DNA of 64,000 bases, taken from positions 2,038,576 to 2,102,575 of the forward strand of contig NZ_CP048877.1 in the NCBI RefSeq assembly GCF_011207455.1. Direction: 5' to 3'. Below, one piece after another: positions 1 to 64,000 of the stretch (positions are counted from its first letter, which is position 1; each line of letters begins with the position of its first letter). The DNA comes from Thermosulfuriphilus ammonigenes. Lineage in GTDB: Bacteria > Desulfobacterota > Thermodesulfobacteria > Thermodesulfobacteriales > ST65. The notes beneath the pieces were generated by a model, which saw only the letters and a program-made list of their open reading frames with translations, made no database searches and was not told where the DNA came from. A program made the position numbers and the translations under genes.

Positions 1-549
1 AAGGTGGAGGGGAGCCTTTAGACGAAGACCGAGGCGGACAATCCCGGCCTTGTCCAGACGAATGAGGGGGGTGGTGATGACTATTTTTGTCTCCGGCCGG
101 GTCCCCTCCTCGATGACCCGATTGAAGGCCTCAAAGAAGCTGGCTCGGCAGTCCGGATAGCCGGAGAAATCCACCTCACTGGCCCCAATGAAGATCCGAC
201 TGGCCCCAATGACCTCGGCCCAGGAGGTGGCAATGGCCAGAAGGTGAGCGTTGCGGAAGGGGACATAGGTGATGGGGATTCCGCCCCCCTCCTCCTGAGG
301 TACGGGGATGGTTTCGTCTGTGAGGGCCGAACCTCCAATTTCTTTGAGGTAGCCGATATCGGCCACTAAACGCTCCCGTACCTGATAGAACTCGGCGATC
401 TCTTCAAAGGCCCGCCTTTCCCGGGCCGCGGTACGTTGTCCGTAAGTGACGTGGAGAAATGCCAGTCGGTAGCCCTTCTCGGCGGCCACCGCAGCACAGA
501 CACAGGAATCCATCCCTCCAGAGACAAGAACAACAGCCTTTTCAGACAC
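1..549 (-). CDS. queC: 7-cyano-7-deazaguanine synthase QueC (partial, C-terminus off the left edge)
   Basis: Cytoplasmic ATP-dependent enzyme that turns 7-carboxy-7-deazaguanine and ammonia into preQ0, the queuosine precursor. The 183 visible residues show the PP-loop ATP-pyrophosphatase motif SGGMDS at residues 10-15, then HVTYGQR and the NAHLLAIA core typical of QueC. I chose the GTG at 549: it lies behind a purine-rich stretch and overlaps the last 8 nt of queE, as expected for coupled genes. The C-terminal zinc-binding cysteines fall outside the window. Third gene of a queD-queE-queC operon. Identification is by family motifs and neighbourhood. Confidence 0.93.
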   Translation of the reverse strand, partial: MSEKAVVLVSGGMDSCVCAAVAAEKGYRLAFLHVTYGQRTAARERRAFEEIAEFYQVRERLVADIGYLKEIGGSALTDETIPVPQEEGGGIPITYVPFRNAHLLAIATSWAEVIGASRIFIGASEVDFSGYPDCRASFFEAFNRVIEEGTRPETKIVITTPLIRLDKAGIVRLGLRLKAPLHL

Positions 550-1186
550 CGGCTCTCTCCCCCCATAGAATCTTGTGGAGCTGGATTTGAAACCTCACCG
601 GCAGTTTATCCTCTAGAATCCAGCGGGCAAGATCAACCGGGTCCATCTGCCTCCAGACTGGAGACATGAGGACCTCTGCTACCCTCACCAGATCAAGTTC
701 GACGATCTTTTTTCGAGCAAAGAGATAATCTTCTCGATCGGCAATGACAAACTTGATCTGATCAGGACGGCGGAGATACCGGAGATTTTCGTAGCGATTG
801 TAGGCGCTCATTCCGCTTGAGGGACACTTGAAATCGACGATCTTGATTACCTCTTGTGGAACGCCTTTTAAACTTTGGCTCCCGTTGGTCTCCAGAAGAA
901 CGGTAGCTCCAGCCTTAAGGAAACCTTTCATTAGTTCGATTACTCCGGCCTGAAGAAGGGGCTCCCCCCCGGTTACCTCAACCAACGAGATCCCAGAGGC
1001 CCGCCAGCGCTCAAGGATTTCCTTAAGGGGCACCTCCCGGCCTCCTTCCCAGGCCCAGGCGGTATCGCACCAGCGGCAGCGAAGGTTACATCCCGACAGG
1101 CGGACAAAGAAGCAGGGATATCCGGCCAGGGTTCCCTCTCCCTGAAGACTAACAAAGACCTCCGCCACCTTAAGACTTAGGGCCAT
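542..1186 (-). CDS. queE: 7-carboxy-7-deazaguanine synthase QueE (radical SAM)
   Basis: Radical-SAM enzyme making 7-carboxy-7-deazaguanine from 6-carboxytetrahydropterin. The 4Fe-4S cysteines C33, C37 and C40 form CNLRCRWC (CX3CX2C), preceded by SLQGEG, the usual QueE substrate-binding start. The later TGGEPLLQ matches the SAM-binding GGE motif. The 214-residue length is typical. An upstream in-frame start would add ten residues, but the ATG at 1186 gives the conserved N-terminus; it overlaps queD by 17 nt, so translation is probably coupled. No defect seen. Confidence 0.95.
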   Translation of the reverse strand: MALSLKVAEVFVSLQGEGTLAGYPCFFVRLSGCNLRCRWCDTAWAWEGGREVPLKEILERWRASGISLVEVTGGEPLLQAGVIELMKGFLKAGATVLLETNGSQSLKGVPQEVIKIVDFKCPSSGMSAYNRYENLRYLRRPDQIKFVIADREDYLFARKKIVELDLVRVAEVLMSPVWRQMDPVDLARWILEDKLPVRFQIQLHKILWGERAGV

Positions 1187-1547
1187 AGTAGGTGACACAG
1201 CTCCTGGGGGTCTCACAGACGGTGACGGCAGAGATTTTTATCCCCGGGCGATCAATGCGCCGGGCCATTTCCTCAAAGATATAGACGGCAATGTTTTCAG
1301 AGGAGGGATTTCTCTGGGCAAAGGGTGGGATTTCGTTGAGATTGTGATGGTCGAGCTCCCTGAGAACCTCCTTTAAGGCGCCCTTAACCTCCCGAAAATC
1401 AATACCCATCCCCAGAGAATCGAGCCTCTCACAGAAGACGGCCACCTCTACCGACCAGTTATGGCCATGGGGGCGTTCGCAGTTTCCGGGATAGTCTCTC
1501 AAATGGTGGGCGGCGGAGAAGTCATCACGAATCTTTATCTCAAACAT
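1170..1547 (-). CDS. queD: 6-carboxytetrahydropterin synthase QueD
   Basis: Converts 7,8-dihydroneopterin triphosphate into 6-carboxy-5,6,7,8-tetrahydropterin, the first committed step to preQ0. The 125-residue protein has zinc-ligand candidates H14/H15, H27 and H29 (PHGHNW) and the catalytic cysteine C23. ELDHHNLNEIP and PSSENIAVYI are standard for the PTPS/QueD fold. An AAGGAGAG-type ribosome site lies upstream of the ATG. First gene of queDEC; queA for a later queuosine step lies at about 53 kb. The region above it also faces the divergent acetyltransferase gene, so promoters for both may lie in 1548-1666. Confidence 0.95.
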   Translation of the reverse strand: MFEIKIRDDFSAAHHLRDYPGNCERPHGHNWSVEVAVFCERLDSLGMGIDFREVKGALKEVLRELDHHNLNEIPPFAQRNPSSENIAVYIFEEMARRIDRPGIKISAVTVCETPRSCVTYYGPKS

Positions 1548-1666
1548 CTACAATTCTCTCCTTCGGTTAGGAATTTGTCTAAAAACTTACACACTATCAT
1601 CTCCCTAGCCAATATCCCTGGGGCCCTTCCTTGCCAGCCCCTCTTGTTCTTGGGTATCTTTTAAAA

Positions 1667-2272
1667 ATGGGTCCAATTAAGGCCGTCCTCAATGGTCTTT
1701 CCCTGTTGCTGGTCTTCTTCCCTTGGCTTTCCTGGCGCCTTGAGGCCCTTCTGTGCTCTGGAAGCCGGCTTTATCTCTTTTGGGCCCAGACTCTGGCCCT
1801 TGTCCCGGGGCTACCGGGCACCTTTTTAAGGCGCGCCTTCTACTGGCTTGTCTTCCCTAAATGTAGCTGGGAGTGGGAGATAGGCTTTGGGGCCTTCTTC
1901 AGCCATCCCTGGGCCATGGTTGGCCGGGGGGTCTATATTGGTCCCTATTGCATCTTGGGTAAGACCATTCTTGAAGAAGGGGTCCTGGTGGCCTCCCGGG
2001 TAAGTATTCCCAGTGGTAAGAGACAGCACCGGCGTTTGCCAGACGGTCGTCTGAGCCCGGCAGAGGAATCCTCTTTAGAGGTAATCCGGATTGGAGCCCA
2101 TGCCTGGATAGGGGAGGGGGCCGTGGTTATGGCTGAGGTCGGTCCTCAGGCCACAGTGGCCGCCGGGGCGGTGGTCACCAAACCTGTCCCTCCCGGGACG
2201 GTGGTTGCCGGAAATCCGGCCAGGCCCATCTCTTCTACCTCAACCTCGGGGCGAGAAGGGAGCCCGGGCTAA
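1667..2272 (+). CDS. left-handed beta-helix (hexapeptide) acyltransferase
   Basis: Probable O- or N-acetyltransferase of the CysE/LacA/NodL superfamily. The N-terminal 60 residues are strongly hydrophobic with two or three likely membrane-associated helices. Hexapeptide-type repeats follow (GRGVYIGPYCILG, IGEGAVVMAEV, VAAGAVVTKPV) and end in the classic VVAGNPAR acetyl-CoA site. I use the ATG at 1667; an in-frame TTG at 1631 would add 12 residues, and neither has a strong ribosome site. The acceptor is unknown; nearby surface-glycan genes suggest a sugar. Divergent from queD. Confidence 0.75.
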   Translation: MGPIKAVLNGLSLLLVFFPWLSWRLEALLCSGSRLYLFWAQTLALVPGLPGTFLRRAFYWLVFPKCSWEWEIGFGAFFSHPWAMVGRGVYIGPYCILGKTILEEGVLVASRVSIPSGKRQHRRLPDGRLSPAEESSLEVIRIGAHAWIGEGAVVMAEVGPQATVAAGAVVTKPVPPGTVVAGNPARPISSTSTSGREGSPG

Positions 2273-2393
2273 TCAGAGAATGTAGCTGTTTTTTTGAGTA
2301 AAAAGGTCTTTAGTTGGGCCTTCCTTGATTTGACCAGACTTCTTCCTCTCTCAGGAAATCTTCCTCCCCCAATGGCTTTTTTTGGGGCTTTTA

Positions 2394-2424
2394 TTGGCTG
2401 GTTGTCAAAAAATAGTTTTATAAT
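2394..2424 (+). promoter_or_regulatory. possible sigma-70 promoter for the 2492-5304 gene pair
   Basis: A perfect TATAAT lies at 2419-2424 in an AT-rich gap. The best -35 is TTGGCT at 2394-2399 with a long 19-nt spacer, so the assignment is tentative. Transcription from here would give a leader of about 60 nt before the ATG at 2492. Confidence 0.3.
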
Positions 2425-2491
2425 CAAGTAATAATAGGGTCTTTTGCTGGACAAAACTTCTGTTAACCTGAGCGGGGCGTTGGGAGCAGAT

Positions 2492-3310
2492 ATGAGAGCC
2501 TGTTTCTGGGGGAGGGGCTGGTGGCTGATTGCCTTTTTTCTTCTGGGTCTTTTGGGGCCTCAGGAGGCAGGGGCCTACTCGCAAGGTTTTAAGGCCTCAC
2601 CAGACCAGGCCTGGAGCCTGATAGAGAGAGAACTTTCCCGTGGCGGTGGTCTTAAGTGGCACCTTATCTGTCGAGATATCTCTCTTTCCCGTTGCACTCT
2701 GGTGTCTCAAAGTGGCAGCTTTACCCCTCTGGCGACGATAGATCTCCGTTATCCGGCGGTAAGGGGCCTTAGGCAGTCTTATCTGGAGGCCAATTTACGG
2801 TACCTTCTGGCCGACAGGTGGGAGCTACTCCTTGAACTTCGCCGGGATCAGGCCCGTCTTGAAGCCGCTCGGAAGAGGGCCAGGGAGATCCTCAAAGAAC
2901 TCGGGGCCCGCGGGGATCTTCTGGTAAAGGAGCTCCCCGGGTATCTGGGAGAGGGAAAGAGACAATCCGCCCCTCAAGTGGTTTTAAAGGAGGCGGATAC
3001 CGGCCTGCGGTCTGCTTGGCGACACTCAGAGCTCCGGGGGCAGGAGTCTCTTGTGCGGACCCCGGTGGCCACTGTTAGGCCTTCCGGGGAGCCCCTGGCC
3101 TCATATAAGGCTTCCCGAGATAGAGTCAAGCCGGCAGCCCCGACCCCTTCCGCACGAGATGATTATTCCTCCCCGGAGGAATACGGTTTGCTGGGGCAAT
3201 TGCTTCTTTTTCTGGCCGGCCTTTGGGGCTGGGTTATGGATAACCTTATTTTGGTATCCGTGGTCCTGATGATCCTATCCCTTTTGATATCCATGGCTCG
3301 GAGGCTCTGA
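2492..3310 (+). CDS. uncharacterised signal-peptide protein with C-terminal membrane anchor
   Basis: Not recognised. The 272-residue product starts with a signal-peptide-like helix (WWLIAFFLLGLL, then AGA). A globular part of about 90 residues contains three cysteines, and a charged helix follows (about residues 120-150, rich in Arg/Glu/Leu, probably coiled-coil). A Pro/Ser-rich linker leads to a C-terminal transmembrane helix of about 20 residues closed by ARRL. The start at 2492 has GGGAG five bases upstream; an earlier in-frame start at 2444 lacks one. Its stop overlaps the start of the TPR lipoprotein by 1 nt (TGATG), so the two are probably made together and may act together at the periplasmic membrane face. 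Confidence 0.7.
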   Translation: MRACFWGRGWWLIAFFLLGLLGPQEAGAYSQGFKASPDQAWSLIERELSRGGGLKWHLICRDISLSRCTLVSQSGSFTPLATIDLRYPAVRGLRQSYLEANLRYLLADRWELLLELRRDQARLEAARKRAREILKELGARGDLLVKELPGYLGEGKRQSAPQVVLKEADTGLRSAWRHSELRGQESLVRTPVATVRPSGEPLASYKASRDRVKPAAPTPSARDDYSSPEEYGLLGQLLLFLAGLWGWVMDNLILVSVVLMILSLLISMARRL

Positions 3311-5304
3311 TGCGGTCTTTTCTCCTCGGGGTGCTGATTCTCCTTCTTCTCTGGGCCTGTGGTGGGGGGCCGCCGCCGGAGGTCAAACTCTCCCGGGCCG
3401 AGGCCCTGATTGAGAAGGGGGACTATGAGGCGGCCTTGGCCATTCTTTTGCCTCTCAAAGAGGTTATGGCCGATGACCCCCGGCTCTGGTATCAGCTGGG
3501 GGTGGTGGAGATCCGTCTCGGGCGTCCCTACGAGGCCCTCCGCAGTTTGGAGACGGCCCTGGAACTTGATCGCCGTGATCCCCGCATCCTGGTAAAATTG
3601 GGCTATCTTTATCTGGTTACCGGCTATTATCAAAAGGCTGAGGCCCTGGCCAAGGAGATAGAGGCCATTGATCCCGAAAACCCTTACGCCCAGCTTATCC
3701 TGGGCAACCTCAAGGCCTTCTCTGGGCAACTGACCCAGGCTGAAAGCTATTTTCGAGATGTCCTTAAGCGAAAGCCCAAGGATTTTCGCTGTTATTTGGA
3801 GCTGGGAGATTTTTATCTCTTTAGGGGAGATCTGGCCCGGGCCGAGAACTGTTATCTGAAGGCTAAAGACCTGGCCCCTGAGCGGCCGGAGGTCTATATG
3901 GCCCTGGGTAATCTCTACCGTTACAGGGGCGATTTTCAGGCCGCGGCGGCGGCCTTTAAGAAGATGATCCTCCTGGCCCCTTCGGAGAAGACCGCCCGCC
4001 GTTACCGGGCCTATCTAGCCGATTTCTATCTCCTTGCTGGCTATAAGGATCGAGCTTTTTTCATCTATGAGAAGCTCTATCAGGAAGGCGGCCCCAAAGA
4101 CTTTGACCTGGCTGTTCGTTTTGCCGAGGTGGCCCTTCATATGGGCCGGCTCGATGAGGCCAGGCAGGTAATTGAGGATCTCTCTCGTTCCTATCCCAAG
4201 AGTTTTGCGGTGGTCTATCTCAAAGGGCATCTCTGCCTCGGGGAGGCGGACTACTCAGGGGCGGTCTTTGCCTTCAGTCAGGCGGTCTCCATAAACGAGG
4301 ATGAACGGGGGCTTTACTATCTGGGCCTTTCTCAATGGTTGGCAGGCTATCACAAACAGGCCAAGGCCACCCTGGCCCGGGCCTTAGAGATAAATCCGGC
4401 ATCCTATCGGGCCAGGCTTCTTTTAGCCATCTTAGAGACGGCCGATGGCGAGAGGACTTCCCTTGCGGCTAACCTTCTTCCCCTTCTTGAAGCCCCTGAT
4501 CTGGCCAGGGAGGCCCACAGTGTGCTGGCCGTAGATCTCATCCGCCAGGGAAATTGCCCCCTGGCAGAGGCCGAAGTAGAGATGTTCTCCCGGCTATATC
4601 CTGACTCTCAGGCCGCTTATTTGCTCCGGCTGGCGTCCCTTCTGGCCTGTGGCCGGGAGCGTTTGGCCAGAGACGAGGCTATCAAGCACCACCGGCCTCC
4701 CCTGGAGGCCTTTGTCCTCTGGGCTCCGGAGAAAGCCCTGGAACTTCAGGGGCAGGACTGGCTTTCGGTGTCGCTTACGGCCTCCGGCCTTCTTGAGGCC
4801 GGGCGCCTGAGAGAGGCCGCTCTTGTCCTTAAGCTGTCCGAAGATCGCCTGCCCCTGGTCTACCTTCGGGCCCTGGTGGCCCTTTTGTCCGGTAAAAGGG
4901 CAGAGGCCGCGGCGGCCCTTCGGAGATTGATCTCCGAGGCTCCCGATTTTTTTCCGGCCCTGGCCCTTTTGGGCGATCTGGCCAGGGAGGAGGGGAACCT
5001 TGACCGGGCCATTAAATACTACCGTCAGGCCCTAAAGTTTGCCCCCCAAGAGGCCACCGTTCTCAATAACCTGGCCTGGAGCCTCCTTGAGGCCGGGGGA
5101 GACCTGGACGAGGCCCGTCTTCTGGCCGAAAAGGCCGCCTCTTGCCGTCCTCAGGATCCGCTGATTCTGGACACTCTGGGCTGGATTTATTACCACCTGG
5201 GGATGAAGGAGGCAGCCAGGAGCTATCTTCATCGGGCCCTCTCCCTGGCCCCGGATGATAAGGTCATCAAAGGCCATTTGAGACAACTTGATGGCTCCCT
5301 GTGA
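3310..5304 (+). CDS. TPR-repeat lipoprotein (PrsT-like)
   Basis: The 664-residue protein has a lipoprotein signal ending in a lipobox (LLLLWAC, lipidated Cys near residue 17). The rest is essentially tandem tetratricopeptide repeats (for example AEALIEKGDYEAALAILLP, then GRPYEALRSLETALELD), ending with the common DTLGWIYYHLGMKEAARSYL unit. Large TPR lipoproteins are regular partners of PEP-CTERM/exosortase loci (PrsT family). A PEP-CTERM gene lies 254 nt downstream, so a scaffold role in envelope assembly or polysaccharide export is a fair inference. This protein is shorter than many PrsT members. Translationally coupled to the membrane protein before it. Confidence 0.8.
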   Translation: MRSFLLGVLILLLLWACGGGPPPEVKLSRAEALIEKGDYEAALAILLPLKEVMADDPRLWYQLGVVEIRLGRPYEALRSLETALELDRRDPRILVKLGYLYLVTGYYQKAEALAKEIEAIDPENPYAQLILGNLKAFSGQLTQAESYFRDVLKRKPKDFRCYLELGDFYLFRGDLARAENCYLKAKDLAPERPEVYMALGNLYRYRGDFQAAAAAFKKMILLAPSEKTARRYRAYLADFYLLAGYKDRAFFIYEKLYQEGGPKDFDLAVRFAEVALHMGRLDEARQVIEDLSRSYPKSFAVVYLKGHLCLGEADYSGAVFAFSQAVSINEDERGLYYLGLSQWLAGYHKQAKATLARALEINPASYRARLLLAILETADGERTSLAANLLPLLEAPDLAREAHSVLAVDLIRQGNCPLAEAEVEMFSRLYPDSQAAYLLRLASLLACGRERLARDEAIKHHRPPLEAFVLWAPEKALELQGQDWLSVSLTASGLLEAGRLREAALVLKLSEDRLPLVYLRALVALLSGKRAEAAAALRRLISEAPDFFPALALLGDLAREEGNLDRAIKYYRQALKFAPQEATVLNNLAWSLLEAGGDLDEARLLAEKAASCRPQDPLILDTLGWIYYHLGMKEAARSYLHRALSLAPDDKVIKGHLRQLDGSL

Positions 5305-5382
5305 GAAGGAATTTTCTCTTTGGAAAAAAACTTCTCTTCTGGTGAACTTTTTTTCTCATTTTTCTTTGACTCTTTAAGCCAT

Positions 5383-5420
5383 CGGCCATTTTGGCCGCCA
5401 AAAAGCGGCCAAAATGGCCG
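5383..5420. repeat. perfect 16-bp inverted repeat, candidate activator site
   Basis: Arms at 5383-5398 and 5405-5420 are exact reverse complements around a 6-nt centre. Each arm is itself a small dyad, GGCC-N5-GGCC. The two dyad centres are 22 bp apart, about two helical turns, as for two dimers on one DNA face. The -24 box of the sigma-54 promoter starts seven bases downstream. It could also form a hairpin ending the TPR transcript, but no T-run follows it. Confidence 0.6.
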
Positions 5421-5426
5421 TCTTCT

Positions 5427-5443
5427 TTGGCACTCTCTTTGCT
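5427..5443 (+). promoter_or_regulatory. sigma-54 (RpoN) promoter of the PEP-CTERM gene
   Basis: TTGGCAC (5427-5433), five bases, then TTGCT (5439-5443) matches the YTGGCAC-N5-TTGCW consensus, with GG and GC exactly 10 nt apart. Transcription would start near 5454, leaving a leader of about 105 nt. Sigma-54 control through PrsK/PrsR is known for PEP-CTERM genes in some Proteobacteria. Confidence 0.85.
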
Positions 5444-5558
5444 TTATAGGGGGATATTGAAGTCGGGGGCTTAAGGGGGGTGGTAAATGGGGTAAGGGGG
5501 AGGCAAAAAGGGTTGAGACCAGAGTGACTTATATCAAAATCTAAGTAAGGAGGTTTTT

Positions 5559-6476
5559 ATGAAAAGTAGGGTGTTTATCTTTCTTGTCTGTGCGCTTCTT
5601 CTTGGCTGGGCCGGAAGCGCCAAGGCCGTCTGGATAACGGATCTTTTTGTAGATACCGGGGTGGATTACGACGGCGATGGAGACACGGTAACCGGCTATT
5701 TTGATACCTTTATGTTTGAGGACAATGCCCAGTCTGTATATCCGGTGGAGAATCGGGCGGGCATTGGTATCGGAACCACCTTTATTGATTATGGCAATGT
5801 GATTGTGAATCACCTGCGCAGTGGTTCCACCTATCTTGATACCGATGACGAAGACATGAGGCTTGGCGCCGGTGATTCGAGCAGCTCCTGGGAGATGACA
5901 GTTACCTGGACTGGTCTTACCGGTGAGGTGGTGGATCTCTACATAGATACCAACGGCAATACAATAGCCTCGGCCAGGTACACGGCCGGTACCTTTACCA
6001 TGTATTTTGACACCACCCCGGATGCCTCTTTCGGCTCGGATATCGGCCCTGGTGATGATACTGGTTTTGACGATGGGGATATCGTCATCACGGGTACCGT
6101 TATCCCCGGCCCTATGAGCACGGGTACGGCTACCGTTTATGTGGCTACTGGTCAGACCCTCAGCCGAAACGTAAATCTTCTTCTTAAGATTACCCAAGTA
6201 GATAGCAGCCTTCCGGCCCCGGTGCTGGGAAGCGCCACCTATGACCTCCAGGATCTGGTGGGCAAACAGTGGCTCCTCTCTATTGCCACCGAGGCTGGGG
6301 CCTCCGGGAACCTTATTTGGTATGGTGAGAACGATAACGACAACCTGACTTATCTTAAAGGTTCTGGAACTGGTTCCTTCCAGCTTCATGCCGTGCCTGA
6401 GCCGGCCACCCTTCTTCTGGTGGGCACCGGTCTGGTTATGGGCGGTCTTGGCGCTAGGCGCCGGAGCCGCAAGTAA
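5559..6476 (+). CDS. PEP-CTERM sorting-domain surface protein
   Basis: A 305-residue secreted protein. It has an N-terminal signal peptide ending GSAKA at about residue 23, a Thr/Ser/Asp/Gly-rich beta-type body with an Asp-rich DYDGDGD segment that could bind calcium, and a C-terminal tripartite signal: VPEPAT at 279-284, a hydrophobic helix, and the basic tail RRRSRK. This is the exosortase recognition signal; the family is cleaved and anchored by an exosortase during envelope biogenesis. A strong ribosome site (AAGGAGG) precedes the ATG. It stands alone behind a sigma-54 promoter. No exosortase gene was seen in the window, so the enzyme must be encoded elsewhere. Confidence 0.92.
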   Translation: MKSRVFIFLVCALLLGWAGSAKAVWITDLFVDTGVDYDGDGDTVTGYFDTFMFEDNAQSVYPVENRAGIGIGTTFIDYGNVIVNHLRSGSTYLDTDDEDMRLGAGDSSSSWEMTVTWTGLTGEVVDLYIDTNGNTIASARYTAGTFTMYFDTTPDASFGSDIGPGDDTGFDDGDIVITGTVIPGPMSTGTATVYVATGQTLSRNVNLLLKITQVDSSLPAPVLGSATYDLQDLVGKQWLLSIATEAGASGNLIWYGENDNDNLTYLKGSGTGSFQLHAVPEPATLLLVGTGLVMGGLGARRRSRK

Positions 6477-6495
6477 TCTTTAAGTTTTTTCTTTT

Positions 6496-6522
6496 AAAAA
6501 GGGGGGCTCAGCCCCCCTTTTT
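6496..6522. terminator. bidirectional intrinsic terminator
   Basis: AAAAAGGGGGGCT and AGCCCCCCTTTTT form a strong hairpin with A/T runs on both sides, between the convergent PEP-CTERM and RND genes. It overlaps the RND stop codon and should end transcription in both directions. Confidence 0.9.
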
Positions 6523-8808
6523 CTTTTGGGCCAGGATGGCCGGGAGCAAAAAGATATCCCCTAAAAGGGCGACTAACATGATCATGGCCGAGAGGAACCC
6601 AAACTGAACGGTGGGAACAAACCTGGAGGTTACCAGGATGCCGAAGGCCACAATGAGGATAACGGAGGTAACCGTCACCGCCCCTCCTTTTACGATCAGG
6701 GTTCCCAAAATGGCCTGATCCACCGAGAGGCCCGCCCGGCGAAGCATTTGATATTGATTTAAGAAGTGGATGGTATCATCCACCACAATCCCGATGGCCA
6801 CGGCGGAGATGGTGGCCGTTGAGGTGTTAAGGGGGATTCCGGCCCAGCCCATGAGACCAAAATTGGTGACAAGAGGAAGAAAGTTAGGGACCATGGCCAC
6901 CAGCCCGAGCGTCAGGGAGCGCAGGGCCAGAAATATAAAGGCGAAAACGATCCCCCCGGCCATGGTGAGGCTTTGAACCTGAGAGGAGACGATGTCCTTA
7001 ATAACCTGCGTATTGAGGTAGGTCTTTCCGGTTATTCGGACCTCGAGCCCCCGCTTTTCCGGCTCCAGACGGTGGATGAATTCGGTAAGGTCTTCGATCT
7101 CCTCTTCTAGGGCCGATGAATTGTGGACTACTGTTCGAGCCGAGAGGCGGGCCCAGCTTCGATCTTCGTCCAGAAAGTGGCTGAGTTCCGTGCCGCTGTA
7201 AAGAAGAAGGTACTGGGCCAGGAGCTCTCGACTGTGGGGAAGCCTGTAGAATCGAGGGTCATCTTCGTGGAAGGCCTGGTTCATCTGTTTGAGAAAATCA
7301 TGAGGCCCTACGACCTTGCTGAAGGCCGGCCGATTCTTGAGGAAGGCGGCGATCTCTTCCAGGAACCTTAGATTCTCTGGGTCCAGAAAGGCCTCGGGCT
7401 CTTTGGCCCGGATAGAGATCTCCAGGGTTTCGGAGCCACCCAGATTCTGATCCACGAACCTAGCCGCCACCCGTATGGGGCTTTTTTCCCGGAAGAACTC
7501 CAGCAGATTGGTCTCTGTACGGATCTGCGAGGCCCCCCAGAGAGAGATTAAAACCACAGCCAGGGTGAAGAGGATGATCCACCTCCCCCGGGTTACGGCT
7601 AGCCTGGTTAACTTTTGGGAGGCAGAGACCAGGGCCGACTCTCTCACCGGGCTATTGCCCCGGGCCGCCTCCTGGCCCAGCCAGGGCAGAAGCATGGCCA
7701 GCAACGTAAAGGTGAGGATGAACTCGATGATCATTCCCGCCGCGGCCGCCAGCCCAAAGTGTCTGATAGCCGGGATGCGGCTCGTCACCAGAGAGAGAAA
7801 TCCAGCCGCGGTGGTCAAACTGGTAAGAAGACATGGTCTCCAGGATTCACCTACGGCCTTAATCACCAGAGCGGAGAAGTTTTTCTGGGGTTTGGCCCCG
7901 GGGCGGTCGAGCTCCAGATAGAAACGGCTGGTCAGGTGGACCCCGTCGGCCAAAGAAAGGGCCATGATAAGAGGAGAAAGGATAGCCGTCATGGGGCTCA
8001 TGGCGCCCCCGACCAGGTTAAGGGCGGCCATTGTCCAGATAAGAGAAAGGGTCATAACAGCCAGAATCCCGACCACCGCCCGTATCCGGCGCAAGAAGAG
8101 ATAGAGGAGAAGGGCCATGAGGACATAAGTCAGGGGGATAAAGACGGCCAGGTCGCTGTTCATGTAGGCGGCCATCTTGACATCTATAACCGGCCATCCG
8201 GCAAGATGAAGACGAGGGGCCCCGGGAAACCTGGCCCTTATTTCCTTGATCTTTTTCTCCACCGCCTCAAGAAGCCTGGCCTCGAGGTCTTCGTCTTCAC
8301 CGTGGAAGGCCGGACGAACCAGGATCATGGTGGCCTGGCCATCAGTGGAGATCAGGTTTCCCCGGATAAGGGGGTTGGAGAGGGCCCGCTCTTTAATCCA
8401 GGCCAGCCTTTGGGCAGAGGTGGGGATTTCTTCTCCCACCAGGGGTTCGACGATGAATACCCCCTGGCCCCCACGAATATCTTCCACATTGGTCAGGCTA
8501 AGGACATCTTCTACCTCGGGGATCTCCTCCAGGGCCTCGGTGAGGTCTCTGATAAAGGCCAGGGTTTCCGGAGAGAAGAGCCTTTCGCTTTTAAAGGCTA
8601 TTCCCAGGGCGTCATCGGCGCCGAAGACCTGGCGAAATTCTTCATAGAAGAGGCGCTTTTCATCTTTGGGGACAATGGCCTCTGTGGAGGTGACTACCGG
8701 TAAAGTGAGATAAAAGTACCCAGCCGCCAGGGTGATCACGGCCAGAGCTAGAGCCAGGAGAGGCCGCCTTTGAGAGATTAGCTGGTAGTAAAAGCCTTTT
8801 GAGGACAT
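6508..8808 (-). CDS. RND-superfamily (MMPL type) exporter
   Basis: A 766-residue inner-membrane protein with the duplicated RND plan: an N-terminal helix, a large periplasmic loop (about residues 35-215), a bundle of five or six helices (AVFIPLTYVLMALLLYLF onward), then a second helix, second loop and second bundle starting near TMAGGIVFAFIFLALRSL. GIVVDDTIHFLNQY is the conserved acidic helix of the second half that relays protons. MMPL/HpnN-like members move lipids to the outer membrane. The LolA-like and DUF1302 genes upstream form the set that often travels with it, supporting a lipid-transport role. The start overlaps the ThiF-like gene by 31 nt. Confidence 0.85.
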   Translation of the reverse strand: MSSKGFYYQLISQRRPLLALALAVITLAAGYFYLTLPVVTSTEAIVPKDEKRLFYEEFRQVFGADDALGIAFKSERLFSPETLAFIRDLTEALEEIPEVEDVLSLTNVEDIRGGQGVFIVEPLVGEEIPTSAQRLAWIKERALSNPLIRGNLISTDGQATMILVRPAFHGEDEDLEARLLEAVEKKIKEIRARFPGAPRLHLAGWPVIDVKMAAYMNSDLAVFIPLTYVLMALLLYLFLRRIRAVVGILAVMTLSLIWTMAALNLVGGAMSPMTAILSPLIMALSLADGVHLTSRFYLELDRPGAKPQKNFSALVIKAVGESWRPCLLTSLTTAAGFLSLVTSRIPAIRHFGLAAAAGMIIEFILTFTLLAMLLPWLGQEAARGNSPVRESALVSASQKLTRLAVTRGRWIILFTLAVVLISLWGASQIRTETNLLEFFREKSPIRVAARFVDQNLGGSETLEISIRAKEPEAFLDPENLRFLEEIAAFLKNRPAFSKVVGPHDFLKQMNQAFHEDDPRFYRLPHSRELLAQYLLLYSGTELSHFLDEDRSWARLSARTVVHNSSALEEEIEDLTEFIHRLEPEKRGLEVRITGKTYLNTQVIKDIVSSQVQSLTMAGGIVFAFIFLALRSLTLGLVAMVPNFLPLVTNFGLMGWAGIPLNTSTATISAVAIGIVVDDTIHFLNQYQMLRRAGLSVDQAILGTLIVKGGAVTVTSVILIVAFGILVTSRFVPTVQFGFLSAMIMLVALLGDIFLLPAILAQKKKGG

Positions 8809-9725
8809 GATTCGAGGGCCTTTTTAAAGCGCCGTATAAGGAGTCGAATCATCAACCGCTGGATGGGATTGCGGTTGCCAAGGGGAAGATAGCCTCGGCG
8901 AAGCTTCATGCGGTAGAGATCAAGCTGGTGGAACCAGGGAGTCGGTTTTAGACCCGGGCGGCCGAGGATGATGCGTATGCACTCCATCGCCGCCATGGCG
9001 CTACAGAGCAGACAGGCAATGCCGCTTGAGGGACCGCGCTGGGCGGCGATATCCACGTAGGAAAGATCCATATATTTTAAGTGGGTAGGCCAGGGGGCCA
9101 GACCCACGGCAAAGGCCGCCAGTTTTTCAAGCTCACTCATTCCCTCTCGCACCCCAAAGTAACGATCAAAATCAAGCCCCCTATCCGGGGCAAAGACTAA
9201 GATGGCGCAGCTAAAGCCAAGGGGGGCGGCAGTGATGACCGGTATCCCCTTTTCTTTGGCCGCCCGATAAAGGGCCCGACGGAGATCAAAACTGAAAAAA
9301 TCAATGCCGTCGATGATTACGCTGACTCCGCTTAGAAACTCATCCAGGTTCTCTTCGCTTACTCCTTTGGGGAAGCGTTCTATGCGAAGGTAGGGATTGA
9401 TACTTAGGGCCTCTTCTACCATAACCTCAAGTTTCTCCCGGCCGGCGGTGGCCGCCTTGGCCCCATACTGGCGGTTGATGTTATGGGGCTCGAAGGTATC
9501 CAGGTCGGCCAGCTTGAAACTGCCCACTCCGCTGCGAACCAGGGCGATAAGATGCCCTCCGCCCACTCCTCCCAGCCCCGGGATGGCCACCGTGGTCTCC
9601 CGGAGGCGGGCCAGCTCCTCCGGGGTCAAAAGCCCCAGACAGCGAGAGAAGGCCACCTCCCAGAAGCCCTTGCGGTTTTCTATGCCAAAGTTTTTAAGGT
9701 TTTCTAAAAGAAAATCGTTGTCCAT
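8778..9725 (-). CDS. ThiF/E1-like adenylyltransferase family protein
   Basis: A 315-residue protein with the nucleotide-binding loop GLGGVGG at about residues 50-56, LADLDTFEPHNINRQYG (the E1/ThiF Asp and Arg-Gln region) and a Rossmann fold. Members adenylate the C-terminus of a small protein or a small acid. No ubiquitin-like or ThiS-like partner is encoded nearby, and the C-terminal part (about 230-315, basic) is not one I recognise. The 31-nt overlap with the RND gene makes coupled translation likely, so it may modify a partner or cargo of that system. The substrate is unknown; the family call is secure. Confidence 0.8.
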   Translation of the reverse strand: MDNDFLLENLKNFGIENRKGFWEVAFSRCLGLLTPEELARLRETTVAIPGLGGVGGGHLIALVRSGVGSFKLADLDTFEPHNINRQYGAKAATAGREKLEVMVEEALSINPYLRIERFPKGVSEENLDEFLSGVSVIIDGIDFFSFDLRRALYRAAKEKGIPVITAAPLGFSCAILVFAPDRGLDFDRYFGVREGMSELEKLAAFAVGLAPWPTHLKYMDLSYVDIAAQRGPSSGIACLLCSAMAAMECIRIILGRPGLKPTPWFHQLDLYRMKLRRGYLPLGNRNPIQRLMIRLLIRRFKKALESCPQKAFTTS

Positions 9726-9892
9726 CTTTTGGGCTGCTGAAAAAGACCTGGGCTTTTATAAAAAGTTTGGGAAACCTTCCCTCTAGATTTATCGGATGGC
9801 CCCAGATTTTTTTGAGCCTCTAAAAACTTTAGACGAGACGTTCAAAGGATATCGACTCTATCATTCTTTGATGACCCATTAATGGTTCTACC

Positions 9893-11257
9893 CTAAAGGA
9901 TGACTTTTAGGCCCACGTAGAAGTCGTCGTTGTTGTCGTAAAGATCAAGAAAGGTGTCTGATGGCCCGTCAATAAAATGGAAGCCCAAGAAAAGATGGAT
10001 GTTGTCTCTTACCTGATAGATGATCTCCGGGTTGAGATACCACATGCGGGTGGTAAGGCCGTAACTGGCATCAAGACGGGTCTCCAGACGGTCTTCTAAG
10101 GCGGGCCAGGAGAGGCGAAAAAAGATGGAGCTGTCCAGCTTGGGCTCAAAGAGGATTCCTTCGGACCAGGCCAGGATTCTCTGCTGAAGAAATTGGAGGT
10201 TAAGGTATAGACCTCCAGGCCAGGTTCGATCTACTCCCAGGATATAGCCCCAGGATGGCTTCCTGATACCAGTAAGATCCTCCCGAAGGAGGACCCGGTC
10301 GGTTTGATAAAGGAACTCTCCTCTTAGACCGTAGTCTCCGCGGGTGGTCTCAAACTCAAAGCCCAGAAAGCGATTGCGAGGCCGACCGATGAGAATGGTC
10401 TGGCCGCTTATGCTTATGGAAGCCATCTGGGAGAGAAGATCCGCCAGGGGAGCGGTGGGGCTGGTGAGGCGAAATCCCTTGATGGGAAAATACTTTACAA
10501 AAGGATAGGGTGAACGGCTATGGGCCTCTAGATAGCTCAGGCCAAAGTCTATCTGGGCCACTGTACCGCTGAGTTTCACTCCCCACTCTGAGCGTCTAAG
10601 GCTCCAGCCGTAATCTTCTTCTTGGGCCGAGAGTCCGGCTCCCCAGGCCTTAAGGGTGGCCGGAACCTGGGGGTTTCGGGCTATAGCCTCTTTGAGGTGA
10701 TCAAAGTTGGCCCAGTCTGTCCCGAAATGATCTCTTTCGTGGGCCTCATCTGTGGGGGAGAAGAGGGCTTCCAGGGTAAAGTTTCCTAGATAACGGCGGC
10801 AGAGGATCAAAAAGCTGGGGCGCTTTCTCTCCTCAAGACGGAGATACATGAGCTGACGGAGATCCTGGGGGTTGACATTGTCCAGGAGACTTATCTCATC
10901 GGCCTTGCCCCAGCGAACGAACTGCTTGCCTACCCGGACCTCCCAGTTGTTGGTCTGAAGGCCAAGGTAGGTCTCCCAGACCCAGTAGTCTGTCTCTTGC
11001 TCGGAGTTGTCATGGAAGGAGAGCCGATCAAACCTCAGAGAGACTTTTCCAAAAAACGGCCCCTTGCCCGGCCAGAAGAGTTCCAAGGTGGCTATCTCTC
11101 GCTCTGAGGCCCGGTCTTCTAGGGTGCGATCGTGGCTAAGATCCCAGCCTGTGCGCATCCATAGGGTGGCCTTGGTATCAACCGGAGATTCAAAGGCCAG
11201 GCTGGTGCCGGATAAAAACGGGCCTATGACCACAATAAAGAGTAAAATCAACCTCAC
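9893..11257 (-). CDS. DUF1302-type outer-membrane beta-barrel protein
   Basis: A 454-residue protein with an N-terminal signal peptide (LILLFIVVIGPFLSG, then SLA). Alternating-residue beta strands fill the rest, and it ends in a barrel-like FYVGLKVIL. WVWETYLGLQTNNWEVRVGKQ and LDNVNPQDLRQ are typical of DUF1302 proteins, which occur beside MMPL/RND exporters and LolA-like proteins in Proteobacteria. It probably serves as the outer-membrane part of that set. It lies 66 nt below the LolA-like gene and 167 nt above the ThiF-like gene, all on the same strand. Confidence 0.75.
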   Translation of the reverse strand: MRLILLFIVVIGPFLSGTSLAFESPVDTKATLWMRTGWDLSHDRTLEDRASEREIATLELFWPGKGPFFGKVSLRFDRLSFHDNSEQETDYWVWETYLGLQTNNWEVRVGKQFVRWGKADEISLLDNVNPQDLRQLMYLRLEERKRPSFLILCRRYLGNFTLEALFSPTDEAHERDHFGTDWANFDHLKEAIARNPQVPATLKAWGAGLSAQEEDYGWSLRRSEWGVKLSGTVAQIDFGLSYLEAHSRSPYPFVKYFPIKGFRLTSPTAPLADLLSQMASISISGQTILIGRPRNRFLGFEFETTRGDYGLRGEFLYQTDRVLLREDLTGIRKPSWGYILGVDRTWPGGLYLNLQFLQQRILAWSEGILFEPKLDSSIFFRLSWPALEDRLETRLDASYGLTTRMWYLNPEIIYQVRDNIHLFLGFHFIDGPSDTFLDLYDNNDDFYVGLKVIL

Positions 11258-11323
11258 CGCCCCAACCTCCCGCGCTTTTAGCGCCTTGTAGCACTTTTAG
11301 GGCGACTTTGAAAGGCCATGTCC

Positions 11324-12163
11324 CTAGGGGCGTCTTTTTACCAGTTTAAGCCCCATTTCTAGGGAGCGAACGGAGAAGAGATTGCTCTTAAGGCCCACGT
11401 TGTAGCGTATTTTCTCCACTTCTATTAGGGTGCGGTGGTCTTTTTTAAGATCTTTCATCTCGGCCTTAAGGACCGTCCAGATTCCCTGTATTTCTTCAAA
11501 GCTTAGAGCTTCGTAGACCTTCCAGAGGCGGCCCTTTTTGTCGTAGTATTCCACCCGGACGGGCAGGAAACCTTCCTGAGTTATCCACTGCACGAACCGG
11601 CTATATTTGGAATCTTTTTTCTTTTTAGGGCGGCTCTCCAGGATCCAGCAGGAGGCCTTGAGATAGGTGTCTTTCCCCAAGATTTGGTGCTCATAGCGGT
11701 CTGGATGGTGGCGCTCCATGTCTTCATAGGTGAAGTCAGAGCCCACGAAGCGCTGGAACCTGAAAGATCCGGCGATCCTGCGGGATCTCCTTAAGGCCGG
11801 TAAATAAAGGAATTGTTCCTCCTGACCGTTGTCTTTGGCCAGAGAGAGAAAACCTGTCCCGGCAATGTCCTTGGGCGAAAGGAATACAATAAGGGTCTTA
11901 AGGATCTTCCCTTCATCTCTGGTAGCTATATACATCTGACGCTTTCTTTCTTTGCCCCGCCGATCAACCAGGCTCATGGTAGCCCAGGCCTCGGAGTCCT
12001 CACCCACATTACGGTCATAGACAAATTTTGCCAGTTCATAGCCATTTTTTGGCTCTCTGGCCCGGGCCGGTGAGGGGAGCAGAAGGAAGGAAAGACCCAA
12101 AAAGCAGAGAAGCCCCACAAAGGCCCCTTTGGCTACGGAAGATAGACGGAGCTTGATGTTCAT
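11324..12163 (-). CDS. outer membrane lipoprotein-sorting (LolA-like) protein
   Basis: A 279-residue periplasmic protein with a clear signal peptide (GAFVGLLCFLGLSFLLL, then SPARA). The mature part has the LolA/LppX-like half-barrel pattern: DRRGKERKRQMY, KTLIVFLSPKDIAGTGFL, LYLPALRRSRRIAG and GSDFTYEDME, hallmarks of the family annotated as outer membrane lipoprotein-sorting protein. Such proteins carry lipid between membranes with MMPL exporters. First gene of the 12.2-6.5 kb minus-strand run and divergent from the FeeM-like gene, with a 159-nt AT-rich spacer that presumably holds both promoters. Confidence 0.85.
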   Translation of the reverse strand: MNIKLRLSSVAKGAFVGLLCFLGLSFLLLPSPARAREPKNGYELAKFVYDRNVGEDSEAWATMSLVDRRGKERKRQMYIATRDEGKILKTLIVFLSPKDIAGTGFLSLAKDNGQEEQFLYLPALRRSRRIAGSFRFQRFVGSDFTYEDMERHHPDRYEHQILGKDTYLKASCWILESRPKKKKDSKYSRFVQWITQEGFLPVRVEYYDKKGRLWKVYEALSFEEIQGIWTVLKAEMKDLKKDHRTLIEVEKIRYNVGLKSNLFSVRSLEMGLKLVKRRP

Positions 12164-12322
12164 GTCTTTTAACCCCTTGGACTATTTTTTCTTGTTTTCT
12201 GCTCAAATAGCATCTATTAGAAAACCTTAACTTGATAATTAATTGTAACCTAATCTGGTCTCTAATTTGCAAAGCTCTAATAAGCGAAGAAAATGCCAAA
12301 AACTTCTTAGGAGGCGTCCAAA

Positions 12323-13243
12323 ATGCTCAAGAATTATATCCAACAGGACGACAAAAGATATCGGCTCAAGGAGCCGTGGTCCATAAGGAGAATCCGGAAG
12401 TCACGGATGGTCAATGGCCTTAGAGAGCCGATCCAGGTAAAACTGGCCCAAGATCCGCAAACCTGGCAGGATGCCTTTGCCCTAGTCCACAAAAGATATG
12501 TGGATGTGGGGATGATCGATCCTCAGCCCTCCGGGCTCTGGATTACTCCCTTCCATGCCCTGCCTTACACCAGGGTCTGTGTGGCCTACGATACGGAGGG
12601 ACGCCCTCTGAGCACGGCCACGCTGATTATTGATTCCCCTCTGGGCGTTCCCAGCGATAAGATCTTACCCTACAAGGCCCAGATAGATAAGCTCCGGGCC
12701 AAAGGCCGCAAGATTGCGGAATTCTCATCTCTGGCGGCCATCCCCAACATAGAAGGCCGAAATGGTCTTCTTCATGTTCTGAGGCTTCTTGTTAAGTACG
12801 CCTTCTGGCAGGAAGTGGACGATCTGGTGGTCTCCGTACACTATAAACACAGCCTTTTTTATGAACGAATTCTTCTTTTTGAACGTCTTGGTGATCCGGC
12901 ACCACATCCCGTTTTCAATGATGCCCTGGCCATACTGGAGCACCTTGATCTCAGGGAAGCTCCGAAAAGATACCAAAAGGAATACGCCAATGCCTCACCA
13001 GAATGTGACCTTTACACCTTCTTTACTGCCTGCCGGAAGGGAGAGAAGGAACTTGTCCAGAGCTCCCGGGGGATGGACTGGAAGACCTTTGAGTATTTCT
13101 ATCTTAAGCTCACCGACTTTTACTGGCGCTTTGACAAAGGTGTTCGAGAATACCTACAGAAGATCTTCCCCCGACTCAGGGAGATAGAGCGTCCGAGGAG
13201 AAAATACCAGCAGATACCAACTGTAGGGCCTTACCTACATTAA
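12323..13243 (+). CDS. FeeM-like N-acyltransferase (GNAT fold)
   Basis: A 306-residue cytoplasmic protein resembling N-acyl amino acid synthases (FeeM) and the acyltransferases found with PEP-CTERM systems. Residues about 45-210 have the expected order: FALVHKRYVDVG, then GRPLSTATLIID, then the acyl-donor region KIAEFSSLAAIPN, then VVSVHYKHSLFYERIL. FeeM enzymes move a fatty acyl chain from acyl carrier protein to an amino acid. GGAGG lies eight bases before the ATG. A small membrane protein follows 21 nt later. The tail beyond residue 230 (charged, YFYLKLTDFYWRF) is unfamiliar. Confidence 0.7.
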   Translation: MLKNYIQQDDKRYRLKEPWSIRRIRKSRMVNGLREPIQVKLAQDPQTWQDAFALVHKRYVDVGMIDPQPSGLWITPFHALPYTRVCVAYDTEGRPLSTATLIIDSPLGVPSDKILPYKAQIDKLRAKGRKIAEFSSLAAIPNIEGRNGLLHVLRLLVKYAFWQEVDDLVVSVHYKHSLFYERILLFERLGDPAPHPVFNDALAILEHLDLREAPKRYQKEYANASPECDLYTFFTACRKGEKELVQSSRGMDWKTFEYFYLKLTDFYWRFDKGVREYLQKIFPRLREIERPRRKYQQIPTVGPYLH

Positions 13244-13264
13244 TTCAAAGGAGGTGACGATGGG

Positions 13265-13528
13265 ATGCTTGATTTTCCCGGAGTCTTTACCCCCATAGAG
13301 GCCGTAAGAGGTTTTGTCTTTGGGGCCCTGTTTGTGGTCCTTATGGTTCTGCTCCACATCCACTTTAATCTTCGGTGTGAGGTTTTGCGGATAAGGGGCA
13401 AGAGAGACACAGCCCGAATCTGTCGCCTCATTTACACCATTGTGGAGGCGGGAATAATCTCCATGATAGTGCTCAATTGGTCTCTTTTTCAGGCTTTGGT
13501 GAGAGGGCACGTGGTTATCCTTCCCTGA
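13265..13528 (+). CDS. small two-helix membrane protein, unknown
   Basis: Not recognised. The 87 residues hold two predicted transmembrane helices (about 15-33 and 57-77) joined by a basic loop (RIRGKRDTARICR). The ATG at 13265 follows GGAGG by ten bases; an ATG five bases earlier gives only a short frame. It lies 21 nt after the FeeM-like gene and is closed by a strong terminator, so the two form a short operon. It might anchor or export the acylated product, which is only inference. Confidence 0.65.
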   Translation: MLDFPGVFTPIEAVRGFVFGALFVVLMVLLHIHFNLRCEVLRIRGKRDTARICRLIYTIVEAGIISMIVLNWSLFQALVRGHVVILP

Positions 13529-13548
13529 AGAATCCTTTTCTTCAAACA

Positions 13549-13579
13549 CGCGACAGACGACCAGTCTGCCGCGTTTTTT
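13549..13579 (+). terminator. intrinsic terminator
   Basis: CGCGACAGAC pairs with GTCTGCCGCG (one A-C mismatch) and is followed by seven T. It ends the FeeM-like gene and small membrane protein unit, and lies just before the convergent thiL stop. Confidence 0.85.
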
Positions 13580-13612
13580 TATCTTTTTGTTTGGCCCTCT
13601 GTTAGAGCTTAT

Positions 13613-14551
13613 CTATCGGAAATGATCATATCCGGCGAAACTTATGTTCCGCCGCCTTCCCTTTTCGTCGATAAGAACAGGATGGTCTCCGGAGACGATC
13701 CTTCCTATGGGGTAGGCCCCCAGCCCCTGAACCTCGGCCCCCCTTTCTTCTTTAGCCGTGAAGAGGAGCCGATAGTCCTCCCCTCCGGCCAAAATGTAAA
13801 AAAGAGGGGGGTTTTCTAGGGGCAGAAGATCGAGCTCTTCAGGGTAGGGAATAAAGGAGGCATGGATTTCGGCCCCCACGCCGCTGGCCTGACAGAGCCG
13901 GAAGAGGTCTATCCCCAGGCCATCGGAGATATCGATCATGGCCGTGGCCAGACCGTCTCTGGCCAGTTGCTGGCCGAGGTTTAGCTCCGGCTGAGGGTCA
14001 AGATGGGCTCTCAGGAGAGGCTCTGGGGGACGGATTCCCTTCCTTAGGAGTTCAAGGGCCGCCCCCGAGGCCCCCAGAGGACCAGAGACATAGATAATGT
14101 CTCCAGGACGGGCCCCCTGGCGATAGATTGGCCCTTGCCCTTCGGGCCGGCCGATGATGGTCAGGGTGAGGCCGATTCTGGGGGCCTTGACTGTATCTCC
14201 ACCCACCAGGGCCACTTCGGCCTCGCTTAGCCGGGAGAGAAGGCCACTAGAGAGGTCTCTGGCCTCTTTTAGCCCTCGGCTGGGAGGCCACTCCAGGTTT
14301 AGGGTAGCAAAAAGCGGCCTTCCTCCCATCGCGGCAATATCGCTCAGGTTAACAGCGGCCAGCTTCCGCCCCAGATGGTAAGGATCAAAATAACCCAGAT
14401 CAAAGTGGATACCCTCCAACATGGTGTCTGTGGTAATAAGCAATGATTCCTGACCCACCTTGACTACGGCACAATCATCCCCCACGCCCTTTAAGACCTC
14501 ATCCGGAAGAAAGGGGGAGACAAACAGGCGGATCAGGTCAGCTTCGGTCAT
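13613..14551 (-). CDS. thiL: thiamine-monophosphate kinase ThiL
   Basis: Phosphorylates thiamine monophosphate to the pyrophosphate cofactor. About 312 residues with GVGDDCAVV near the start, TTDTMLEGIHFDL, AVNLSDIAAMGG, GGDTVKAP and ISDGLGIDLFRL, the conserved Mg-ATP and substrate segments of the AIR-synthase-like fold, and GGEDYRLLFT near the C-terminus. The frame is open for 15 more codons upstream (TTG at 14596), but the ATG at 14551 gives the family N-terminus (MTEADLIRLF). It interrupts the glycan genes on the opposite strand and is probably a housekeeping neighbour. Confidence 0.92.
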   Translation of the reverse strand: MTEADLIRLFVSPFLPDEVLKGVGDDCAVVKVGQESLLITTDTMLEGIHFDLGYFDPYHLGRKLAAVNLSDIAAMGGRPLFATLNLEWPPSRGLKEARDLSSGLLSRLSEAEVALVGGDTVKAPRIGLTLTIIGRPEGQGPIYRQGARPGDIIYVSGPLGASGAALELLRKGIRPPEPLLRAHLDPQPELNLGQQLARDGLATAMIDISDGLGIDLFRLCQASGVGAEIHASFIPYPEELDLLPLENPPLFYILAGGEDYRLLFTAKEERGAEVQGLGAYPIGRIVSGDHPVLIDEKGRRRNISFAGYDHFR

Positions 14552-14854
14552 GCCGGCTCTTTTTTGCTGGCCTTTTTTCATCTGTTTGGGGGCCAAAATG
14601 TCAATCCTCTTAAGGTTTAGAGCTCAAGATTCTGCCCTTATTTTCTCAAAAATGGGGCCTGTAATCTCTTCTGAATCTTACAAGTGGCTCTAGGGTTTCA
14701 AAAGATACAATCTTATGGGGCCAGGGCCTCCGGGCAAAGATAATGATTATTCACCGTCCCGGCAGTATAAAAAACGACATTGACCTGTCTGTGGAAAACT
14801 TTTTTAGAAAAAGGTCGATTAGGTGATAAAAAACGTTTAGGCTTTTGGCCAGCT

Positions 14855-15877
14855 ATGGATATCAGACCAGCCTGCAAAGAGGATCAACCTCGTTGGGATG
14901 CCTTTGTGGAGTCCTTTGATGGAGGTCCTTACCTCCTTTGGGCCTGGGGAGAGGCCATTGAGGTCGCTTACGGACACAAGGCCCATTACCTTTTGGCCGA
15001 AGAGAAGGGGAGAATCCTTGGCGTCCTTCCCCTGGTCTTATTTTCTCTTCCCTTGGGGCGTAAGGCTCTCGTTTCTCTTCCTTTCTGTGATTATGGCGGG
15101 CCCCTTGCCAGTTCAGAAGAGGCAACCAGGGCCCTTCTTTCCGCTGCCAGGGAGCTTAAAGATAAACTGGGAGCTTCCGTTCTTAAGATCCGATCCAGAG
15201 AACCTCTTCCGGAGAGTGAACTTCCGGCTAACACAGCCAAAGTGAGACTCCTGCTGGATCTTCCTTCGGGCTCGGAGGCCCTCTTTAAGGCCCTTAAATC
15301 GAAGGTCCGAAGTCAGGTCAGGCGTCCGGTAAAGGAAGGCTGTGAGCCGCGTCTTGGAGGGGCGGAGCTGCTTAATCATTTCTATCAGATCTACTGTGAA
15401 AATATGCATTTTCTCGGCTCCCCTCCCCATGCCCAGACTTGGTTTGAGGCTCTGGTTCTACGAATGGGGGAAAGGGCCCGGGTAGGGGTAGTCTATCTAA
15501 AAGAGAAACCCCTGGCGGCCGGGATTATTCTTCTTGCCGGCCAAACGGTGACTATTCCCTGGGCCTCCTCCCTAAGGGCCTACAAGAGGATCAGCCCCAA
15601 TATGCTTCTTTACTGGAGTTTTCTGGCCTTTGCTGCCGACAATGACTTTCTCGTCTTTGACTTCGGACGTTCGAGCCCTGGAAGCGGGACTTATCGTTTT
15701 AAGACCCAGTGGGGAGCCCGGCCACAGCCCCTTTTCTGGTATGATATTCCGGCCCCAAGGGCTGGAAGACAGAGCGCCTCAAGGCTCAGACCTCTGGTGG
15801 AGGACCTCTGGCGTCATCTTCCCGCGGGGCTGGTCAATAAAATTGGCCCCCGGCTGAGGAAGTATATATCCCTATGA
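14855..15877 (+). CDS. FemAB-related GNAT protein of the PEP-CTERM/exosortase-associated type
   Basis: A 340-residue protein with two GNAT-like halves of the FemAB family. VRSQVRRPVKEGCEP followed by FYQIYCENMHFLGSP, then PWASSLRAYKRISPN and LYWSFLAFAADN, match the subfamily recurrent in exosortase loci. FemAB enzymes move an amino acid from charged tRNA to a cell-wall peptide; this branch has no proven substrate. The ATG at 14855 gives the best N-terminus (MDIRPACKEDQPRWDAFV); a TTG at 14780 is the alternative. Its stop overlaps the next glycosyltransferase start (ATGA), so it opens a coupled glycan operon. Confidence 0.8.
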   Translation: MDIRPACKEDQPRWDAFVESFDGGPYLLWAWGEAIEVAYGHKAHYLLAEEKGRILGVLPLVLFSLPLGRKALVSLPFCDYGGPLASSEEATRALLSAARELKDKLGASVLKIRSREPLPESELPANTAKVRLLLDLPSGSEALFKALKSKVRSQVRRPVKEGCEPRLGGAELLNHFYQIYCENMHFLGSPPHAQTWFEALVLRMGERARVGVVYLKEKPLAAGIILLAGQTVTIPWASSLRAYKRISPNMLLYWSFLAFAADNDFLVFDFGRSSPGSGTYRFKTQWGARPQPLFWYDIPAPRAGRQSASRLRPLVEDLWRHLPAGLVNKIGPRLRKYISL

Positions 15878-17079
15878 GCCAAGCCATCTATATCGCCCAT
15901 CGTATTCCTTTCCCTCCCAACAAAGGAGAAAAAATTCGGGCCTATCACTTTCTTAAATTCATCTCCCAAAGGTATCCTACTCACCTCTTCTGCCACATAG
16001 ACGAAGAGCGCGACCTGGAGGCCCTCAAAGCTGTTGATCTCCCTCTTAAAGGGCTTCATTATCATTTTCTGCCGCGCTCAAAGCGGAAAAGTCGCTGTTT
16101 CAAGGCCATCCTGGATGGTCGTCCTCTCTCAGTGGCCTATTTCTATGATCGGCCTCTGGAGGTGCCTTTGCGCCATCTTTTAAAGGAGGCCGACATTGGC
16201 CTTATCTTTTGCTCCTGTTCACCTACGGCCGAATATCTTTTCCGGGCCCAGGGCCTGCTTGAGCAGCGGCCCAAACCCCGGCTTCTGATGGATTTCATGG
16301 ATGTTGATTCAGACAAATGGGATCGGCTCTCCCGGAGGGTGCCCCCTCCTATGGCCTGGATCTACTCCTTGGAGGCCAAAAGGCTTAGAGCCTACGAGGG
16401 AAGAATAGCCCGTTTCTTTGATCATCTCTTTCTGGTTACCGAGGCCGAGGCCTCGCTCTTTCGGCAATGCGTTTCCTCTGGTTCGGTAGCGGTGGTAGAA
16501 AATGGGGTTGATTTGATCCGCTTTCATCCCGGGTACCGGAGCCCGCTCTCCAAAGAAGGCCCTGTTTTGGTCTTTACCGGGGCCATGGATTACTGGCCCA
16601 ATGTCGAGGCCGTGGTCTGGTTCACCAGGGAAGTTTTTCCTATCGTAAAGGCGGCCTTCCCTGGCGTCTCTTTCTACATCGTTGGTAAGGATCCGGCCAA
16701 AGAGGTGAAGGCCCTTGCTGAAACCCCCGGGGTTGTCGTCACCGGGTGGGTTTCTGATTCTCGGGATTATATTGCCCTGGCCGATGTCTGCGTGGCCCCC
16801 TTAAGGCTGGCCCGAGGGGTTCAGAATAAAGTCCTTGAGGCCATGGCCATGGGAAGACCGGTGGTGGCTACTTACGAGGCCTTCGAGGGGATTCGGGCCG
16901 AGGCCGGACGAGATCTCCTGGTGGCCGATTCGGCCGGGGATTTTGCCCGGGCCGTGATCCGGCTTCTTAAAGATCCTGACCTGGCCAGGGCCATTGCTCG
17001 GGCCGCCCGCAGCCAGGTAGAGCAGGAATATTCTTGGGAGCGAAGTTTTCAAGTCCTTAAGGAGTTTTTGCCCCGGTGA
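15874..17079 (+). CDS. GT4 glycosyltransferase, exosortase-system type (TIGR03087-like)
   Basis: A 401-residue cytoplasmic or membrane-associated sugar transferase with a GT-B fold. The N-terminus IAHRIPFPPNKGEKIRAYHF is characteristic of the PEP-CTERM/EpsH1-associated sugar transferases. The C-terminal half has VVENGVDL, VFTGAMDYWPNVEAV and the donor-binding NKVLEAMAMGRPVVAT with the GT4 glutamate. It overlaps the FemAB-like gene by 4 nt and the next glycosyltransferase by 4 nt. The sugar is not predictable from sequence. Confidence 0.87.
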   Translation: MSQAIYIAHRIPFPPNKGEKIRAYHFLKFISQRYPTHLFCHIDEERDLEALKAVDLPLKGLHYHFLPRSKRKSRCFKAILDGRPLSVAYFYDRPLEVPLRHLLKEADIGLIFCSCSPTAEYLFRAQGLLEQRPKPRLLMDFMDVDSDKWDRLSRRVPPPMAWIYSLEAKRLRAYEGRIARFFDHLFLVTEAEASLFRQCVSSGSVAVVENGVDLIRFHPGYRSPLSKEGPVLVFTGAMDYWPNVEAVVWFTREVFPIVKAAFPGVSFYIVGKDPAKEVKALAETPGVVVTGWVSDSRDYIALADVCVAPLRLARGVQNKVLEAMAMGRPVVATYEAFEGIRAEAGRDLLVADSAGDFARAVIRLLKDPDLARAIARAARSQVEQEYSWERSFQVLKEFLPR

Positions 17080-18194
17080 AGCGAAAAATGGTCATCTGTC
17101 ATCTGGTCTTAAGTCTTGAGCCCGGAGGCACGGAGCACCTGGTCTACCGAATGTGCCTTGATCTCAGGCGAGATCATGAGGTGATGGTCTGCTGTCTGGA
17201 TTCTCTGGGTCATTGGGGAGAGAGGCTTCGGGAAGAAGGAGTCCCGGTCTATGTGCTCTTTCGCAGCCCGGGGGTAGACCTTTCTCTGCCCTTTGCCCTG
17301 GCCCGGATTCTTCGGGCCCACCAGGTGGATGTCCTCCACGCTCACCAGTATTCTCCCTTTTTCTATGGAGCACTGACCAAACTTCTTGCCCCCGGTATCA
17401 GGGTTGTCTTTCTTGAGCATGGACGCCACTGGCCCGAGAAAGAAAGTCTTCTTAAGAACATCTTTAATCGGTTTGTCCTTCAGCCTTTGGCCGATCAGAT
17501 TGTAGCTGTCTCTCGGGAGACAAAGGATCGGCTTGTGCGCTATGAGGGATTATCGCCGGCAAGGATCAGGGTGATCTACAACGGCATCCAGGAGGTCTCC
17601 GTCATTTCTCCTCAGGAGAGGGTGGCCCTGAGGCAGGAGCTTGGCTTTTACCCCGGAGACCGGGTTCTGGTTACGGTGGGGCGTTTTGATCCCATCAAAA
17701 ATCTTCCTTTGCTTCTGGAGGCTCTGGCCCTTTCTCGCTCCGCTGGCTCCCCCCTTAAGGGGCTCCTGATAGGCGATGGTCCCATGATGGCCGAGATAAA
17801 GGCCCTTAAGGAGCGTTTGGGGCTTGGAGGCTCGGTTGTCCTTACTGGCTATCGCTCAGATGCTACCCGCCTGTTGCAGGTGGCCGATATGTTTGTCCTC
17901 TCCAGCTTTAGTGAGGGGACGTCTTTGGCCCTCCTTGAGGCCATGGCCGCTGGGCTTCCCTGTGTGGTGACCGATGTGGGAGGAAACCCGGAGATCGTTG
18001 TCGATGGTAAAACGGGTCTGGTGGTTCCTTCAGCAGATGTCGTCAAGATGGCTGCCGCTCTCAGCCTTCTGGCCGAAAGGGAGGATATCGCCCGTAAGAT
18101 GGGGCAAGCGGCTCAGGAACGCTTCAGGCGTCACTTTACCTTTGGGGCGATGATGGAAAAATACCGCGCCCTTTATCAAGGGCTTGGGGCCTAG
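17076..18194 (+). CDS. GT4 glycosyltransferase, exosortase-system type (TIGR03088-like)
   Basis: A 372-residue GT-B protein starting at GTG 17076, coupled to the gene before it. VLSLEPGGTEHLVYRM and DVLHAHQYSPFFYGAL give the acceptor domain, VGRFDPIKNLPLLLEA starts the donor domain, and FSEGTSLALLEAMAAG carries the EX7E motif of GT4 enzymes. The N-terminal pattern fits the second sugar transferase usually paired with TIGR03087 in exosortase loci. It probably adds one residue of the lipid-linked glycan. A hairpin and a large inverted repeat follow before asnB. Confidence 0.85.
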   Translation: MKRKMVICHLVLSLEPGGTEHLVYRMCLDLRRDHEVMVCCLDSLGHWGERLREEGVPVYVLFRSPGVDLSLPFALARILRAHQVDVLHAHQYSPFFYGALTKLLAPGIRVVFLEHGRHWPEKESLLKNIFNRFVLQPLADQIVAVSRETKDRLVRYEGLSPARIRVIYNGIQEVSVISPQERVALRQELGFYPGDRVLVTVGRFDPIKNLPLLLEALALSRSAGSPLKGLLIGDGPMMAEIKALKERLGLGGSVVLTGYRSDATRLLQVADMFVLSSFSEGTSLALLEAMAAGLPCVVTDVGGNPEIVVDGKTGLVVPSADVVKMAAALSLLAEREDIARKMGQAAQERFRRHFTFGAMMEKYRALYQGLGA

Positions 18195-18206
18195 AGCCTT
18201 TGGAAA

Positions 18207-18274
18207 AGGCCAGCTTCTCCGGCTGGCCTGGGACTGGATTCGTTCCCATTTTCCGAGCGAAAAATGGGAACGAA
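18207..18274. repeat. hairpin plus 14-bp perfect inverted repeat before asnB
   Basis: Two structures lie in the gap. AGGCCAGC (18207-18214) pairs with GCTGGCCT (18222-18229). TTCGTTCCCATTTT (18239-18252) pairs exactly with 18261-18274 around an 8-nt loop. Neither has a T-run, so they may attenuate, bind a regulator or stabilise RNA ends rather than terminate. The asnB start is 32 nt after the second repeat. Confidence 0.6.
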
Positions 18275-18305
18275 ATCTTAATTAAAGTGACAGGAGATCT
18301 TGTCT

Positions 18306-20219
18306 ATGTGCGGGATAGTGGGGTGGGTGGATTTTGCTGGCCAAAGGCCGGATGAGGTCCGACCGCTTCTGGAGAAGATGGCCCGTATTCTCAAGCATCG
18401 GGGTCCAGATGAGGAGGGCTTTTATCTGGATCACCTGGCTGCCTTAGGGCACCGACGTCTTTCCATTATTGACCTTTCTGGCGGCAGACAGCCCATGGGC
18501 GATGAGGCTTCTGGAGCCCAGATAGTCTTCAATGGAGAGATATACAACTTCAGGGAGCTGAGAGGGGAGCTGAGTGAGCTGGGCCATCGTTTTCTGACCG
18601 ATAGCGACACCGAGACTATCCTTCGAGCCTATCTTGAGTGGGGGCCGGCCTGCCTCCATCGCTTAAGAGGGATGTTCGCCTTTGCCATCTGGGATCCATC
18701 CCGCCGGAGACTCTTTATGGCCCGGGACAGATTGGGGAAGAAGCCTCTTTATTACTGGCAGAAGGGGAACTTATTCGCCTTTGCCTCTGAGATTAAGGCC
18801 CTCCTTGAACTCCCCGGGGTGGAGCGCCGCCTCAATCCTTTGGCTCTGGATTGTTATTTTAGCCTTGGCTATATTCCCTCTCCCCGGACCATCTTCAACG
18901 AAATTAAAAAGCTTCCCCCTGCCCACTATCTTCTCCTTAGTGAGGGGAGGCTTGAGGTCCACCGCTATTGGAGGATTGACTTTAACCCCCAGCGCCGGAG
19001 CCCGTCTGAGGCCCTTTCTGAATTTTGGGATCTCCTCCGGGAGGCGGTCAGCTGTCGCCTGATAAGTGAGGTTCCCCTGGGGGCCTTCCTCTCGGGAGGG
19101 ATCGACTCCCCTTTAGTGGTGGCCATGATGGTCAGAGCACTCTCCGAACCGGTCCTTACCAACTCCATTGGTTTTGACGACCCCCGACTTAATGAACTCC
19201 CGGTGGCCCGGCAGGTGGCGGAACACCTGGGAACCAGGCATCGAGAGTTTACTGTTAGGCCCCAGGTGGCCGAGATTCTTCCCCGGCTAGCCTGGCATTT
19301 TGATGAGCCCCTGGCCGACTCCAGCGCTGTTCCCACCTATTATGTCTGCCTTATGGCCAGAAAGAATGTCACCGTAGCCCTCTCTGGGGACGGAGGCGAT
19401 GAGGGCTTTGGGGGATATACCTTTCGCTATCTCCCTCATCTCTGGGAGTCACGCCTGCGAAGCTGGCTTCCCCTTCCGTTACGGGGGCTTACCTTCTCCC
19501 TGCTGGGAGGGGTTTACCCCCGTTCGGCCAGACTGCCCCGGCCGTTACGTCTTAAGACCTTTCTTCAGAATCTGGCTGTCTCTGACGCCCGGGCCTTTTA
19601 TCAAGACCTGGTCTGGTTACCAGAGGAGATTCGTCAGCAGATTTATAGCCAGCGCTTCCGCAGAGAACTGGCTGGTTTTAGCCCTTTTGAGATAGTGGTT
19701 CCTATTTATCAGGAGGTTGAGCATCTTGACCCGGTAAGTCGTTGTCAATATGTGGATCTTCATCTTTATCTTCCCGAGGATGTCTTGGTCAAAGTGGACC
19801 GCATGAGTATGGCGGTTTCCCTTGAGGTGCGCTGTCCTCTCCTTGACCATCGTCTCCTGGAGTTTGCCGCCACTTTGCCCCTTGATCTCCGGGTTGATGG
19901 GAAAAGAGGAAAGCTCCTCCTTCGGCGGGCGGCCGAAGAGGTTCTGCCCCCGGCGGTGGTCAACAGACCCAAGCAGGGGTTTTCTATCCCTGAGGCCGAC
20001 TGGTTGAGGGGGGAACTCAGGCCGCTGCTGGAGAAGACCTTTGAAGATGTCGATTCCCTTCTCTGGGGTTATCTGATTCTACCCAGGGTCGAGGAACTCT
20101 GGCGCCGTCATTTATCAGGAAGAGAGAATCACAGCGTTTTTCTCTGGGGATTACTGATGTTCTCCCTCTGGGAGAGACACTATTTAAGGGCTGAAGGTCT
20201 TCAGACTGAGACGCCTTAA
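18306..20219 (+). CDS. asnB: asparagine synthase-type amidotransferase (exosortase-associated)
   Basis: Glutamine-dependent amidotransferase of the AsnB family, 637 residues. The glutaminase domain begins MCGIVGW with the nucleophile Cys2, so I use the ATG at 18306; a TTG two codons earlier would bury that Cys. KHRGPDEEGF, NGEIYNFRELR and SDTETILRAY are conserved glutaminase segments. The synthetase domain has the pyrophosphate loop SGGIDS near residue 263 and ALSGDGGDEGFGGY. Homologues are fixed members of exosortase polysaccharide loci, where they probably amidate a sugar acid or amino-acid substituent rather than free aspartate. A glycosyltransferase gene follows 18 nt downstream. Confidence 0.9.
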   Translation: MCGIVGWVDFAGQRPDEVRPLLEKMARILKHRGPDEEGFYLDHLAALGHRRLSIIDLSGGRQPMGDEASGAQIVFNGEIYNFRELRGELSELGHRFLTDSDTETILRAYLEWGPACLHRLRGMFAFAIWDPSRRRLFMARDRLGKKPLYYWQKGNLFAFASEIKALLELPGVERRLNPLALDCYFSLGYIPSPRTIFNEIKKLPPAHYLLLSEGRLEVHRYWRIDFNPQRRSPSEALSEFWDLLREAVSCRLISEVPLGAFLSGGIDSPLVVAMMVRALSEPVLTNSIGFDDPRLNELPVARQVAEHLGTRHREFTVRPQVAEILPRLAWHFDEPLADSSAVPTYYVCLMARKNVTVALSGDGGDEGFGGYTFRYLPHLWESRLRSWLPLPLRGLTFSLLGGVYPRSARLPRPLRLKTFLQNLAVSDARAFYQDLVWLPEEIRQQIYSQRFRRELAGFSPFEIVVPIYQEVEHLDPVSRCQYVDLHLYLPEDVLVKVDRMSMAVSLEVRCPLLDHRLLEFAATLPLDLRVDGKRGKLLLRRAAEEVLPPAVVNRPKQGFSIPEADWLRGELRPLLEKTFEDVDSLLWGYLILPRVEELWRRHLSGRENHSVFLWGLLMFSLWERHYLRAEGLQTETP

Positions 20220-20237
20220 ACACAAGAGGCCCGAAGG

Positions 20238-21380
20238 ATGGAAAAGGCTTCAAGGAGACTACGGGTTCTTCAGCTTGGCAGCCCCACCGGTCTTTACGGG
20301 GCGGAGAGATGGATCTTGGCCCTGATAAAGTACCTTGACCCTCAGAAGGTGGAGACGATTGTCGGGGTCATCAGGGATGACCCTTCGCTGGAGGCCCCCC
20401 TTTGTCGGGAGGCGGCCCGGCTGGGCTTTAAGACTGTCTTTGTGGAGGCTCCCGGGCGTTTTAACCTGCGGGCGATCTCGGGTCTGAGGGATCTCGTCCG
20501 TCGCCAAAGGATAGACATTCTTCACACGCATGGCTACAAGCCAGATATTGTCGGTCTTCTGGCCCTCCGTGGCCTTCCCTGCCGCCAGATCGCCACTCCC
20601 CATGGTTGGAGTAAAGAGCCGGACTTAAAGCTTAAGATATACGAGCTTCTGAACAGATTGACCTTTCTGGGGGTCGATAAGGTGGCTCCTCTCTCTGAAG
20701 AGATATATCAGGAGCTGGCCCGGATCCCCGGTCTTTCTTCCCGGCTGAGGCTCATCAGAAACGCTGTTGATGTCTCGGAGGTTGACTCCGTAAAGCATGA
20801 GGCTCCAGAGACCAGGGCCGCCAGAGAAGAAGGAGCCTTCATTCTGGGTTACATTGGCCAGCTCATCCATCGCAAAGGGATAGATATTCTCCTTAAGGCC
20901 CTCTCTAGCCTTCGGGGGCTAAACTTTCGTCTTTTTGTGGTTGGAAGCGGGCCCCTCAGGGAAAGGCTTGAGGAGATGGCCAGAGACCTCGGGCTTTCCG
21001 ATCGGGTAGTCTTTACTGGCTACCGGGCAGATCGTCTTCAGCTCTTAAGGGGATTTGATCTCTTTGTCCTTCCTTCCCGTCTGGAAGGAATTCCTCGGTG
21101 CCTCATGGAGGCTATGGCCATGGGCAAGCCGGTCATTGCTTCGGATATTGACGGCTGCCGGGCCCTGATCCCCAACGATGGCATCCAGGGCCTCCTCTTT
21201 CCGGCCCAAGATGCCCAGGCGCTGGCCCGGAGAATAGACTATCTGGCCCATCACCCTGAGGAGGCCAGGCTTATGGGAGGGCGGGCCAGGGAATTTATCA
21301 GGATATACTATTCTGCTGAAAGGATGGCCCGGGAGTATGAGAATCTTTATCTCGAGGTTATGGAGAGATCCAGACCATGA
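20238..21380 (+). CDS. GT4 glycosyltransferase
   Basis: A 380-residue GT-B enzyme. LQLGSPTGLYGAERWILALI is the N-terminal nucleotide-binding segment, and DILHTHGYKPDIVGLLAL and ATPHGW complete the acceptor domain. VGSGPLRERLEEMARDLGL and RLEGIPRCLMEAMAMGKPVIAS with the EX7E glutamates form the donor site. It has the composition of its upstream neighbours, unlike the AT-rich genes beyond the IS element. Likely part of the same glycan pathway; the donor sugar is unknown. Confidence 0.87.
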   Translation: MEKASRRLRVLQLGSPTGLYGAERWILALIKYLDPQKVETIVGVIRDDPSLEAPLCREAARLGFKTVFVEAPGRFNLRAISGLRDLVRRQRIDILHTHGYKPDIVGLLALRGLPCRQIATPHGWSKEPDLKLKIYELLNRLTFLGVDKVAPLSEEIYQELARIPGLSSRLRLIRNAVDVSEVDSVKHEAPETRAAREEGAFILGYIGQLIHRKGIDILLKALSSLRGLNFRLFVVGSGPLRERLEEMARDLGLSDRVVFTGYRADRLQLLRGFDLFVLPSRLEGIPRCLMEAMAMGKPVIASDIDGCRALIPNDGIQGLLFPAQDAQALARRIDYLAHHPEEARLMGGRAREFIRIYYSAERMAREYENLYLEVMERSRP

Positions 21381-21425
21381 GGGATTACCTCATGGGGCTG
21401 TTAAGGGAGCTCAACGCTTCATAAT

Positions 21426-22577
21426 ATGGCCAGAGACCAGACATCTTTTTTAGTTTTTTCAGACGATTGGGGGGAGCATCCATCAAGTTGTCAGCACATA
21501 TTCAGACACATCGTCCGGGACTATCCGGTGGTCTGGGTTAATACGGTGGGCATGAGGCTTCCTCGTCTCAACAAGACCGATATGGTCAAGGGGCTAAAGA
21601 AACTTGCTCGAATGTTCTGGGGGCCAAAGGCGGCTGGGGCCTCAAAAGTGCTTCCAGCCGGCCTTTCTGTCCTGCAGCCTTTTATGCTTCCCTATAACAA
21701 GGGGCCCTGGCGGGCCTTTAATCGGCGTTCAGTGATTAAAGCGGTGCATAGGGAGCTCCGCCGTCGTCAGCTTGCCTCACCCATTCTGGTGACCACCGTT
21801 CCCAACGCCTGCGATTATGTCGGGGCCTTCGGGGAAAGACGGGTGGTGTATTACTGCGTGGATGACTTTGCCGAGTGGCCAGGGCATGAGAAGGATCTGG
21901 TGCTTGAGATGGAAAGGGATCTGATAACCAAAGCCGACATTTTTATTGCCACCTCAGAGAAACTTGTTCAGCGACTAAGGTCTCTTGGTAAACCGACCCA
22001 CTTTCTTCCCCACGGGGTAGATTGCCGGGCCTTTGAGGACATTCCCGAAGGCAGGGAACATCCCGCCCTGGCCCCTATCTCCAGGCCCAGGGTAGGTTAT
22101 GTGGGGCTCATCGACGCCCGTCTCAACTGGAGGCTGATTGAATATCTCCTCCAAAGGCTTCCGGAGGTGAGTTTTGTTTTTGTGGGCCGGGTCGAGATAG
22201 AATTAGCCCTTGAGCACTATGCCAACTTTTACCATGTGCCTCCGGTTCCCTACACGGAGGTTCCTCTGGTGCTAAAGTCTTTGGATTTATTGATCCTTCC
22301 TTATGAGGTGAATTCATTTACCCAGACCATAAATCCTCTCAAGCTTAAGGAATACCTGGCCTCAGGTCGTGGGATTATAGGGGCCCCTTTGCGGGAGATA
22401 GAAAGGTTTGCGGATTATCTTATAGTGGCTCGAGATTTGGAGGAGTGGTTGGTGAGGATAAGGGATTTTTTGTTCGGCGGTGTTTTTGGGCCTGAGGGTG
22501 ACAGGAGGTCCCTTCTTCTGTCGGAGGATTGGTCGTTTAAGGCCCGGGAGTTTTTGGATATTTGTCTGAGGGGGTAG
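21426..22577 (+). CDS. glycosyltransferase (GT4/TuaH-like)
   Basis: A 383-residue protein with a divergent GT-B pattern: VFSDDWGEHPSSCQHIFRHI at the N-terminus, VVYYCVDDFAEWPGHE in the middle, then FLPHGVDCRAF, RVGYVGLIDARLNWRLIEYL and PLKLKEYLASGRGIIG at the donor site. This arrangement is seen in TuaH-like enzymes of surface polysaccharide clusters. It is the last complete gene of the host-like polysaccharide block; the next gene is a truncated galE. No clear ribosome site precedes the ATG. Confidence 0.82.
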   Translation: MARDQTSFLVFSDDWGEHPSSCQHIFRHIVRDYPVVWVNTVGMRLPRLNKTDMVKGLKKLARMFWGPKAAGASKVLPAGLSVLQPFMLPYNKGPWRAFNRRSVIKAVHRELRRRQLASPILVTTVPNACDYVGAFGERRVVYYCVDDFAEWPGHEKDLVLEMERDLITKADIFIATSEKLVQRLRSLGKPTHFLPHGVDCRAFEDIPEGREHPALAPISRPRVGYVGLIDARLNWRLIEYLLQRLPEVSFVFVGRVEIELALEHYANFYHVPPVPYTEVPLVLKSLDLLILPYEVNSFTQTINPLKLKEYLASGRGIIGAPLREIERFADYLIVARDLEEWLVRIRDFLFGGVFGPEGDRRSLLLSEDWSFKAREFLDICLRG

Positions 22578-23815
<1,238 letters not shown>

Positions 23816-23817
23816 TA

Positions 23818-24044
23818 TTAATGGGGTCATCGAACACTCGATTTTATGAGTCTTAGAACCCTTGATATGCAAGGTCTTCCGGTGTCGCATAAAAAATACT
23901 CCCGTTAATTAAATGGGGCTAAATGTAAGATATGCAGAGTCTATTTTTAGAAGGATAGCTCAAGAATGGTTATTGTTTTTGAGTTTTTTGAGGGTAAAAT
24001 TCTTGCCAGCGTCTTGGGAAGGCGGGTTTTAGCTGAGGTTAGGT
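23818..24044. other. AT-rich spacer after the IS630 element
   Basis: No gene is seen. The stretch does not continue galE. A segment around 23860-23920 has the look of an insertion-sequence end, but no partner end is visible and I cannot assign it. GAGG before the sulfotransferase ATG is the only clear signal. Confidence 0.35.
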
Positions 24045-24845
24045 ATGTTACCTAATTTTCTTGGAATCGGGGCACAGAGGGCGGCCACAACTTGGCTCTT
24101 TGAATGTTTGCGTGAACATCCAGAAATATACCTTCCTCCGCAGAAAGAAATCCACTTTTTTGATGAGAACTTTGATAAAGGACTTGAATGGTATGAATCT
24201 TTTTTTAATGCTGTAACTACAGAGAAGGCTATTGGTGAGATAACTCCTAACTACTATCATTTACCTCATGCTCTTCAGCGTATTAAAGAAGTTTTGCCCG
24301 AGGTTAAGTTAATTCTTTCTTTGCGTCATCCTTTAGAGAGAGCTTATTCAGCATATAAGCTACTACACGAATATTATGCTGATAAGGGTGTCTCCTTTGA
24401 GGAGGCCTTTAAAGAGGGATCGTATCTGTTGGACTTAAGTCTTTATTCAAAACATCTAGAGAATATTTTTAAACTTTTCCCCCGATCTCAGGTGCATATC
24501 ATTATATATGATGACATTCTTTCTGATCCTCTTCAGGTTTTAAGAAAACTATACTCTTTTCTTGGTGTTTCTATTGATTTTGTTCCTCAAGCAGCCTTTG
24601 CTAGGTATAATCGAATTATCTTTCCTCGTTTTCAAAATTTTATTATTTCTTTAAAGTTGGGTTTCCTTTTGGATCTTATAAAGAAAACTCCTTTGGCTTC
24701 TCTTATAAAAAAACTTCATGCTCAATTCTTTTATTCTCACCCTAAATCTTCTTATTCTGTTGATAGTCATGTAAGGAAGCTTCTTTTGGATGATATTCAA
24801 AAATTGAAATCTTTAATTAAACCGGATTTACCCTGGGTTTTATAG
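24045..24845 (+). CDS. sulfotransferase (PAPS-dependent)
   Basis: A 266-residue protein that would move sulfate from PAPS to a carbohydrate or similar acceptor. GIGAQRAATTWLFECLREHP is the 5'-phosphosulfate-binding loop with the family pattern KEIHFFDENF after it, and LILSLRHPLERAYSAYKL is the 3'-phosphate-binding segment with the conserved Arg and Ser. VHIIIYDDILSDPLQVLRKL is also standard. GAGG lies six bases before the ATG. First gene of the AT-rich island and one of three sulfotransferases there, so a sulfated surface glycan is likely. Confidence 0.88.
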   Translation: MLPNFLGIGAQRAATTWLFECLREHPEIYLPPQKEIHFFDENFDKGLEWYESFFNAVTTEKAIGEITPNYYHLPHALQRIKEVLPEVKLILSLRHPLERAYSAYKLLHEYYADKGVSFEEAFKEGSYLLDLSLYSKHLENIFKLFPRSQVHIIIYDDILSDPLQVLRKLYSFLGVSIDFVPQAAFARYNRIIFPRFQNFIISLKLGFLLDLIKKTPLASLIKKLHAQFFYSHPKSSYSVDSHVRKLLLDDIQKLKSLIKPDLPWVL

Positions 24846-24853
24846 TTTAATTT

Positions 24854-26146
24854 ATGGGACAAATAGTAGTTTATCTTTTTTTTATTGTTGTTGGTGTTTA
24901 TGCCTTATTTAGGCCGTGGATTGGTGTCTGTGCAGCTTATTTGATGGTTGTTCTTACCCCTCAAAGTATTTGGCCCTGGAATTTTTATGGTATACGTCCA
25001 TTTTTTTATATAGCCGTTCCTACCTTTATTGGTTTCATTTTTCTTTTATTTCGGGGGAAAATAGATTTTTCCTTTTGGAAGACTAAAATTTCTTTTTTTT
25101 TGGCCCTTACCTGGCTTTTTATAATTCTATCTTATTTCTTTGGCCCTTACGTCAACAGGGAACATTTTATTTTCGATCCTCAAGTCATCTTTAAGCAGGT
25201 AAATAAAACTTTTTTCTTTTATTTTTTAGCGGTTCTTCTTATAGACAATCCTAAGAAACTTAAGGTGTTAAGTTTTGTTATGGTTTTGAGTACTATTTAT
25301 ATGATTTATTGGGCTAATGATCAATATTTATCTCGAAGTTATTTTGGTCGTCTTCACGGGCCAATACCTCCTACTGGTGGTGGTATATATAAAGATGAAA
25401 ATGCCTTTGCCATGTTATTTGTTACAGGTCTGCCATTTATCTACTATTTTGGTTTTTTAGTAAAAAAAACCTTTTTAAGGCTTCTATTTTGGCTTGTTAT
25501 TCCTCTTGGCTGGCATGCAGTCTTTCTTACTGGATCTCGTGGTGGCCTTCTCGGCCTCGGAACTACTATTTTTACGGCTTCTCTTAGATCCACTCATAAA
25601 TTTATTGGCTTTTTACTTATTCCAGCATTAATCGTTGCTTATGTCTGGCAGGGTGGTTCGGTCTTAAAAGAGAGAGCTAAAACTATCAAATCTTATGAAG
25701 AAGAAACCTCTGCTCAGTCTAGATTATATGCCTGGTCTATAGCTATAAAAATGATTCGTGATCATCCTTTTACTGGAGTAGGTTTTTCTTCTTTCATGGA
25801 GGCCTTTGCCGATTATTCTGATAGACGTCCCATGGTCGCTCATAATACCTTTTTTCAATTAATGTCTGAATCCGGTGTTTTTGCTGGTCTTTCTTTTATA
25901 ATGTTATTCTTTTTCTTATTTAAGGATCTTTTTAATAATAAGTTATTAATTTATAAGGATAATTCACCTGATATCTTCTTTTTATGTTATCTTAATGAGA
26001 GTTTATTTGTTTCCTTTTTTGGTTTTTTGATATGTTCTCTTTTTCTTTCTTTGGAGAAGTTTGAGATTTTATTTTTCTTATTTGTTTTGGCAAATAATCA
26101 CATTAAAATTTCTCGTGATTTATTAGATTCTATTTCTGTAACATAA
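24854..26146 (+). CDS. O-antigen ligase/polymerase-family membrane protein
   Basis: A 430-residue inner-membrane protein with ten or more hydrophobic helices and one large periplasmic loop. The Wzy/WaaL-type hallmarks are GSRGGLLGLG (about residue 225), RLYAWSIAIKMIRDHPFTGVG and MVAHNTFFQLMSESG, which includes the conserved His. It either polymerises glycan repeats or ligates the glycan to its acceptor. The N-terminal GVYALFRPWIGVCAAYL recalls O-glycosylation ligases of exosortase systems, but this is uncertain. It lies nine bases after the sulfotransferase and has the same AT-rich composition. Confidence 0.8.
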   Translation: MGQIVVYLFFIVVGVYALFRPWIGVCAAYLMVVLTPQSIWPWNFYGIRPFFYIAVPTFIGFIFLLFRGKIDFSFWKTKISFFLALTWLFIILSYFFGPYVNREHFIFDPQVIFKQVNKTFFFYFLAVLLIDNPKKLKVLSFVMVLSTIYMIYWANDQYLSRSYFGRLHGPIPPTGGGIYKDENAFAMLFVTGLPFIYYFGFLVKKTFLRLLFWLVIPLGWHAVFLTGSRGGLLGLGTTIFTASLRSTHKFIGFLLIPALIVAYVWQGGSVLKERAKTIKSYEEETSAQSRLYAWSIAIKMIRDHPFTGVGFSSFMEAFADYSDRRPMVAHNTFFQLMSESGVFAGLSFIMLFFFLFKDLFNNKLLIYKDNSPDIFFLCYLNESLFVSFFGFLICSLFLSLEKFEILFFLFVLANNHIKISRDLLDSISVT

Positions 26147-26152
26147 ACAGAA

Positions 26153-27589
26153 ATGGTTTCTTTGGCCAAAAGGACTGTAAATTCTGCTTTTTGGCAAGTT
26201 TTTAGCGGATCTTTTCAGACTGTTGTCCGATTAGGAGCGAGTATTTTTTTGGCCAGGGCCCTTGAGCCTAGAGATTTTGGCCTTTTTGGTATGGCCTGGC
26301 TTTTTAAAGAATTTATATTTTATTTGTCAAATTTAGGGATAGGGTCAGCTATTATTGCCAAGAAAAACATTGATCAAGTTGATTTATCAACCTGTTTTTG
26401 GTCTATGGCCGTTTTCCGTCTTTTTATGTTTTTTCTTACTTTTTCTCTTTCACCTGTTGTTGCTCTCTTTTTTAAAGAGCCTGCATTGGTTCCTATCGTG
26501 AAGGCTATTTCTTTTACTTTCCTTTTTTCTATCTTTTCTTGTGTTTCTAATTCCCTCCTTGTTAAAGAGCTGCGTTTTAAAACACTTTCCATTGTGAGGC
26601 TTTCAGGTGTTGTAATTGAGAGCTTTTTGGCTGTTATTTTTTCTGTTTTTCTTTCTATTGGTTATTGGTCTTTGGTTTATGCTTTGTTAATTTCCTCTCT
26701 TTTTGTTGAAATTTCTATTTTTTATCTTGCTTCCTGGCGTCCTTCATTTTTGTTTGATTTTTCTAGGTTTAAATACTTTTTAAAGTATGGCCTTAATGCT
26801 TTAGGCTTTAGTTTTAGTAATTATTTACAAGAAAATTTTGACTATATTTTAGTTGGTAGGCTTTTAGGTGCTTCTAATTTGGGTTTTTATGAGTTCGCTT
26901 ATAGAATTCCTCATCTTGTTTTTTTGCGTATCTCTCGTCCTATTTCTGCGGTTATTTTTCCTGCATTAGCCAAGTGTCAATCAGATACTGATATGTTAAG
27001 AGGTTTTTTAAAGTCTGTGCAATATCTTTCGCTTTTGGTTGTTCCAATTTTGTCAGCTCTTGCCGTATCTGCTCCCCATTTAGTTCCTCTTCTTTGGGGA
27101 GAGAAGTGGAATGTTATTGTCTATCCTTTACAAATACTTTGTATTTCTTCCGCTGTGAAGTCTATTTTTTCTTCTTCTTATTCTTTATTTTATTGTAAAA
27201 ATAGGCCAGATATTCCTTTCCGCTTTTCTCTTTTTCAGGTTATTATCAGTTTAGTTTTTATAGTTATTGGGGCCAAAATCTCTGGCCTTGTTGGTGTTTC
27301 GTGGGCGATGGTTTTCTCTTCATTTTTGCTTTTTCTCCTTGTTATTTATTCTTCCTATTTTTTAGGTTTTTCTCTGTTTTCTCTCTTTTCTTCTATGTTA
27401 CCCTCTGTTTTTCTTGGTCTTTTCTTTTCGGTTTCCTATGTTTTTTTATATTTTATTTGTTCCCTTTTTTCTCTTCCCCTTATTTTTTCATTTCTTTTTT
27501 CTCTCATTTCTTCTTTTGTTATTCTTTTTCTTCTTTTCTGGTTTGGCTTTTCCTCTTTAAGGTTGGAGATTTTGTCTTTAGTGAGGTGA
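26153..27589 (+). CDS. Wzx-type oligosaccharide flippase (MOP superfamily)
   Basis: A 478-residue membrane protein with about 12-14 helices. The family start GSFQTVVRLGASIFLARAL with LEPRDFGLFGMAWLFKEF, then the GLNALGFSFSNYLQENFDYI repeat and YEFAYRIPHLV, are characteristic of polysaccharide exporters of the Wzx/TuaB group. It would flip undecaprenyl-linked repeats to the periplasm for the Wzy/ligase protein encoded just before it. The last 250 bases are extraordinarily T-rich on the coding strand, encoding Phe/Ser/Leu-dominated helices. Six bases separate it from the preceding gene. Confidence 0.88.
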   Translation: MVSLAKRTVNSAFWQVFSGSFQTVVRLGASIFLARALEPRDFGLFGMAWLFKEFIFYLSNLGIGSAIIAKKNIDQVDLSTCFWSMAVFRLFMFFLTFSLSPVVALFFKEPALVPIVKAISFTFLFSIFSCVSNSLLVKELRFKTLSIVRLSGVVIESFLAVIFSVFLSIGYWSLVYALLISSLFVEISIFYLASWRPSFLFDFSRFKYFLKYGLNALGFSFSNYLQENFDYILVGRLLGASNLGFYEFAYRIPHLVFLRISRPISAVIFPALAKCQSDTDMLRGFLKSVQYLSLLVVPILSALAVSAPHLVPLLWGEKWNVIVYPLQILCISSAVKSIFSSSYSLFYCKNRPDIPFRFSLFQVIISLVFIVIGAKISGLVGVSWAMVFSSFLLFLLVIYSSYFLGFSLFSLFSSMLPSVFLGLFFSVSYVFLYFICSLFSLPLIFSFLFSLISSFVILFLLFWFGFSSLRLEILSLVR

Positions 27590-27596
27590 GTTTCTT

Positions 27597-28511
27597 ATGA
27601 TGAAACAATATGTCTATCTTTTATCTTGTGAGCATAGTGGTTCAACTCTTCTTTCTTTTGTTTTGGGTGCCCATCCTTTAATTTCTACGGTTGGTGAGAT
27701 TGCAGGATATACTCATTACTCTAATTATAAATGTTCTTGTGGATTTACTTTTTATGAATGCCCTTTTTGGCAGCAAGTCTTAAAGGAGATGTCTAGAGAG
27801 GGTTTTTCTTTTGATCTATCTGATTTTGGTATTAATATTTCTCCATATTTATATGGAAAACCCTATTTTTATCGATTATATCATCATGTTTTTTATAATC
27901 AACAACTTGAATTTTTAAAAAATCGTTTTTTTGAGATTTTTTTTCCTTCTTTTTATAGAGATCTTATTTTAAGAGTTAAAAAAAATTTCATTCTTGCTAA
28001 TGTTATTTCTCAAATACAAAAAAAACCTATTTTTTTTGATAGTACCAAGGATCATTTTAGATTAAAACTCTTGAAACAAATTTCCTCTGTTCCCGTTAAG
28101 GTTATTCATTTAGTTAGAGATGGTAAGGCGGTTGTTGGTTCAATGATAAAACGTGAGGGATATTCTCCACATAAGGCTATAAATACCTGGATTAAGAAAA
28201 ATGAAACTATAGAGCGTCTAAAAAAGAATTATTTTTCTGAATCTGACTGGTTTTTTCTTCGATATGAAGATCTTTGTAATAATACCTCTCTTATTTTATC
28301 TGATTTGTCTAATTTTTTAGGAGTTGATTCCTCTTTTAATTTGTCGTCATTTGATAAGTCAAAATTCCATGTTATAGGAAATACAATGCGTCTTTCTTTT
28401 GATGGAACAATCCGGAAACCCTCTGTTCCTTCTTTGGAAACTGAAGTTGAAAATCTTTTTGTACTTAATAAAAGAGCAATGTCTTTATATAGAAAGTATG
28501 GATATGTCTAG
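27597..28511 (+). CDS. sulfotransferase-family protein
   Basis: A 304-residue protein with YLLSCEHSGSTLLSFVLGAH at the N-terminus (the 5'-PSB loop of sulfotransferases) and VIHLVRDGKAVVGSMIKREG (3'-phosphate site) near residue 170. RYEDLCNNTSLILSDLSNFL is the typical C-terminal helix pair. An N-terminal CSCGFTFYECPFW segment adds three cysteines not needed for catalysis, perhaps a metal or disulfide site. Second of three sulfotransferases in the island and distinct from the other two, so probably specific for another position or sugar. Confidence 0.82.
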   Translation: MMKQYVYLLSCEHSGSTLLSFVLGAHPLISTVGEIAGYTHYSNYKCSCGFTFYECPFWQQVLKEMSREGFSFDLSDFGINISPYLYGKPYFYRLYHHVFYNQQLEFLKNRFFEIFFPSFYRDLILRVKKNFILANVISQIQKKPIFFDSTKDHFRLKLLKQISSVPVKVIHLVRDGKAVVGSMIKREGYSPHKAINTWIKKNETIERLKKNYFSESDWFFLRYEDLCNNTSLILSDLSNFLGVDSSFNLSSFDKSKFHVIGNTMRLSFDGTIRKPSVPSLETEVENLFVLNKRAMSLYRKYGYV

Positions 28512-28522
28512 AGGATCTACTA

Positions 28523-29560
28523 ATGTTTAAATTTTTGAAATATCCGTTTTATTCTTTAGTCTCATATGTATTAAAATCTAGATTTTTTAGATCTGAAATA
28601 TGGTATGCTATTAGTGACTTTTTTGGTATTTCACCTTTGCCTTCTTCTTTAAAGTATTATTCTAACCCTTATTATAATTATGACTTTACTTCTTTTCGTG
28701 AACTGATTTTAAAGAAAAAACCTCTGTTTATTACTGGTCGTTTTCGTTCTGGATCCACTTTTTTATGGTTAATTTTTCGTAACACTCCAGGAATAACCGC
28801 TTATTATGAACCTTTAAATGAGAATCGTTGGTTTTTGTCCAACAAATTTCGAGTTGATCCTACTCATAGAGGGGTTAATGACTACTCATCTGAATATCAA
28901 GGACTAGATTATTTAAATAAATTCTTTCAACAATCTTGGACATATAGAAAACTTTATATGACAGAAAAAGATTATGATGCTAATTTGTTTCATTATTTAT
29001 TCTCTTTAATTTTAGCTTCTCCTTCACGTCCTGTCTTGCAATTCAATCGAATTGATTTTCGTCTTCCCTGGATTAAAGCTAATTTTCCTGGAGTTCCAAT
29101 TCTGCATATTATTAGAAATCCCCGTGATCAGTGGATTTCTGTTATGAGAGATTCTTATGTTCCTCCTGATTTCATTATTGAATCATCTGATAATTTATCT
29201 CTTTTTTATACTATTCCTTGGGCTCAAGATTTGAAAAAAGTTTTTCCTTTTTTAGAGCCTATTGGTCAACATCCTTATAAAATTCATTATTTTTTGTGGC
29301 GTTTATCTTATATTTTTGGTGTAACTTACTCTGATTATACCATAAAATATGAACATTTATGTTCGAATTTTGAAGAAGAAGTTCGAAAAATTTTTGATTG
29401 TTTTCGGATTCCATATGATGATTCTCTTGTTAAGGAATTGTCCTTGCTTAATAAACCTCCTTCTCTAAATAAATGGCATTCTTATGCTTCTCCTGAGTGG
29501 TTTTCTTCTATTGAATCTGAATGTGAGAGAATTTTGTTCTCTTTTTTTAAAAAACAATGA
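28523..29560 (+). CDS. sulfotransferase-family protein
   Basis: A 345-residue protein with ITGRFRSGSTFLWLIFRNTP as the PAPS 5'-phosphosulfate loop and ILHIIRNPRDQWISVMRDS as the 3'-phosphate site. YEPLNENRWF follows the loop, as in carbohydrate sulfotransferases. It has about 60 extra residues at the N-terminus compared with the first sulfotransferase, including the aromatic stretch KYYSNPYYNYDF. It overlaps the next gene by 4 nt (ATGA). AT-rich composition and tight packing place it in the same transferred operon. Confidence 0.82.
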   Translation: MFKFLKYPFYSLVSYVLKSRFFRSEIWYAISDFFGISPLPSSLKYYSNPYYNYDFTSFRELILKKKPLFITGRFRSGSTFLWLIFRNTPGITAYYEPLNENRWFLSNKFRVDPTHRGVNDYSSEYQGLDYLNKFFQQSWTYRKLYMTEKDYDANLFHYLFSLILASPSRPVLQFNRIDFRLPWIKANFPGVPILHIIRNPRDQWISVMRDSYVPPDFIIESSDNLSLFYTIPWAQDLKKVFPFLEPIGQHPYKIHYFLWRLSYIFGVTYSDYTIKYEHLCSNFEEEVRKIFDCFRIPYDDSLVKELSLLNKPPSLNKWHSYASPEWFSSIESECERILFSFFKKQ

Positions 29561-30729
29561 AAGATTTTATCTTAAGTTTTGATTGGTTTCCTAAAATAGG
29601 TGGTGCTCACCTTTGGCTTTATGAGATATATTCTCGATGGCCCAGACCTGTTACGGTTTTAACCTCTACTCCTGAACTATCTTCTGAAAAAATATCTGAC
29701 TTTTTGTCTGGATATTTGCTAAATAGTGTAGTTAGATTGCCAATTTGCTTAAATTCTTGGGGTATAGATGCCTCTTTTTTGAAGACTTCTTTAAAGCTTT
29801 TCCGGTATTTATATCAATATCGTCGATGTAATTCTATTTTTATTCATTCCTTAAAATCTATACCTGAAACCTCTGCTCTTTTTCTATCCAAGTTTTTGTT
29901 GGGCTCTCGCTTAAAAATAATTACTTATGCTCATGGTGAGGAATTTTTGGTAGCTAAAACTAGTCGTAACTTGTCATTTTTAGTTGCTTTTTCTCTAAAA
30001 TTATCTGATGCTATTATTTCGAACAGTAATTCTACAAAGAATCTTATGTCTCCATTTTTACCTAAAGATAAGCCTGTTTTTGTAACTAAATTGGGGGTGA
30101 ACTTTCATAAATATCAGATGAAGCAATATCGTAAAATAGTTAGATCTTCTTGGAAAGTATCTGATCAAGATGTTGTCTTAATCACTATCTCTAGAATGGA
30201 ACCTCGAAAGAACCATTCTGCTGTTATAAAAGTCTTGTCTTCTTTGCGAAAACAAGGTCTTCCTGTAGTATATGTTATCGGAGGTGAAGGAGAAGAGAGA
30301 GAAAATTTGTTAAATATTGTTCATAATCTCCACCTTCAAGACTATGTTAAATTTCTGGGACTTCTTTCTGAAGATGAGAAAATTAAGGCTTATAATGCTG
30401 CCGATATTCATGTTATGCCTTCAATTAAAGTTGGTCCTATGATTGAAGGCTTTGGGATAGTTTTTATGGAGGCTGCAGCCGCTGGTCTGCCATCTATTGC
30501 GGGTAATGTAGGAGGACAGCCAGAAGCAGTTATTCATGGAAAGACAGGATTTATTGTTGATGGTACAAATTTGATGGAACTTGAACAATCTCTTAAAAAG
30601 TTGATTTTAGACAGTAACCTTAGAGAAAATATGGCTAGAAATGCGCTTCTTTGGGCCAAGCAACATGATTGGTCTTTGATCGCTCAACAGACTTTTGATT
30701 TACTCAGTTTTCTATGGGAAGAAACCTAG
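29557..30729 (+). CDS. GT4 glycosyltransferase
   Basis: A 390-residue GT-B enzyme. The N-terminal SFDWFPKIGGAHLWLYEIYS gives the GG-loop, YAHGEEFLVAKTSRN the acceptor part, TISRMEPRKNHSAVIKVL the start of the donor domain, and EGFGIVFMEAAAAGLPSIAG the EX7E donor motif. Unlike the GC-rich GT4 genes at 16-22 kb it uses AT-rich codons, so it belongs to the acquired block. Start overlaps the sulfotransferase stop; its end overlaps the GT39 gene by 16 nt. Confidence 0.87.
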   Translation: MKDFILSFDWFPKIGGAHLWLYEIYSRWPRPVTVLTSTPELSSEKISDFLSGYLLNSVVRLPICLNSWGIDASFLKTSLKLFRYLYQYRRCNSIFIHSLKSIPETSALFLSKFLLGSRLKIITYAHGEEFLVAKTSRNLSFLVAFSLKLSDAIISNSNSTKNLMSPFLPKDKPVFVTKLGVNFHKYQMKQYRKIVRSSWKVSDQDVVLITISRMEPRKNHSAVIKVLSSLRKQGLPVVYVIGGEGEERENLLNIVHNLHLQDYVKFLGLLSEDEKIKAYNAADIHVMPSIKVGPMIEGFGIVFMEAAAAGLPSIAGNVGGQPEAVIHGKTGFIVDGTNLMELEQSLKKLILDSNLRENMARNALLWAKQHDWSLIAQQTFDLLSFLWEET

Positions 30730-32171
30730 TTTTGGAGGTTAGGAAATTAGTTAATATTTACTTTTTACTTCTTTTTTACTTGTTGTTTTCTTTTTGTATT
30801 TTTTATTTATTTTTTATTAATCAACCTCTTAATATTGTTGATGAACAGTATTATAACAAGTTGGCACTTTCTATTCTAGAAAGAGGTGAATTTGGCTGGA
30901 GGCCAGGTCACCTTACCGCCATTCGTCCGCCACTTTATCCGGTCTTTTTGGCTTTGATTTATAAAGTATTTGGCCCGGAGAATTATAATGCGGTGCGATT
31001 GATCCAAATTTTTTTATCTCTGGCCAGCGGCTGGTTGGTCTATTCTCTGGCCAAGAGAATTTTTCATGAAGAAAAGGTAGCTTTGCTGGCGACAGGCCTC
31101 TTTCTTTTTTACCCTTCGCTTTTACTATTTAATTATCTTCTCTTGACAGAAATTTTGTTTATTTTCCTTTTTCTTTTGTCTATATGGTTTCTTTTATCTT
31201 TTAAACGTTCTTTCAGAAGCCTATTTATAGCCGGCATTTTTTGGGGGCTGGCGAGCCTTACGCGCAGCGTGACCTACCCCCTGACGCCTTTCGTCGCCTT
31301 GTTTCTGATATTTGCCGCACCTAGCGAGAAAAGAGGCCTGTTGGCGGCCGCTCTTTTTTTATCCGCTACCATTCTTACCCTCTCTCCCTGGATAATCAGG
31401 AATTACCGTGTCTTTGGTCACTTTGTGGCGGTGGATACCATGGGCGGGCTTAACCTATATATGGGTAACTACAAACACACGCCGCTTCACCGGGCCTGGG
31501 CAGCGGTTAGCAACCCGCCTGAGATTGCCTGGTACCAGGGCCATGAAGACGAACTAAAAGAACTTAACGAGGCGGAAAAGCAGCGCTGGGCCATAAAAAA
31601 GGCCCTGAAATTTATGAAAGAACATCCGGGCCTTACGGCCTTGCGCACCCTGATTAAAACCGCCAATTTTTGGCAGCTCGAGCGAACTATTATTGCCGGA
31701 ATGCAAAAAGGTATTTTTCCGGGGCTCCAAAATAAAATAACCCAAGTAATTCTCACTCTAAGTATTTTGCTAGCTTACGTAACAGTAGCTATCTTAGGCT
31801 TTTCCGGTCTTCTGTTGCGAATATTAAATCATCGTGGCTCTTATGCGTTCCCTCAGGATTACATCCAGAGGGGGAGGACGGAAAGGTTTGCGGATTGGTT
31901 GATCTTCTTGATCATTTCTTATTTTACGGCTATTCACGCCCTTGTCTTTGGCCATTCACGCTATCACCTTCCATTGATTCCTCTCCTGGGAATTTATGCA
32001 TCTTATTTGGTTGTTAACTTTCGAGCAATTAGGCAGAATCAGCCTGAATTTAAGGTTATTTTGGGGGTGGTATTTTTAACTTTCGCTTGCTTTTGGGGTT
32101 ATGATATCCTGATAGGAAGTAAAGACAAGGTTATAGCTTTTCTATCAAGTTTAACAGGACGTTTCTATTAA
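30714..32171 (+). CDS. GT39/ArnT-like membrane glycosyltransferase
   Basis: A 485-residue inner-membrane protein of the dolichyl-phosphate-mannosyltransferase/ArnT family that takes sugar from a polyprenyl phosphate donor. The first loop has DEQYYNKLALSILERGEFG with the catalytic acidic residue, then RPPLYPVFLALIYKVFG, and the remainder is ten or so helices with GHSRYHLPLIPLLGIYASYL near the end. The first 200 bases match the AT-rich island, whereas 31.2-31.7 kb is clearly richer in GC, so the gene may be a mosaic. Its TAA stop lies inside the left tip of a MITE-like element, so the native C-terminus may have been altered. Confidence 0.82.
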   Translation: MGRNLVLEVRKLVNIYFLLLFYLLFSFCIFYLFFINQPLNIVDEQYYNKLALSILERGEFGWRPGHLTAIRPPLYPVFLALIYKVFGPENYNAVRLIQIFLSLASGWLVYSLAKRIFHEEKVALLATGLFLFYPSLLLFNYLLLTEILFIFLFLLSIWFLLSFKRSFRSLFIAGIFWGLASLTRSVTYPLTPFVALFLIFAAPSEKRGLLAAALFLSATILTLSPWIIRNYRVFGHFVAVDTMGGLNLYMGNYKHTPLHRAWAAVSNPPEIAWYQGHEDELKELNEAEKQRWAIKKALKFMKEHPGLTALRTLIKTANFWQLERTIIAGMQKGIFPGLQNKITQVILTLSILLAYVTVAILGFSGLLLRILNHRGSYAFPQDYIQRGRTERFADWLIFLIISYFTAIHALVFGHSRYHLPLIPLLGIYASYLVVNFRAIRQNQPEFKVILGVVFLTFACFWGYDILIGSKDKVIAFLSSLTGRFY

Positions 32172-32335
32172 TGGGGGGCATTAAATAGTTGACATCATTT
32201 ATCATTGCGTGCATGTATCAGCTCTTTAGTCATTGCGATCCCTCAACGCATTTTTGAAGCCTCGAGGGGTCCTCGCAATGACCGAGGGACTGACGCACAT
32301 AAATAACGATGTCGACTATTTGATAACTCCATTAA
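32168..32335. mobile_element. MITE-like 168-bp element with IS630-type ends
   Basis: Ends read TTAATGGGGGGCATTAAATAG at left and, inward from the right, TTAATGGAGTTATCAAATAG, both followed by GT(T/C)GACATC. The right end shares the 14-base core AAATAGTCGACATC with the IS630 element at 23.8 kb. Inside is a second inverted repeat (CATTGCGATCCCTC and GAGG...TCGCAATG). No coding capacity. TA precedes the left tip, but no TA follows the right tip. Confidence 0.65.
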
Positions 32336-32433
32336 CAGCAAGAGAGGGAAGGGGATGGCTTTTTTAAATTTGCTTACTTGTGTAGTGACCCCCTCCAGGA
32401 CTGCACAGGATATAATGCAGGGAGGAGGGAAAA

Positions 32434-32748
32434 ATGAGTACATCGGAACCTGAAATCAAACGTTGGACGGCAAAGCGAAAGACCCAATTGGTCTTAGAGA
32501 TTCTTAAAGGCAAGACCACCGTGGCTGAAGCGGCTCGGCGTTACGATCTCAAACCAAGTGAGATCGAAACATGGGTTCAAGATGGTATTGAGGGCATGGA
32601 AAACAGTTTTCGAGCCCGGCCGAGGGATATTCGGGAACAATACGAGCGGAAGCTCACTGAGGCTCATGCAGCCCTAGGTGAAGCTCAGCTGGAGATCAAA
32701 GCCCTAAAAAAGTTGCGAAGCCTGCTCGACCTGGACGAGAGATCGTAG
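32434..32748 (+). CDS. IS3-family transposase OrfA (DUF1153/HTH)
   Basis: A 104-residue DNA-binding subunit. KRKTQLVLEILKGKTTVAEAARRYDLKPSEIETWVQDG is cited here only by its parts: KTTVAEAARRYDL is the recognition helix-turn-helix that binds the terminal repeats. A coiled-coil leucine pattern follows (EAHAALGEAQLEIKALKK), as used for OrfA/OrfAB multimerisation. A ribosome site (GGAGG) precedes the ATG. The slippery A AAA AAG near codon 92 would let ribosomes move to the orfB frame. Confidence 0.9.
   Translation: MSTSEPEIKRWTAKRKTQLVLEILKGKTTVAEAARRYDLKPSEIETWVQDGIEGMENSFRARPRDIREQYERKLTEAHAALGEAQLEIKALKKLRSLLDLDERS
32706..32712 (+). promoter_or_regulatory. programmed -1 frameshift site (A AAA AAG)
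   Basis: The heptamer is in the correct phase of orfA (CTA AAA AAG). After a -1 shift the frame stays open through the gap into orfB, giving an OrfAB fusion transposase. This is the known IS3-family expression strategy. Confidence 0.75.
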
Positions 32749-32753
32749 GGTCG

Positions 32754-33563
32754 GTGCAGGCAGAATTAGCAGCTGAAGGTTACAAGGTGTCTTTGAGTAA
32801 GCTTTGTCGGTGGCTGGGGGTTGCCAGGCGGACGTTTTATTATCGACCCAAGGGACGCAAGAGACCACTTGCCGAGGATAAGGTGGCCAAGGTGAGAGAA
32901 GTGATAGAGAGGTTTCCGAGCTATGGATATCGGCGGATAGCGGTGGTGTTGGGCTGGAACCGGAAGGTGGTGCAGAGGATCTGTCAGAGGAAGGGTTGGC
33001 AGGTGAGGAAGAGACCGAAGGGTAGTCGGCCGCGGGCCAAGGGGTTCGTTTCGGTGGCTAGGAGGCCCAATGAGAGATGGGCCACGGATCTGACGATGGT
33101 TTGGTGTGGCCGGGACAGGTGGTGCACCTTAGCGGTAGTCATAGACTGTGCCACGCGGGAGGTCCTTGGCTGGCGATTAGCCAGGCGAGGAAATGCGGTA
33201 ACAGCAGAGGCAGCTTTGGAAGAGGCTTTAATATCTCGGTTTGGATGTTTAGGGCGGATACCCGGGGGATTAATGCTCAGGAGTGATAACGGCTTGGTGT
33301 TTACGTCTAAGAGGTACACGGCCACGGTAAGGGCTTACGGTTTGAGGCAGGAATTTATAATGCCGTATAGTCCGGAGCAGAAAGGAGTAGTAGAGAGATT
33401 TATCAGGACGGTGAAGGAAGAATGCCTTTGGCAGCACAGATTTGGGAGTTTAAGTGAAGCAAGGGAGGTGATAGGGGACTGGATGAGATATTACAACATG
33501 GAGAGACCTCATCAGGCCTTGGGGTATCAGGCACCATCAGATATGCTAGCAATAGCGGTTTAA
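32754..33563 (+). CDS. IS3-family transposase OrfB (integrase core)
   Basis: A 269-residue catalytic subunit with an N-terminal HTH_21-type region (SYGYRRIAVVLGWNRKVVQ) and a retroviral-integrase-like DDE core: RWATDLTMVW (first Asp), MLRSDNGLVFTS (second Asp) and EQKGVVERFIRTVKEE (Glu), then WMRYYNMERPHQALGYQAP at the C-terminus. A GTG at 32754 could start a free OrfB, but the -1 fusion with OrfA is the likely active transposase. The frame is intact. Confidence 0.92.
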   Translation: MQAELAAEGYKVSLSKLCRWLGVARRTFYYRPKGRKRPLAEDKVAKVREVIERFPSYGYRRIAVVLGWNRKVVQRICQRKGWQVRKRPKGSRPRAKGFVSVARRPNERWATDLTMVWCGRDRWCTLAVVIDCATREVLGWRLARRGNAVTAEAALEEALISRFGCLGRIPGGLMLRSDNGLVFTSKRYTATVRAYGLRQEFIMPYSPEQKGVVERFIRTVKEECLWQHRFGSLSEAREVIGDWMRYYNMERPHQALGYQAPSDMLAIAV

Positions 33564-33637
33564 GTTGTGCAAAAACCAGGGGGTCATTACACTGTTTCGG
33601 AAACAAAACTCCCCCCTTGGCACGGCCTGGTAATTCT

Positions 33638-34861
33638 TTACGAAAAATAAACAAACCTTATCCTCGGGTCTTCCGGCTGCTTTGGCGTGTTACTTCTCTT
33701 AAAAATTAGAAAATCAAGAGGCAGGTCATAATTCTTAAAAAACGAGCGGTAACGGCCTAACCTGATAGAAGCGTCAGAATATTTGGCTTCGATAGCCCTT
33801 TTTTGTTGTACGATAAAATCTATTTCGTTTTTATCTTTGGTGCGCCAGAACTGAATATTTTCATAACCGAATAAGTAACCTAGAAAGTTAAAGACAAAGT
33901 TTTCAAAAAGTTGGCCTCGGTCTTCGCGTATAGTTAAGGGTTCAAAATTTCTCAAAAGGGCGTTTCTTAGACCACAATCGAAAAAGTAAAATTTTGGAGT
34001 TTTTGACAGTTCTTTTCGTGTATTTTTAAAAAACGGTCTGATTCGGCAAAGATGAAAACATTTAAGAGCTGTTAAGACAAATTTGTCTATTTTATAACGA
34101 GATATTTTTAACGTAGAAGAAATTTCTGAAAGGTTGACCAAACTTCCTATTTGAGAGGCTAGTATTTTTAAAAATAGGAAATATTCTTCTTGAGCAAGGA
34201 GATCCGCCTCTAAAATATCCTTCTTGGTATATGAATTTACCAGTTCATAAAGAATATTTTTCTTTTCTTCCTGATCTTCTTCTAACACAACGGCAGGGTA
34301 GGAGCCGAAAATCAGGGTTTCTTTGAGAATAGAGAGAATTGTTTCGCGATATATCAAAGGATATGATACGTAATTTTCGGTATCAATGGTTAGGTTAGGG
34401 ATTTTGATGTTTTTAAACCACAAGGTTTCTTTTAAATTTAAAGGCGTTAGGAGAAAAATCCGTTTTCTTCCGGCCAGCGAGTCTTTAAATTTCTGGTCTA
34501 TATAAAAGGCAGAGGAACCCGTAACAATAAGCTTGAGTTTTTCGCGGTTGAAATCAAAATGGTACTTTAGAAAATGAGAAGGATTTTTGAGATATTGTAT
34601 TTCATCAAGTAGGACAATTTGGCGTTCTTTGCTTTCTCCGATAATATCGAACAAATTTTGCGGGTGGTCGTTTAATAAGGCCAGAAAAAGGGGATCTTCA
34701 AGGGAGATATAAAAAGCTGGGAATCCCTTGTCTTCTAAATATTTTTGTAAGTACAAAAGGACCGAGGTTTTACCGGTTTGCCTGGCCCCTAAAATAATGA
34801 GAACATAATCATTATTTAGATTTTGAAGGAGAATTTCTACGATTTCTCTTTTAAGGATCAA
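33638..34861 (-). CDS. AAA_14/DUF4143-type ATPase
   Basis: A protein of about 407 residues from a putative TTG at 34861 (LKREIVEILL start). The frame continues upstream into the neighbouring IS copy, and the ATG at 35017 would lie inside that element. The P-loop reads GARQTGKTS, Walker B reads IVLLDEIQYL, and a sensor segment is LIVTGSSAF, followed by the DUF4143 winged-helix and nuclease-like end (QLFENFVFNFLGYLF, then NEIDFIVQQKRAIEAKY). Such ATPases are common in mobile regions; the PD-(D/E)XK-like EIDFIV...EAKY element is typical. It is AT-rich and lies between two IS3 copies. Biological role unknown. Confidence 0.75.
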   Translation of the reverse strand: MILKREIVEILLQNLNNDYVLIILGARQTGKTSVLLYLQKYLEDKGFPAFYISLEDPLFLALLNDHPQNLFDIIGESKERQIVLLDEIQYLKNPSHFLKYHFDFNREKLKLIVTGSSAFYIDQKFKDSLAGRKRIFLLTPLNLKETLWFKNIKIPNLTIDTENYVSYPLIYRETILSILKETLIFGSYPAVVLEEDQEEKKNILYELVNSYTKKDILEADLLAQEEYFLFLKILASQIGSLVNLSEISSTLKISRYKIDKFVLTALKCFHLCRIRPFFKNTRKELSKTPKFYFFDCGLRNALLRNFEPLTIREDRGQLFENFVFNFLGYLFGYENIQFWRTKDKNEIDFIVQQKRAIEAKYSDASIRLGRYRSFFKNYDLPLDFLIFKRSNTPKQPEDPRIRFVYFS

Positions 34862-35007
34862 AATAAACTCCGAGAATTTTTTGAAAAATTTAAAAAATAT
34901 CAGAGAATTTTTCAAGTGATTTTTGAGATCCCTTCGGATCCTTTGTAGTGCCCCTGTAGTGCCCCCCTCCAGGGCTGCACAGGTTATAGTGCAGGGAGGA
35001 GGGAAAA

Positions 35008-35352
35008 ATGAGTGCACCAGAACCTGAAATCAAACGTTGGACGGCAAAGCGAAAGACCCAATTGGTCTTAGAGATTCTTAAAGGCAAGACCACCGTGGCT
35101 GAAGCGGCTCGGCGTTACGATCTCAAACCAAGTGAGATTGAAACATGGGTTCAAGATGGTATTGAGGGCATGGAAAACAGTTTTCGAGCCCGGCCGAGGG
35201 ATATTCGGGAACAATACGAGCGGAAGCTCACCGAGGCTCATGCAGCCCTAGGTGAAGCTCAGCTGGAGATCAAAGCCCTAAAAAAGTTGCAAAGCCTGCT
35301 CGACCTGGACGAGAGATCGTATAGGGGCGGTGCAGGCAGAATTAGCAGCTGA
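35008..35352 (+). CDS. IS3-family OrfA of the deleted copy
   Basis: 114 residues, almost identical to the OrfA at 32434, with a different tail after residue 104 (SYRGGAGRISS) because a 2-nt insertion removes the original stop. The slippery A AAA AAG is kept, but the -1 frame now meets TAG shortly after, so no OrfAB fusion can form. Free OrfA-type proteins can repress IS3 transposition, so this copy may act as a regulator rather than a transposase source (inference). Confidence 0.8.
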   Translation: MSAPEPEIKRWTAKRKTQLVLEILKGKTTVAEAARRYDLKPSEIETWVQDGIEGMENSFRARPRDIREQYERKLTEAHAALGEAQLEIKALKKLQSLLDLDERSYRGGAGRISS

Positions 35353-35503
35353 AGGTTACAAGGTGTCTTTGAGTAAGCTTTGTCGGTGGCTGGGGGTTGC
35401 CAGGCGGACGTTTTATTATCGACCCAAGGGACGCAAGAGACCACTTGCCGAGGATAAGGTGGCCAAGGTGAGAGAAGTGATAGAGAGGTTTCCGAGGAAA
35501 TGA
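35330..35503 (+). pseudogene. orfB remnant of the deleted IS3 copy
   Basis: 57 codons corresponding to the N-terminal HTH part of OrfB (LSKLCRWLGVARRTFYY), then a TGA just after the deletion junction. The whole DDE core is gone. It matches the intact orfB at 32754 nearly base for base, so the deletion is recent or the copies are being homogenised. Confidence 0.85.
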
Positions 35504-35544
35504 CAATAGCAGCTTAAGTTGTGCAAAAACCAGGGGGCATTACA

Positions 35545-36657
35545 ATGACGAGATGCAAACTGTGTTTTTCGTTTTTTGAAAATGTAAATTATAATGGCGT
35601 TGTATGTCCTAGATGTGGACTGTTACACGGTCAAGACTGGAAGATTGTTATAGAAAAGATTAAAGCCGCAAGTCAAACTATAAAATTTTCAAATTATAAT
35701 ACCCCTATAGTACGGATAGGTTTAAAAAAACCAAAAGGTAATCCTAGATGGGGGGGGTATAATTTTAATCCGACTTGCTTTGAAATATTGCTAAATTCTC
35801 ATAAATATGTAGTGACTGATTACCCATTTCGTGCACCTCTTTTACATAAGAAGTCATATCTATGGAGGTATAGATCAACAATAGAATATAAGATTAAAAA
35901 AATAAATAATGAAGAAATTGACGCCTATCCATCACTATGTGTTGGGGTTATTTGTAGACCAAATGATATAACATCGCTTATTGAAATTGGAAAGATGGTA
36001 CAGGAATATGTCAGGGAATATGTTATTGTAATAGATAGTTTTAAAATAAATGGGATTTCTGTTGCAAGTATTAAACAAAAAATACACGATGTATTGTCTC
36101 GAAATTCTCCTAATAAATTATTAATTAAAATTGCTGATAGGCCACTTGGTCAAGACTTTAGTGCGCAGAGAAATTTTTTACATTCGGTAGCTAATTCGAA
36201 CTGGATATTACACATTGATACGGATGAAAGACCTTCTCGTCAACTAATGAAAAATTTATACTGGATAATTGAGGATTGCCAAAAGAAAGGAAGAGATACA
36301 GCTGGTTTTCCAAGAAAAAATTTTGTAGATGGTAAATTGAGTGCGGCCTTTCCGGACTACCAGTTTAGACTTGTAAAAAAAGAGACGAGGTGGGTCGGGA
36401 AAGTTCATGAAGTACCTGTATCATATCTAAAAAATTATCATAAAACATTAATATATCCATTATATTGTATTAATCATTATCTTGAAAGTAGTCGTTTAAG
36501 TTTTCGCAGAAAATTCTACGAATCAATTCAAGATGGTGCTGGTAGAACAAAAAATCAAGAATTATTAGAAAAACCTTTTTTTGAGGTAGTGGGACTGTCC
36601 ACCCATTTATGTAAATTCCTTCAAAGCCTGTCCTCAAATAAGCCGAAAGCTGTGTAG
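35545..36657 (+). CDS. zinc-ribbon GT2-like glycosyltransferase
   Basis: A 370-residue protein with two parts. A short N-terminal zinc ribbon has cysteines C4, C7, C21 and C24. A GT2-like (GT-A) domain follows, with SLCVGVICRPNDITSLIEI as the nucleotide-binding start, QDFSAQRNFLHSVA and WILHIDTDERPSR carrying the metal-binding DTDE, and a C-terminal HYLESSRLSFRRKF as in WaaE-like transferases. The ATG abuts the right end of the deleted IS3 copy exactly; an in-frame GTG at 35521 lies inside the IS. The stop TAG lies inside another IS3 end. Very AT-rich, unlike host genes. It may lack its true C-terminus. Acceptor unknown. Confidence 0.65.
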   Translation: MTRCKLCFSFFENVNYNGVVCPRCGLLHGQDWKIVIEKIKAASQTIKFSNYNTPIVRIGLKKPKGNPRWGGYNFNPTCFEILLNSHKYVVTDYPFRAPLLHKKSYLWRYRSTIEYKIKKINNEEIDAYPSLCVGVICRPNDITSLIEIGKMVQEYVREYVIVIDSFKINGISVASIKQKIHDVLSRNSPNKLLIKIADRPLGQDFSAQRNFLHSVANSNWILHIDTDERPSRQLMKNLYWIIEDCQKKGRDTAGFPRKNFVDGKLSAAFPDYQFRLVKKETRWVGKVHEVPVSYLKNYHKTLIYPLYCINHYLESSRLSFRRKFYESIQDGAGRTKNQELLEKPFFEVVGLSTHLCKFLQSLSSNKPKAV

Positions 36658-36692
36658 TGTCCTCCGAGGACTGCACAAGGGATAATGCAGAG
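36653..36692 (+). repeat. solo IS3-family left end (relic)
   Basis: TGTAGTGTCCTCCGAGGACTG and the following CACAAGGGATAATGCAGAG resemble the left 40 bases of the IS3 elements at 32381 and 34955 in the same orientation, with several substitutions. No orfA follows. It supplies the stop codon of the glycosyltransferase before it. Confidence 0.8.
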
Positions 36693-36831
36693 ATGTGGCA
36701 AACCTCCTATTCGGATAAAGGGAATGAATTACTGAAAGGAATTTTATTTTTCTGAATAAAAAATGGGGTTGACTTTTTTAGAAAGGTGAATTTCCCTAAC
36801 TGTAGGAATCTTATTAAGAGTAGGAGTTCAA

Positions 36832-37083
36832 ATGGAAGCCATAAAAATTAAAGTCCTTCCCAAAGGCCAAATCACTTTACCAAAAAAGATTAGAAAAGCC
36901 CTGGGAATAAGGGAGGGTGACGCTTTGGTACTCATACGGAGAGGAGAGGAGGTGGTTTTGCGCAAAAGGAAGACGCTTTTTGAGCTGGCTGGATCCTTGC
37001 CCAATCTCGGTCTCTCTTTAGAAGAAATGAGAGAAAAGGCTTTAGAGGAAATCGCTCGTGAGAGGGAAAAAGATCTGCGTTGA
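36832..37083 (+). CDS. vapB: AbrB/SpoVT-type antitoxin (VapB-like)
   Basis: An 83-residue swapped-hairpin AbrB DNA-binding protein: KVLPKGQITLPKKIRKALG followed by REGDALVLIR is the classic fold signature. The C-terminal half (about residues 45-83) is a charged helix that would wrap the toxin. It lies ahead of and overlaps by 26 nt a PIN-domain toxin gene, the usual antitoxin-first order. TTGACT at 36774-36779 may be a -35 box; such pairs repress their own promoter, which would lie in 36694-36831. The pair sits at the edge of the IS-rich segment. Confidence 0.88.
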   Translation: MEAIKIKVLPKGQITLPKKIRKALGIREGDALVLIRRGEEVVLRKRKTLFELAGSLPNLGLSLEEMREKALEEIAREREKDLR

Positions 37084-37495
37084 CACAAACGTTTTGCTCC
37101 GCATTCTAGTCAAAGACGATGCTGACCAACTGGAAAAAGCTTTGGCTGTCTTCAAGAATGCCCATCGCTTAGGTTATAAGCTTCATGTGCTTCCGATAGC
37201 TCTTTTGGAAGTTGTTTGGGTACTGGAGAAAGTTTATCGTCTTTCTCGCTCCCGAATACGGGAAATTGTAGAAGGGATAATTTTTACTCCTAGGCTCAAG
37301 GTGGAAAAGGCGCAGGTTTTTCTTGAAGCCCTTCGAGATTACGAGGAAAAGAACATCAAGTTTGCTGACGCTTTGATGGCTTATTGGGCTTTAAGTGAGA
37401 ATCTTTCTGGTATAGTGACTTTCGACCGCAAGCACTTTCAACGCATCAAAAAACTGGAAGTGGTAGATCCAGAAATTTTCTCTAGTAACCGCTAA
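37058..37495 (+). CDS. vapC: PIN-domain ribonuclease toxin (VapC-like)
   Basis: A 145-residue PIN nuclease starting at GTG 37058. The catalytic acids appear as CVDTNVLLRI (Asp near residue 8), ALLEVVWVLEKVY (Glu), FADALMAYWA (Asp) and VTFDRKHFQRI (Asp), the full set for VapC. The family cuts RNA (tRNA or rRNA) and is held inactive by its partner. The antitoxin overlaps it by 26 nt, so translation is coupled. All acidic residues are intact, so an active toxin is expected. Confidence 0.9.
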   Translation: MRGKKICVDTNVLLRILVKDDADQLEKALAVFKNAHRLGYKLHVLPIALLEVVWVLEKVYRLSRSRIREIVEGIIFTPRLKVEKAQVFLEALRDYEEKNIKFADALMAYWALSENLSGIVTFDRKHFQRIKKLEVVDPEIFSSNR

Positions 37496-37540
37496 CTCCC
37501 ATCCTTATCAGGGGGAAGCAATTTTAAAAATGAAATAGCA

Positions 37541-39031
37541 ATGATTAACTTTCTTCTCGTTTTTATTACCTTCTTCTTTCTTATCGGCTGTAGTTCTGGA
37601 AATGGTTCCCAGCCGCAGGAAAAAGAAGGAGTCTTCGTTTATTATCAGACGGATTTTGATAAGGGGAAGGGAGGTTTTCAGCCCGCTAAGCGGGCAAAAT
37701 TGAGGCTTACCGAGGATGCTATTTCCGGCAAAGCCCTTGAAACGATTTGTAAACAAAAGTGGGCCGGGCCGGCCCTAAAGATCAAGGTTAGAGGTTCCAA
37801 AGGCCTGAAGATAGCCTTTTTAGCCAAAGGAGAAGGTTTTAAACGCGCCACTCTAAACCTTTACGACACCAAGGCCAGAGACAACACTACGCCCTACGGT
37901 TATCGTTTTCTGCCAGACGGTGAGTGGACGCCGGTACTCTATTATGTGGATCTTTTTCATTACAACTCTCGGCCCCGGGGTTATATAAAACCAGATACCC
38001 TCTTTGTTGATCTTCGCTTCTGGGGACCTGATCCTAAGGGAGGGGAAGTTAGTTTGACCCTTGATAATTTTGTTATCTATCGGGGAGAGGATCGTGCTCC
38101 CCCAAAGAAGATAAAAATGCTCAAGGCAGAAGCCACCCCTCAAGGGATAAAGCTTACCTGGGAGACACCGGAGGATAATGTCTTCCCTATGGTTTATGTG
38201 GTCTCCCGGGCCAAAGAGGGGAAAGGGTTTGTCAAGATCGGCGAGACGTATCGGTCTTATTTTTGGGATTATACGGCCGGCAAGAAAAATTACCGCTATC
38301 GGGTTCTGGCCTGTGATTTCCAGAACAACCTTGGGCCATGGTCTGATATCATCTCGGTAAAGGGGGAGGCTGATCCTCGGCCGCCGTCCTTGACCCGGGA
38401 GGAACAAGATCGCCTGAGCTATGCCTCCCACGTGCGTGAGATTCATCGGCGAGGTGAGGGAAGGGTCAAAAAGGGGTTGGTCGTCCTCTTTGGGGATTCC
38501 CTTACCGGTCCCACTCTTTATCCTCGCCTGGTGGCGGGGGCCTTGGGGATATATCAGGTCAAAGCCTACGGTTTTGCCGGCCAGACCACAACCTTTGGTC
38601 GCCGTAAGGTGGCGGAGATCCTGGCGAAAGAAAGGCCAGAATTTCTCTTTGTCATGTTCGGGACTAATAATGTGCGAGGAAGGCTTCAGACGGTAGATGT
38701 TTATGAGCGCTGGATAGATGATCTAGAGGCCATTGTGAAGCAGGCCGAAGCGCAAGGGGTAGTGGTGGCCTTGGCCACTATACCGCCCCGGGGATTTAAG
38801 GATCCGCTCTCCTTACCCGAGGCCTTATTTAACGAGATCCTGGTCCAGAGGGCCCGGAGGCTTAAGGTTCCCATAGCCTATATTTTTGAGGCTGTCCAGC
38901 AAGCCGGTGATCGTCGTGAGTTTATCTGGAAGGATGGAGTGCACTGGACGCCTCAGGGGATGGAGCTTGCCGCCTGGGCTTGGCGCAAGACCATGCGGCA
39001 GATAGAATTTGCTTTGCGAGATCGGCCATGA
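37541..39031 (+). CDS. SGNH/GDSL-hydrolase lipoprotein with jelly-roll and Fn3-like domains
   Basis: A 496-residue lipoprotein (LIGCSSG lipobox at about residue 17). The order is: signal; a beta-sandwich resembling a carbohydrate-binding module (about 30-190); an Fn3-like module (about 195-280, KLTWETPEDN); and an SGNH hydrolase domain. LFGDSLTG near residue 319 holds the nucleophile Ser, MFGTNN the Asn, and DGVHWTPQG the Asp-His pair. Such enzymes remove acetyl or acyl groups from glycans. First of six tightly spaced genes ending at 45.1 kb, so it probably edits the glycan made by that cluster at the cell surface. No ribosome site is obvious. Confidence 0.82.
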   Translation: MINFLLVFITFFFLIGCSSGNGSQPQEKEGVFVYYQTDFDKGKGGFQPAKRAKLRLTEDAISGKALETICKQKWAGPALKIKVRGSKGLKIAFLAKGEGFKRATLNLYDTKARDNTTPYGYRFLPDGEWTPVLYYVDLFHYNSRPRGYIKPDTLFVDLRFWGPDPKGGEVSLTLDNFVIYRGEDRAPPKKIKMLKAEATPQGIKLTWETPEDNVFPMVYVVSRAKEGKGFVKIGETYRSYFWDYTAGKKNYRYRVLACDFQNNLGPWSDIISVKGEADPRPPSLTREEQDRLSYASHVREIHRRGEGRVKKGLVVLFGDSLTGPTLYPRLVAGALGIYQVKAYGFAGQTTTFGRRKVAEILAKERPEFLFVMFGTNNVRGRLQTVDVYERWIDDLEAIVKQAEAQGVVVALATIPPRGFKDPLSLPEALFNEILVQRARRLKVPIAYIFEAVQQAGDRREFIWKDGVHWTPQGMELAAWAWRKTMRQIEFALRDRP

Positions 39032-40302
39032 AGACGGCTCTCTGGCGAGGAATTATGACCGGAATCCTCTTCCTCGGCCTGGTGGGCCGCATTTGGGGGG
39101 CAGAGCCTAGCCCTGAGTACAACAGGTTTGGCTTCCCAGAGACCAGCTCTACCATCGCCGTCCTGGTTGATCAACTGCCCAATCATCTTACCGAGGAGCA
39201 GGTTCGTTTTGTGGCTGGGCACTACGTGGGCAGTCAGAAACTTATCCTTCCCCTGACTCAAAGAATCCGGCGTTATAACCCTCGCTTTGTTGTCCTTCAT
39301 TATCATCTGGGCATCTGGCAACAGCAGCCGGCCCACAAATTCATCATAGATGGGAGACACTGGGGGAATGATTGGTCTTTTGTCACCCAACACGAAGACT
39401 GGTTCTGGCACAATGAGAAAGGGCAGCGGGTGCGCTCCAAAAATGACGGCAAATATTTGATGAATATTATGAACCGGCAATTTCAGGAATATTGGAAAAC
39501 TTCTATCGCCCGCCAGATAATTGCCGGCGAATATCAGGGGGTTTTTCTAGATTCCGCCTCCCCGGCCTTGCTCCAGTGTGAAGCAAGCTGGATGGATCCT
39601 CGCCTGGCTGGAACCGCCGCTGCCAAAAGCCGGTTTAAGGAACTGGGGGGGCTTACCTGGAGTGAGGCCTATGAAAGTTTTATGGCAGATTTAACGAAAT
39701 TTTTAGAGTCCCTGGGATATGCCACTTTGCCTAATATAGGCGGTCTCTTTACCACCTGGGACACCACCGACTACTACACCACGGCCTCCGGAGCCTTTAT
39801 GGAGGGGGCCTTTGTCACCAGAAGCCTTAAAGATTGGGAGATGGCCGCCTCAAGGACCATGGAACTCATAAAAAGAGATAAGATAGTTATCTTTCAGTCT
39901 TACCTGAAGAATGATGAAGACATTAAGACTAGGCTTTACTATCTATCTTGTTACCTCCTTTTTAAGGGGCGGTATACTTACATAAATTATTTCTTTAGAT
40001 CTACCTTGAGCTGGTATCCAGAATGGCAACTTGACCTTGGCCTGCCCCGGGAGCCCATTCCTGATTTGGTCAAGATGAGAGTAAAAAGGGGCCTTTATCG
40101 CCGTTTATATTCCCGGGGAGAAGTCTGGGTAAATGTATCTTCCAGGGATGAAAAAATTACTTTTCCTGGAGAGTCAAGGGTGGTTATCCCCATAGGCGGA
40201 GGGCCGGTAGGCCAGAAGGGCGAAGCCCAGGGCCGGCTTTCCTATAGGCCGGCCCAAGAGGTCATTTTGCAGCCCTGGAGTGGGCTTATAGTGCTTTACT
40301 GA
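39028..40302 (+). CDS. putative glycoside hydrolase-like protein (GHL15-type)
   Basis: A 424-residue secreted protein (signal IMTGILFLGLVGRIWGA). The TIM-barrel-like body has YNPRFVVLHYHLGIWQQQ, then HNEKGQRVRSKNDGKYLMN, GVFLDSASPALLQCE (Asp in the usual position after strand 4), YATLPNIGG and GAFMEGAFV, which match putative glycosyl hydrolases of the GHL15 type. The ATG at 39028 overlaps the previous stop (ATGA); an earlier in-frame start at 38980 is less likely. It could trim or remodel the surface glycan. No measured activity is known to me for the family. Confidence 0.7.
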   Translation: MKTALWRGIMTGILFLGLVGRIWGAEPSPEYNRFGFPETSSTIAVLVDQLPNHLTEEQVRFVAGHYVGSQKLILPLTQRIRRYNPRFVVLHYHLGIWQQQPAHKFIIDGRHWGNDWSFVTQHEDWFWHNEKGQRVRSKNDGKYLMNIMNRQFQEYWKTSIARQIIAGEYQGVFLDSASPALLQCEASWMDPRLAGTAAAKSRFKELGGLTWSEAYESFMADLTKFLESLGYATLPNIGGLFTTWDTTDYYTTASGAFMEGAFVTRSLKDWEMAASRTMELIKRDKIVIFQSYLKNDEDIKTRLYYLSCYLLFKGRYTYINYFFRSTLSWYPEWQLDLGLPREPIPDLVKMRVKRGLYRRLYSRGEVWVNVSSRDEKITFPGESRVVIPIGGGPVGQKGEAQGRLSYRPAQEVILQPWSGLIVLY

Positions 40303-41390
40303 TGGACCAACCTTCTTTATTGCCGGAAGATAGCGAATTTCTGCGTTATTTAAGAGGTCTGGCCATATTTATTATTGTTTTTGGTCATGTAGGAGGGTTT
40401 TGGTTTTATCGTCCTTATTCTGGCTTTTTATTGGTTGCGGTGCCTATTTTCTTTATGATTTCTGGAGCGGTGAGCTATCCTAGTTATAAGAGGTCCAAAT
40501 CAGTTTCTTTCTATTTATTGAAAAGGTCTTTTTCCCTTTTGATACCTTATTACTTGCTATGTCTTTTTTCTCTTATTGTTTATATTCTCGAACAGAAGCA
40601 AATGCCTACCTTTTCTTTAGAAAAGTTATTTATGTGGTTAGCCATTGTCCCTTCTCGCGACATAATGCCTTTCCCTGTTGGGCAAATTTGGTTTTTATAT
40701 GTTCTTTTGGTTATTTCTATTTTATCACCTTTTTATTTTTACGCCTATGAACGTTGTTGTTATGCTTTGTTTTCTTTTGGGTTGGTGGCTATTTTAATGG
40801 CTGCTGTTCAGCACTTTTTTGATCTGGCTGGTATTTTAACCTTATGGAAGTTCCATTTTTTTAAGCCTCTTGTATGTAGTCTCTTCTTTATAAGTGGCTT
40901 TTACCTCTTCTTTTCTTCTAAAAGTCATAAAGTCTTGTTTTTGTTTGGTTTTTTTTCTCTTATGGCTTCAATTTTTCTCTTTTTAAAATTTCGTTTCAAC
41001 CCTGATTTATCTTATCATGCTCACCCTCCAGATTTATATTATGTTCTCATCTCTTTCTTTTTTATTTTTTTAGTGTATGTGTTGCGTTCTTTTTTTCTCA
41101 AGGTTATTTCATCTGTAAAGCTTTTTGCTTTGATTCTTGATTTTTTCTATAAGCATACATTTTCTATTTTCTTATTGCATAGTTTTTCTATTTATTTTGT
41201 TGAGCGTTATTTGGGCCTCATTTCAGGAAAGGATATTTTTTATGGCCTTAAGAAGTTGTTCTTTGTCCTCCTTATAACCATCATTTTGGCTGTTCCTTTT
41301 ACAAGGCTCTCCTCTTTTTTAAGAGGAATCTTTCTTTCCCGCTTAAAACAAGTTTTTGAGGCCAAAGTGGTGGTAAGGAGGCCGGTTTGA
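40302..41390 (+). CDS. acyltransferase-3 family membrane protein
   Basis: A 362-residue inner-membrane O-acyltransferase with ten or so helices. FLRYLRGLAIFIIVFGHVGG carries the conserved Arg and His of the family, AVPIFFMISGAV the second motif, and VGQIWFLYVLLVISIL the third. The family transfers acetyl or similar groups to sugars. The gene is AT-rich with long T tracts, unlike its neighbours on both sides, although it overlaps the previous stop by 1 nt and the next start by 4 nt. It may have been swapped into the operon. It would acylate what the SGNH enzyme deacylates (inference). Confidence 0.85.
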   Translation: MDQPSLLPEDSEFLRYLRGLAIFIIVFGHVGGFWFYRPYSGFLLVAVPIFFMISGAVSYPSYKRSKSVSFYLLKRSFSLLIPYYLLCLFSLIVYILEQKQMPTFSLEKLFMWLAIVPSRDIMPFPVGQIWFLYVLLVISILSPFYFYAYERCCYALFSFGLVAILMAAVQHFFDLAGILTLWKFHFFKPLVCSLFFISGFYLFFSSKSHKVLFLFGFFSLMASIFLFLKFRFNPDLSYHAHPPDLYYVLISFFFIFLVYVLRSFFLKVISSVKLFALILDFFYKHTFSIFLLHSFSIYFVERYLGLISGKDIFYGLKKLFFVLLITIILAVPFTRLSSFLRGIFLSRLKQVFEAKVVVRRPV

Positions 41391-42328
41391 TCAAACTTCT
41401 GTCTTCTGTTTTTTTGGTTCTCCTTTTGGTGGTTCCTTCAATGAGTAAAGGTCAGGAAAAGGGGAAGAGGGCAGTCCGAGTCCATTATCTTTTTTCTTTC
41501 GGAAAAGAAGGCCAGGGACCGGGAGAATTTGTCGGCCCCTTCGGAATCCATTGGGCTGAAGGGCTGCTTTATGTCATAGATGACCTGGGGCATTCTATCT
41601 CCATCTTTGGGGAGGACGGTTCTTTTAAAAAACGTTTGGGGCATAAGGGGCAGGCTCCAGGGCAGTTTGCCTTTCCGGACAGTTTGGCTAAAGGGCCCGA
41701 GGGGCTCCTTTATGTGGCTGATACCGGCAATAACAGGGTTCAGATTCTGGATGATTCCGGACGTTGTCTTAAGATTATCAAGGGCTGGGGTCTTTGGAGA
41801 AGATTCAAAAATCCGCGAGATATTTTCTGGAGTGAGGCGGGGCATTTTCTGGTAGTTGATTGGGGCAACCATCGGATTCATGTCTTCTCCTCCCAAAAAG
41901 AGTATCTTTTTGGCTTTGGTGGCCGGGGTCAGCAAGAGGGTCAGTTTCATAACCCTATCGCCGTGGTTGAGGCTGGTGGCAAAATATACGTCTCTGATTT
42001 TAAGAACCATCGTATTCAAGTCTTCGATTCTCAGGGTGGTTTTCTGTTTACCTTTGGAGGAAGGGGGCTGGCAAAAGGCAAGTTTAACCATCCTTCTGGC
42101 CTTGCGGTGGATAGTCAGGGCCGCCTTTACGTGGCAGACTGGGGCAATCATCGCGTTCAGATCTTTTCTCTCGGGGGCCAATTCTTGGCCTCCTTTGGAG
42201 GAAAGGGTAAAGACAGGGGGCTTTTTATCAGGCCTACCGATTTAGCCGTTGATCCCCGGGGTCGAATTTATGTAGTAGATTCTGGGAATCACCGGATTCA
42301 GGTCTTTCAACTGGAGGATGGCTCATAA
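41387..42328 (+). CDS. secreted six-bladed NHL-repeat beta-propeller protein
   Basis: A 313-residue protein with signal peptide (LLSSVFLVLLLVVPSMS). Six NHL repeats, each of the form P-x-x-(I/L)-A-(V)-x..G..(L/I)YV-x-D-x-x-N-(H/N)-R-(I/V)-Q-(V/I)-F, fill the rest. Clear examples are RLYVADWGNHRVQIF and RIYVVDSGNHRIQVF. Six blades would close a complete propeller, usually a binding or scaffold surface. The TTG at 41387 is supported by AAGGAG upstream and by overlap with the previous stop. Placement in the glycan operon suggests a periplasmic or surface organiser; no catalytic residues are recognised. Confidence 0.83.
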   Translation: MIKLLSSVFLVLLLVVPSMSKGQEKGKRAVRVHYLFSFGKEGQGPGEFVGPFGIHWAEGLLYVIDDLGHSISIFGEDGSFKKRLGHKGQAPGQFAFPDSLAKGPEGLLYVADTGNNRVQILDDSGRCLKIIKGWGLWRRFKNPRDIFWSEAGHFLVVDWGNHRIHVFSSQKEYLFGFGGRGQQEGQFHNPIAVVEAGGKIYVSDFKNHRIQVFDSQGGFLFTFGGRGLAKGKFNHPSGLAVDSQGRLYVADWGNHRVQIFSLGGQFLASFGGKGKDRGLFIRPTDLAVDPRGRIYVVDSGNHRIQVFQLEDGS

Positions 42329-42346
42329 AATCAATGAATTTTCTTT

Positions 42347-43306
42347 ATGGCGAGGTTTGATCTAGGGGCCTATATCGCTATTGCCCGGCCAGATCACTGG
42401 TTTAAGAACGGCTTCATGCTTCTTGGCGTTCTGCTGGCCTTTTTCATCGAACCGCGCCTATTTAAAGAAGCCCGGTATCTTGATCTTTTCTTGGCTGTGG
42501 TGGCTGCCTGTCTGGTAGCCTCAAGTAACTATGTTATCAATGAAATCCTTGATGCTCCCAAAGACGCCCTCCACCCCACTAAAAAAAACCGGCCCATTCC
42601 TTCAGGGCGGATCTGTTTGCCGCTGGCCTACCTCGAGTGGTTACTTTTGGCCCTCCTGGGGCTGGGGATAGCCTATTTATTAAACGTGGCCTTTTTCCTT
42701 TCAGCCCTGGGGCTCTGGATTTCTGGTCTTATTTATAATATTCCGCCGATCAGGACCAAAGATGTTCCCTATGTAGATGTCCTAACGGAATCCATCAACA
42801 ACCCTCTTCGTCTCTTCTTGGGGTGGTTTGCCCTTATTCCCAATCTGGTTCCTCCCCTTTCCCTGATCATCTCTTATTGGATGGCCGGGGCCTTCTTTAT
42901 GGCCACCAAACGTTTTGCCGAATACCGGATGATAAACGACAAGGAACTGGCAGGCAATTATCGGGCCTCCTTTCGCTACTACAATGAGGAGAGACTTCTC
43001 CTTAGCATCTTCTACTATGCTGTAGCCTGTGCCTTCTTCTTTGCCATCTTCATCATCCGTTACCACTTAGAGCTTATTCTGGTGGCCCCTCTTTTTGCTG
43101 GTTTTTTCGTCTATTATCTTAAAATCGGCTTTCTTCCGGACAGTCCGGTCCAGCGTCCGGAGCATCTCTATAAGGAAAGAGGGCTTATGGTCTATCTGGT
43201 CGTCTGCCTGGTGTCTTTTATCTTTTTGCTTTTTACCCGGATTCCCATACTTTATAAGTTTTTCCGGGTGATCCCCAATCAGATCAATCCCCTTTGGGAA
43301 TTTTAA
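42347..43306 (+). CDS. UbiA-family prenyltransferase
   Basis: A 319-residue inner-membrane enzyme with eight or nine helices. The first Asp-rich motif is NYVINEILDAPKDALHPTKKNRPIPS, quoted here only as NEILDAPKD plus RPIPSG. The second is around ESINNPLRLFLG, with ATKRFAEYRM and HLYKERGLMVYL later. This pattern fits the branch containing decaprenyl-phosphate phosphoribosyltransferase rather than quinone or heme enzymes. It may therefore load a sugar phosphate on a polyprenyl carrier for a neighbouring glycan; that assignment is inference. It lies 18 nt after the NHL gene and 9 nt before the AsnB-like gene. Confidence 0.8.
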   Translation: MARFDLGAYIAIARPDHWFKNGFMLLGVLLAFFIEPRLFKEARYLDLFLAVVAACLVASSNYVINEILDAPKDALHPTKKNRPIPSGRICLPLAYLEWLLLALLGLGIAYLLNVAFFLSALGLWISGLIYNIPPIRTKDVPYVDVLTESINNPLRLFLGWFALIPNLVPPLSLIISYWMAGAFFMATKRFAEYRMINDKELAGNYRASFRYYNEERLLLSIFYYAVACAFFFAIFIIRYHLELILVAPLFAGFFVYYLKIGFLPDSPVQRPEHLYKERGLMVYLVVCLVSFIFLLFTRIPILYKFFRVIPNQINPLWEF

Positions 43307-43315
43307 GGAGAGAAT

Positions 43316-45127
43316 ATGCCTGGTATTGCGGGATTTTTCCTTAAGGAAGGTGGCGATTTTGTCTCTCTGGCCAAGAATATGGCCCAGACCCTGAGTCAGA
43401 ATCGTAAGCATCACCTGAGTCTCTATGTGGCCCAGGATAGAGGGCTGGCCTTGTCACGGGTGGGATATTCCTTCCCCAATCTGGGGCCAGGGGCTGGTCT
43501 GCTAGAAGATGAAGATATAGCCTTGGTCTTTGACGGTGAGCTCTACGGCGAGACCCCCTCTCCTGATCCTCTTTTCCTCCAGAAATCTTTGAAAGAAAGG
43601 GGGCTCTCAGCCCTTTCAGAGCTAAGAGGGGTCTTTAGCCTGGCTGTCTTCGAAAAAGGGCCTTCAAGACTCCTTCTTATAAGCGACAAATTCGGCCTCA
43701 AACCCCTTTACTATACCCTTGTATCTCAAGGGGTCCTTTTTGCCTCTGAGATCAAGGCCCTTCTTTGTCATCCGGGTGTTTCCCGAGAGCCCGATATGGA
43801 GGCCCTGGCTGATTTTTTCTATTACGGCCATCTTCTTGGAGACCGAACCCCTTTTAGGGACATAAAGCTCCTTTCCCCCGGCAGTGTCTTGATTCTCTCT
43901 GAAGAGGGCACTTTTCGGGTAGAGCCTTACTGGCGTTTGAGGGAGCTCTTTGTTTCTCAAGAAGAATACGAAGATGGTCTGCTGGCCTCAGTGGTAGAGG
44001 CTTTCGGGGAGGCCGTCAGGAAGAGGCTACGCTTTAAAGAAGAGCTGGGGATCTCCCTTTCCGGAGGGCTTGATTCCCGGGCCATCCTGGCAGCCATGGA
44101 AGAGGAGGCCCGAAGGATTCCCTCCTATACCTTGGGGCTTAAGGGCTGTCAGGATGAGCGCTTCTCGGCCCAGATGGCCCAGATATGTGGGACGCGACAC
44201 GTCTTTGTAGAGATAACCCAGGAACACCTCAAAGACTTTCTCGATCTGGCCGAAACCCTTATTCGCTTGAGCGACGGAATGTATCACCCCCATGAATCCA
44301 CAGAAAAGGCCGCCCTTGAGTATTTCCGTCAGGCTCCCTTTAGGATCCTCCTTCGGGGCCACGGAGGAGAGATCGCCAAGGCCTCTCTGGCCTATCCAGT
44401 TCAACCCAGCCGGGAGCTTCTCGGCCTTAAAGACCCCGAGAAGGCCATGGGCTTTATCTTTCAGCGGGCCAATCTTGTCCTTCGAGATGTTGATCCCGGT
44501 AAACTTTTTCTTGCTGAGGAGCTAAAAAGAGAGAGCTCTCGGGCCCGGGAGGCCCTTGAAGAGGTCCTGGGCGAGGTGGCTGGCCTTCTTCACCCTGTAG
44601 ATCTTTCTCTCTATTATTTCATTAAGGAGTATATCCGTCGCCAGGCGGTGGCTTCCCTGGCCATCTTCCGTAGCCAGGTGGATATTCGTCTTCCTTTTCT
44701 GGATGAGGACTTCCTGGCCCTTCTTCTCCGTCTTCCACCTCAGAGACGCTGGTCCGGTGAGGTTCACCTGGAGATCATCAAACGCTACCGGCCAGCCCTG
44801 ATAAAGGTTCCCAACTCCAATACCGGGGCCCCCCTTGATGCCGGTCGAGTGAGGCTTTTTCTAACAGACAAATTCAACTCTCTCCTCAAAAAGCTCAGCC
44901 TGCCTGGCTTCAGGCATTATACCGAGTTTGATCGCTGGCAGAGGGAGCATTTTCGGGAAACCATAAAGAAGATCCTTTTTGCTGAGAGAACCTTGAAACG
45001 GGGAATCTATCACCCTGAGGGGCTTCGCAGGGTCTATGAAGCCCACGTCTCTGGCCAGCGCAACTATGCTCACCTCCTGGGCACCATGGTGGGGGTGGAG
45101 CTATGGTTCCGAAACTTTGTTGACTAA
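43316..45127 (+). CDS. asparagine synthase-like protein lacking the glutaminase cysteine
   Basis: A 603-residue AsnB paralogue. The N-terminus reads MPGIAGFF: the nucleophile Cys2 of class II glutaminases is Pro, so glutamine hydrolysis should be lost. FDGELYGE and SDKFGLKPLYY still mark the fold. The synthetase half keeps the pyrophosphate loop SGGLDS near residue 247, but the usual SGDGGDE loop reads RGHGGEI. The HRGPD-type loop is also not recognisable. It may use free ammonia or another amine, as in beta-lactam synthetase-type or amide-ligase relatives. Last gene of the 37.5-45.1 kb operon; its end overlaps the convergent PL26-like gene by 4 nt. Confidence 0.8.
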   Translation: MPGIAGFFLKEGGDFVSLAKNMAQTLSQNRKHHLSLYVAQDRGLALSRVGYSFPNLGPGAGLLEDEDIALVFDGELYGETPSPDPLFLQKSLKERGLSALSELRGVFSLAVFEKGPSRLLLISDKFGLKPLYYTLVSQGVLFASEIKALLCHPGVSREPDMEALADFFYYGHLLGDRTPFRDIKLLSPGSVLILSEEGTFRVEPYWRLRELFVSQEEYEDGLLASVVEAFGEAVRKRLRFKEELGISLSGGLDSRAILAAMEEEARRIPSYTLGLKGCQDERFSAQMAQICGTRHVFVEITQEHLKDFLDLAETLIRLSDGMYHPHESTEKAALEYFRQAPFRILLRGHGGEIAKASLAYPVQPSRELLGLKDPEKAMGFIFQRANLVLRDVDPGKLFLAEELKRESSRAREALEEVLGEVAGLLHPVDLSLYYFIKEYIRRQAVASLAIFRSQVDIRLPFLDEDFLALLLRLPPQRRWSGEVHLEIIKRYRPALIKVPNSNTGAPLDAGRVRLFLTDKFNSLLKKLSLPGFRHYTEFDRWQREHFRETIKKILFAERTLKRGIYHPEGLRRVYEAHVSGQRNYAHLLGTMVGVELWFRNFVD

Positions 45128-47673
45128 CTCACCGACCAGAGGATCAGACCGATCCCGGTCAGGATCAGGGTGGCCAAAGAGAGGCGCTTGATCTTCTTCA
45201 GGGCCCTTATCTTCTGGGGAACAAATTCCACCGGGGGACCAAAGCTGGTCTGGTGAGGCTCGGGAAGGGGAGGCTCTGGGGAGGGGTTCTTTTTAAACCA
45301 GGCCTGGCTATAGCCGGTGCTAAGGATTATGGCCAGAGGGCGGGTGTAATGCCTGGTTTTAAAGGTAAGAAGCCCCTTTAGGCTCCGGTCAAAAAAATAC
45401 TCACTCTTTTCCCTGAAGAGCCGCCGCTCTTCTTCGCTTGAGGCAAAAAAAGCCGCCAGATTAAAGACCTCGGCCTTTCTTATCTCCTGGGCGGCCCAGG
45501 TCTCGGTGGGGTATTCCAGGAGCTCCGGGCGGTCAAGATAGTAGTATTCGTGTTGGGCCATCCAGCGAGCGTAGTGCAGCAGGGCTGCTCGACCATAGGC
45601 AAACATTTCATCTAGGTCCTGCCATTCCATTTTAAGGAAGAGATAGCGCCCCAAGACCTGGAGGAAGACCAAGTACGACCAGCGCTCCTCGGGTTGGTCA
45701 AGCCCCCGTGCCTGGATGTCGTCTTCGGGATGGATGCAGCGGCGGATGAGCTCCTCGGCCTTCTGGATATATTTTCTCCTCTGGGTGAGCCGGAAGGCCT
45801 CAAGGAGGCAGTTTATGGAGTTGCCGGCGCCTCTCCCTGGTCCGTGATACCAGGGGTCTCTTGTCTGGCTGGCCAGACCACTAGGACTTCGGTCGATCCA
45901 GGTAAGGAGTTTGTAAGGACGATCCATATCTATTACGTGCTCAGCCAGTTCGATAACAGCCTCCCGGGAGCGAGGGTCTCCGGTGAGCAGGTGGTGCAGA
46001 AGGAGGCCCGAGGAGTAAAGGTGCTCATTGGAGGGGCCTCCTCCGGTAACTCCGGCGTCTCGAGAGTAGCAACGGTGAGTAGCCCGGTAGGCGTCAACAT
46101 AGTGATAGGTGTGCCAGAAGAGGCCATGGTTGTAAGCAGGTTTGTCCTCATCTGTATGATAGATGTCTATATCATAGACATGTCTGGCCAGCTCATCGGC
46201 CAGATGAAACCAGCGTCTGTCCCCCGAACGGAGAAACCGGAAGAGACCTCCGTATATCACGTCATACTGGTTGTTGTAGTGGGATATAAGGGGAGTGGAG
46301 GCCTGGTTGAAGGCGTTTTCATGGTCGGCATAAAGGTCACCGAAATGGCGCCAGCCATATTCGTCAATTACTTCTCTCTTAACAAAGAAAGACTGCGGGC
46401 CTTCAATGGCCTCCTGAAGTAGATGGTGATAGAGACGATGCGGGTCCTCTTTCTCCGGAAGAAAGAAGTTAAGGGCTCCGCTTCTTTCTACCCAGGTCGA
46501 ATCAAGGCAGGGGACAAGGGGAGCCGCGAGCCAGAGAAGGGAGGGAGGGGCAACACCGGCAGGTGAGAAGGCCAGCCAGAAGACGTGGGTTTTTCTCTCC
46601 CCTCCCTGGAGTTCATGAAGATCGGCGTGTTCTTCCGGAAACAGCCCCAGGCTGAAGCCTGACTCTTGGCACCTTAAGGCCTTGGGAAAGTTCTGCCAGA
46701 AGTGGGTCATCCCCAAAGATACCTGAGCCCCGAGGCCGGCCACACGCAGGAAAGGGGTGGCCCGCAGGCCTTGGCTAATCTTCCCGGGGGTCTTGAGCTG
46801 GAACCCCTTAAATTTTAAGGGGATTTTCCCATGACGATTTACGTGATTTCGACTCTGCCAGTTATCTCCACCGCTGGAGTCCTGATAAAGAGTCATCTGA
46901 GGAGGATGGAGGTAAAGGGGTTCGGTGTGGCTATCTGGCTGAATCCAGGCCTCTCTGATGGGCGTCTTAAGGAGGAAGGAGAAATCCCTGATGAACATGG
47001 AGCCTGGATCTCCCAGATCCCAGTAGCCACCCCGATGACGAGCCCTCCGGGGATTGAGGAGCTCTACTTCCACCCGAACCATAGAAAGCCCGGCAAAAAA
47101 GGAGAGCCTCTGCCGAAAACGGAGGTCAAGCCCTTGACGCCGGCAGCGGAAAGTTCCCCGGACAAGTAAGGTGGCTCGTAGGGGGCCAGAGACCTCAAAG
47201 GTGGCCTTTTCTCTCTTAAAGGGTACTTCCTGGCCCCGGCTTCCTTTGAGGCGCCAGAGAAGGCGCATTTGAGGGGCTTTCTCAGGCAGAATTACGACCT
47301 CTGGAAGGACATCCTCCAGGGAGAGTCTGAAGACAGCCGCTCCGGTGTTGATCTCCAGGCCGGCGGGCCCCTTATGGGTGCTAAGGCTGACAGGGGGCTT
47401 TGAGGGAGGCCCCTGGATAATAGAGTAAGTAGTCTTTCCTTTGGGCGGAAGCGTGGCCAGAAAATCAACCAGGGCCCACTTGATACTTCTGTCAGGCCAT
47501 CGGACCAAAGGGGTGACCTGGCAGGGTACGGCCTGGCCCTTTTCGTCCACTAAGGCCAGCTCTTCTGGCTCCCGGACAAACCCGCGGGGCCAAGGGACCC
47601 CTACACTTACGGGTTCTCCAAGACGCTTAAGACCTAGAGGTTCTTCAAGAAAGATAAGGCTCCCTGGAGGCAT
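45124..47673 (-). CDS. RIFT-barrel PL26/YetA-like protein (putative exo-rhamnogalacturonan lyase family)
   Basis: An 849-residue protein. Residues 1-85 are the RIFT-barrel start of the family (PVSVGVPWPRGFV, then VPCQVTPLVRWPDRSIKWAL). The middle is a long beta-sandwich, and the C-terminal third is an (alpha/alpha)-toroid-like region (HHLLTGDPRSREAVIELAEH). A final hydrophobic helix (LATLILTGIGLILWS) suggests membrane anchoring. No N-terminal signal is visible, so its topology is unusual for a lyase acting outside. The family cleaves rhamnose-galacturonate chains in its few studied members; the real substrate here may be the locally made glycan. Convergent with the six-gene operon. Confidence 0.72.
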   Translation of the reverse strand: MPPGSLIFLEEPLGLKRLGEPVSVGVPWPRGFVREPEELALVDEKGQAVPCQVTPLVRWPDRSIKWALVDFLATLPPKGKTTYSIIQGPPSKPPVSLSTHKGPAGLEINTGAAVFRLSLEDVLPEVVILPEKAPQMRLLWRLKGSRGQEVPFKREKATFEVSGPLRATLLVRGTFRCRRQGLDLRFRQRLSFFAGLSMVRVEVELLNPRRARHRGGYWDLGDPGSMFIRDFSFLLKTPIREAWIQPDSHTEPLYLHPPQMTLYQDSSGGDNWQSRNHVNRHGKIPLKFKGFQLKTPGKISQGLRATPFLRVAGLGAQVSLGMTHFWQNFPKALRCQESGFSLGLFPEEHADLHELQGGERKTHVFWLAFSPAGVAPPSLLWLAAPLVPCLDSTWVERSGALNFFLPEKEDPHRLYHHLLQEAIEGPQSFFVKREVIDEYGWRHFGDLYADHENAFNQASTPLISHYNNQYDVIYGGLFRFLRSGDRRWFHLADELARHVYDIDIYHTDEDKPAYNHGLFWHTYHYVDAYRATHRCYSRDAGVTGGGPSNEHLYSSGLLLHHLLTGDPRSREAVIELAEHVIDMDRPYKLLTWIDRSPSGLASQTRDPWYHGPGRGAGNSINCLLEAFRLTQRRKYIQKAEELIRRCIHPEDDIQARGLDQPEERWSYLVFLQVLGRYLFLKMEWQDLDEMFAYGRAALLHYARWMAQHEYYYLDRPELLEYPTETWAAQEIRKAEVFNLAAFFASSEEERRLFREKSEYFFDRSLKGLLTFKTRHYTRPLAIILSTGYSQAWFKKNPSPEPPLPEPHQTSFGPPVEFVPQKIRALKKIKRLSLATLILTGIGLILWSVS

Positions 47674-47920
47674 GATTTTTTTAATGCTGTTATTGCTAAA
47701 TAATGCCTATAATAAAAAACCAAATCTTTTTCTTTCTTTTTACTCCTATCGGGAGGATATCAAAACTTCTTTTGTCTCTTCTTTTTTGGTGCCCTTACAG
47801 AAACCCTGTTAATGAGGGACAAAATAGTCGATGCCCTTCCCATTAATATTTGCTGAGGTCCGGATTTAGTTCGATATGATATCCAGATGTGATATAAAGA
47901 TCCCTCCTGGAGGCCCGCAT
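47674..47920. other. divergent intergenic region with AT-rich tract
   Basis: It separates the PL26-like gene (minus) and the PilZ gene (plus). It holds a T-rich tract around 47725-47790 and an IS630-type end relic at 47809-47845; no convincing gene or terminator is seen. A ribosome site (GGAGG) lies before the PilZ ATG. Confidence 0.5.
47809..47845. repeat. IS630-type end relic
   Basis: TTAATGAGGGACAAAATAGTCG matches the IS630 right end of 23.8 kb in the tip TTAAT and in the 13-base core ACAAAATAGTCGA, and CATTAA closes the other side 37 bases on. It looks like an excision scar or two fused tips. Confidence 0.55.
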
Positions 47921-48280
47921 ATGAAGGACAGACGCAGATTTTCCCGGGTTCCCTTTAAGACCGAGGTTGAGGTCCTGTTTGAACGGCGCCGCTTGGCGGC
48001 CAAGAATCTTAAAGACATAAGCCTTAAAGGTCTTTACGTGGTTGCTCCCGAGAGGCCCCCTGTAGGAGAAATCTGTCAAGTAAAGGTCAAACTTACTGGG
48101 GCCGAGCCCCCGGTCGAGCTTATCTTTACCGGTGAGGTCGTCCGTCATGGACCGGACGGCTTCGCTATAGTGGTTACAGAGACCGATCTTGAAAGTTTTG
48201 CCCATCTGCGGAAACTTCTATCCTACAATCTGGCCGATCCGGAAAAGATCGAGGCCGAGCTAGGTCGACTAATCAGATAA
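47921..48280 (+). CDS. PilZ-domain c-di-GMP-binding protein
   Basis: A 119-residue protein with both PilZ signature parts: RRRFSRVPF (the RxxxR arginines that grip cyclic di-GMP) near residue 4, and DISLKGLYV (the (D/N)xSxxG motif) near residue 31. It is a single-domain receptor without an output domain, so it must act by contacting a partner. The ATG at 47921 has GGAGG upstream; an earlier in-frame start at 47876 is less likely. It sits at the edge of the glycan clusters and 32 nt before an aminopeptidase gene, so control of polysaccharide output or motility is possible. Confidence 0.87.
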   Translation: MKDRRRFSRVPFKTEVEVLFERRRLAAKNLKDISLKGLYVVAPERPPVGEICQVKVKLTGAEPPVELIFTGEVVRHGPDGFAIVVTETDLESFAHLRKLLSYNLADPEKIEAELGRLIR

Positions 48281-48312
48281 AGGATTGAAGCCTTTTCTTC
48301 AAGGAGGAGGTC

Positions 48313-49731
48313 GTGTCTAAAAAGACGAGTAAAAAACTCTATCAGGAGACCAAAAGAAAGCTCTTTCAAGAAAGACCACTGGGTTGGGATCGGCTTAGGG
48401 ACAAGGAAGAAGAGGTCTTCGAATATGCCAGGGGCTATCGGGACTTCATCTCCCAGGTGAAAACGGAAAGGGAATGTGCCGATTTTATCCTCACCCGGGC
48501 CAGGGAGGCCGGATTCTCTCTCTTTGAGGAGGCCACCCCCAAAAGCGAGCGCCTGATCTTCACCAACCGCGGGAAGGCCCTGGCCCTGGCGGTTCGGGGG
48601 GAGGAAGGCCCCAGAGGGCTTAAGATCATCGCCTCCCATATTGATTCCCCCCGGCTTGATCTTAAACCCAATCCTCTCTACGAAGAGATGGACCTGGCCT
48701 ATCTTAAGACCCACTATTATGGGGGAATCAAGAAGTTTCAGTGGTTGGCCCGTCCTCTGGCCATCCACGGGGTGGTTATCAAGGCTGACGGTCGTCGCGT
48801 TGACTTTGTCCTCGGCGAGGAGGGGCCGGTCTTCTGTATCAATGATCTACTGCCTCATCTGGCTCGAAAGGCTCAAGGGGAAAAGAAGCTCTCGGAGGCT
48901 ATTGCCGGCGAGAAGTTAAATGTTCTTTTTGGTGGTCTCCCTTTTCCGGCGGAGGAGGGGGCTGCTGAAAGGGTCAAGTTGGGAGTGCTTAAGATTTTAT
49001 CCGACCGTTTTGGCCTGGTGGAGGAAGACTTTGTCTCTGCCGACATCGAGATCGTTCCCGCCGGGCCGGCCAGAGACGTGGGCTTGGATGGGGCCTTTGT
49101 GGGTGGCTATGGTCAAGACGATCGCATCTGTGCCTTTACATCACTGACCGCCCTCCTTGAGGCCCGAAGACTTCCGGAGACCGTGCTTCTTCTCTTTCTG
49201 GATCGGGAGGAGATCGGCAGTGATGGCAACACCGGGGCCAAGAGTCGCTTTCTGGAACTGGTCCTTTCTCGTCTGCTTCGCCTCTGGGGCGAAAGGGCCC
49301 TTGAGGCCGACTCGGTTCTGGAGCTCCTTTTTCGCACCCGGGCCATCTCTGCCGACGTTACCGCCGGCATGGATCCTGACTGGCCAGAGGTTCACGAAAA
49401 GCGCAACGATGCCAAGATGGGGCGGGGGGTAGCCATAAGTAAGTATACCGGCCACGGAGGTAAGTATGGTGCCAGTGAGGCCCGGGCCGAATACATGGGC
49501 TGGCTGCGTCAGGTGCTAAATCGCGCCGGAGTAACCTGGCAGGCCGTAGATTTCGGCAAGGTGGACGAAGGTGGCGGAGGCACGGTGGCCAAGTATCTGG
49601 CTTTTCAGGGTCTGGATATCGTTGACATGGGCCCTCCACTTCTTTCTATGCACTCTCCCTTTGAGATTTGCCACAAGGTCGATCTTTTTGAGACGCATCG
49701 GGCCTACCGGGCCTTTCTGGAGGCCGAGTAG
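48313..49731 (+). CDS. M18-family aminopeptidase
   Basis: A 472-residue zinc metallopeptidase of the M18 family that removes N-terminal, often acidic, residues. ASHIDSPRLDLKP (His near residue 109) gives the first metal ligand, GQDDRICAFTSL the bridging Asp, FLDREEIGSDGNTGA the catalytic Glu pair, and LSMHSPFEICHKVDL the last His. GTG start with AAGGAGGAGG upstream. It lies 32 nt after the PilZ gene and three bases before trmI. Housekeeping peptide turnover; the length agrees with the family. Confidence 0.9.
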   Translation: MSKKTSKKLYQETKRKLFQERPLGWDRLRDKEEEVFEYARGYRDFISQVKTERECADFILTRAREAGFSLFEEATPKSERLIFTNRGKALALAVRGEEGPRGLKIIASHIDSPRLDLKPNPLYEEMDLAYLKTHYYGGIKKFQWLARPLAIHGVVIKADGRRVDFVLGEEGPVFCINDLLPHLARKAQGEKKLSEAIAGEKLNVLFGGLPFPAEEGAAERVKLGVLKILSDRFGLVEEDFVSADIEIVPAGPARDVGLDGAFVGGYGQDDRICAFTSLTALLEARRLPETVLLLFLDREEIGSDGNTGAKSRFLELVLSRLLRLWGERALEADSVLELLFRTRAISADVTAGMDPDWPEVHEKRNDAKMGRGVAISKYTGHGGKYGASEARAEYMGWLRQVLNRAGVTWQAVDFGKVDEGGGGTVAKYLAFQGLDIVDMGPPLLSMHSPFEICHKVDLFETHRAYRAFLEAE

Positions 49732-49734
49732 TCC

Positions 49735-50625
49735 ATGGATGAAATCATTCAAGAGGGAGATTGGGTTCTGCTCCTTTCTGCCAGCCGGAGCTATCTTCTT
49801 AGGGTTGAGGACCGTTCATTTCAGACCCATCGCGACAGCCTCCCTCTGGCCTCTCTTGTCGGGCGAAGATTTGGCGAGGTGGTAAGGGGTAAAAAGGGGG
49901 AGGCCTTCTTTGCCCTCAGACCGACTATTTACGACCGGATCATGAAGATCCGTCGGGTCACCCAGATCATCTATCCCAAGGATATTGGCTATATCTTACT
50001 CAAATTAGGGGTGGGGCCGGGGCAGACGGTGATTGAATGCGGTACCGGGAGCGGAAGCCTCCTTTTGGCCTTGGCCTGGGCGGTGGGGGAGGAGGGCCGG
50101 GTAATCACCTACGAGCATAACGAACGTCATCTCCAGCAGGCCAAAGAGAATCTTATCCGGGCCGGACTCACCGAAAGGGTGATTTTTAAAGGGCCTGAGG
50201 CCCGGGCCTTTGAAGAGGAAGAGGTAGCTGACGCCCTTTTTCTTGATTTGAAGACCCCCTGGGAGCTTATTCCTTCGGCCTGGCGGGCCCTCAAGGGAGG
50301 GGCCCCCCTGGGGATCCTTGTTCCCACCGCCAACCAGGTCTCTGAGGTCCTTAGATCCCTTGAACAGGAGGCCTTTTGTGCCCTGGAGGTCTTAGAGACC
50401 ATGATCCGCTTCTATAAGGCCAATCCTGAACGTCTCCGGCCCGAAGATCGAATGATAGGTCACACCGGCTACCTCATCTTTGCTCGCAAGGTATATTCAT
50501 CTTCTTCGCCGCCAGGCCAGGAAGAAGATCAGCACAGCCCCGGTGATAAAACCGCCGATGTGGGCCCACCAGGCGATTCCCCCTCTCAGTTCTCCGGGGA
50601 TGAGGAGGGCGAAGGTTCCGCTTAG
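49735..50625 (+). CDS. trmI: tRNA (adenine-N1)-methyltransferase TrmI
   Basis: SAM-dependent enzyme making 1-methyladenosine at tRNA position 58, a modification important for tRNA stability in thermophiles. ALRPTIYDRIMKIRRVTQI, YPKDIGYILLKLG, ECGTGSGSLLLALAWAVG (SAM site) and TYEHNERHLQQAKENL match TrmI. The conserved domain ends near residue 254 at YLIFARKV. The last 42 residues are Ser/Pro/Gly/Asp-rich and are read opposite the rhomboid gene end (50497-50625), so the C-terminal tail is probably a read-through extension without fold. Confidence 0.9.
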   Translation: MDEIIQEGDWVLLLSASRSYLLRVEDRSFQTHRDSLPLASLVGRRFGEVVRGKKGEAFFALRPTIYDRIMKIRRVTQIIYPKDIGYILLKLGVGPGQTVIECGTGSGSLLLALAWAVGEEGRVITYEHNERHLQQAKENLIRAGLTERVIFKGPEARAFEEEEVADALFLDLKTPWELIPSAWRALKGGAPLGILVPTANQVSEVLRSLEQEAFCALEVLETMIRFYKANPERLRPEDRMIGHTGYLIFARKVYSSSSPPGQEEDQHSPGDKTADVGPPGDSPSQFSGDEEGEGSA

Positions 50626-51180
50626 GAACTGGATCAAAAACCAGAAGATCAGAAAGACGAAGGCGGGGATCTCAACGATGGTCACCAGGAAGAAAATGGG
50701 CACCAGGGTTAAAACTCGGGCCCGGGGAAAAAGCAGAAGATACCCGCCCATGACCCCAGAGATGGCCCCTGAGGCCCCGACCATAGGCACCCCAGAGAAG
50801 GGGTGGGCGCTGAGCTGAGAGGCGGCTGCCCCCAGACCAGAGAGGATATAAAAAAGAAGATACCGCCCGTGTCCTAGCCGATCCTCGACGTTGTCTCCAA
50901 AAATGTAGAGCATCCACATGTTGCCAATAAGATGAAGCCAGCCGGCGTGTATGAACATGGAACTAAAAAGGGGGACAAGCCAGCCCTCTATGGCTAAAGG
51001 ATCGACCTGGAGAAGATAGTTGAAACGGGCCGGAATCAGGCCGTATTCCCTGACCAGGGTCTCAAGACCCTTAGGCCCCAGGATGAGCTCATAGACGAAG
51101 ACGGCCAGATTCAGGCTGATCAAAAGGTAGTTTACAGCCGGGAAGGTCCGTGAAGGGATGTTGTCCCTTAGGGGAAACAT
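50497..51180 (-). CDS. rhomboid-family intramembrane serine protease
   Basis: A 227-residue protein with about six transmembrane helices. The catalytic Ser137 lies in GASGAISG, the general-base His207 in WWAHIGGF, and HLIGNM (His83, Asn87) forms the oxyanion region. The family cuts transmembrane segments within the membrane. Its 3' end overlaps the trmI gene by 129 nt in antisense. It lies downstream of an orphan sensor kinase gene on the same strand with nine bases between, so they may be co-transcribed. Substrate unknown; one candidate class is membrane-anchored surface proteins. Confidence 0.92.
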   Translation of the reverse strand: MFPLRDNIPSRTFPAVNYLLISLNLAVFVYELILGPKGLETLVREYGLIPARFNYLLQVDPLAIEGWLVPLFSSMFIHAGWLHLIGNMWMLYIFGDNVEDRLGHGRYLLFYILSGLGAAASQLSAHPFSGVPMVGASGAISGVMGGYLLLFPRARVLTLVPIFFLVTIVEIPAFVFLIFWFLIQFLSGTFALLIPGELRGGIAWWAHIGGFITGAVLIFFLAWRRRR

Positions 51181-51189
51181 GGACTTTGC

Positions 51190-52587
51190 TTAGAAGCCGT
51201 CTTCCTTGCTCGGGGCCGGTTCGCTTTTCAAGGGAAGAATGAAGTAGAAGTTGTTACCCAGGGGTTTGGGCTCGTAACCGACCACACCACCATGGACCTC
51301 GATGACCTTCTTGACAAAATGAAGGCCGTGCCCGGTGCCCGGTTCGTTTTCTATATTGGTGCCCCGGTAGCCTTCGTGGAAAATTTTCTCCACATCCTGG
51401 GGGGAGAGATGGGGGCCGGTGGTAAAGACATTGAATTTTATCCCTGGTTTCCCAGGGCCAAAGTAATCGGGGATAATTTCTCGACCGAAGGCCATAAACT
51501 TCACCTTGTGTCCCTGGTTTTCCACCTCCCGAGTATATTTTTCAGCGTTGGAGAAGAGATTGGCATAGACCTGAGAGAGAAGCCCCACATCCACAGCCAG
51601 GGGGATGTCCTCATCCTCAGGGATACCGCCCAGACGGTTGTCTATCTTAATGCCTCGTCGAAGCAGACGCTTCTCATAGCGTTCAAGCTGGGGGGCGATT
51701 ATCTCCTTGTAGAAGCGGCAGGGCCGCTTTCTAAGGACTAGCTCCCCCCTTTCGAAGTGATCCCGTCGCAGAAGGGTCTCCAGAAAAAGACTGGTGTTCT
51801 CATAGTGTTTTTCGATCTCTTTGATCTCTGTTTCTATTTGGCATCGGATGTTAAAGATCCCTGCGGCCAAACGCTTTATACGTTCAAGATTCGGCGGTTC
51901 AGAGGAGGAGAGTTCCTCTCTTAAGGCTGTCTCCAGCTCCCCCAGTCTCTTTAACTCTCGACGCAGGCGGTTGAAGAAGATTCGGTAGCGCAGGTTGGGC
52001 ACAATGACATTGTGCTCGATGTCTGCCACCAGATTGTTGATAAACCTTAAGTGACGAATGTTTTCGGCGGCCAGGATCTTGTTGTGAAGGTTGTAGCCGA
52101 TCCGATTGGCATATTTTTCAAAAAAAAGACGATCTTTGTCGTCCATCCTCTCCAGAGGAAAGGCCTCCAGGATCCCGATGACTTCCTCCTCCTGATGGAA
52201 GGGAAGCTTGGTGATCAGGCGGCGGTTCCCGCGAATGGGACAAAAGAGGGAACCATTTTTCTCGTAGGGGGTTTCCGAAAGACAGAGGGTCTTTGGAGCC
52301 ATGGTTCCCGGCGGCAGAAGCCCCTTTTGGCTGTCGGCCACCAGGTAGAGGCGCCCGTCTTTAGACAGGATATACAGACGACACTGGTAGCCCAAGAATT
52401 CTCGAGGAATGGTGACACAGATACGATAAAAGTTGTCTAAGGTTTCATACTCCTGGGCCAGATCAAAAAAGGCCCGCAGGGCCCGGCCCTGGACATGACT
52501 AAAGGAATATCTTTCGTAATCCCTGATTTTTTGTTTCACCCTTTGGACAATTGGTTCTAAGTCCTTGGTAGCGACTTCCTCACCCAT
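51190..52587 (-). CDS. soluble sensor histidine kinase
   Basis: A 465-residue kinase without transmembrane helices. Residues about 35-165 form a GAF-like sensor (FYRICVTIPREFLGYQCRLYIL). A dimerisation segment has LVADIEHNVIVPNL, whose His192 is the likely phosphoacceptor although the H-box is divergent. Coiled-coil helices (about 200-290) follow, and then the HATPase domain: N-box NLFSNAEKYT, G-box GTGHGLHFVKKVIE. No response regulator lies beside it, so its partner is elsewhere. In the PEP-CTERM context a PrsK-like role is conceivable, because PrsK partners control sigma-54 genes, but the link is speculative. Confidence 0.8.
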   Translation of the reverse strand: MGEEVATKDLEPIVQRVKQKIRDYERYSFSHVQGRALRAFFDLAQEYETLDNFYRICVTIPREFLGYQCRLYILSKDGRLYLVADSQKGLLPPGTMAPKTLCLSETPYEKNGSLFCPIRGNRRLITKLPFHQEEEVIGILEAFPLERMDDKDRLFFEKYANRIGYNLHNKILAAENIRHLRFINNLVADIEHNVIVPNLRYRIFFNRLRRELKRLGELETALREELSSSEPPNLERIKRLAAGIFNIRCQIETEIKEIEKHYENTSLFLETLLRRDHFERGELVLRKRPCRFYKEIIAPQLERYEKRLLRRGIKIDNRLGGIPEDEDIPLAVDVGLLSQVYANLFSNAEKYTREVENQGHKVKFMAFGREIIPDYFGPGKPGIKFNVFTTGPHLSPQDVEKIFHEGYRGTNIENEPGTGHGLHFVKKVIEVHGGVVGYEPKPLGNNFYFILPLKSEPAPSKEDGF

Positions 52588-52718
52588 TTGGCCTACCTGA
52601 TTAAGAGTTTGTCATGGACAAGGGTGCTTCCACCTCACGGAAAGCAACAGAATCTGGACCAAGTTTACTAAAACTTTCCTCGAGTGCAAAATCATTTCCT
52701 CCCGAGGATAGCACTCTC

Positions 52719-53741
52719 CTAAAGGATAAGCATGGCATCCCCGTATGAGAAGAAGCGATACCGCCGGGTGATGGCCTCCCGATAGGCGGCCAGAATCTTC
52801 TCTCTTCCGGCAAAGGCCGAGACTAAAACAAGGAGCGAGGAGCGGGGCAGATGAAAGTTGGTTATCAGATGGTCTACTATCTTAAAAGAGAATCCCGGAT
52901 AGATATAAAGATCGCACCAGCCCTTCATTGGTTCAAGCTGTCCGCTACGGCCGGCGTGCTCCAGGGCCCTTAAGGTGGTCGTCCCGCAAGCAAAGATGGC
53001 CCGCTTTTCCTGGCGGGCCAGGTTTATAAGGCGGGCTGTCTGGGGGCTTACTTCGATATATTCGGCGTGGATCTGGTGGTCCCTTATGTCCTCGACCTTC
53101 ATGGGCGCAAAGGTCCCGTAGCCTACGTGAAGGGTAATGCTGGTGATGATGATCCCCCTTTCCCTCAGCCTCAAGAGAAGCTCCTCGGAGAAGTGAAAGC
53201 CGGCGGTAGGGGCGGCTACAGCTCCCGGACGGCGGGCAAAAGGGGTCTGATACCGGAAGCGGTCTTCGGCAGTGTCCGGGCGCCGAATATAGGGCGGAAG
53301 AGGGACATGGCCTACGCGTTCAAGAACTTCGAGGAGATCTCCGGAGCCCTTAAGGATAACCTCTACTTGGCCATTTTTGCCAACAGCCGTAATCTCTGCC
53401 TCAAGCCCCTCTGGAAATATAAGTTTAAGACCTATCCGGGGCCTTTTTCCTCGAAAGAGGGCCGGGACGGGTCCGCTTTGCGGTAGCCTTAGAAGCAAAA
53501 GTTCCACCCGGCCACCACTTCTTTTGCGTCCGATAAGCCGGGCCGGAAAGACCCGGGTATCATTGACCACCAGAAGATCCCCAGGTCGAAAGTATCTTTC
53601 TATGTCCCCAAAGCGGCGGTGCTCGAGCCTTCCGCTGGCTCGATCGAGGACCAGGAGCCGGGATTCAGTCCGTTTTTGGGGAGGATACTGGGCAATGAGC
53701 TCCTGGGGGAGTTCGTAGTCGTAGTCCTTAAGGCGGAACAT
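52719..53741 (-). CDS. queA: S-adenosylmethionine:tRNA ribosyltransferase-isomerase QueA
   Basis: Moves the ribosyl part of SAM onto preQ1-modified tRNA, giving epoxyqueuosine, the step after those supplied by queDEC at the window start. The 340-residue protein opens with YDYELPQELIAQYP and RLLVLDR, has NDTRVFPARLIG, GRVELLLLR, and the family block APTAGFHFSEELL followed by TLHVGYGTF and ITNFHLPRSSLLVLVSAF. Complete and typical. It stands between the sensor kinase and a chemoreceptor gene; both neighbours are unrelated in function. Confidence 0.96.
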   Translation of the reverse strand: MFRLKDYDYELPQELIAQYPPQKRTESRLLVLDRASGRLEHRRFGDIERYFRPGDLLVVNDTRVFPARLIGRKRSGGRVELLLLRLPQSGPVPALFRGKRPRIGLKLIFPEGLEAEITAVGKNGQVEVILKGSGDLLEVLERVGHVPLPPYIRRPDTAEDRFRYQTPFARRPGAVAAPTAGFHFSEELLLRLRERGIIITSITLHVGYGTFAPMKVEDIRDHQIHAEYIEVSPQTARLINLARQEKRAIFACGTTTLRALEHAGRSGQLEPMKGWCDLYIYPGFSFKIVDHLITNFHLPRSSLLVLVSAFAGREKILAAYREAITRRYRFFSYGDAMLIL

Positions 53742-53786
53742 GGGCTTATTTTAAGAAGCCTTGGTAAAGGCTGGCAATGCCTGTAA

Positions 53787-53825
53787 GGATGGATGGAGCT
53801 CCCCTTTAGGGACCCCATCCAATCC
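53787..53825 (-). terminator. hairpin at the end of the chemoreceptor operon
   Basis: On the minus strand GGATTGGATGG pairs with CCATCCATCC (one bulge), enclosing an inner short stem. It lies immediately after the chemoreceptor stop codon. No strong T-run follows, so it may be a weak or factor-assisted terminator. Confidence 0.5.
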
Positions 53826-53826
53826 A

Positions 53827-55677
53827 TCAGACCTTAAGGCCAGTGACTGTTTCCTTTAATTTCTGAGATTCTCGGTGGAGGAGGCGGGCGCGTTCGGTAA
53901 GCTCCTGGGCCTCCTTTAGATTTTTGGCAGCCTCAGACTTTAAGAAGGCAATTCGCTCCTGAACGATCTCGGTGCTCCCTTGGCAACTCTGGACCTGACG
54001 ATTGATTTCCTGGTAAGTGGCGGTTTGTTCCTCTACGGCTGTGGCCACGGTATTGGCCGCATCCTGCATCCTGGAGGTGGCGGCTACGTTCTCGGCGACG
54101 CTGTTTACGGCGGCCCGGATGTCCTGGAGAATGGCCTCAATGATAGGGGCAATCTTTTCGGTGGCCTCGGCTGTCTGGCGGGCCAGCTCCTTGACTTCGC
54201 CGGCCACCACGGCAAAGCCTTTTCCGGCCTCCCCGGCCCGGGCGGCCTCAATGGTGGCGTTTAAGGCCAGAAGGCTGGTTTGATCGGCAATGGATCGAAT
54301 AAGCTCCACTACCGAGTGTATCTGTTGGGCCCGGCCACTTAACTGGTCGATGATCTCCTTGCTCTGGTTCATGCTTTCGGCCAATTTTTGGGCCTCTTCA
54401 GCCGCCAGGCCGGTATTTTCGGCGATCTCTCGGGTGGCCTGGGCCAGGTTGTCGATCATGGTGGCCGTCTCTCGCATAAATTCCACCAGGGCCTTGGTGT
54501 CTCCCAGGGCTTCCTCTGAGGCCTTAAGGGATCCTTGGGCCTCGCCCAGCATTTCTTTGGCCATAGAGTCGAGATCCCCGGCCGCCCCTCCCACCTCTTC
54601 GGCCGAGCCCTTAACCTCTCTTACCAGCGAGGTGATGTGATCCAGAAAGCGGTTAAAGCTGACGGCCAGCTGGGCCAACTCGTCTCGACCGTTGGTCTTC
54701 AGGCGCTGGGTGAGATCACCCCGGGACATCATCTGGAGGATCTCCACCAGGTTCTCTATAGGCTTTAGAATAGATCTAGTTAGAGCTGATCCCAAAAAGC
54801 CCAGGCAGAGAAGGCTAAGTGCCAATACCACCAAAGAAAAAGTCACCGTTTGGGCCACGATGTCCTGGCTTTCTTGAAGAAGGGCAGCGGTCCGAGAGCC
54901 TAGATCTTGAGAGCTTCCGCGCAGCAGGCCCTCAAGACGCTTAAGGTCGGCCATGACCTTCTTCTGGCTGCTGGCGACCTTTTTCTTTATGGCCATCACT
55001 GTGGCCGCGGCATCATCCAGGTCGTATAGAAGATCGGCCAGAGAGCGCAGAGGCCGGGCCTCGGAACTCGGAAGCGAAGCCGCCTTTTGGGAGACGCTCT
55101 GGACAGTTTTTTCCACCCTGGCTGACATCTGGCTAATATCTACAACCTTTGGGGAGTAAAGAATTTCAGCAGATAATTTATGATAAGCGGCAAAGGCGTT
55201 CAGGATCTCCCTCCAGAGTCTGAGGGCCTTTTCTGATCGGAGTTGTTCCTGCACTATTAGTGAACGATTGAGTATTTCTTGTTCCACATTGCGAAAGGCT
55301 TTTCTGTTTTCCTTAAGGGCTTCTATTCTTATTGAAAATACTTTTATCTCTTCTGCTATCTTCTTTATTTCTTTTTTGTTTCTTTTTGCTTCTATCTTTT
55401 TGAACTGCTCTTTGAATTTGTCGAGATAATCTTTCTCTCCTGTTTGCAAAAAAAGTGTCAGATTGGAATGAATGTCTCCGATAATTTTGGTGATTTCAAA
55501 GTTTGAGTTGCTCTCTTCTAATAAATCCTCGGCCGCCTTTTTTATTTCTAACCCTTTGCTGGAGACTTCTTTTAATTTTATCCAGTTTAAAGTAGTAAGT
55601 ATAATGAGAGCTAATCCTGCTATTATTAGTAAAGAAAATAGCCGAATTTTAACAGAATATCTTCTTAATGCTTCCAT
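53827..55677 (-). CDS. methyl-accepting chemotaxis protein with HAMP domain
   Basis: A 616-residue transmembrane receptor: N-terminal helix ([17 protein letters not shown]), periplasmic helical bundle (about 33-290), a second helix ([17 protein letters not shown]), a HAMP domain ([11 protein letters not shown]), and a long cytoplasmic coiled coil with the hairpin tip [20 protein letters not shown] that binds CheA and CheW. AGGAGATAAAA precedes the ATG at 55677; an earlier in-frame start would overlap the porin gene. Third gene of a cytochrome c, porin, receptor operon, which suggests that a redox or respiratory signal is sensed. Confidence 0.92.
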
Positions 55678-55688
55678 TTTTATCTCCT

Positions 55689-57146
55689 CTAGAAGCGGCA
55701 ATCTAACAGGAGATAAAAGTCTGTTAGTTCTTGATCGGTTTTTTGTGGCTCTCCAATGTGCCATCCGCTAAGGCTGTAGTCATAGTTTATGTATGTGTAT
55801 CCTGCCCGAAGGAAGAGATTTTTGTTGAAGGGTTGAATATAATAGAAGTCAAAAACATCGCCCCTTGAGGCAAGTTTGTTGTATATCTCTGTGCTACCCT
55901 GGGTAAAACTGAACCAGTATTTGCTCCCATGGTTGTACTCAAAGCCGATTTTGGGGTGATTGAGCCTGGCCCAGGGAAGGGTGTACCTGAACCCGGTATA
56001 GATGGCCCATCCGGTGCGATCCTTGTTCCCGTAGGTTGAAAGGAGCCCTACATTACCAAGGCCCACAGAAGAGAGGTTTACCCAGTTTCCATTGGCATCG
56101 CTCTTGTTAAGCCCCCAAGAAAAGAAGACGTCCAGTCCAGAGAAAAGCTGAGGAACCTGAACATGGAGGCCGAAGATTTGCATATCACCCAGGTTTTTCT
56201 GGGTATTGGTGGGAAGATCGACAAAATTCCACCCCTTAACCCAGCTCAGGACCAAAAGGCTCCTGGGCAGGCTTGGCAGCTCGGTCTCAAAAAAGAGCCC
56301 CAAGACGTTTAAGTCGTCCAGCCCCCGACGATCGTCAAGGTAGATATAAAAATCGTCATCTGACTGGTAGCCTTTCCCGTAGGCAATACGAAAACCGGCG
56401 TTCTTCCAGCCCAGATAGCGCTCGAGACCTATTGTGGCCACAACGCCGTCGGCCTCACCGTCAAAGAGAAGGGCCGGATAGGTGGACTGACGGACACGAT
56501 TTTCTTTGAATTCAAAGGGAGGGCCTTCGGTGGAGGGGTGCCGCCCAAAGGTCAGGGCCAAGGGCACCGGGGCCTGAGGGATGATCCAGTCCACATAGGC
56601 CCGATCAAGCTTGAGACTGGTGTTGTCAGGCACATGGGCCCGATTTGGATCAGAATACATGGTGATCCGATCGCTATCGGCCCAGTTTTTATAGACGGCC
56701 AGCCGGCCATGGAAGAGAAGGTTCGGCCGTATCTTGGCCTCCAGGTTGAGACGAAAGCGGTTACTCCAGTAGTTGTCGTTTACCCAGTCGCCCTTCTGTT
56801 GGGTGTTGGGGTCCAGATAGTCCCGCAGGCGATAGAAATCCACCCTGGTGCGGAGTTCGGCCCCCAGATTGATCTTATCCTTAAGGGTCTTGGTCTCCAC
56901 CTCGTCCAGGGTATCGTAAATCTCGGCAATGTCTTTCTCCATTCGCTTGGTCCGGGCTTCAAGTGACTGGCCTCCGGCCCGCTCTCTTTCCAGCTGTTCC
57001 ACGCGTTTCTGGAGGGTGTCCAGACGCTTTAAGATCTCCTTGTAGGCCTCAGCGGGAATGGTGACCATCTCCTGGGCCAGGGCTAAGTGGGCGGCTAAGG
57101 TGAGGCTCAAAAGGACTCCCAAAGTCAATATCATCCTCTTAACCAT
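55689..57146 (-). CDS. DUF3373-type outer-membrane porin-like protein
   Basis: A 485-residue protein: signal peptide ([18 protein letters not shown]), an N-terminal coiled coil (about 40-95, [20 protein letters not shown]), then an alternating beta-strand barrel with [20 protein letters not shown] and FYLLLDCRF at the end. The coiled coil followed by a barrel resembles DUF3373/porin families often found with multiheme or c-type cytochromes. It might give an electron-transfer cytochrome or substrate access across the outer membrane. It lies 17 nt after the cytochrome c gene and 11 nt before the chemoreceptor gene. Confidence 0.78.
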
Positions 57147-57163
57147 GGACTCTCCTCCTTTCC

Positions 57164-57475
57164 TTACTTGGGGATGACCGCAGCCTCGGGCTGATCGCTG
57201 TCGGCGGCATGGCTTTCAAGATAGGAGACAATCTCCTGGAGTTCTTGAGGGGCGATCTTTGAGCTGAGGTCTACTGGATGACGCTGGCGGCGGAAGTATT
57301 TTTTCCAGACCAGGGCCGCTTTGTCGGCGGGATTAACCGGCGGGGCCTGGCCTCCTTTGCGGTGGCAGGAACCACACTTGGAAAGAAAAAGTTCCTGGCC
57401 TCCGGCAAAGGATGGTGAAAAAGACCAAAGACAAGACATGAACACCAAAACAGCGAGAAGGGGAACCCGTTTCAT
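57164..57475 (-). CDS. small periplasmic c-type cytochrome
   Basis: A 103-residue secreted protein (signal VPLLAVLVFMSCLWSF) with one heme-binding motif CGSCH (Cys34, Cys37, His38). Methionine is absent after the motif, so the distal axial ligand cannot be the usual Met. His66 (RRQRHPVD) is a candidate, or the heme is five-coordinate as in sensors. KKYFRRQRHPVDLSSKI is a recurring pattern in small cytochromes of anaerobes. First gene of the operon with the porin and chemoreceptor, so it may carry a redox signal to the receptor. Confidence 0.86.
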   Translation of the reverse strand: MKRVPLLAVLVFMSCLWSFSPSFAGGQELFLSKCGSCHRKGGQAPPVNPADKAALVWKKYFRRQRHPVDLSSKIAPQELQEIVSYLESHAADSDQPEAAVIPK

Positions 57476-57573
57476 AAAGCCTCCTTCGCTTCAGCTTTGT
57501 AAGGCCTTATCGGAGGACAAGTTGCGGTTCTTAAGTGAAATTTTTCTCTTTGCTGAAAGATGCAAAATTTCAT

Positions 57574-57602
57574 TTCAAAAATTGCTGCAAGCAATTTTTG
57601 AA
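57574..57602. terminator. AT-rich perfect 12-bp hairpin
   Basis: TTCAAAAATTGC pairs exactly with GCAATTTTTGAA around a 5-nt loop. It lies downstream of rsmE (minus strand, stop at 57651). On that strand a T-rich stretch follows, so it probably terminates the prmA-rsmE transcript. It may also serve the cytochrome operon as a regulator site. Confidence 0.5.
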
Positions 57603-57650
57603 CTTTGTCTGAAAAGAGCCCTGGAGGGATAAATTTTGACCAGGGAGGTG

Positions 57651-58385
57651 TTAAAGATCGAACTTGCTGGCGGCTACAGCTACGGCGGCCAGAGCCGCGG
57701 TCTCTGCCCGAAGGGTGGCCCGACTCAGACGGACGGAGAGATAGCCAAGAGTTTGGGCCAACTCCACCTCCTCCGGGCTAAAACCTCCTTCAGGGCCGAC
57801 TGCAAGGGTAAGGGGGGCGGAGTTAAGAGCTTCGGGCAGTCTTCTCTGTTCTTCTTTTTCATGGAGGATAAGGTTTGTAGCCGTTCGAAAATTCTTGAGG
57901 GCCTCTTTAAAAGGAAGAGGACCAATTATCTCCGGGAGGTGGAGTCGTCCGGACTGTTTGAGGGCCTCTATGGAGATGCGCTCAAGGGTTTTGAGCTTTT
58001 CCTTTCCAGGTCGGTGGACGATACTGTAGCGGCTCTGAAAGAGAACGATTCTGGTGGTTCCCAGTTCGGTGGCTTTCTGGACAAGCCAGCGAAGCCTTTC
58101 GCCTTTTATTAACCCCTGAAGGAGGGTAAGGGCCGGCGGCGGGGGGGCCTTGACCAGGCTTTTTATTCCCTCCACCAATACCCCTTTTTTGTCGATTTTT
58201 ATCACCCGGGCCAGCAGGAGCCCGCCCTTTCCATCAAGAAGCAAGATTTCCTGGCCCGCTCTGGCCCTGAGGACTCGAGCCAGGTGGTGGCCTTCTTCCG
58301 GGGAAAGCCAGAGTCTCTCTCCCGCCTGGGCCTGGGGGCAGAAGAGGCGCCTTAAGCCATCTTTCTGAGAACAAGAGCCGTCCAT
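57651..58385 (-). CDS. rsmE: 16S rRNA m3U1498 methyltransferase RsmE
   Basis: SPOUT-class SAM enzyme that methylates U1498 of 16S rRNA. The 244-residue protein has an N-terminal PUA-like part (EEGHHLARVLRARAGQEI) and the knot motifs LVQKATELGTTRIVLFQ, LAVGPEGGFSPEEVELA and RLSRATLRAETAALAAV. The gene overlaps prmA by 34 nt, the common arrangement for these two. Start in the overlap; a start downstream is possible but would cut the PUA part. Confidence 0.94.
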   Translation of the reverse strand: MDGSCSQKDGLRRLFCPQAQAGERLWLSPEEGHHLARVLRARAGQEILLLDGKGGLLLARVIKIDKKGVLVEGIKSLVKAPPPPALTLLQGLIKGERLRWLVQKATELGTTRIVLFQSRYSIVHRPGKEKLKTLERISIEALKQSGRLHLPEIIGPLPFKEALKNFRTATNLILHEKEEQRRLPEALNSAPLTLAVGPEGGFSPEEVELAQTLGYLSVRLSRATLRAETAALAAVAVAASKFDL

Positions 58386-59263
58386 TCTCCGAATTCTTTG
58401 TCGATTCTTTCCTCAAGGAGAAGAAAGTTATGCCTCCCGTAGGTCTCAACAAGCCCTTCTTTTTGCTCCTTAAGGATACCGGAGAGGATGGCCAGGCCCC
58501 CGGTCTTAAGGTGCCTAGCGATATCTGGAGCCAGGAGTTCTAGCTCATAGGCCCCGATGTTGGCCAGAACAAGATCAAAGAGATCGGCCAGCTGGAAAAT
58601 AGGGCTGGTGGTGATGGTCACCCGTCTGTGGACATCGTTTTTGAGGACATTATTCCGGGCCACCTCGGCGGCCTCTGGATCAATGTCTATTCCCACCACG
58701 GCCTTGGCCCCTAATTTGGCGGCGCAGATGGCCAGGATCCCGGTGCCGGTGCCCACATCCAGCACGTAGGGACAGAAGAGCCCTTTTTCAAAAAGCTCCT
58801 CCAGGATCTCTATTACTAAATAGGTTGAGGGGTGACTTCCGGTTCCGAAGGCCAGGCCCGGGTCTATCTCCACGACAATATCTTCCGGTCGGGGAATATA
58901 GACCTCCCAGGAAGGCTTAACGACTATCTTTTTGCCCAATCGGCGAGGGGCAAAGAGCTCTTTGAGACCCCTGGTCCAATCCTCCTCAAAAAGGAGCCGG
59001 GTTTCCACCGGCCATTTAAGAACTCCGGGAAAGGTCTCCTCGAGATCGGCCAAATAGCGTAGAAGCTGACCCAGAGACGAGGAGAGGACATCTTCTTCAC
59101 TAAAATAGGCCTTGATTCGCTCTCGCCAAGGTTCATCTCCGCTGTCCGGAGGCAGGGACTCCACCACTACCCCCCTGCCGGTGAGATTGCTTAAAAAGTA
59201 GCCCACGGCCTCGGCGGCCTCCTGGGGCACGGTAACTGCGGCTTCGATCCAGAGCTTTTTCAT
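58352..59263 (-). CDS. prmA: ribosomal protein L11 methyltransferase PrmA
   Basis: Trimethylates ribosomal protein L11. The 303-residue protein has the N-terminal substrate domain (about 1-90), DPGLAFGTGSHPSTYLVI, then the SAM-binding DVGTGTGILAICAAKLGA and NIGAYELELLAPDIARHL. Complete, with all class I methyltransferase motifs present. First gene of the prmA-rsmE pair. Confidence 0.94.
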   Translation of the reverse strand: MKKLWIEAAVTVPQEAAEAVGYFLSNLTGRGVVVESLPPDSGDEPWRERIKAYFSEEDVLSSSLGQLLRYLADLEETFPGVLKWPVETRLLFEEDWTRGLKELFAPRRLGKKIVVKPSWEVYIPRPEDIVVEIDPGLAFGTGSHPSTYLVIEILEELFEKGLFCPYVLDVGTGTGILAICAAKLGAKAVVGIDIDPEAAEVARNNVLKNDVHRRVTITTSPIFQLADLFDLVLANIGAYELELLAPDIARHLKTGGLAILSGILKEQKEGLVETYGRHNFLLLEERIDKEFGEWTALVLRKMA

Positions 59264-59577
59264 TGACTCAAGACCTCAGGTGATTCTTCAGACCTCAAGT
59301 TTGGCTTTTGATCCTGGAAACATCGTGCCTTCATGCCTTAGGGATAAGCCCCCGGAAAGGGAAGGAGCTGACGGCGATCTCGTGTAGCCGCCTGCAGCCT
59401 TACATTGTTTAAATATTGTTTAAGTCATTTTTTATAATTCAAAAATCAAAACTTACAAATATTAGTCAATAATTGTTTAATTTTTTCTAAAAAGTTAAAG
59501 CACAAAGCTAAACATTCAGTCAAGTTTAGAAAAGATCTAGACGATTCCTTAGTTATAAGTTTCTCAGGGAGGTGATT
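59264..59577. other. long intergenic region between prmA and a chemoreceptor gene
   Basis: A direct near-repeat AGACCTCA(A/G)GT occurs twice near 59270-59300, a GC-rich block lies at about 59327-59402, and a strongly AT-rich stretch follows (59403-59560) that ends with GGGAGGTG before the receptor ATG. No gene, tRNA or known riboswitch was recognised. Promoters for both flanking genes presumably lie here. Confidence 0.5.
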
Positions 59578-61110
59578 ATGCTCCAAAGATTCCTGAAAAA
59601 ACAACTGACCAGTCTTCCCCTGGAGATAAGGCTACTCGGGGCACTTATTTTAGCCTGTCTTCTTTCTCTAGCCGGCCTCTACTGGTCGAAAAACCTTTAT
59701 CTAGCCATTATCTTGGCCTTTATCTTCTCGGTAATTATCGTCTTTGGTTTGGTTAAAAAAGGGCTTTCCTCTCCCTTAAGGGAGACCCTTTCCATCCTTG
59801 AGGAGATAAACCGTGGTCACCTCCGAGAGATGGAGCCCCCTTTGGTGGCCAGGGAGGTCTATCTTCTTTCTCTGATGATCAACAATCTCGTCTATAGCAT
59901 GGGGCAGTTGGTCTTCACCCTCAAGACCCAGGGTGATTCTCTGGAGAAGGCCTCAGGCCATCTTCATCTGGTAAATGGAGAGATAAAAGCCGGGGTTCAA
60001 GAGGCGGATCAGGAGATGATGGAATTGGTAACCGCTTCCAGACAGGCCGCTGAAAGCCTTTCGGCCGTAGCCCGGGCCAGTGAGGAAATGGCCACCGCTA
60101 CGGCAGATATCGCCAAAAGCGTGGCCGAAGCGGCCCAGGTGACCACTAAGGCCCAGGAAAAGGCGGTGGTAACCAACGAACTGATAAAAAGATTGAGCAC
60201 CAGCTCAAAGAAGATCGGAGAGATTATTCAGGTGATCAACTCTATTGCTGAGCAGACCAACCTTCTGGCCCTAAACGCCACCATTGAGGCCGCCCGGGCC
60301 GGGGAGGCCGGAAAAGGCTTTGCCGTGGTCGCCGGCGAAGTCAAGGAGCTGGCCCGCCAGACGGCCAAGGCCACTGAGGAAATCGAGCACACCATCCGAA
60401 CCATTCAGAAGGATATTGGGCAGGCTGTGGCCTCGGTGGAGGAGATCACCCAGATTGTCCATCAGGTAAATGACCTCTCCAACACCATCGCCAGCGCCAC
60501 GGAGGAGCAGACAGCCACGGTCTCAGAGATTAAAGAGAGCATTACTCAGGGGGCTGAGGGGGTTCGAGAAATAGAAAAGCGGTCTGAGAATATGGCCCGG
60601 CGAATTAGGGCCTTCGCCGCCCTTACGGCCAAGCTCGACCTGGCCCGGGAGGTCATTGAGGATTTGGCTCAGGAAATACGGCTGGTGGCCAATCAGTACC
60701 GAATAAGTCCGGAAACGGTTCAGAGGGCCGAGGCCAATGCCCTGGGCCACCTTAAGCTGACTGGAATCCTCATGCAGCACTTTCAGTGGCGGGAGAAGGT
60801 TCTTCAGGCCATCCTCAAAGAGGAGATTCCTCAGGTAGAGACCAACCCCACCCGTTGTGCCCTGGGGCGCTGGCTCTCCCAGGCCGAGATAAAAGGCCAG
60901 GAAGAGAGAGAAATCATCGACCGTCTCGTTCCTGTCCACAGCCAGCTTCATCAATCAGTAGTTAAAATCCAGGAGGACCTTAAAGGGGGAGGGGGGCTTG
61001 AGGCGGCCCTGAAAAGGCTCCACCAGGAGATAAAGCCTTGTTTCGACCAGGTACTTCATCATCTTCGGGAGCTTATCGAGTTCTCTCGCAAGGGGGTCAC
61101 CTCCTCCTGA
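59578..61110 (+). CDS. chemoreceptor with C-terminal CZB zinc-binding domain
   Basis: A 510-residue methyl-accepting protein. Two adjacent hydrophobic helices ([18 protein letters not shown] and [18 protein letters not shown]) with almost no periplasmic loop mean it senses from inside. The signalling coiled coil carries [20 protein letters not shown]. The last 130 residues are a CZB domain: [21 protein letters not shown] and VHSQLHQSV supply the His-Cys-His-His zinc ligands. CZB receptors respond to zinc or oxidants such as hypochlorous acid. The ATG at 59578 follows GGGAGGTG; a GTG six bases earlier is also in frame. Confidence 0.93.
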
Positions 61111-61124
61111 TCTTGGTTGACATC

Positions 61125-61169
61125 TGATGCCTATCTTCCTAGGCTTAGGGGCCATGAAGATAGGCATCA
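61125..61169 (+). promoter_or_regulatory. 14-bp perfect hairpin over the GTPase start codon
   Basis: TGATGCCTATCTTC (61125-61138) is exactly complementary to 61156-61169, which spans the G of the ATG and codons 2-5 of the next gene. The start codon (61154-61156) lies at the loop-stem edge. Such a structure in the mRNA could block ribosome entry. The gene before it ends at 61110. Confidence 0.65.
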
Positions 61170-62194
61170 TTGGTTTGCCAGGCTCGGGGAAGACAACCAT
61201 TTTTAATGCCCTTACTGGCCGGGGAGCAGAGCTCTCCCGGGCCGGGGCCTGGCACCGGGGGACTAATCTGGCGGTGGTTCAAGTGCCCGATGCTCGGCTC
61301 TCGGCCCTGGCCCGTCTCTTTAACCCCTCCAAGATAACCCCGGCTACGGTGGAGTTTGTCGATGTGGCCGTAGAGTTTTCTGAGGATAAGGCTCGCGATG
61401 GTCGTCTAGAGGAGCTAATTGCTGCCCTTCGTCCGGCCCAGGCCCTCTTTCATGTGGTTCGGGCCTTTGACCTGGCTGGTCTCCCGCCCCAGCCCCAGGC
61501 TGATCTTGATCGCCTGGAGTCCGAACTGGTGATCACGGATCTCATTTCCGTTGAGAGACGGCTTGAGCGCCTTGAAAAAGATGCCAAGAGAGGAAAAAGG
61601 CCCCCTGCCAGGGAGTATGAACTTCTCTTAAAGGCCCGGGAGATGCTTGAGGCCGGCCGTCCCTTAAGACTCGACCGGGAGATCTCAGAGGCCCCGGAGC
61701 TCAAAGGTTTTGCCTTCCTTACCGCCAAACCGGTGGTGGTGGTCCTCAACCTGGGCGATGAGGCCGAAGCCCCCAGCCTTAAGGTTGAGGCGGCGGCCCT
61801 GGTGGTCATAAGGGGGGCCCTGGAGCTTGAAGTCAGTCAGCTTCCCTCGGAGGAGGCTGAGGTCTTTCGGAAGGAATACGGGCTTTATGAGTCGGCGGTG
61901 GATCATCTCATCCAGGCCGGATACCGGGTTCTTGATCTCATTTCCTTTTTTACCGCCGGGGAGAAAGAAGTTAGAGCCTGGACCATCCGGGCCGGAACCA
62001 CTGCCGTCAAGGCGGCGGGGGCTGTCCACTCCGATATGGAACGGGGCTTTATCCGGGCCGAGGTTATCTTCTGGGAAGATTTAGTTCGTCTGGGGTCATA
62101 TCAGGCGGCCCGAGAAGAGGGGCTGCTGCGTCTTGAGGGCCGGGACTATATCGTTCAAGACGGCGATGTGGTCATCTTTCGCTTCAAGGTTTAA
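61154..62194 (+). CDS. YchF/Obg-type GTPase-like protein (DUF933/TGS), divergent
   Basis: A 346-residue P-loop protein: GLPGSGKTT at residues 7-15, VPDARLSALARLF, FVDVAVEF, then a helical insert and a C-terminal TGS domain (AGYRVLDLISFF to FIRAEVIFWEDLVRLGS and YIVQDGDVVIFRFKV). The order of domains is that of YchF. Key G motifs differ: the DXAG switch reads DVAV, and the base-specificity site reads VLNLGDE rather than NVDE. It is probably a YchF paralogue with altered nucleotide behaviour. The ATG at 61154 gives the family start; an upstream in-frame start at 61127 would run through the hairpin. Confidence 0.8.
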   Translation: MKIGIIGLPGSGKTTIFNALTGRGAELSRAGAWHRGTNLAVVQVPDARLSALARLFNPSKITPATVEFVDVAVEFSEDKARDGRLEELIAALRPAQALFHVVRAFDLAGLPPQPQADLDRLESELVITDLISVERRLERLEKDAKRGKRPPAREYELLLKAREMLEAGRPLRLDREISEAPELKGFAFLTAKPVVVVLNLGDEAEAPSLKVEAAALVVIRGALELEVSQLPSEEAEVFRKEYGLYESAVDHLIQAGYRVLDLISFFTAGEKEVRAWTIRAGTTAVKAAGAVHSDMERGFIRAEVIFWEDLVRLGSYQAAREEGLLRLEGRDYIVQDGDVVIFRFKV

Positions 62195-62197
62195 AAA

Positions 62198-63403
62198 ATG
62201 GCGGTGATCGTCCATAACCGCTGGGGGCGGGGGGTGCCGGTGAGAAAACTCCAGGCCCTTTTAGAGAGGGCTCTGGGGATCCTTGAGCTTCCCCCCGAAA
62301 CTGAGCTGGCCCTGGTCCTCACCACCGATGAGGATATAACCAGGCTCAATAGAGAGTATCTGGGCCGCGACCGACCGACTAATGTCCTCTCCTTCCCCCA
62401 GGGGGGGGAGATTCTTGGAGACATCATTGTCTCGGTGGACACGGCCAAAAGGGAGGCCCGTAAGCTCTCTTGTCCCTTGTTAGAACGCCTTCTTCACCTC
62501 GCCATCCACGGACTCTTACATCTTTTGGGTTACGACCATGAGCTTGGGGAGAAAGAGGCCCGAAGGATGGCCCACGCCGAGGGCCAGCTCCTTAAGGCCC
62601 TGGTTGGCCGGGACTTTGGCCTTCTTAAGAATATATACGAGATCTTTCCAGAAAGGAGGCTGGATGTGGCGAAGTTAGCCGTAAATGTAGATCATGTGGC
62701 CACTGTAAGGGAGGCCCGTAAGGTGGACTACCCTGATCCCGTTCAGGCTGCCACTTTGGCCATCCTCGGCGGGGCCCATGGTATCGTTGTCCACCTGAGG
62801 GGAGACCGGCGTCATATTCAGGACCGCGATGTCCGCCTTCTGCGTCAGATTGTTACCTCGAGGCTCATTCTGGAGATGGCCGCTACCGAGGAGATGATCT
62901 CCTTTGCGGAGGAGGTAAGACCTGACCAGGTAACCTTAGTCCCGGAGCGACGTCAGGAGGTGACCACCGAGGGAGGGCTGAACCTTAAAGGACGGGTCAA
63001 AAAGATCGCCCCCGTAGTCTCTCGCCTCAAGGAGGCGGGTATCGAGGTGAGTATCTTCATCGATCCGGATCCGGCCCAGATTAGACAGGCAGCCAAGGTG
63101 GGGGCTGACATTGTTGAAATCCATACCGGCCATTACGCCGAGGCCCGGGGGAGGGAAGCCGTGGCCGAAGAACTGGCCCGTGTGGAGGAGGCGGCTAAGC
63201 AGGCTCGAGATCTGGGGCTTATGGTTCACGCCGGTCATGGTCTCCACTATGACAACATCTCTTCAGTGGCCGCTATTGCCGAGATAGAAGAATTCAGTAT
63301 CGGTCACGCCATTGTCTCTCGGGCCATATTTGTGGGGTTCAAGGAGGCTGTGGCCGAGATGAGGGCCCTTATTGAAAAGGCGGCCCTTTTTAGACAAAGA
63401 TGA
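62198..63403 (+). CDS. ybeY-pdxJ: YbeY endoribonuclease fused in frame to pyridoxine 5'-phosphate synthase PdxJ
   Basis: 401 codons without a stop. Residues 1-150 are YbeY (zinc motif [11 protein letters not shown] at about 104-114, preceded by [11 protein letters not shown]), which matures 16S rRNA ends. Residues about 157-401 are complete PdxJ ([17 protein letters not shown], then [23 protein letters not shown] and [11 protein letters not shown]), which makes pyridoxine 5'-phosphate. Both halves look functional. An AAGGAGG at 62653-62659 followed six bases later by an in-frame GTG at 62666 lets PdxJ also start by itself. It is unclear whether the fusion, the separate PdxJ, or both are made. 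A sequencing error hiding a stop is the main alternative. acpS overlaps by 4 nt. Confidence 0.85.
62653..62668 (+). promoter_or_regulatory. internal ribosome site and GTG start for PdxJ
   Basis: AAGGAGG, six bases, then GTG in the same frame as ybeY. Starting here gives a 245-residue PdxJ of normal length (62666-63403). This supports separate production of PdxJ from the fused reading frame. Confidence 0.65.
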
Positions 63404-63774
63404 TCCTGGGGTTGGGGGTAGATATAGTTCAGATCTCCAGGATTGAGGCGGCCCTCAAGCGCCATGGCAGGCGCTTTGAGAATCGCCTTTTTACCGCTGA
63501 GGAGCTGGCCTATTGCCGAAAGCGGCCCCGGCCGGCCCTCCACCTGGCTGGCCGCTTTGCCGCCAAGGAGGCGGCTTCTAAGGCCCTGGGAACGGGTATG
63601 AGAGGGGTCTCCTTCAGGGAGATAGAGATTATCCGTGAGCCTTCTGGTCGCCCGGGGCTTAGGTTCCATGGCCGGGCAGCTGAGGTGGCCCGGGCCCTTG
63701 GCGTCCGCACAGCCTTTGTTTCGCTTTCTCATGAGCAAGGTGTGGCTGTGGCGGTGGTCGTTTTGGAGGGATGA
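63400..63774 (+). CDS. acpS: holo-[acyl-carrier-protein] synthase AcpS
   Basis: Moves 4'-phosphopantetheine from CoA to acyl carrier protein. The 124-residue protein begins [18 protein letters not shown] (Mg-binding Asp8) and has [11 protein letters not shown] and [15 protein letters not shown] (Glu), the P-pant transferase signature. ATGA overlap with the preceding fused gene and with the next gene suggests one translationally coupled unit. Complete and typical. Confidence 0.95.
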
Positions 63775-64000
63775 AGATGTACCTTTTTACGGCTCAGGAG
63801 ATGCAATCTCTGGACAGAGCCACTATTGAGGATCTGGGTATCCCCGGGCTTATCCTTATGGAGAACGCCGGCCGAGGAGTGGCTGAGCTTGTCTGCCGCC
63901 GCTTTTCCTCTGGCGCTCGGGTGGCCATCCTGGTGGGTCCGGGGAACAACGGAGGCGATGGTCTGGTCATTGCCAGGCATCTTAAGGCCCGCGGATTTGA
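63771..64000 (+). CDS. bifunctional NAD(P)H-hydrate repair enzyme, YjeF N-terminal domain (partial)
   Basis: The visible 76 codons read [33 protein letters not shown] and VGPGNNGGDGLVIARHL, the epimerase (YjeF_N) part of NnrD/NnrE proteins that repair damaged NAD(P)HX. The gene runs off the right edge, so the presence of the C-terminal dehydratase cannot be judged. The ATG at 63771 overlaps acpS; an ATG two codons later is also possible. The acpS to yjeF order is a common housekeeping arrangement. Confidence 0.92.
   Translation, partial: MKMYLFTAQEMQSLDRATIEDLGIPGLILMENAGRGVAELVCRRFSSGARVAILVGPGNNGGDGLVIARHLKARGF

Follow-up and report, generated by a model that had tools for sequence, protein, structure and literature searches.

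What does a perfect palindrome set directly beside a sigma-54 promoter do for the PEP-CTERM gene that follows it? The question arises in Thermosulfuriphilus ammonigenes, where a 254-bp intergenic region separates a TPR gene from a PEP-CTERM gene. Both lie in the window (the whole 64-kb stretch of DNA that was analysed), which is part of a complete 2.29-Mb genome. A first-pass annotation had suggested that the palindrome could be a new operator and had pointed to the PrsR/PrsK regulators. The elements of the locus, their positions and their spacing were computed from the sequence, as were the recurrence of dyads with sigma-54 sites, the family distribution and the restriction of the GGCC dyad to this one locus.

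The pepA locus

The features of the locus are as follows, in window coordinates.

3310 to 5304, plus strand: TPR-repeat protein gene with TPR domains; 232 bits against TIGR02917 (PrsT), cut-off 312
5304 to 5357, no strand assigned: proposed enhancer (UAS) of three degenerate A/T-rich dyads, placed with a relatives-only motif
5304 to 5321: dyad 1, AGAAGGAATTTTCTCTTT, centre about -141 from the predicted start site, score 12.6
5321 to 5338: dyad 2, TGGAAAAAAACTTCTCTT, centre about -124, score 14.1
5340 to 5357: dyad 3, TGGTGAACTTTTTTTCTC, centre about -105, score 10.7
5383 to 5420, plus strand: perfect hairpin with 16-bp stem and 6-nt loop, probably the intrinsic terminator that ends the TPR transcript
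5421 to 5428, plus strand: T-rich tail TCTTCTTT, 6 of 8 T, its last two positions shared with the start of the -24 element
5427 to 5443, plus strand: sigma-54 -24/-12 promoter TTGGCAC-TCTCT-TTGCT, exact match to TGGCAC-N5-TTGCW, 18.6 bits
5559 to 6476, plus strand: pepA-type PEP-CTERM protein gene, 305 aa, with an AAGGAGG ribosome-binding site just 5' of the ATG
6496 to 6522, no strand assigned: canonical terminator hairpin AAAAAGGGGGGCT/AGCCCCCCTTTTT, 3' of pepA, between convergent genes

The TPR gene is PrsT-like, with a score under the PrsT cut-off. The product of the downstream gene passes the floc_PepA model NF033554 (85.8 bits, cut-off 80), and its PEP-CTERM tail scores 25.5 against a cut-off of 16 for TIGR02595 and is above that of PF07589 as well; the closest named PepA loci are in Thermodesulfatator autotrophicus and one Thermodesulfobacteriales MAG. 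It is one of eight PEP-CTERM genes in the genome, which also encodes an exosortase (PF09721, 258 bits) at G000:C1:622886-623644. Adjoining pepA, the stretch 6508-13243 carries genes for an MMPL-type RND transporter, a ThiF-like enzyme, a DUF1302 protein and a FeeM N-acyl amino acid synthase-like protein, which might form a lipid-modification or export cluster tied to the exosortase system.

The sigma-54 promoter

The exact -24/-12 promoter that the first-pass annotation placed before the PEP-CTERM gene is present at 5427-5443. The GG of the -24 and the GC of the -12 element, the spacing between them and the consensus flanks are all there, and the position of the -12 element predicts a transcription start near 5454. 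No other exact TGGCAC-N5-TTGC occurs in the window, and the site is one of six exact TGGCAC-N5-TTGCW sequences in the genome. The arrangement is similar at other PEP-CTERM genes: sigma-54-like sites of at least 11 bits lie upstream of five of the eight (18.6, 15.8, 15.3, 13.1 and 11.3 bits), with a background in the window of about 0.047 such sites per kb per strand, and most PEP-CTERM genes of relatives have one as well. This recurrence supports the earlier proposal of sigma-54 control and makes the pepA promoter very likely real. Strong matches to the sigma-54 activator domain number 17 in the genome, one of them (61.9 kb) degenerate, and these enhancer-binding-protein-like genes imply that RpoN is present.

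An A/T-rich dyad array at enhancer distance

Enhancer sites of sigma-54 promoters usually lie between roughly -80 and -200. The three A/T-rich dyads at 5304-5357, overlooked in the first-pass annotation, are predicted at about -105 to -141, within this range, and the motif that locates them was learned independently, from relatives. Unsupervised palindromic expectation maximization (EM) on the PEP-CTERM upstream regions of relatives (n=17), with no spacing imposed, yielded GGGAAAAATTTTTCCC with a log-likelihood of 843, against 117 +/- 20 (maximum 167) for 20 dinucleotide shuffles. The relatives' loci carry the dyads as a pair 19-23 bp apart in 16 of 17 cases, with further spacings of 42-44 bp, and the promoter-proximal dyad lies a median of 81 bp upstream of the -24 element. 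At pepA the dyads take the degenerate form GGAAAAAAACTTCTC, about two helical turns apart, and are spaced by 17 and 19 bp, tighter than in relatives.

Dyads of the own genome are generally degenerate relative to those of relatives, and the relatives-only motif still separates its PEP-CTERM genes from other regions. Pairs in which both dyads score at least 10 and lie 17-26 bp apart occur in 5/8 PEP-CTERM upstream regions and in 1/67 intergenic regions not linked to PEP-CTERM genes (Fisher p = 1.9e-5), the latter being individually retrieved loci, not a random genome sample. The one non-PEP pair, at about 835 kb, also accompanies an exact sigma-54 site; the gene that follows (L007:537-1475, minus strand) encodes a trypsin-like / NAL1-like domain. 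Four of the eight PEP-CTERM genes depart from the pattern in part or in full at one or other element: L040 has a sigma-54 site yet only a weak pair (5.4), while L036 and L042 have neither dyads nor a sigma-54 site; L035 has dyads, yet its sigma-54 site is weak (8.4 bits). In the 64-kb window, pairs 17-24 bp apart with scores of at least 8 occur solely at 5304-5357, and none of 631 window tiles holds a pair even at a score of at least 7. The genome-wide survey combined pattern searches with the scoring of selected stretches. Together, these comparisons suggest that the array at 5304-5357 is a likely activator site at a conventional enhancer distance. In the main texts of the open-access library searched, no paper describing the dyad was found.

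A hybrid histidine kinase-receiver gene at about 702 kb in the own genome (L170:2111-3565, minus strand) also has a dyad, of the form GGAAAAATTTTTCC, which precedes a sigma-54-like site by 77 bp.

Candidate activators

Could the dyads be the diverged binding sites of the known PrsK/PrsR system? The architecture is that of Haft et al. 2006 (PMC1569441), where some 63 nt separate the activator motif from the sigma-54 motif that follows; a PrsT-like TPR gene is adjacent to pepA, and NtrC-type response regulators are present. However, the curated cut-offs for the two regulators invoked by the first-pass annotation were passed in no genome searched. PrsR (TIGR02915) is absent by this measure from 21 of 21 genomes, the own best match reaching 447 bits against 502.6, and PrsK (TIGR02916) from 13 of 13, where the best match has 136 bits against 300 and covers the kinase part only. 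In a comparison confined to the end of the published motif, TTTACA or its complement TGTAAA is missing from all six own upstream regions and occurs in 2 of the relatives' 17. A PrsK/PrsR system with altered sites is therefore unlikely, and the pepA region looks, from its sequence, like a PrsR-independent variant of the sigma-54 control already described for such genes.

The search for a cognate activator by phylogenetic profile led to two candidates, neither of them convincing. Relatives fall into families with (f2) and without (f3) an exosortase, as described below. The activator at 418176-419507 was rejected as cognate: its orthologs in relatives adjoin an oxidoreductase-type operon, and orthologs are present in a genome that lacks an exosortase (G016) as well. 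Full-length orthologs of the activator at 2108963-2110372, at about 65%, are present in 9/10 f2 genomes; its gene is closely followed by flagellar genes, however, and a receiver-less version (62-67%) is found in some f3 genomes, which leaves it only a weak candidate. Its gene (G000:C1:2108963-2110372, equivalent to L190:3964-5376) encodes a receiver-type protein in which GAFTHA replaces GAFTGA, and the genes downstream are flgB-flgC-fliE. For the activator at 604 kb, which is preceded by a dyad, the f2 sequences compared held no ortholog.

The GGCC palindrome as a probable terminator

The perfect 16-bp inverted repeat that the first-pass annotation saw next to the promoter is indeed there: its arms CGGCCATTTTGGCCGC (5383-5398) and GCGGCCAAAATGGCCG (5405-5420) are 100% complementary across a 6-nt loop, and the -24/-12 element follows 6 bp downstream. 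The two GGCC-N5-GGCC units, at 5384-5396 and 5407-5419, have centres 23 bp apart, not 22 as first given, and the second-level symmetry of this double dyad arises because GGCC is itself a palindrome. No other perfect 16-bp inverted repeat with a loop of 3-10 nt occurs in the window. Eleven of the 16 stem pairs are GC, the fold has an energy of -32.4 kcal/mol (z = -6.7 against shuffles), and the hairpin takes the top score among terminator-like sites between 3000 and 9000. The stretch 5383-5428 thus has the anatomy of an intrinsic terminator, a stable GC-rich hairpin and a T-rich tract 3' of a stop codon, here the TPR stop 78 nt away. Rho-independent terminators in general share the GC-rich stem, the short loop and the T-rich tail soon after a stop codon, but the stem here is unusually long at 16 bp and the tail is broken by a C. 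Terminator-type hairpins are found elsewhere in the pepA neighbourhood, that at 6496-6522 being an example.

Gene context points the same way. Among the own PEP-CTERM genes, none but pepA was observed to follow a gene on its own strand, and none but pepA has a GC-rich hairpin; in the stretches examined, the upstream gene is divergent at six of the other seven, and the seventh could not be judged. One relative's locus (L113) combines a same-strand upstream gene with a hairpin, of different sequence and placed upstream of its dyads, and no such hairpin was seen at the other relatives' loci with predicted same-strand upstream ORFs. The hairpin has no second copy in the genome, which speaks against a REP-like repeated element, and it was not recognised as a known RNA, every Rfam match being far under the gathering scores. 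A partial match in another genome (G013) falls within a coding stretch that, judged by eye, is apparently Lon-like. Elsewhere in the window, at 18239-18274, a hairpin TTCCCATTTTTCG / CGAAAAATGGGAA lies 3' of a gene and is near-identical to one in a relative (L103, G011); this one may be REP-like, since another relative has a Y1-type transposase gene (L289:4651-5625).

The 16-bp stem, the T-rich tail, the 78 nt from the TPR stop, the uniqueness of the hairpin and the same-strand upstream gene together suggest that its likeliest role is to terminate the TPR transcript and shield the sigma-54 promoter. Against this stand the T tract TCTTCTTT, which is interrupted and not a pure run, and the unusual closeness of the hairpin to the -24 element. 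Could the hairpin act twice, as terminator and as a DNA-level modulator (bend, spacer or repressor site) of the loop between enhancer and promoter? It sits exactly between the dyads and the promoter, and shorter inverted repeats occur in the same interval at two own loci, L041 (p about 0.02) and L039 (p about 0.07). However, over 23 loci the repeats in this interval are mostly at chance level, unrelated in sequence and with no conserved position seen, so a second role is quite unlikely.

Distribution across relatives

In all f2 genomes searched, the pattern RGAAAAWWTTTTCY is commoner than its reversed control (17 vs 7, 14 vs 8, 13 vs 7 and 10 vs 3, for example), and in all f3 genomes searched it is rarer (6 vs 13, 5 vs 16, 4 vs 15, and others). 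In the own genome, where the dyads are degenerate, pattern and control are equally frequent (3 vs 3). Exosortase presence matches this family split: 11/11 own and f2 genomes have the enzyme and 0/10 f3 genomes do. The same comparison bears on whether the A/T-rich dyads are activator sites at all or generic curved, UP-like or IHF-type DNA. They consist of A and T runs, and bending would result from A-tracts phased at two helical turns. However, the motif has conserved GGG/CCC flanks and dyad symmetry, its pairs are as rare in window tiles and other intergenic regions as the counts above indicate, and the pattern drops under its reversed control in exosortase-less relatives, which makes generic A/T-rich DNA an improbable explanation.

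The f2 loci L173, L174, L185 and L186 have dyads and a sigma-54 site ahead of PEP-CTERM genes, and L177, L187 and L189 have them ahead of a 400-aa enhancer-binding-protein-like gene. The product of the latter (L177:1224-2426, minus strand, and its counterparts in L187 and L189) is an ATPase in which both GAFTGA and a helix-turn-helix are missing, and two strong dyads and a sigma-54-like site lie upstream; it is a possible feedback regulator. Its own-genome homolog (L205:2076-3260, G000:C1 about 61.6-62.8 kb) has no dyad pair upstream. On balance it seems probable that exosortase-bearing Thermodesulfobacteriales use a non-PrsR sigma-54 activator on paired GGGAAAAATTTTTCCC dyads, some of the regulons adding the GAFTGA-less, helix-turn-helix-less ATPase as a possible feedback partner.

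A model for pepA control

That the GGCC double dyad is instead an operator for an activator or repressor, at about -35 to -71, has in its favour a two-level perfect symmetry, a place directly beside the -24 element and a perfection unique in the window, but is highly improbable: recurrence, whose absence the first-pass annotation itself named as a refutation, was not seen, the pair occurring at 0/22 other PEP-CTERM promoters (own genome and relatives) and nowhere else in the genome, it lies nearer the promoter than usual sigma-54 enhancers, and terminator anatomy with gene context accounts for it, the higher symmetry following from the palindromic GGCC.

The reading preferred here, to which a probability of roughly 0.72 is given, combines a sigma-54 pepA promoter, an NtrC-type activator on the dyads at 5304-5357 and the GGCC hairpin as terminator of the TPR gene. 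RNA polymerase with sigma-54 would transcribe pepA from 5427-5443. An NtrC-type enhancer-binding protein would bind the tandem dyads, about 105-140 bp before the start site, and reach the polymerase by looping. The hairpin, lying between enhancer and promoter, would halt the TPR transcript ahead of the sigma-54 promoter, and by preventing read-through this termination would keep pepA silent until the activator fires. Binding, activation and termination at pepA are what we infer from the arrangement of the elements. If so, a palindrome that stands out next to a sigma-54 promoter can serve as a terminator, and a plainer A/T-rich dyad array can be the likelier enhancer.

Comparison with known systems

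The PEP-CTERM box system of Haft et al. 2006 rests on a 17-nt motif with TTTACA as its last bases. This motif precedes a sigma-54 motif by about 63 nt, co-occurs with PrsR, PrsK and PrsT and was found in Proteobacteria only (PMC1569441). The pepA locus shares with it the single-gene PEP-CTERM unit with a long upstream region, the order of an activator motif (sometimes repeated), a spacer and a sigma-54 -24/-12 element, and the presence of an exosortase and a TPR protein. It differs in its proposed activator element, a GGGAAAAATTTTTCCC-type dyad in place of the 17-nt motif, in the lack of PrsR and PrsK at curated cut-offs, and in its host, a member of the Thermodesulfobacteriales.

In Aquincola tertiaricarbonis, pepA is RpoN1-dependent (PMC9850573), which by analogy makes a sigma-54 promoter at the present pepA plausible. 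The two genes share the PepA family name, a sigma-54 promoter with a TGGCAC -24 element (mapped in A. tertiaricarbonis), a predicted upstream enhancer and a stem-loop terminator beside pepA. In A. tertiaricarbonis this terminator follows pepA, between pepA and prsT, whereas here the terminator-like hairpin precedes the promoter, downstream of the PrsT-like gene, and PrsR and PrsK were not detected. A further likeness, in proposed regulator type and in targets, is to DVUA0057 of Desulfovibrio vulgaris, a response regulator of the NtrC type whose targets include several PEP-CTERM genes that depend on sigma-54 (PMC3333781, PMC4641369). Since many PEP-CTERM genes lack the described motif, Haft et al. 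predicted further PEP-CTERM regulators and DNA motifs (PMC1569441); for one group of such genes, the dyads supply a specific motif and regulon that can be put to the test.
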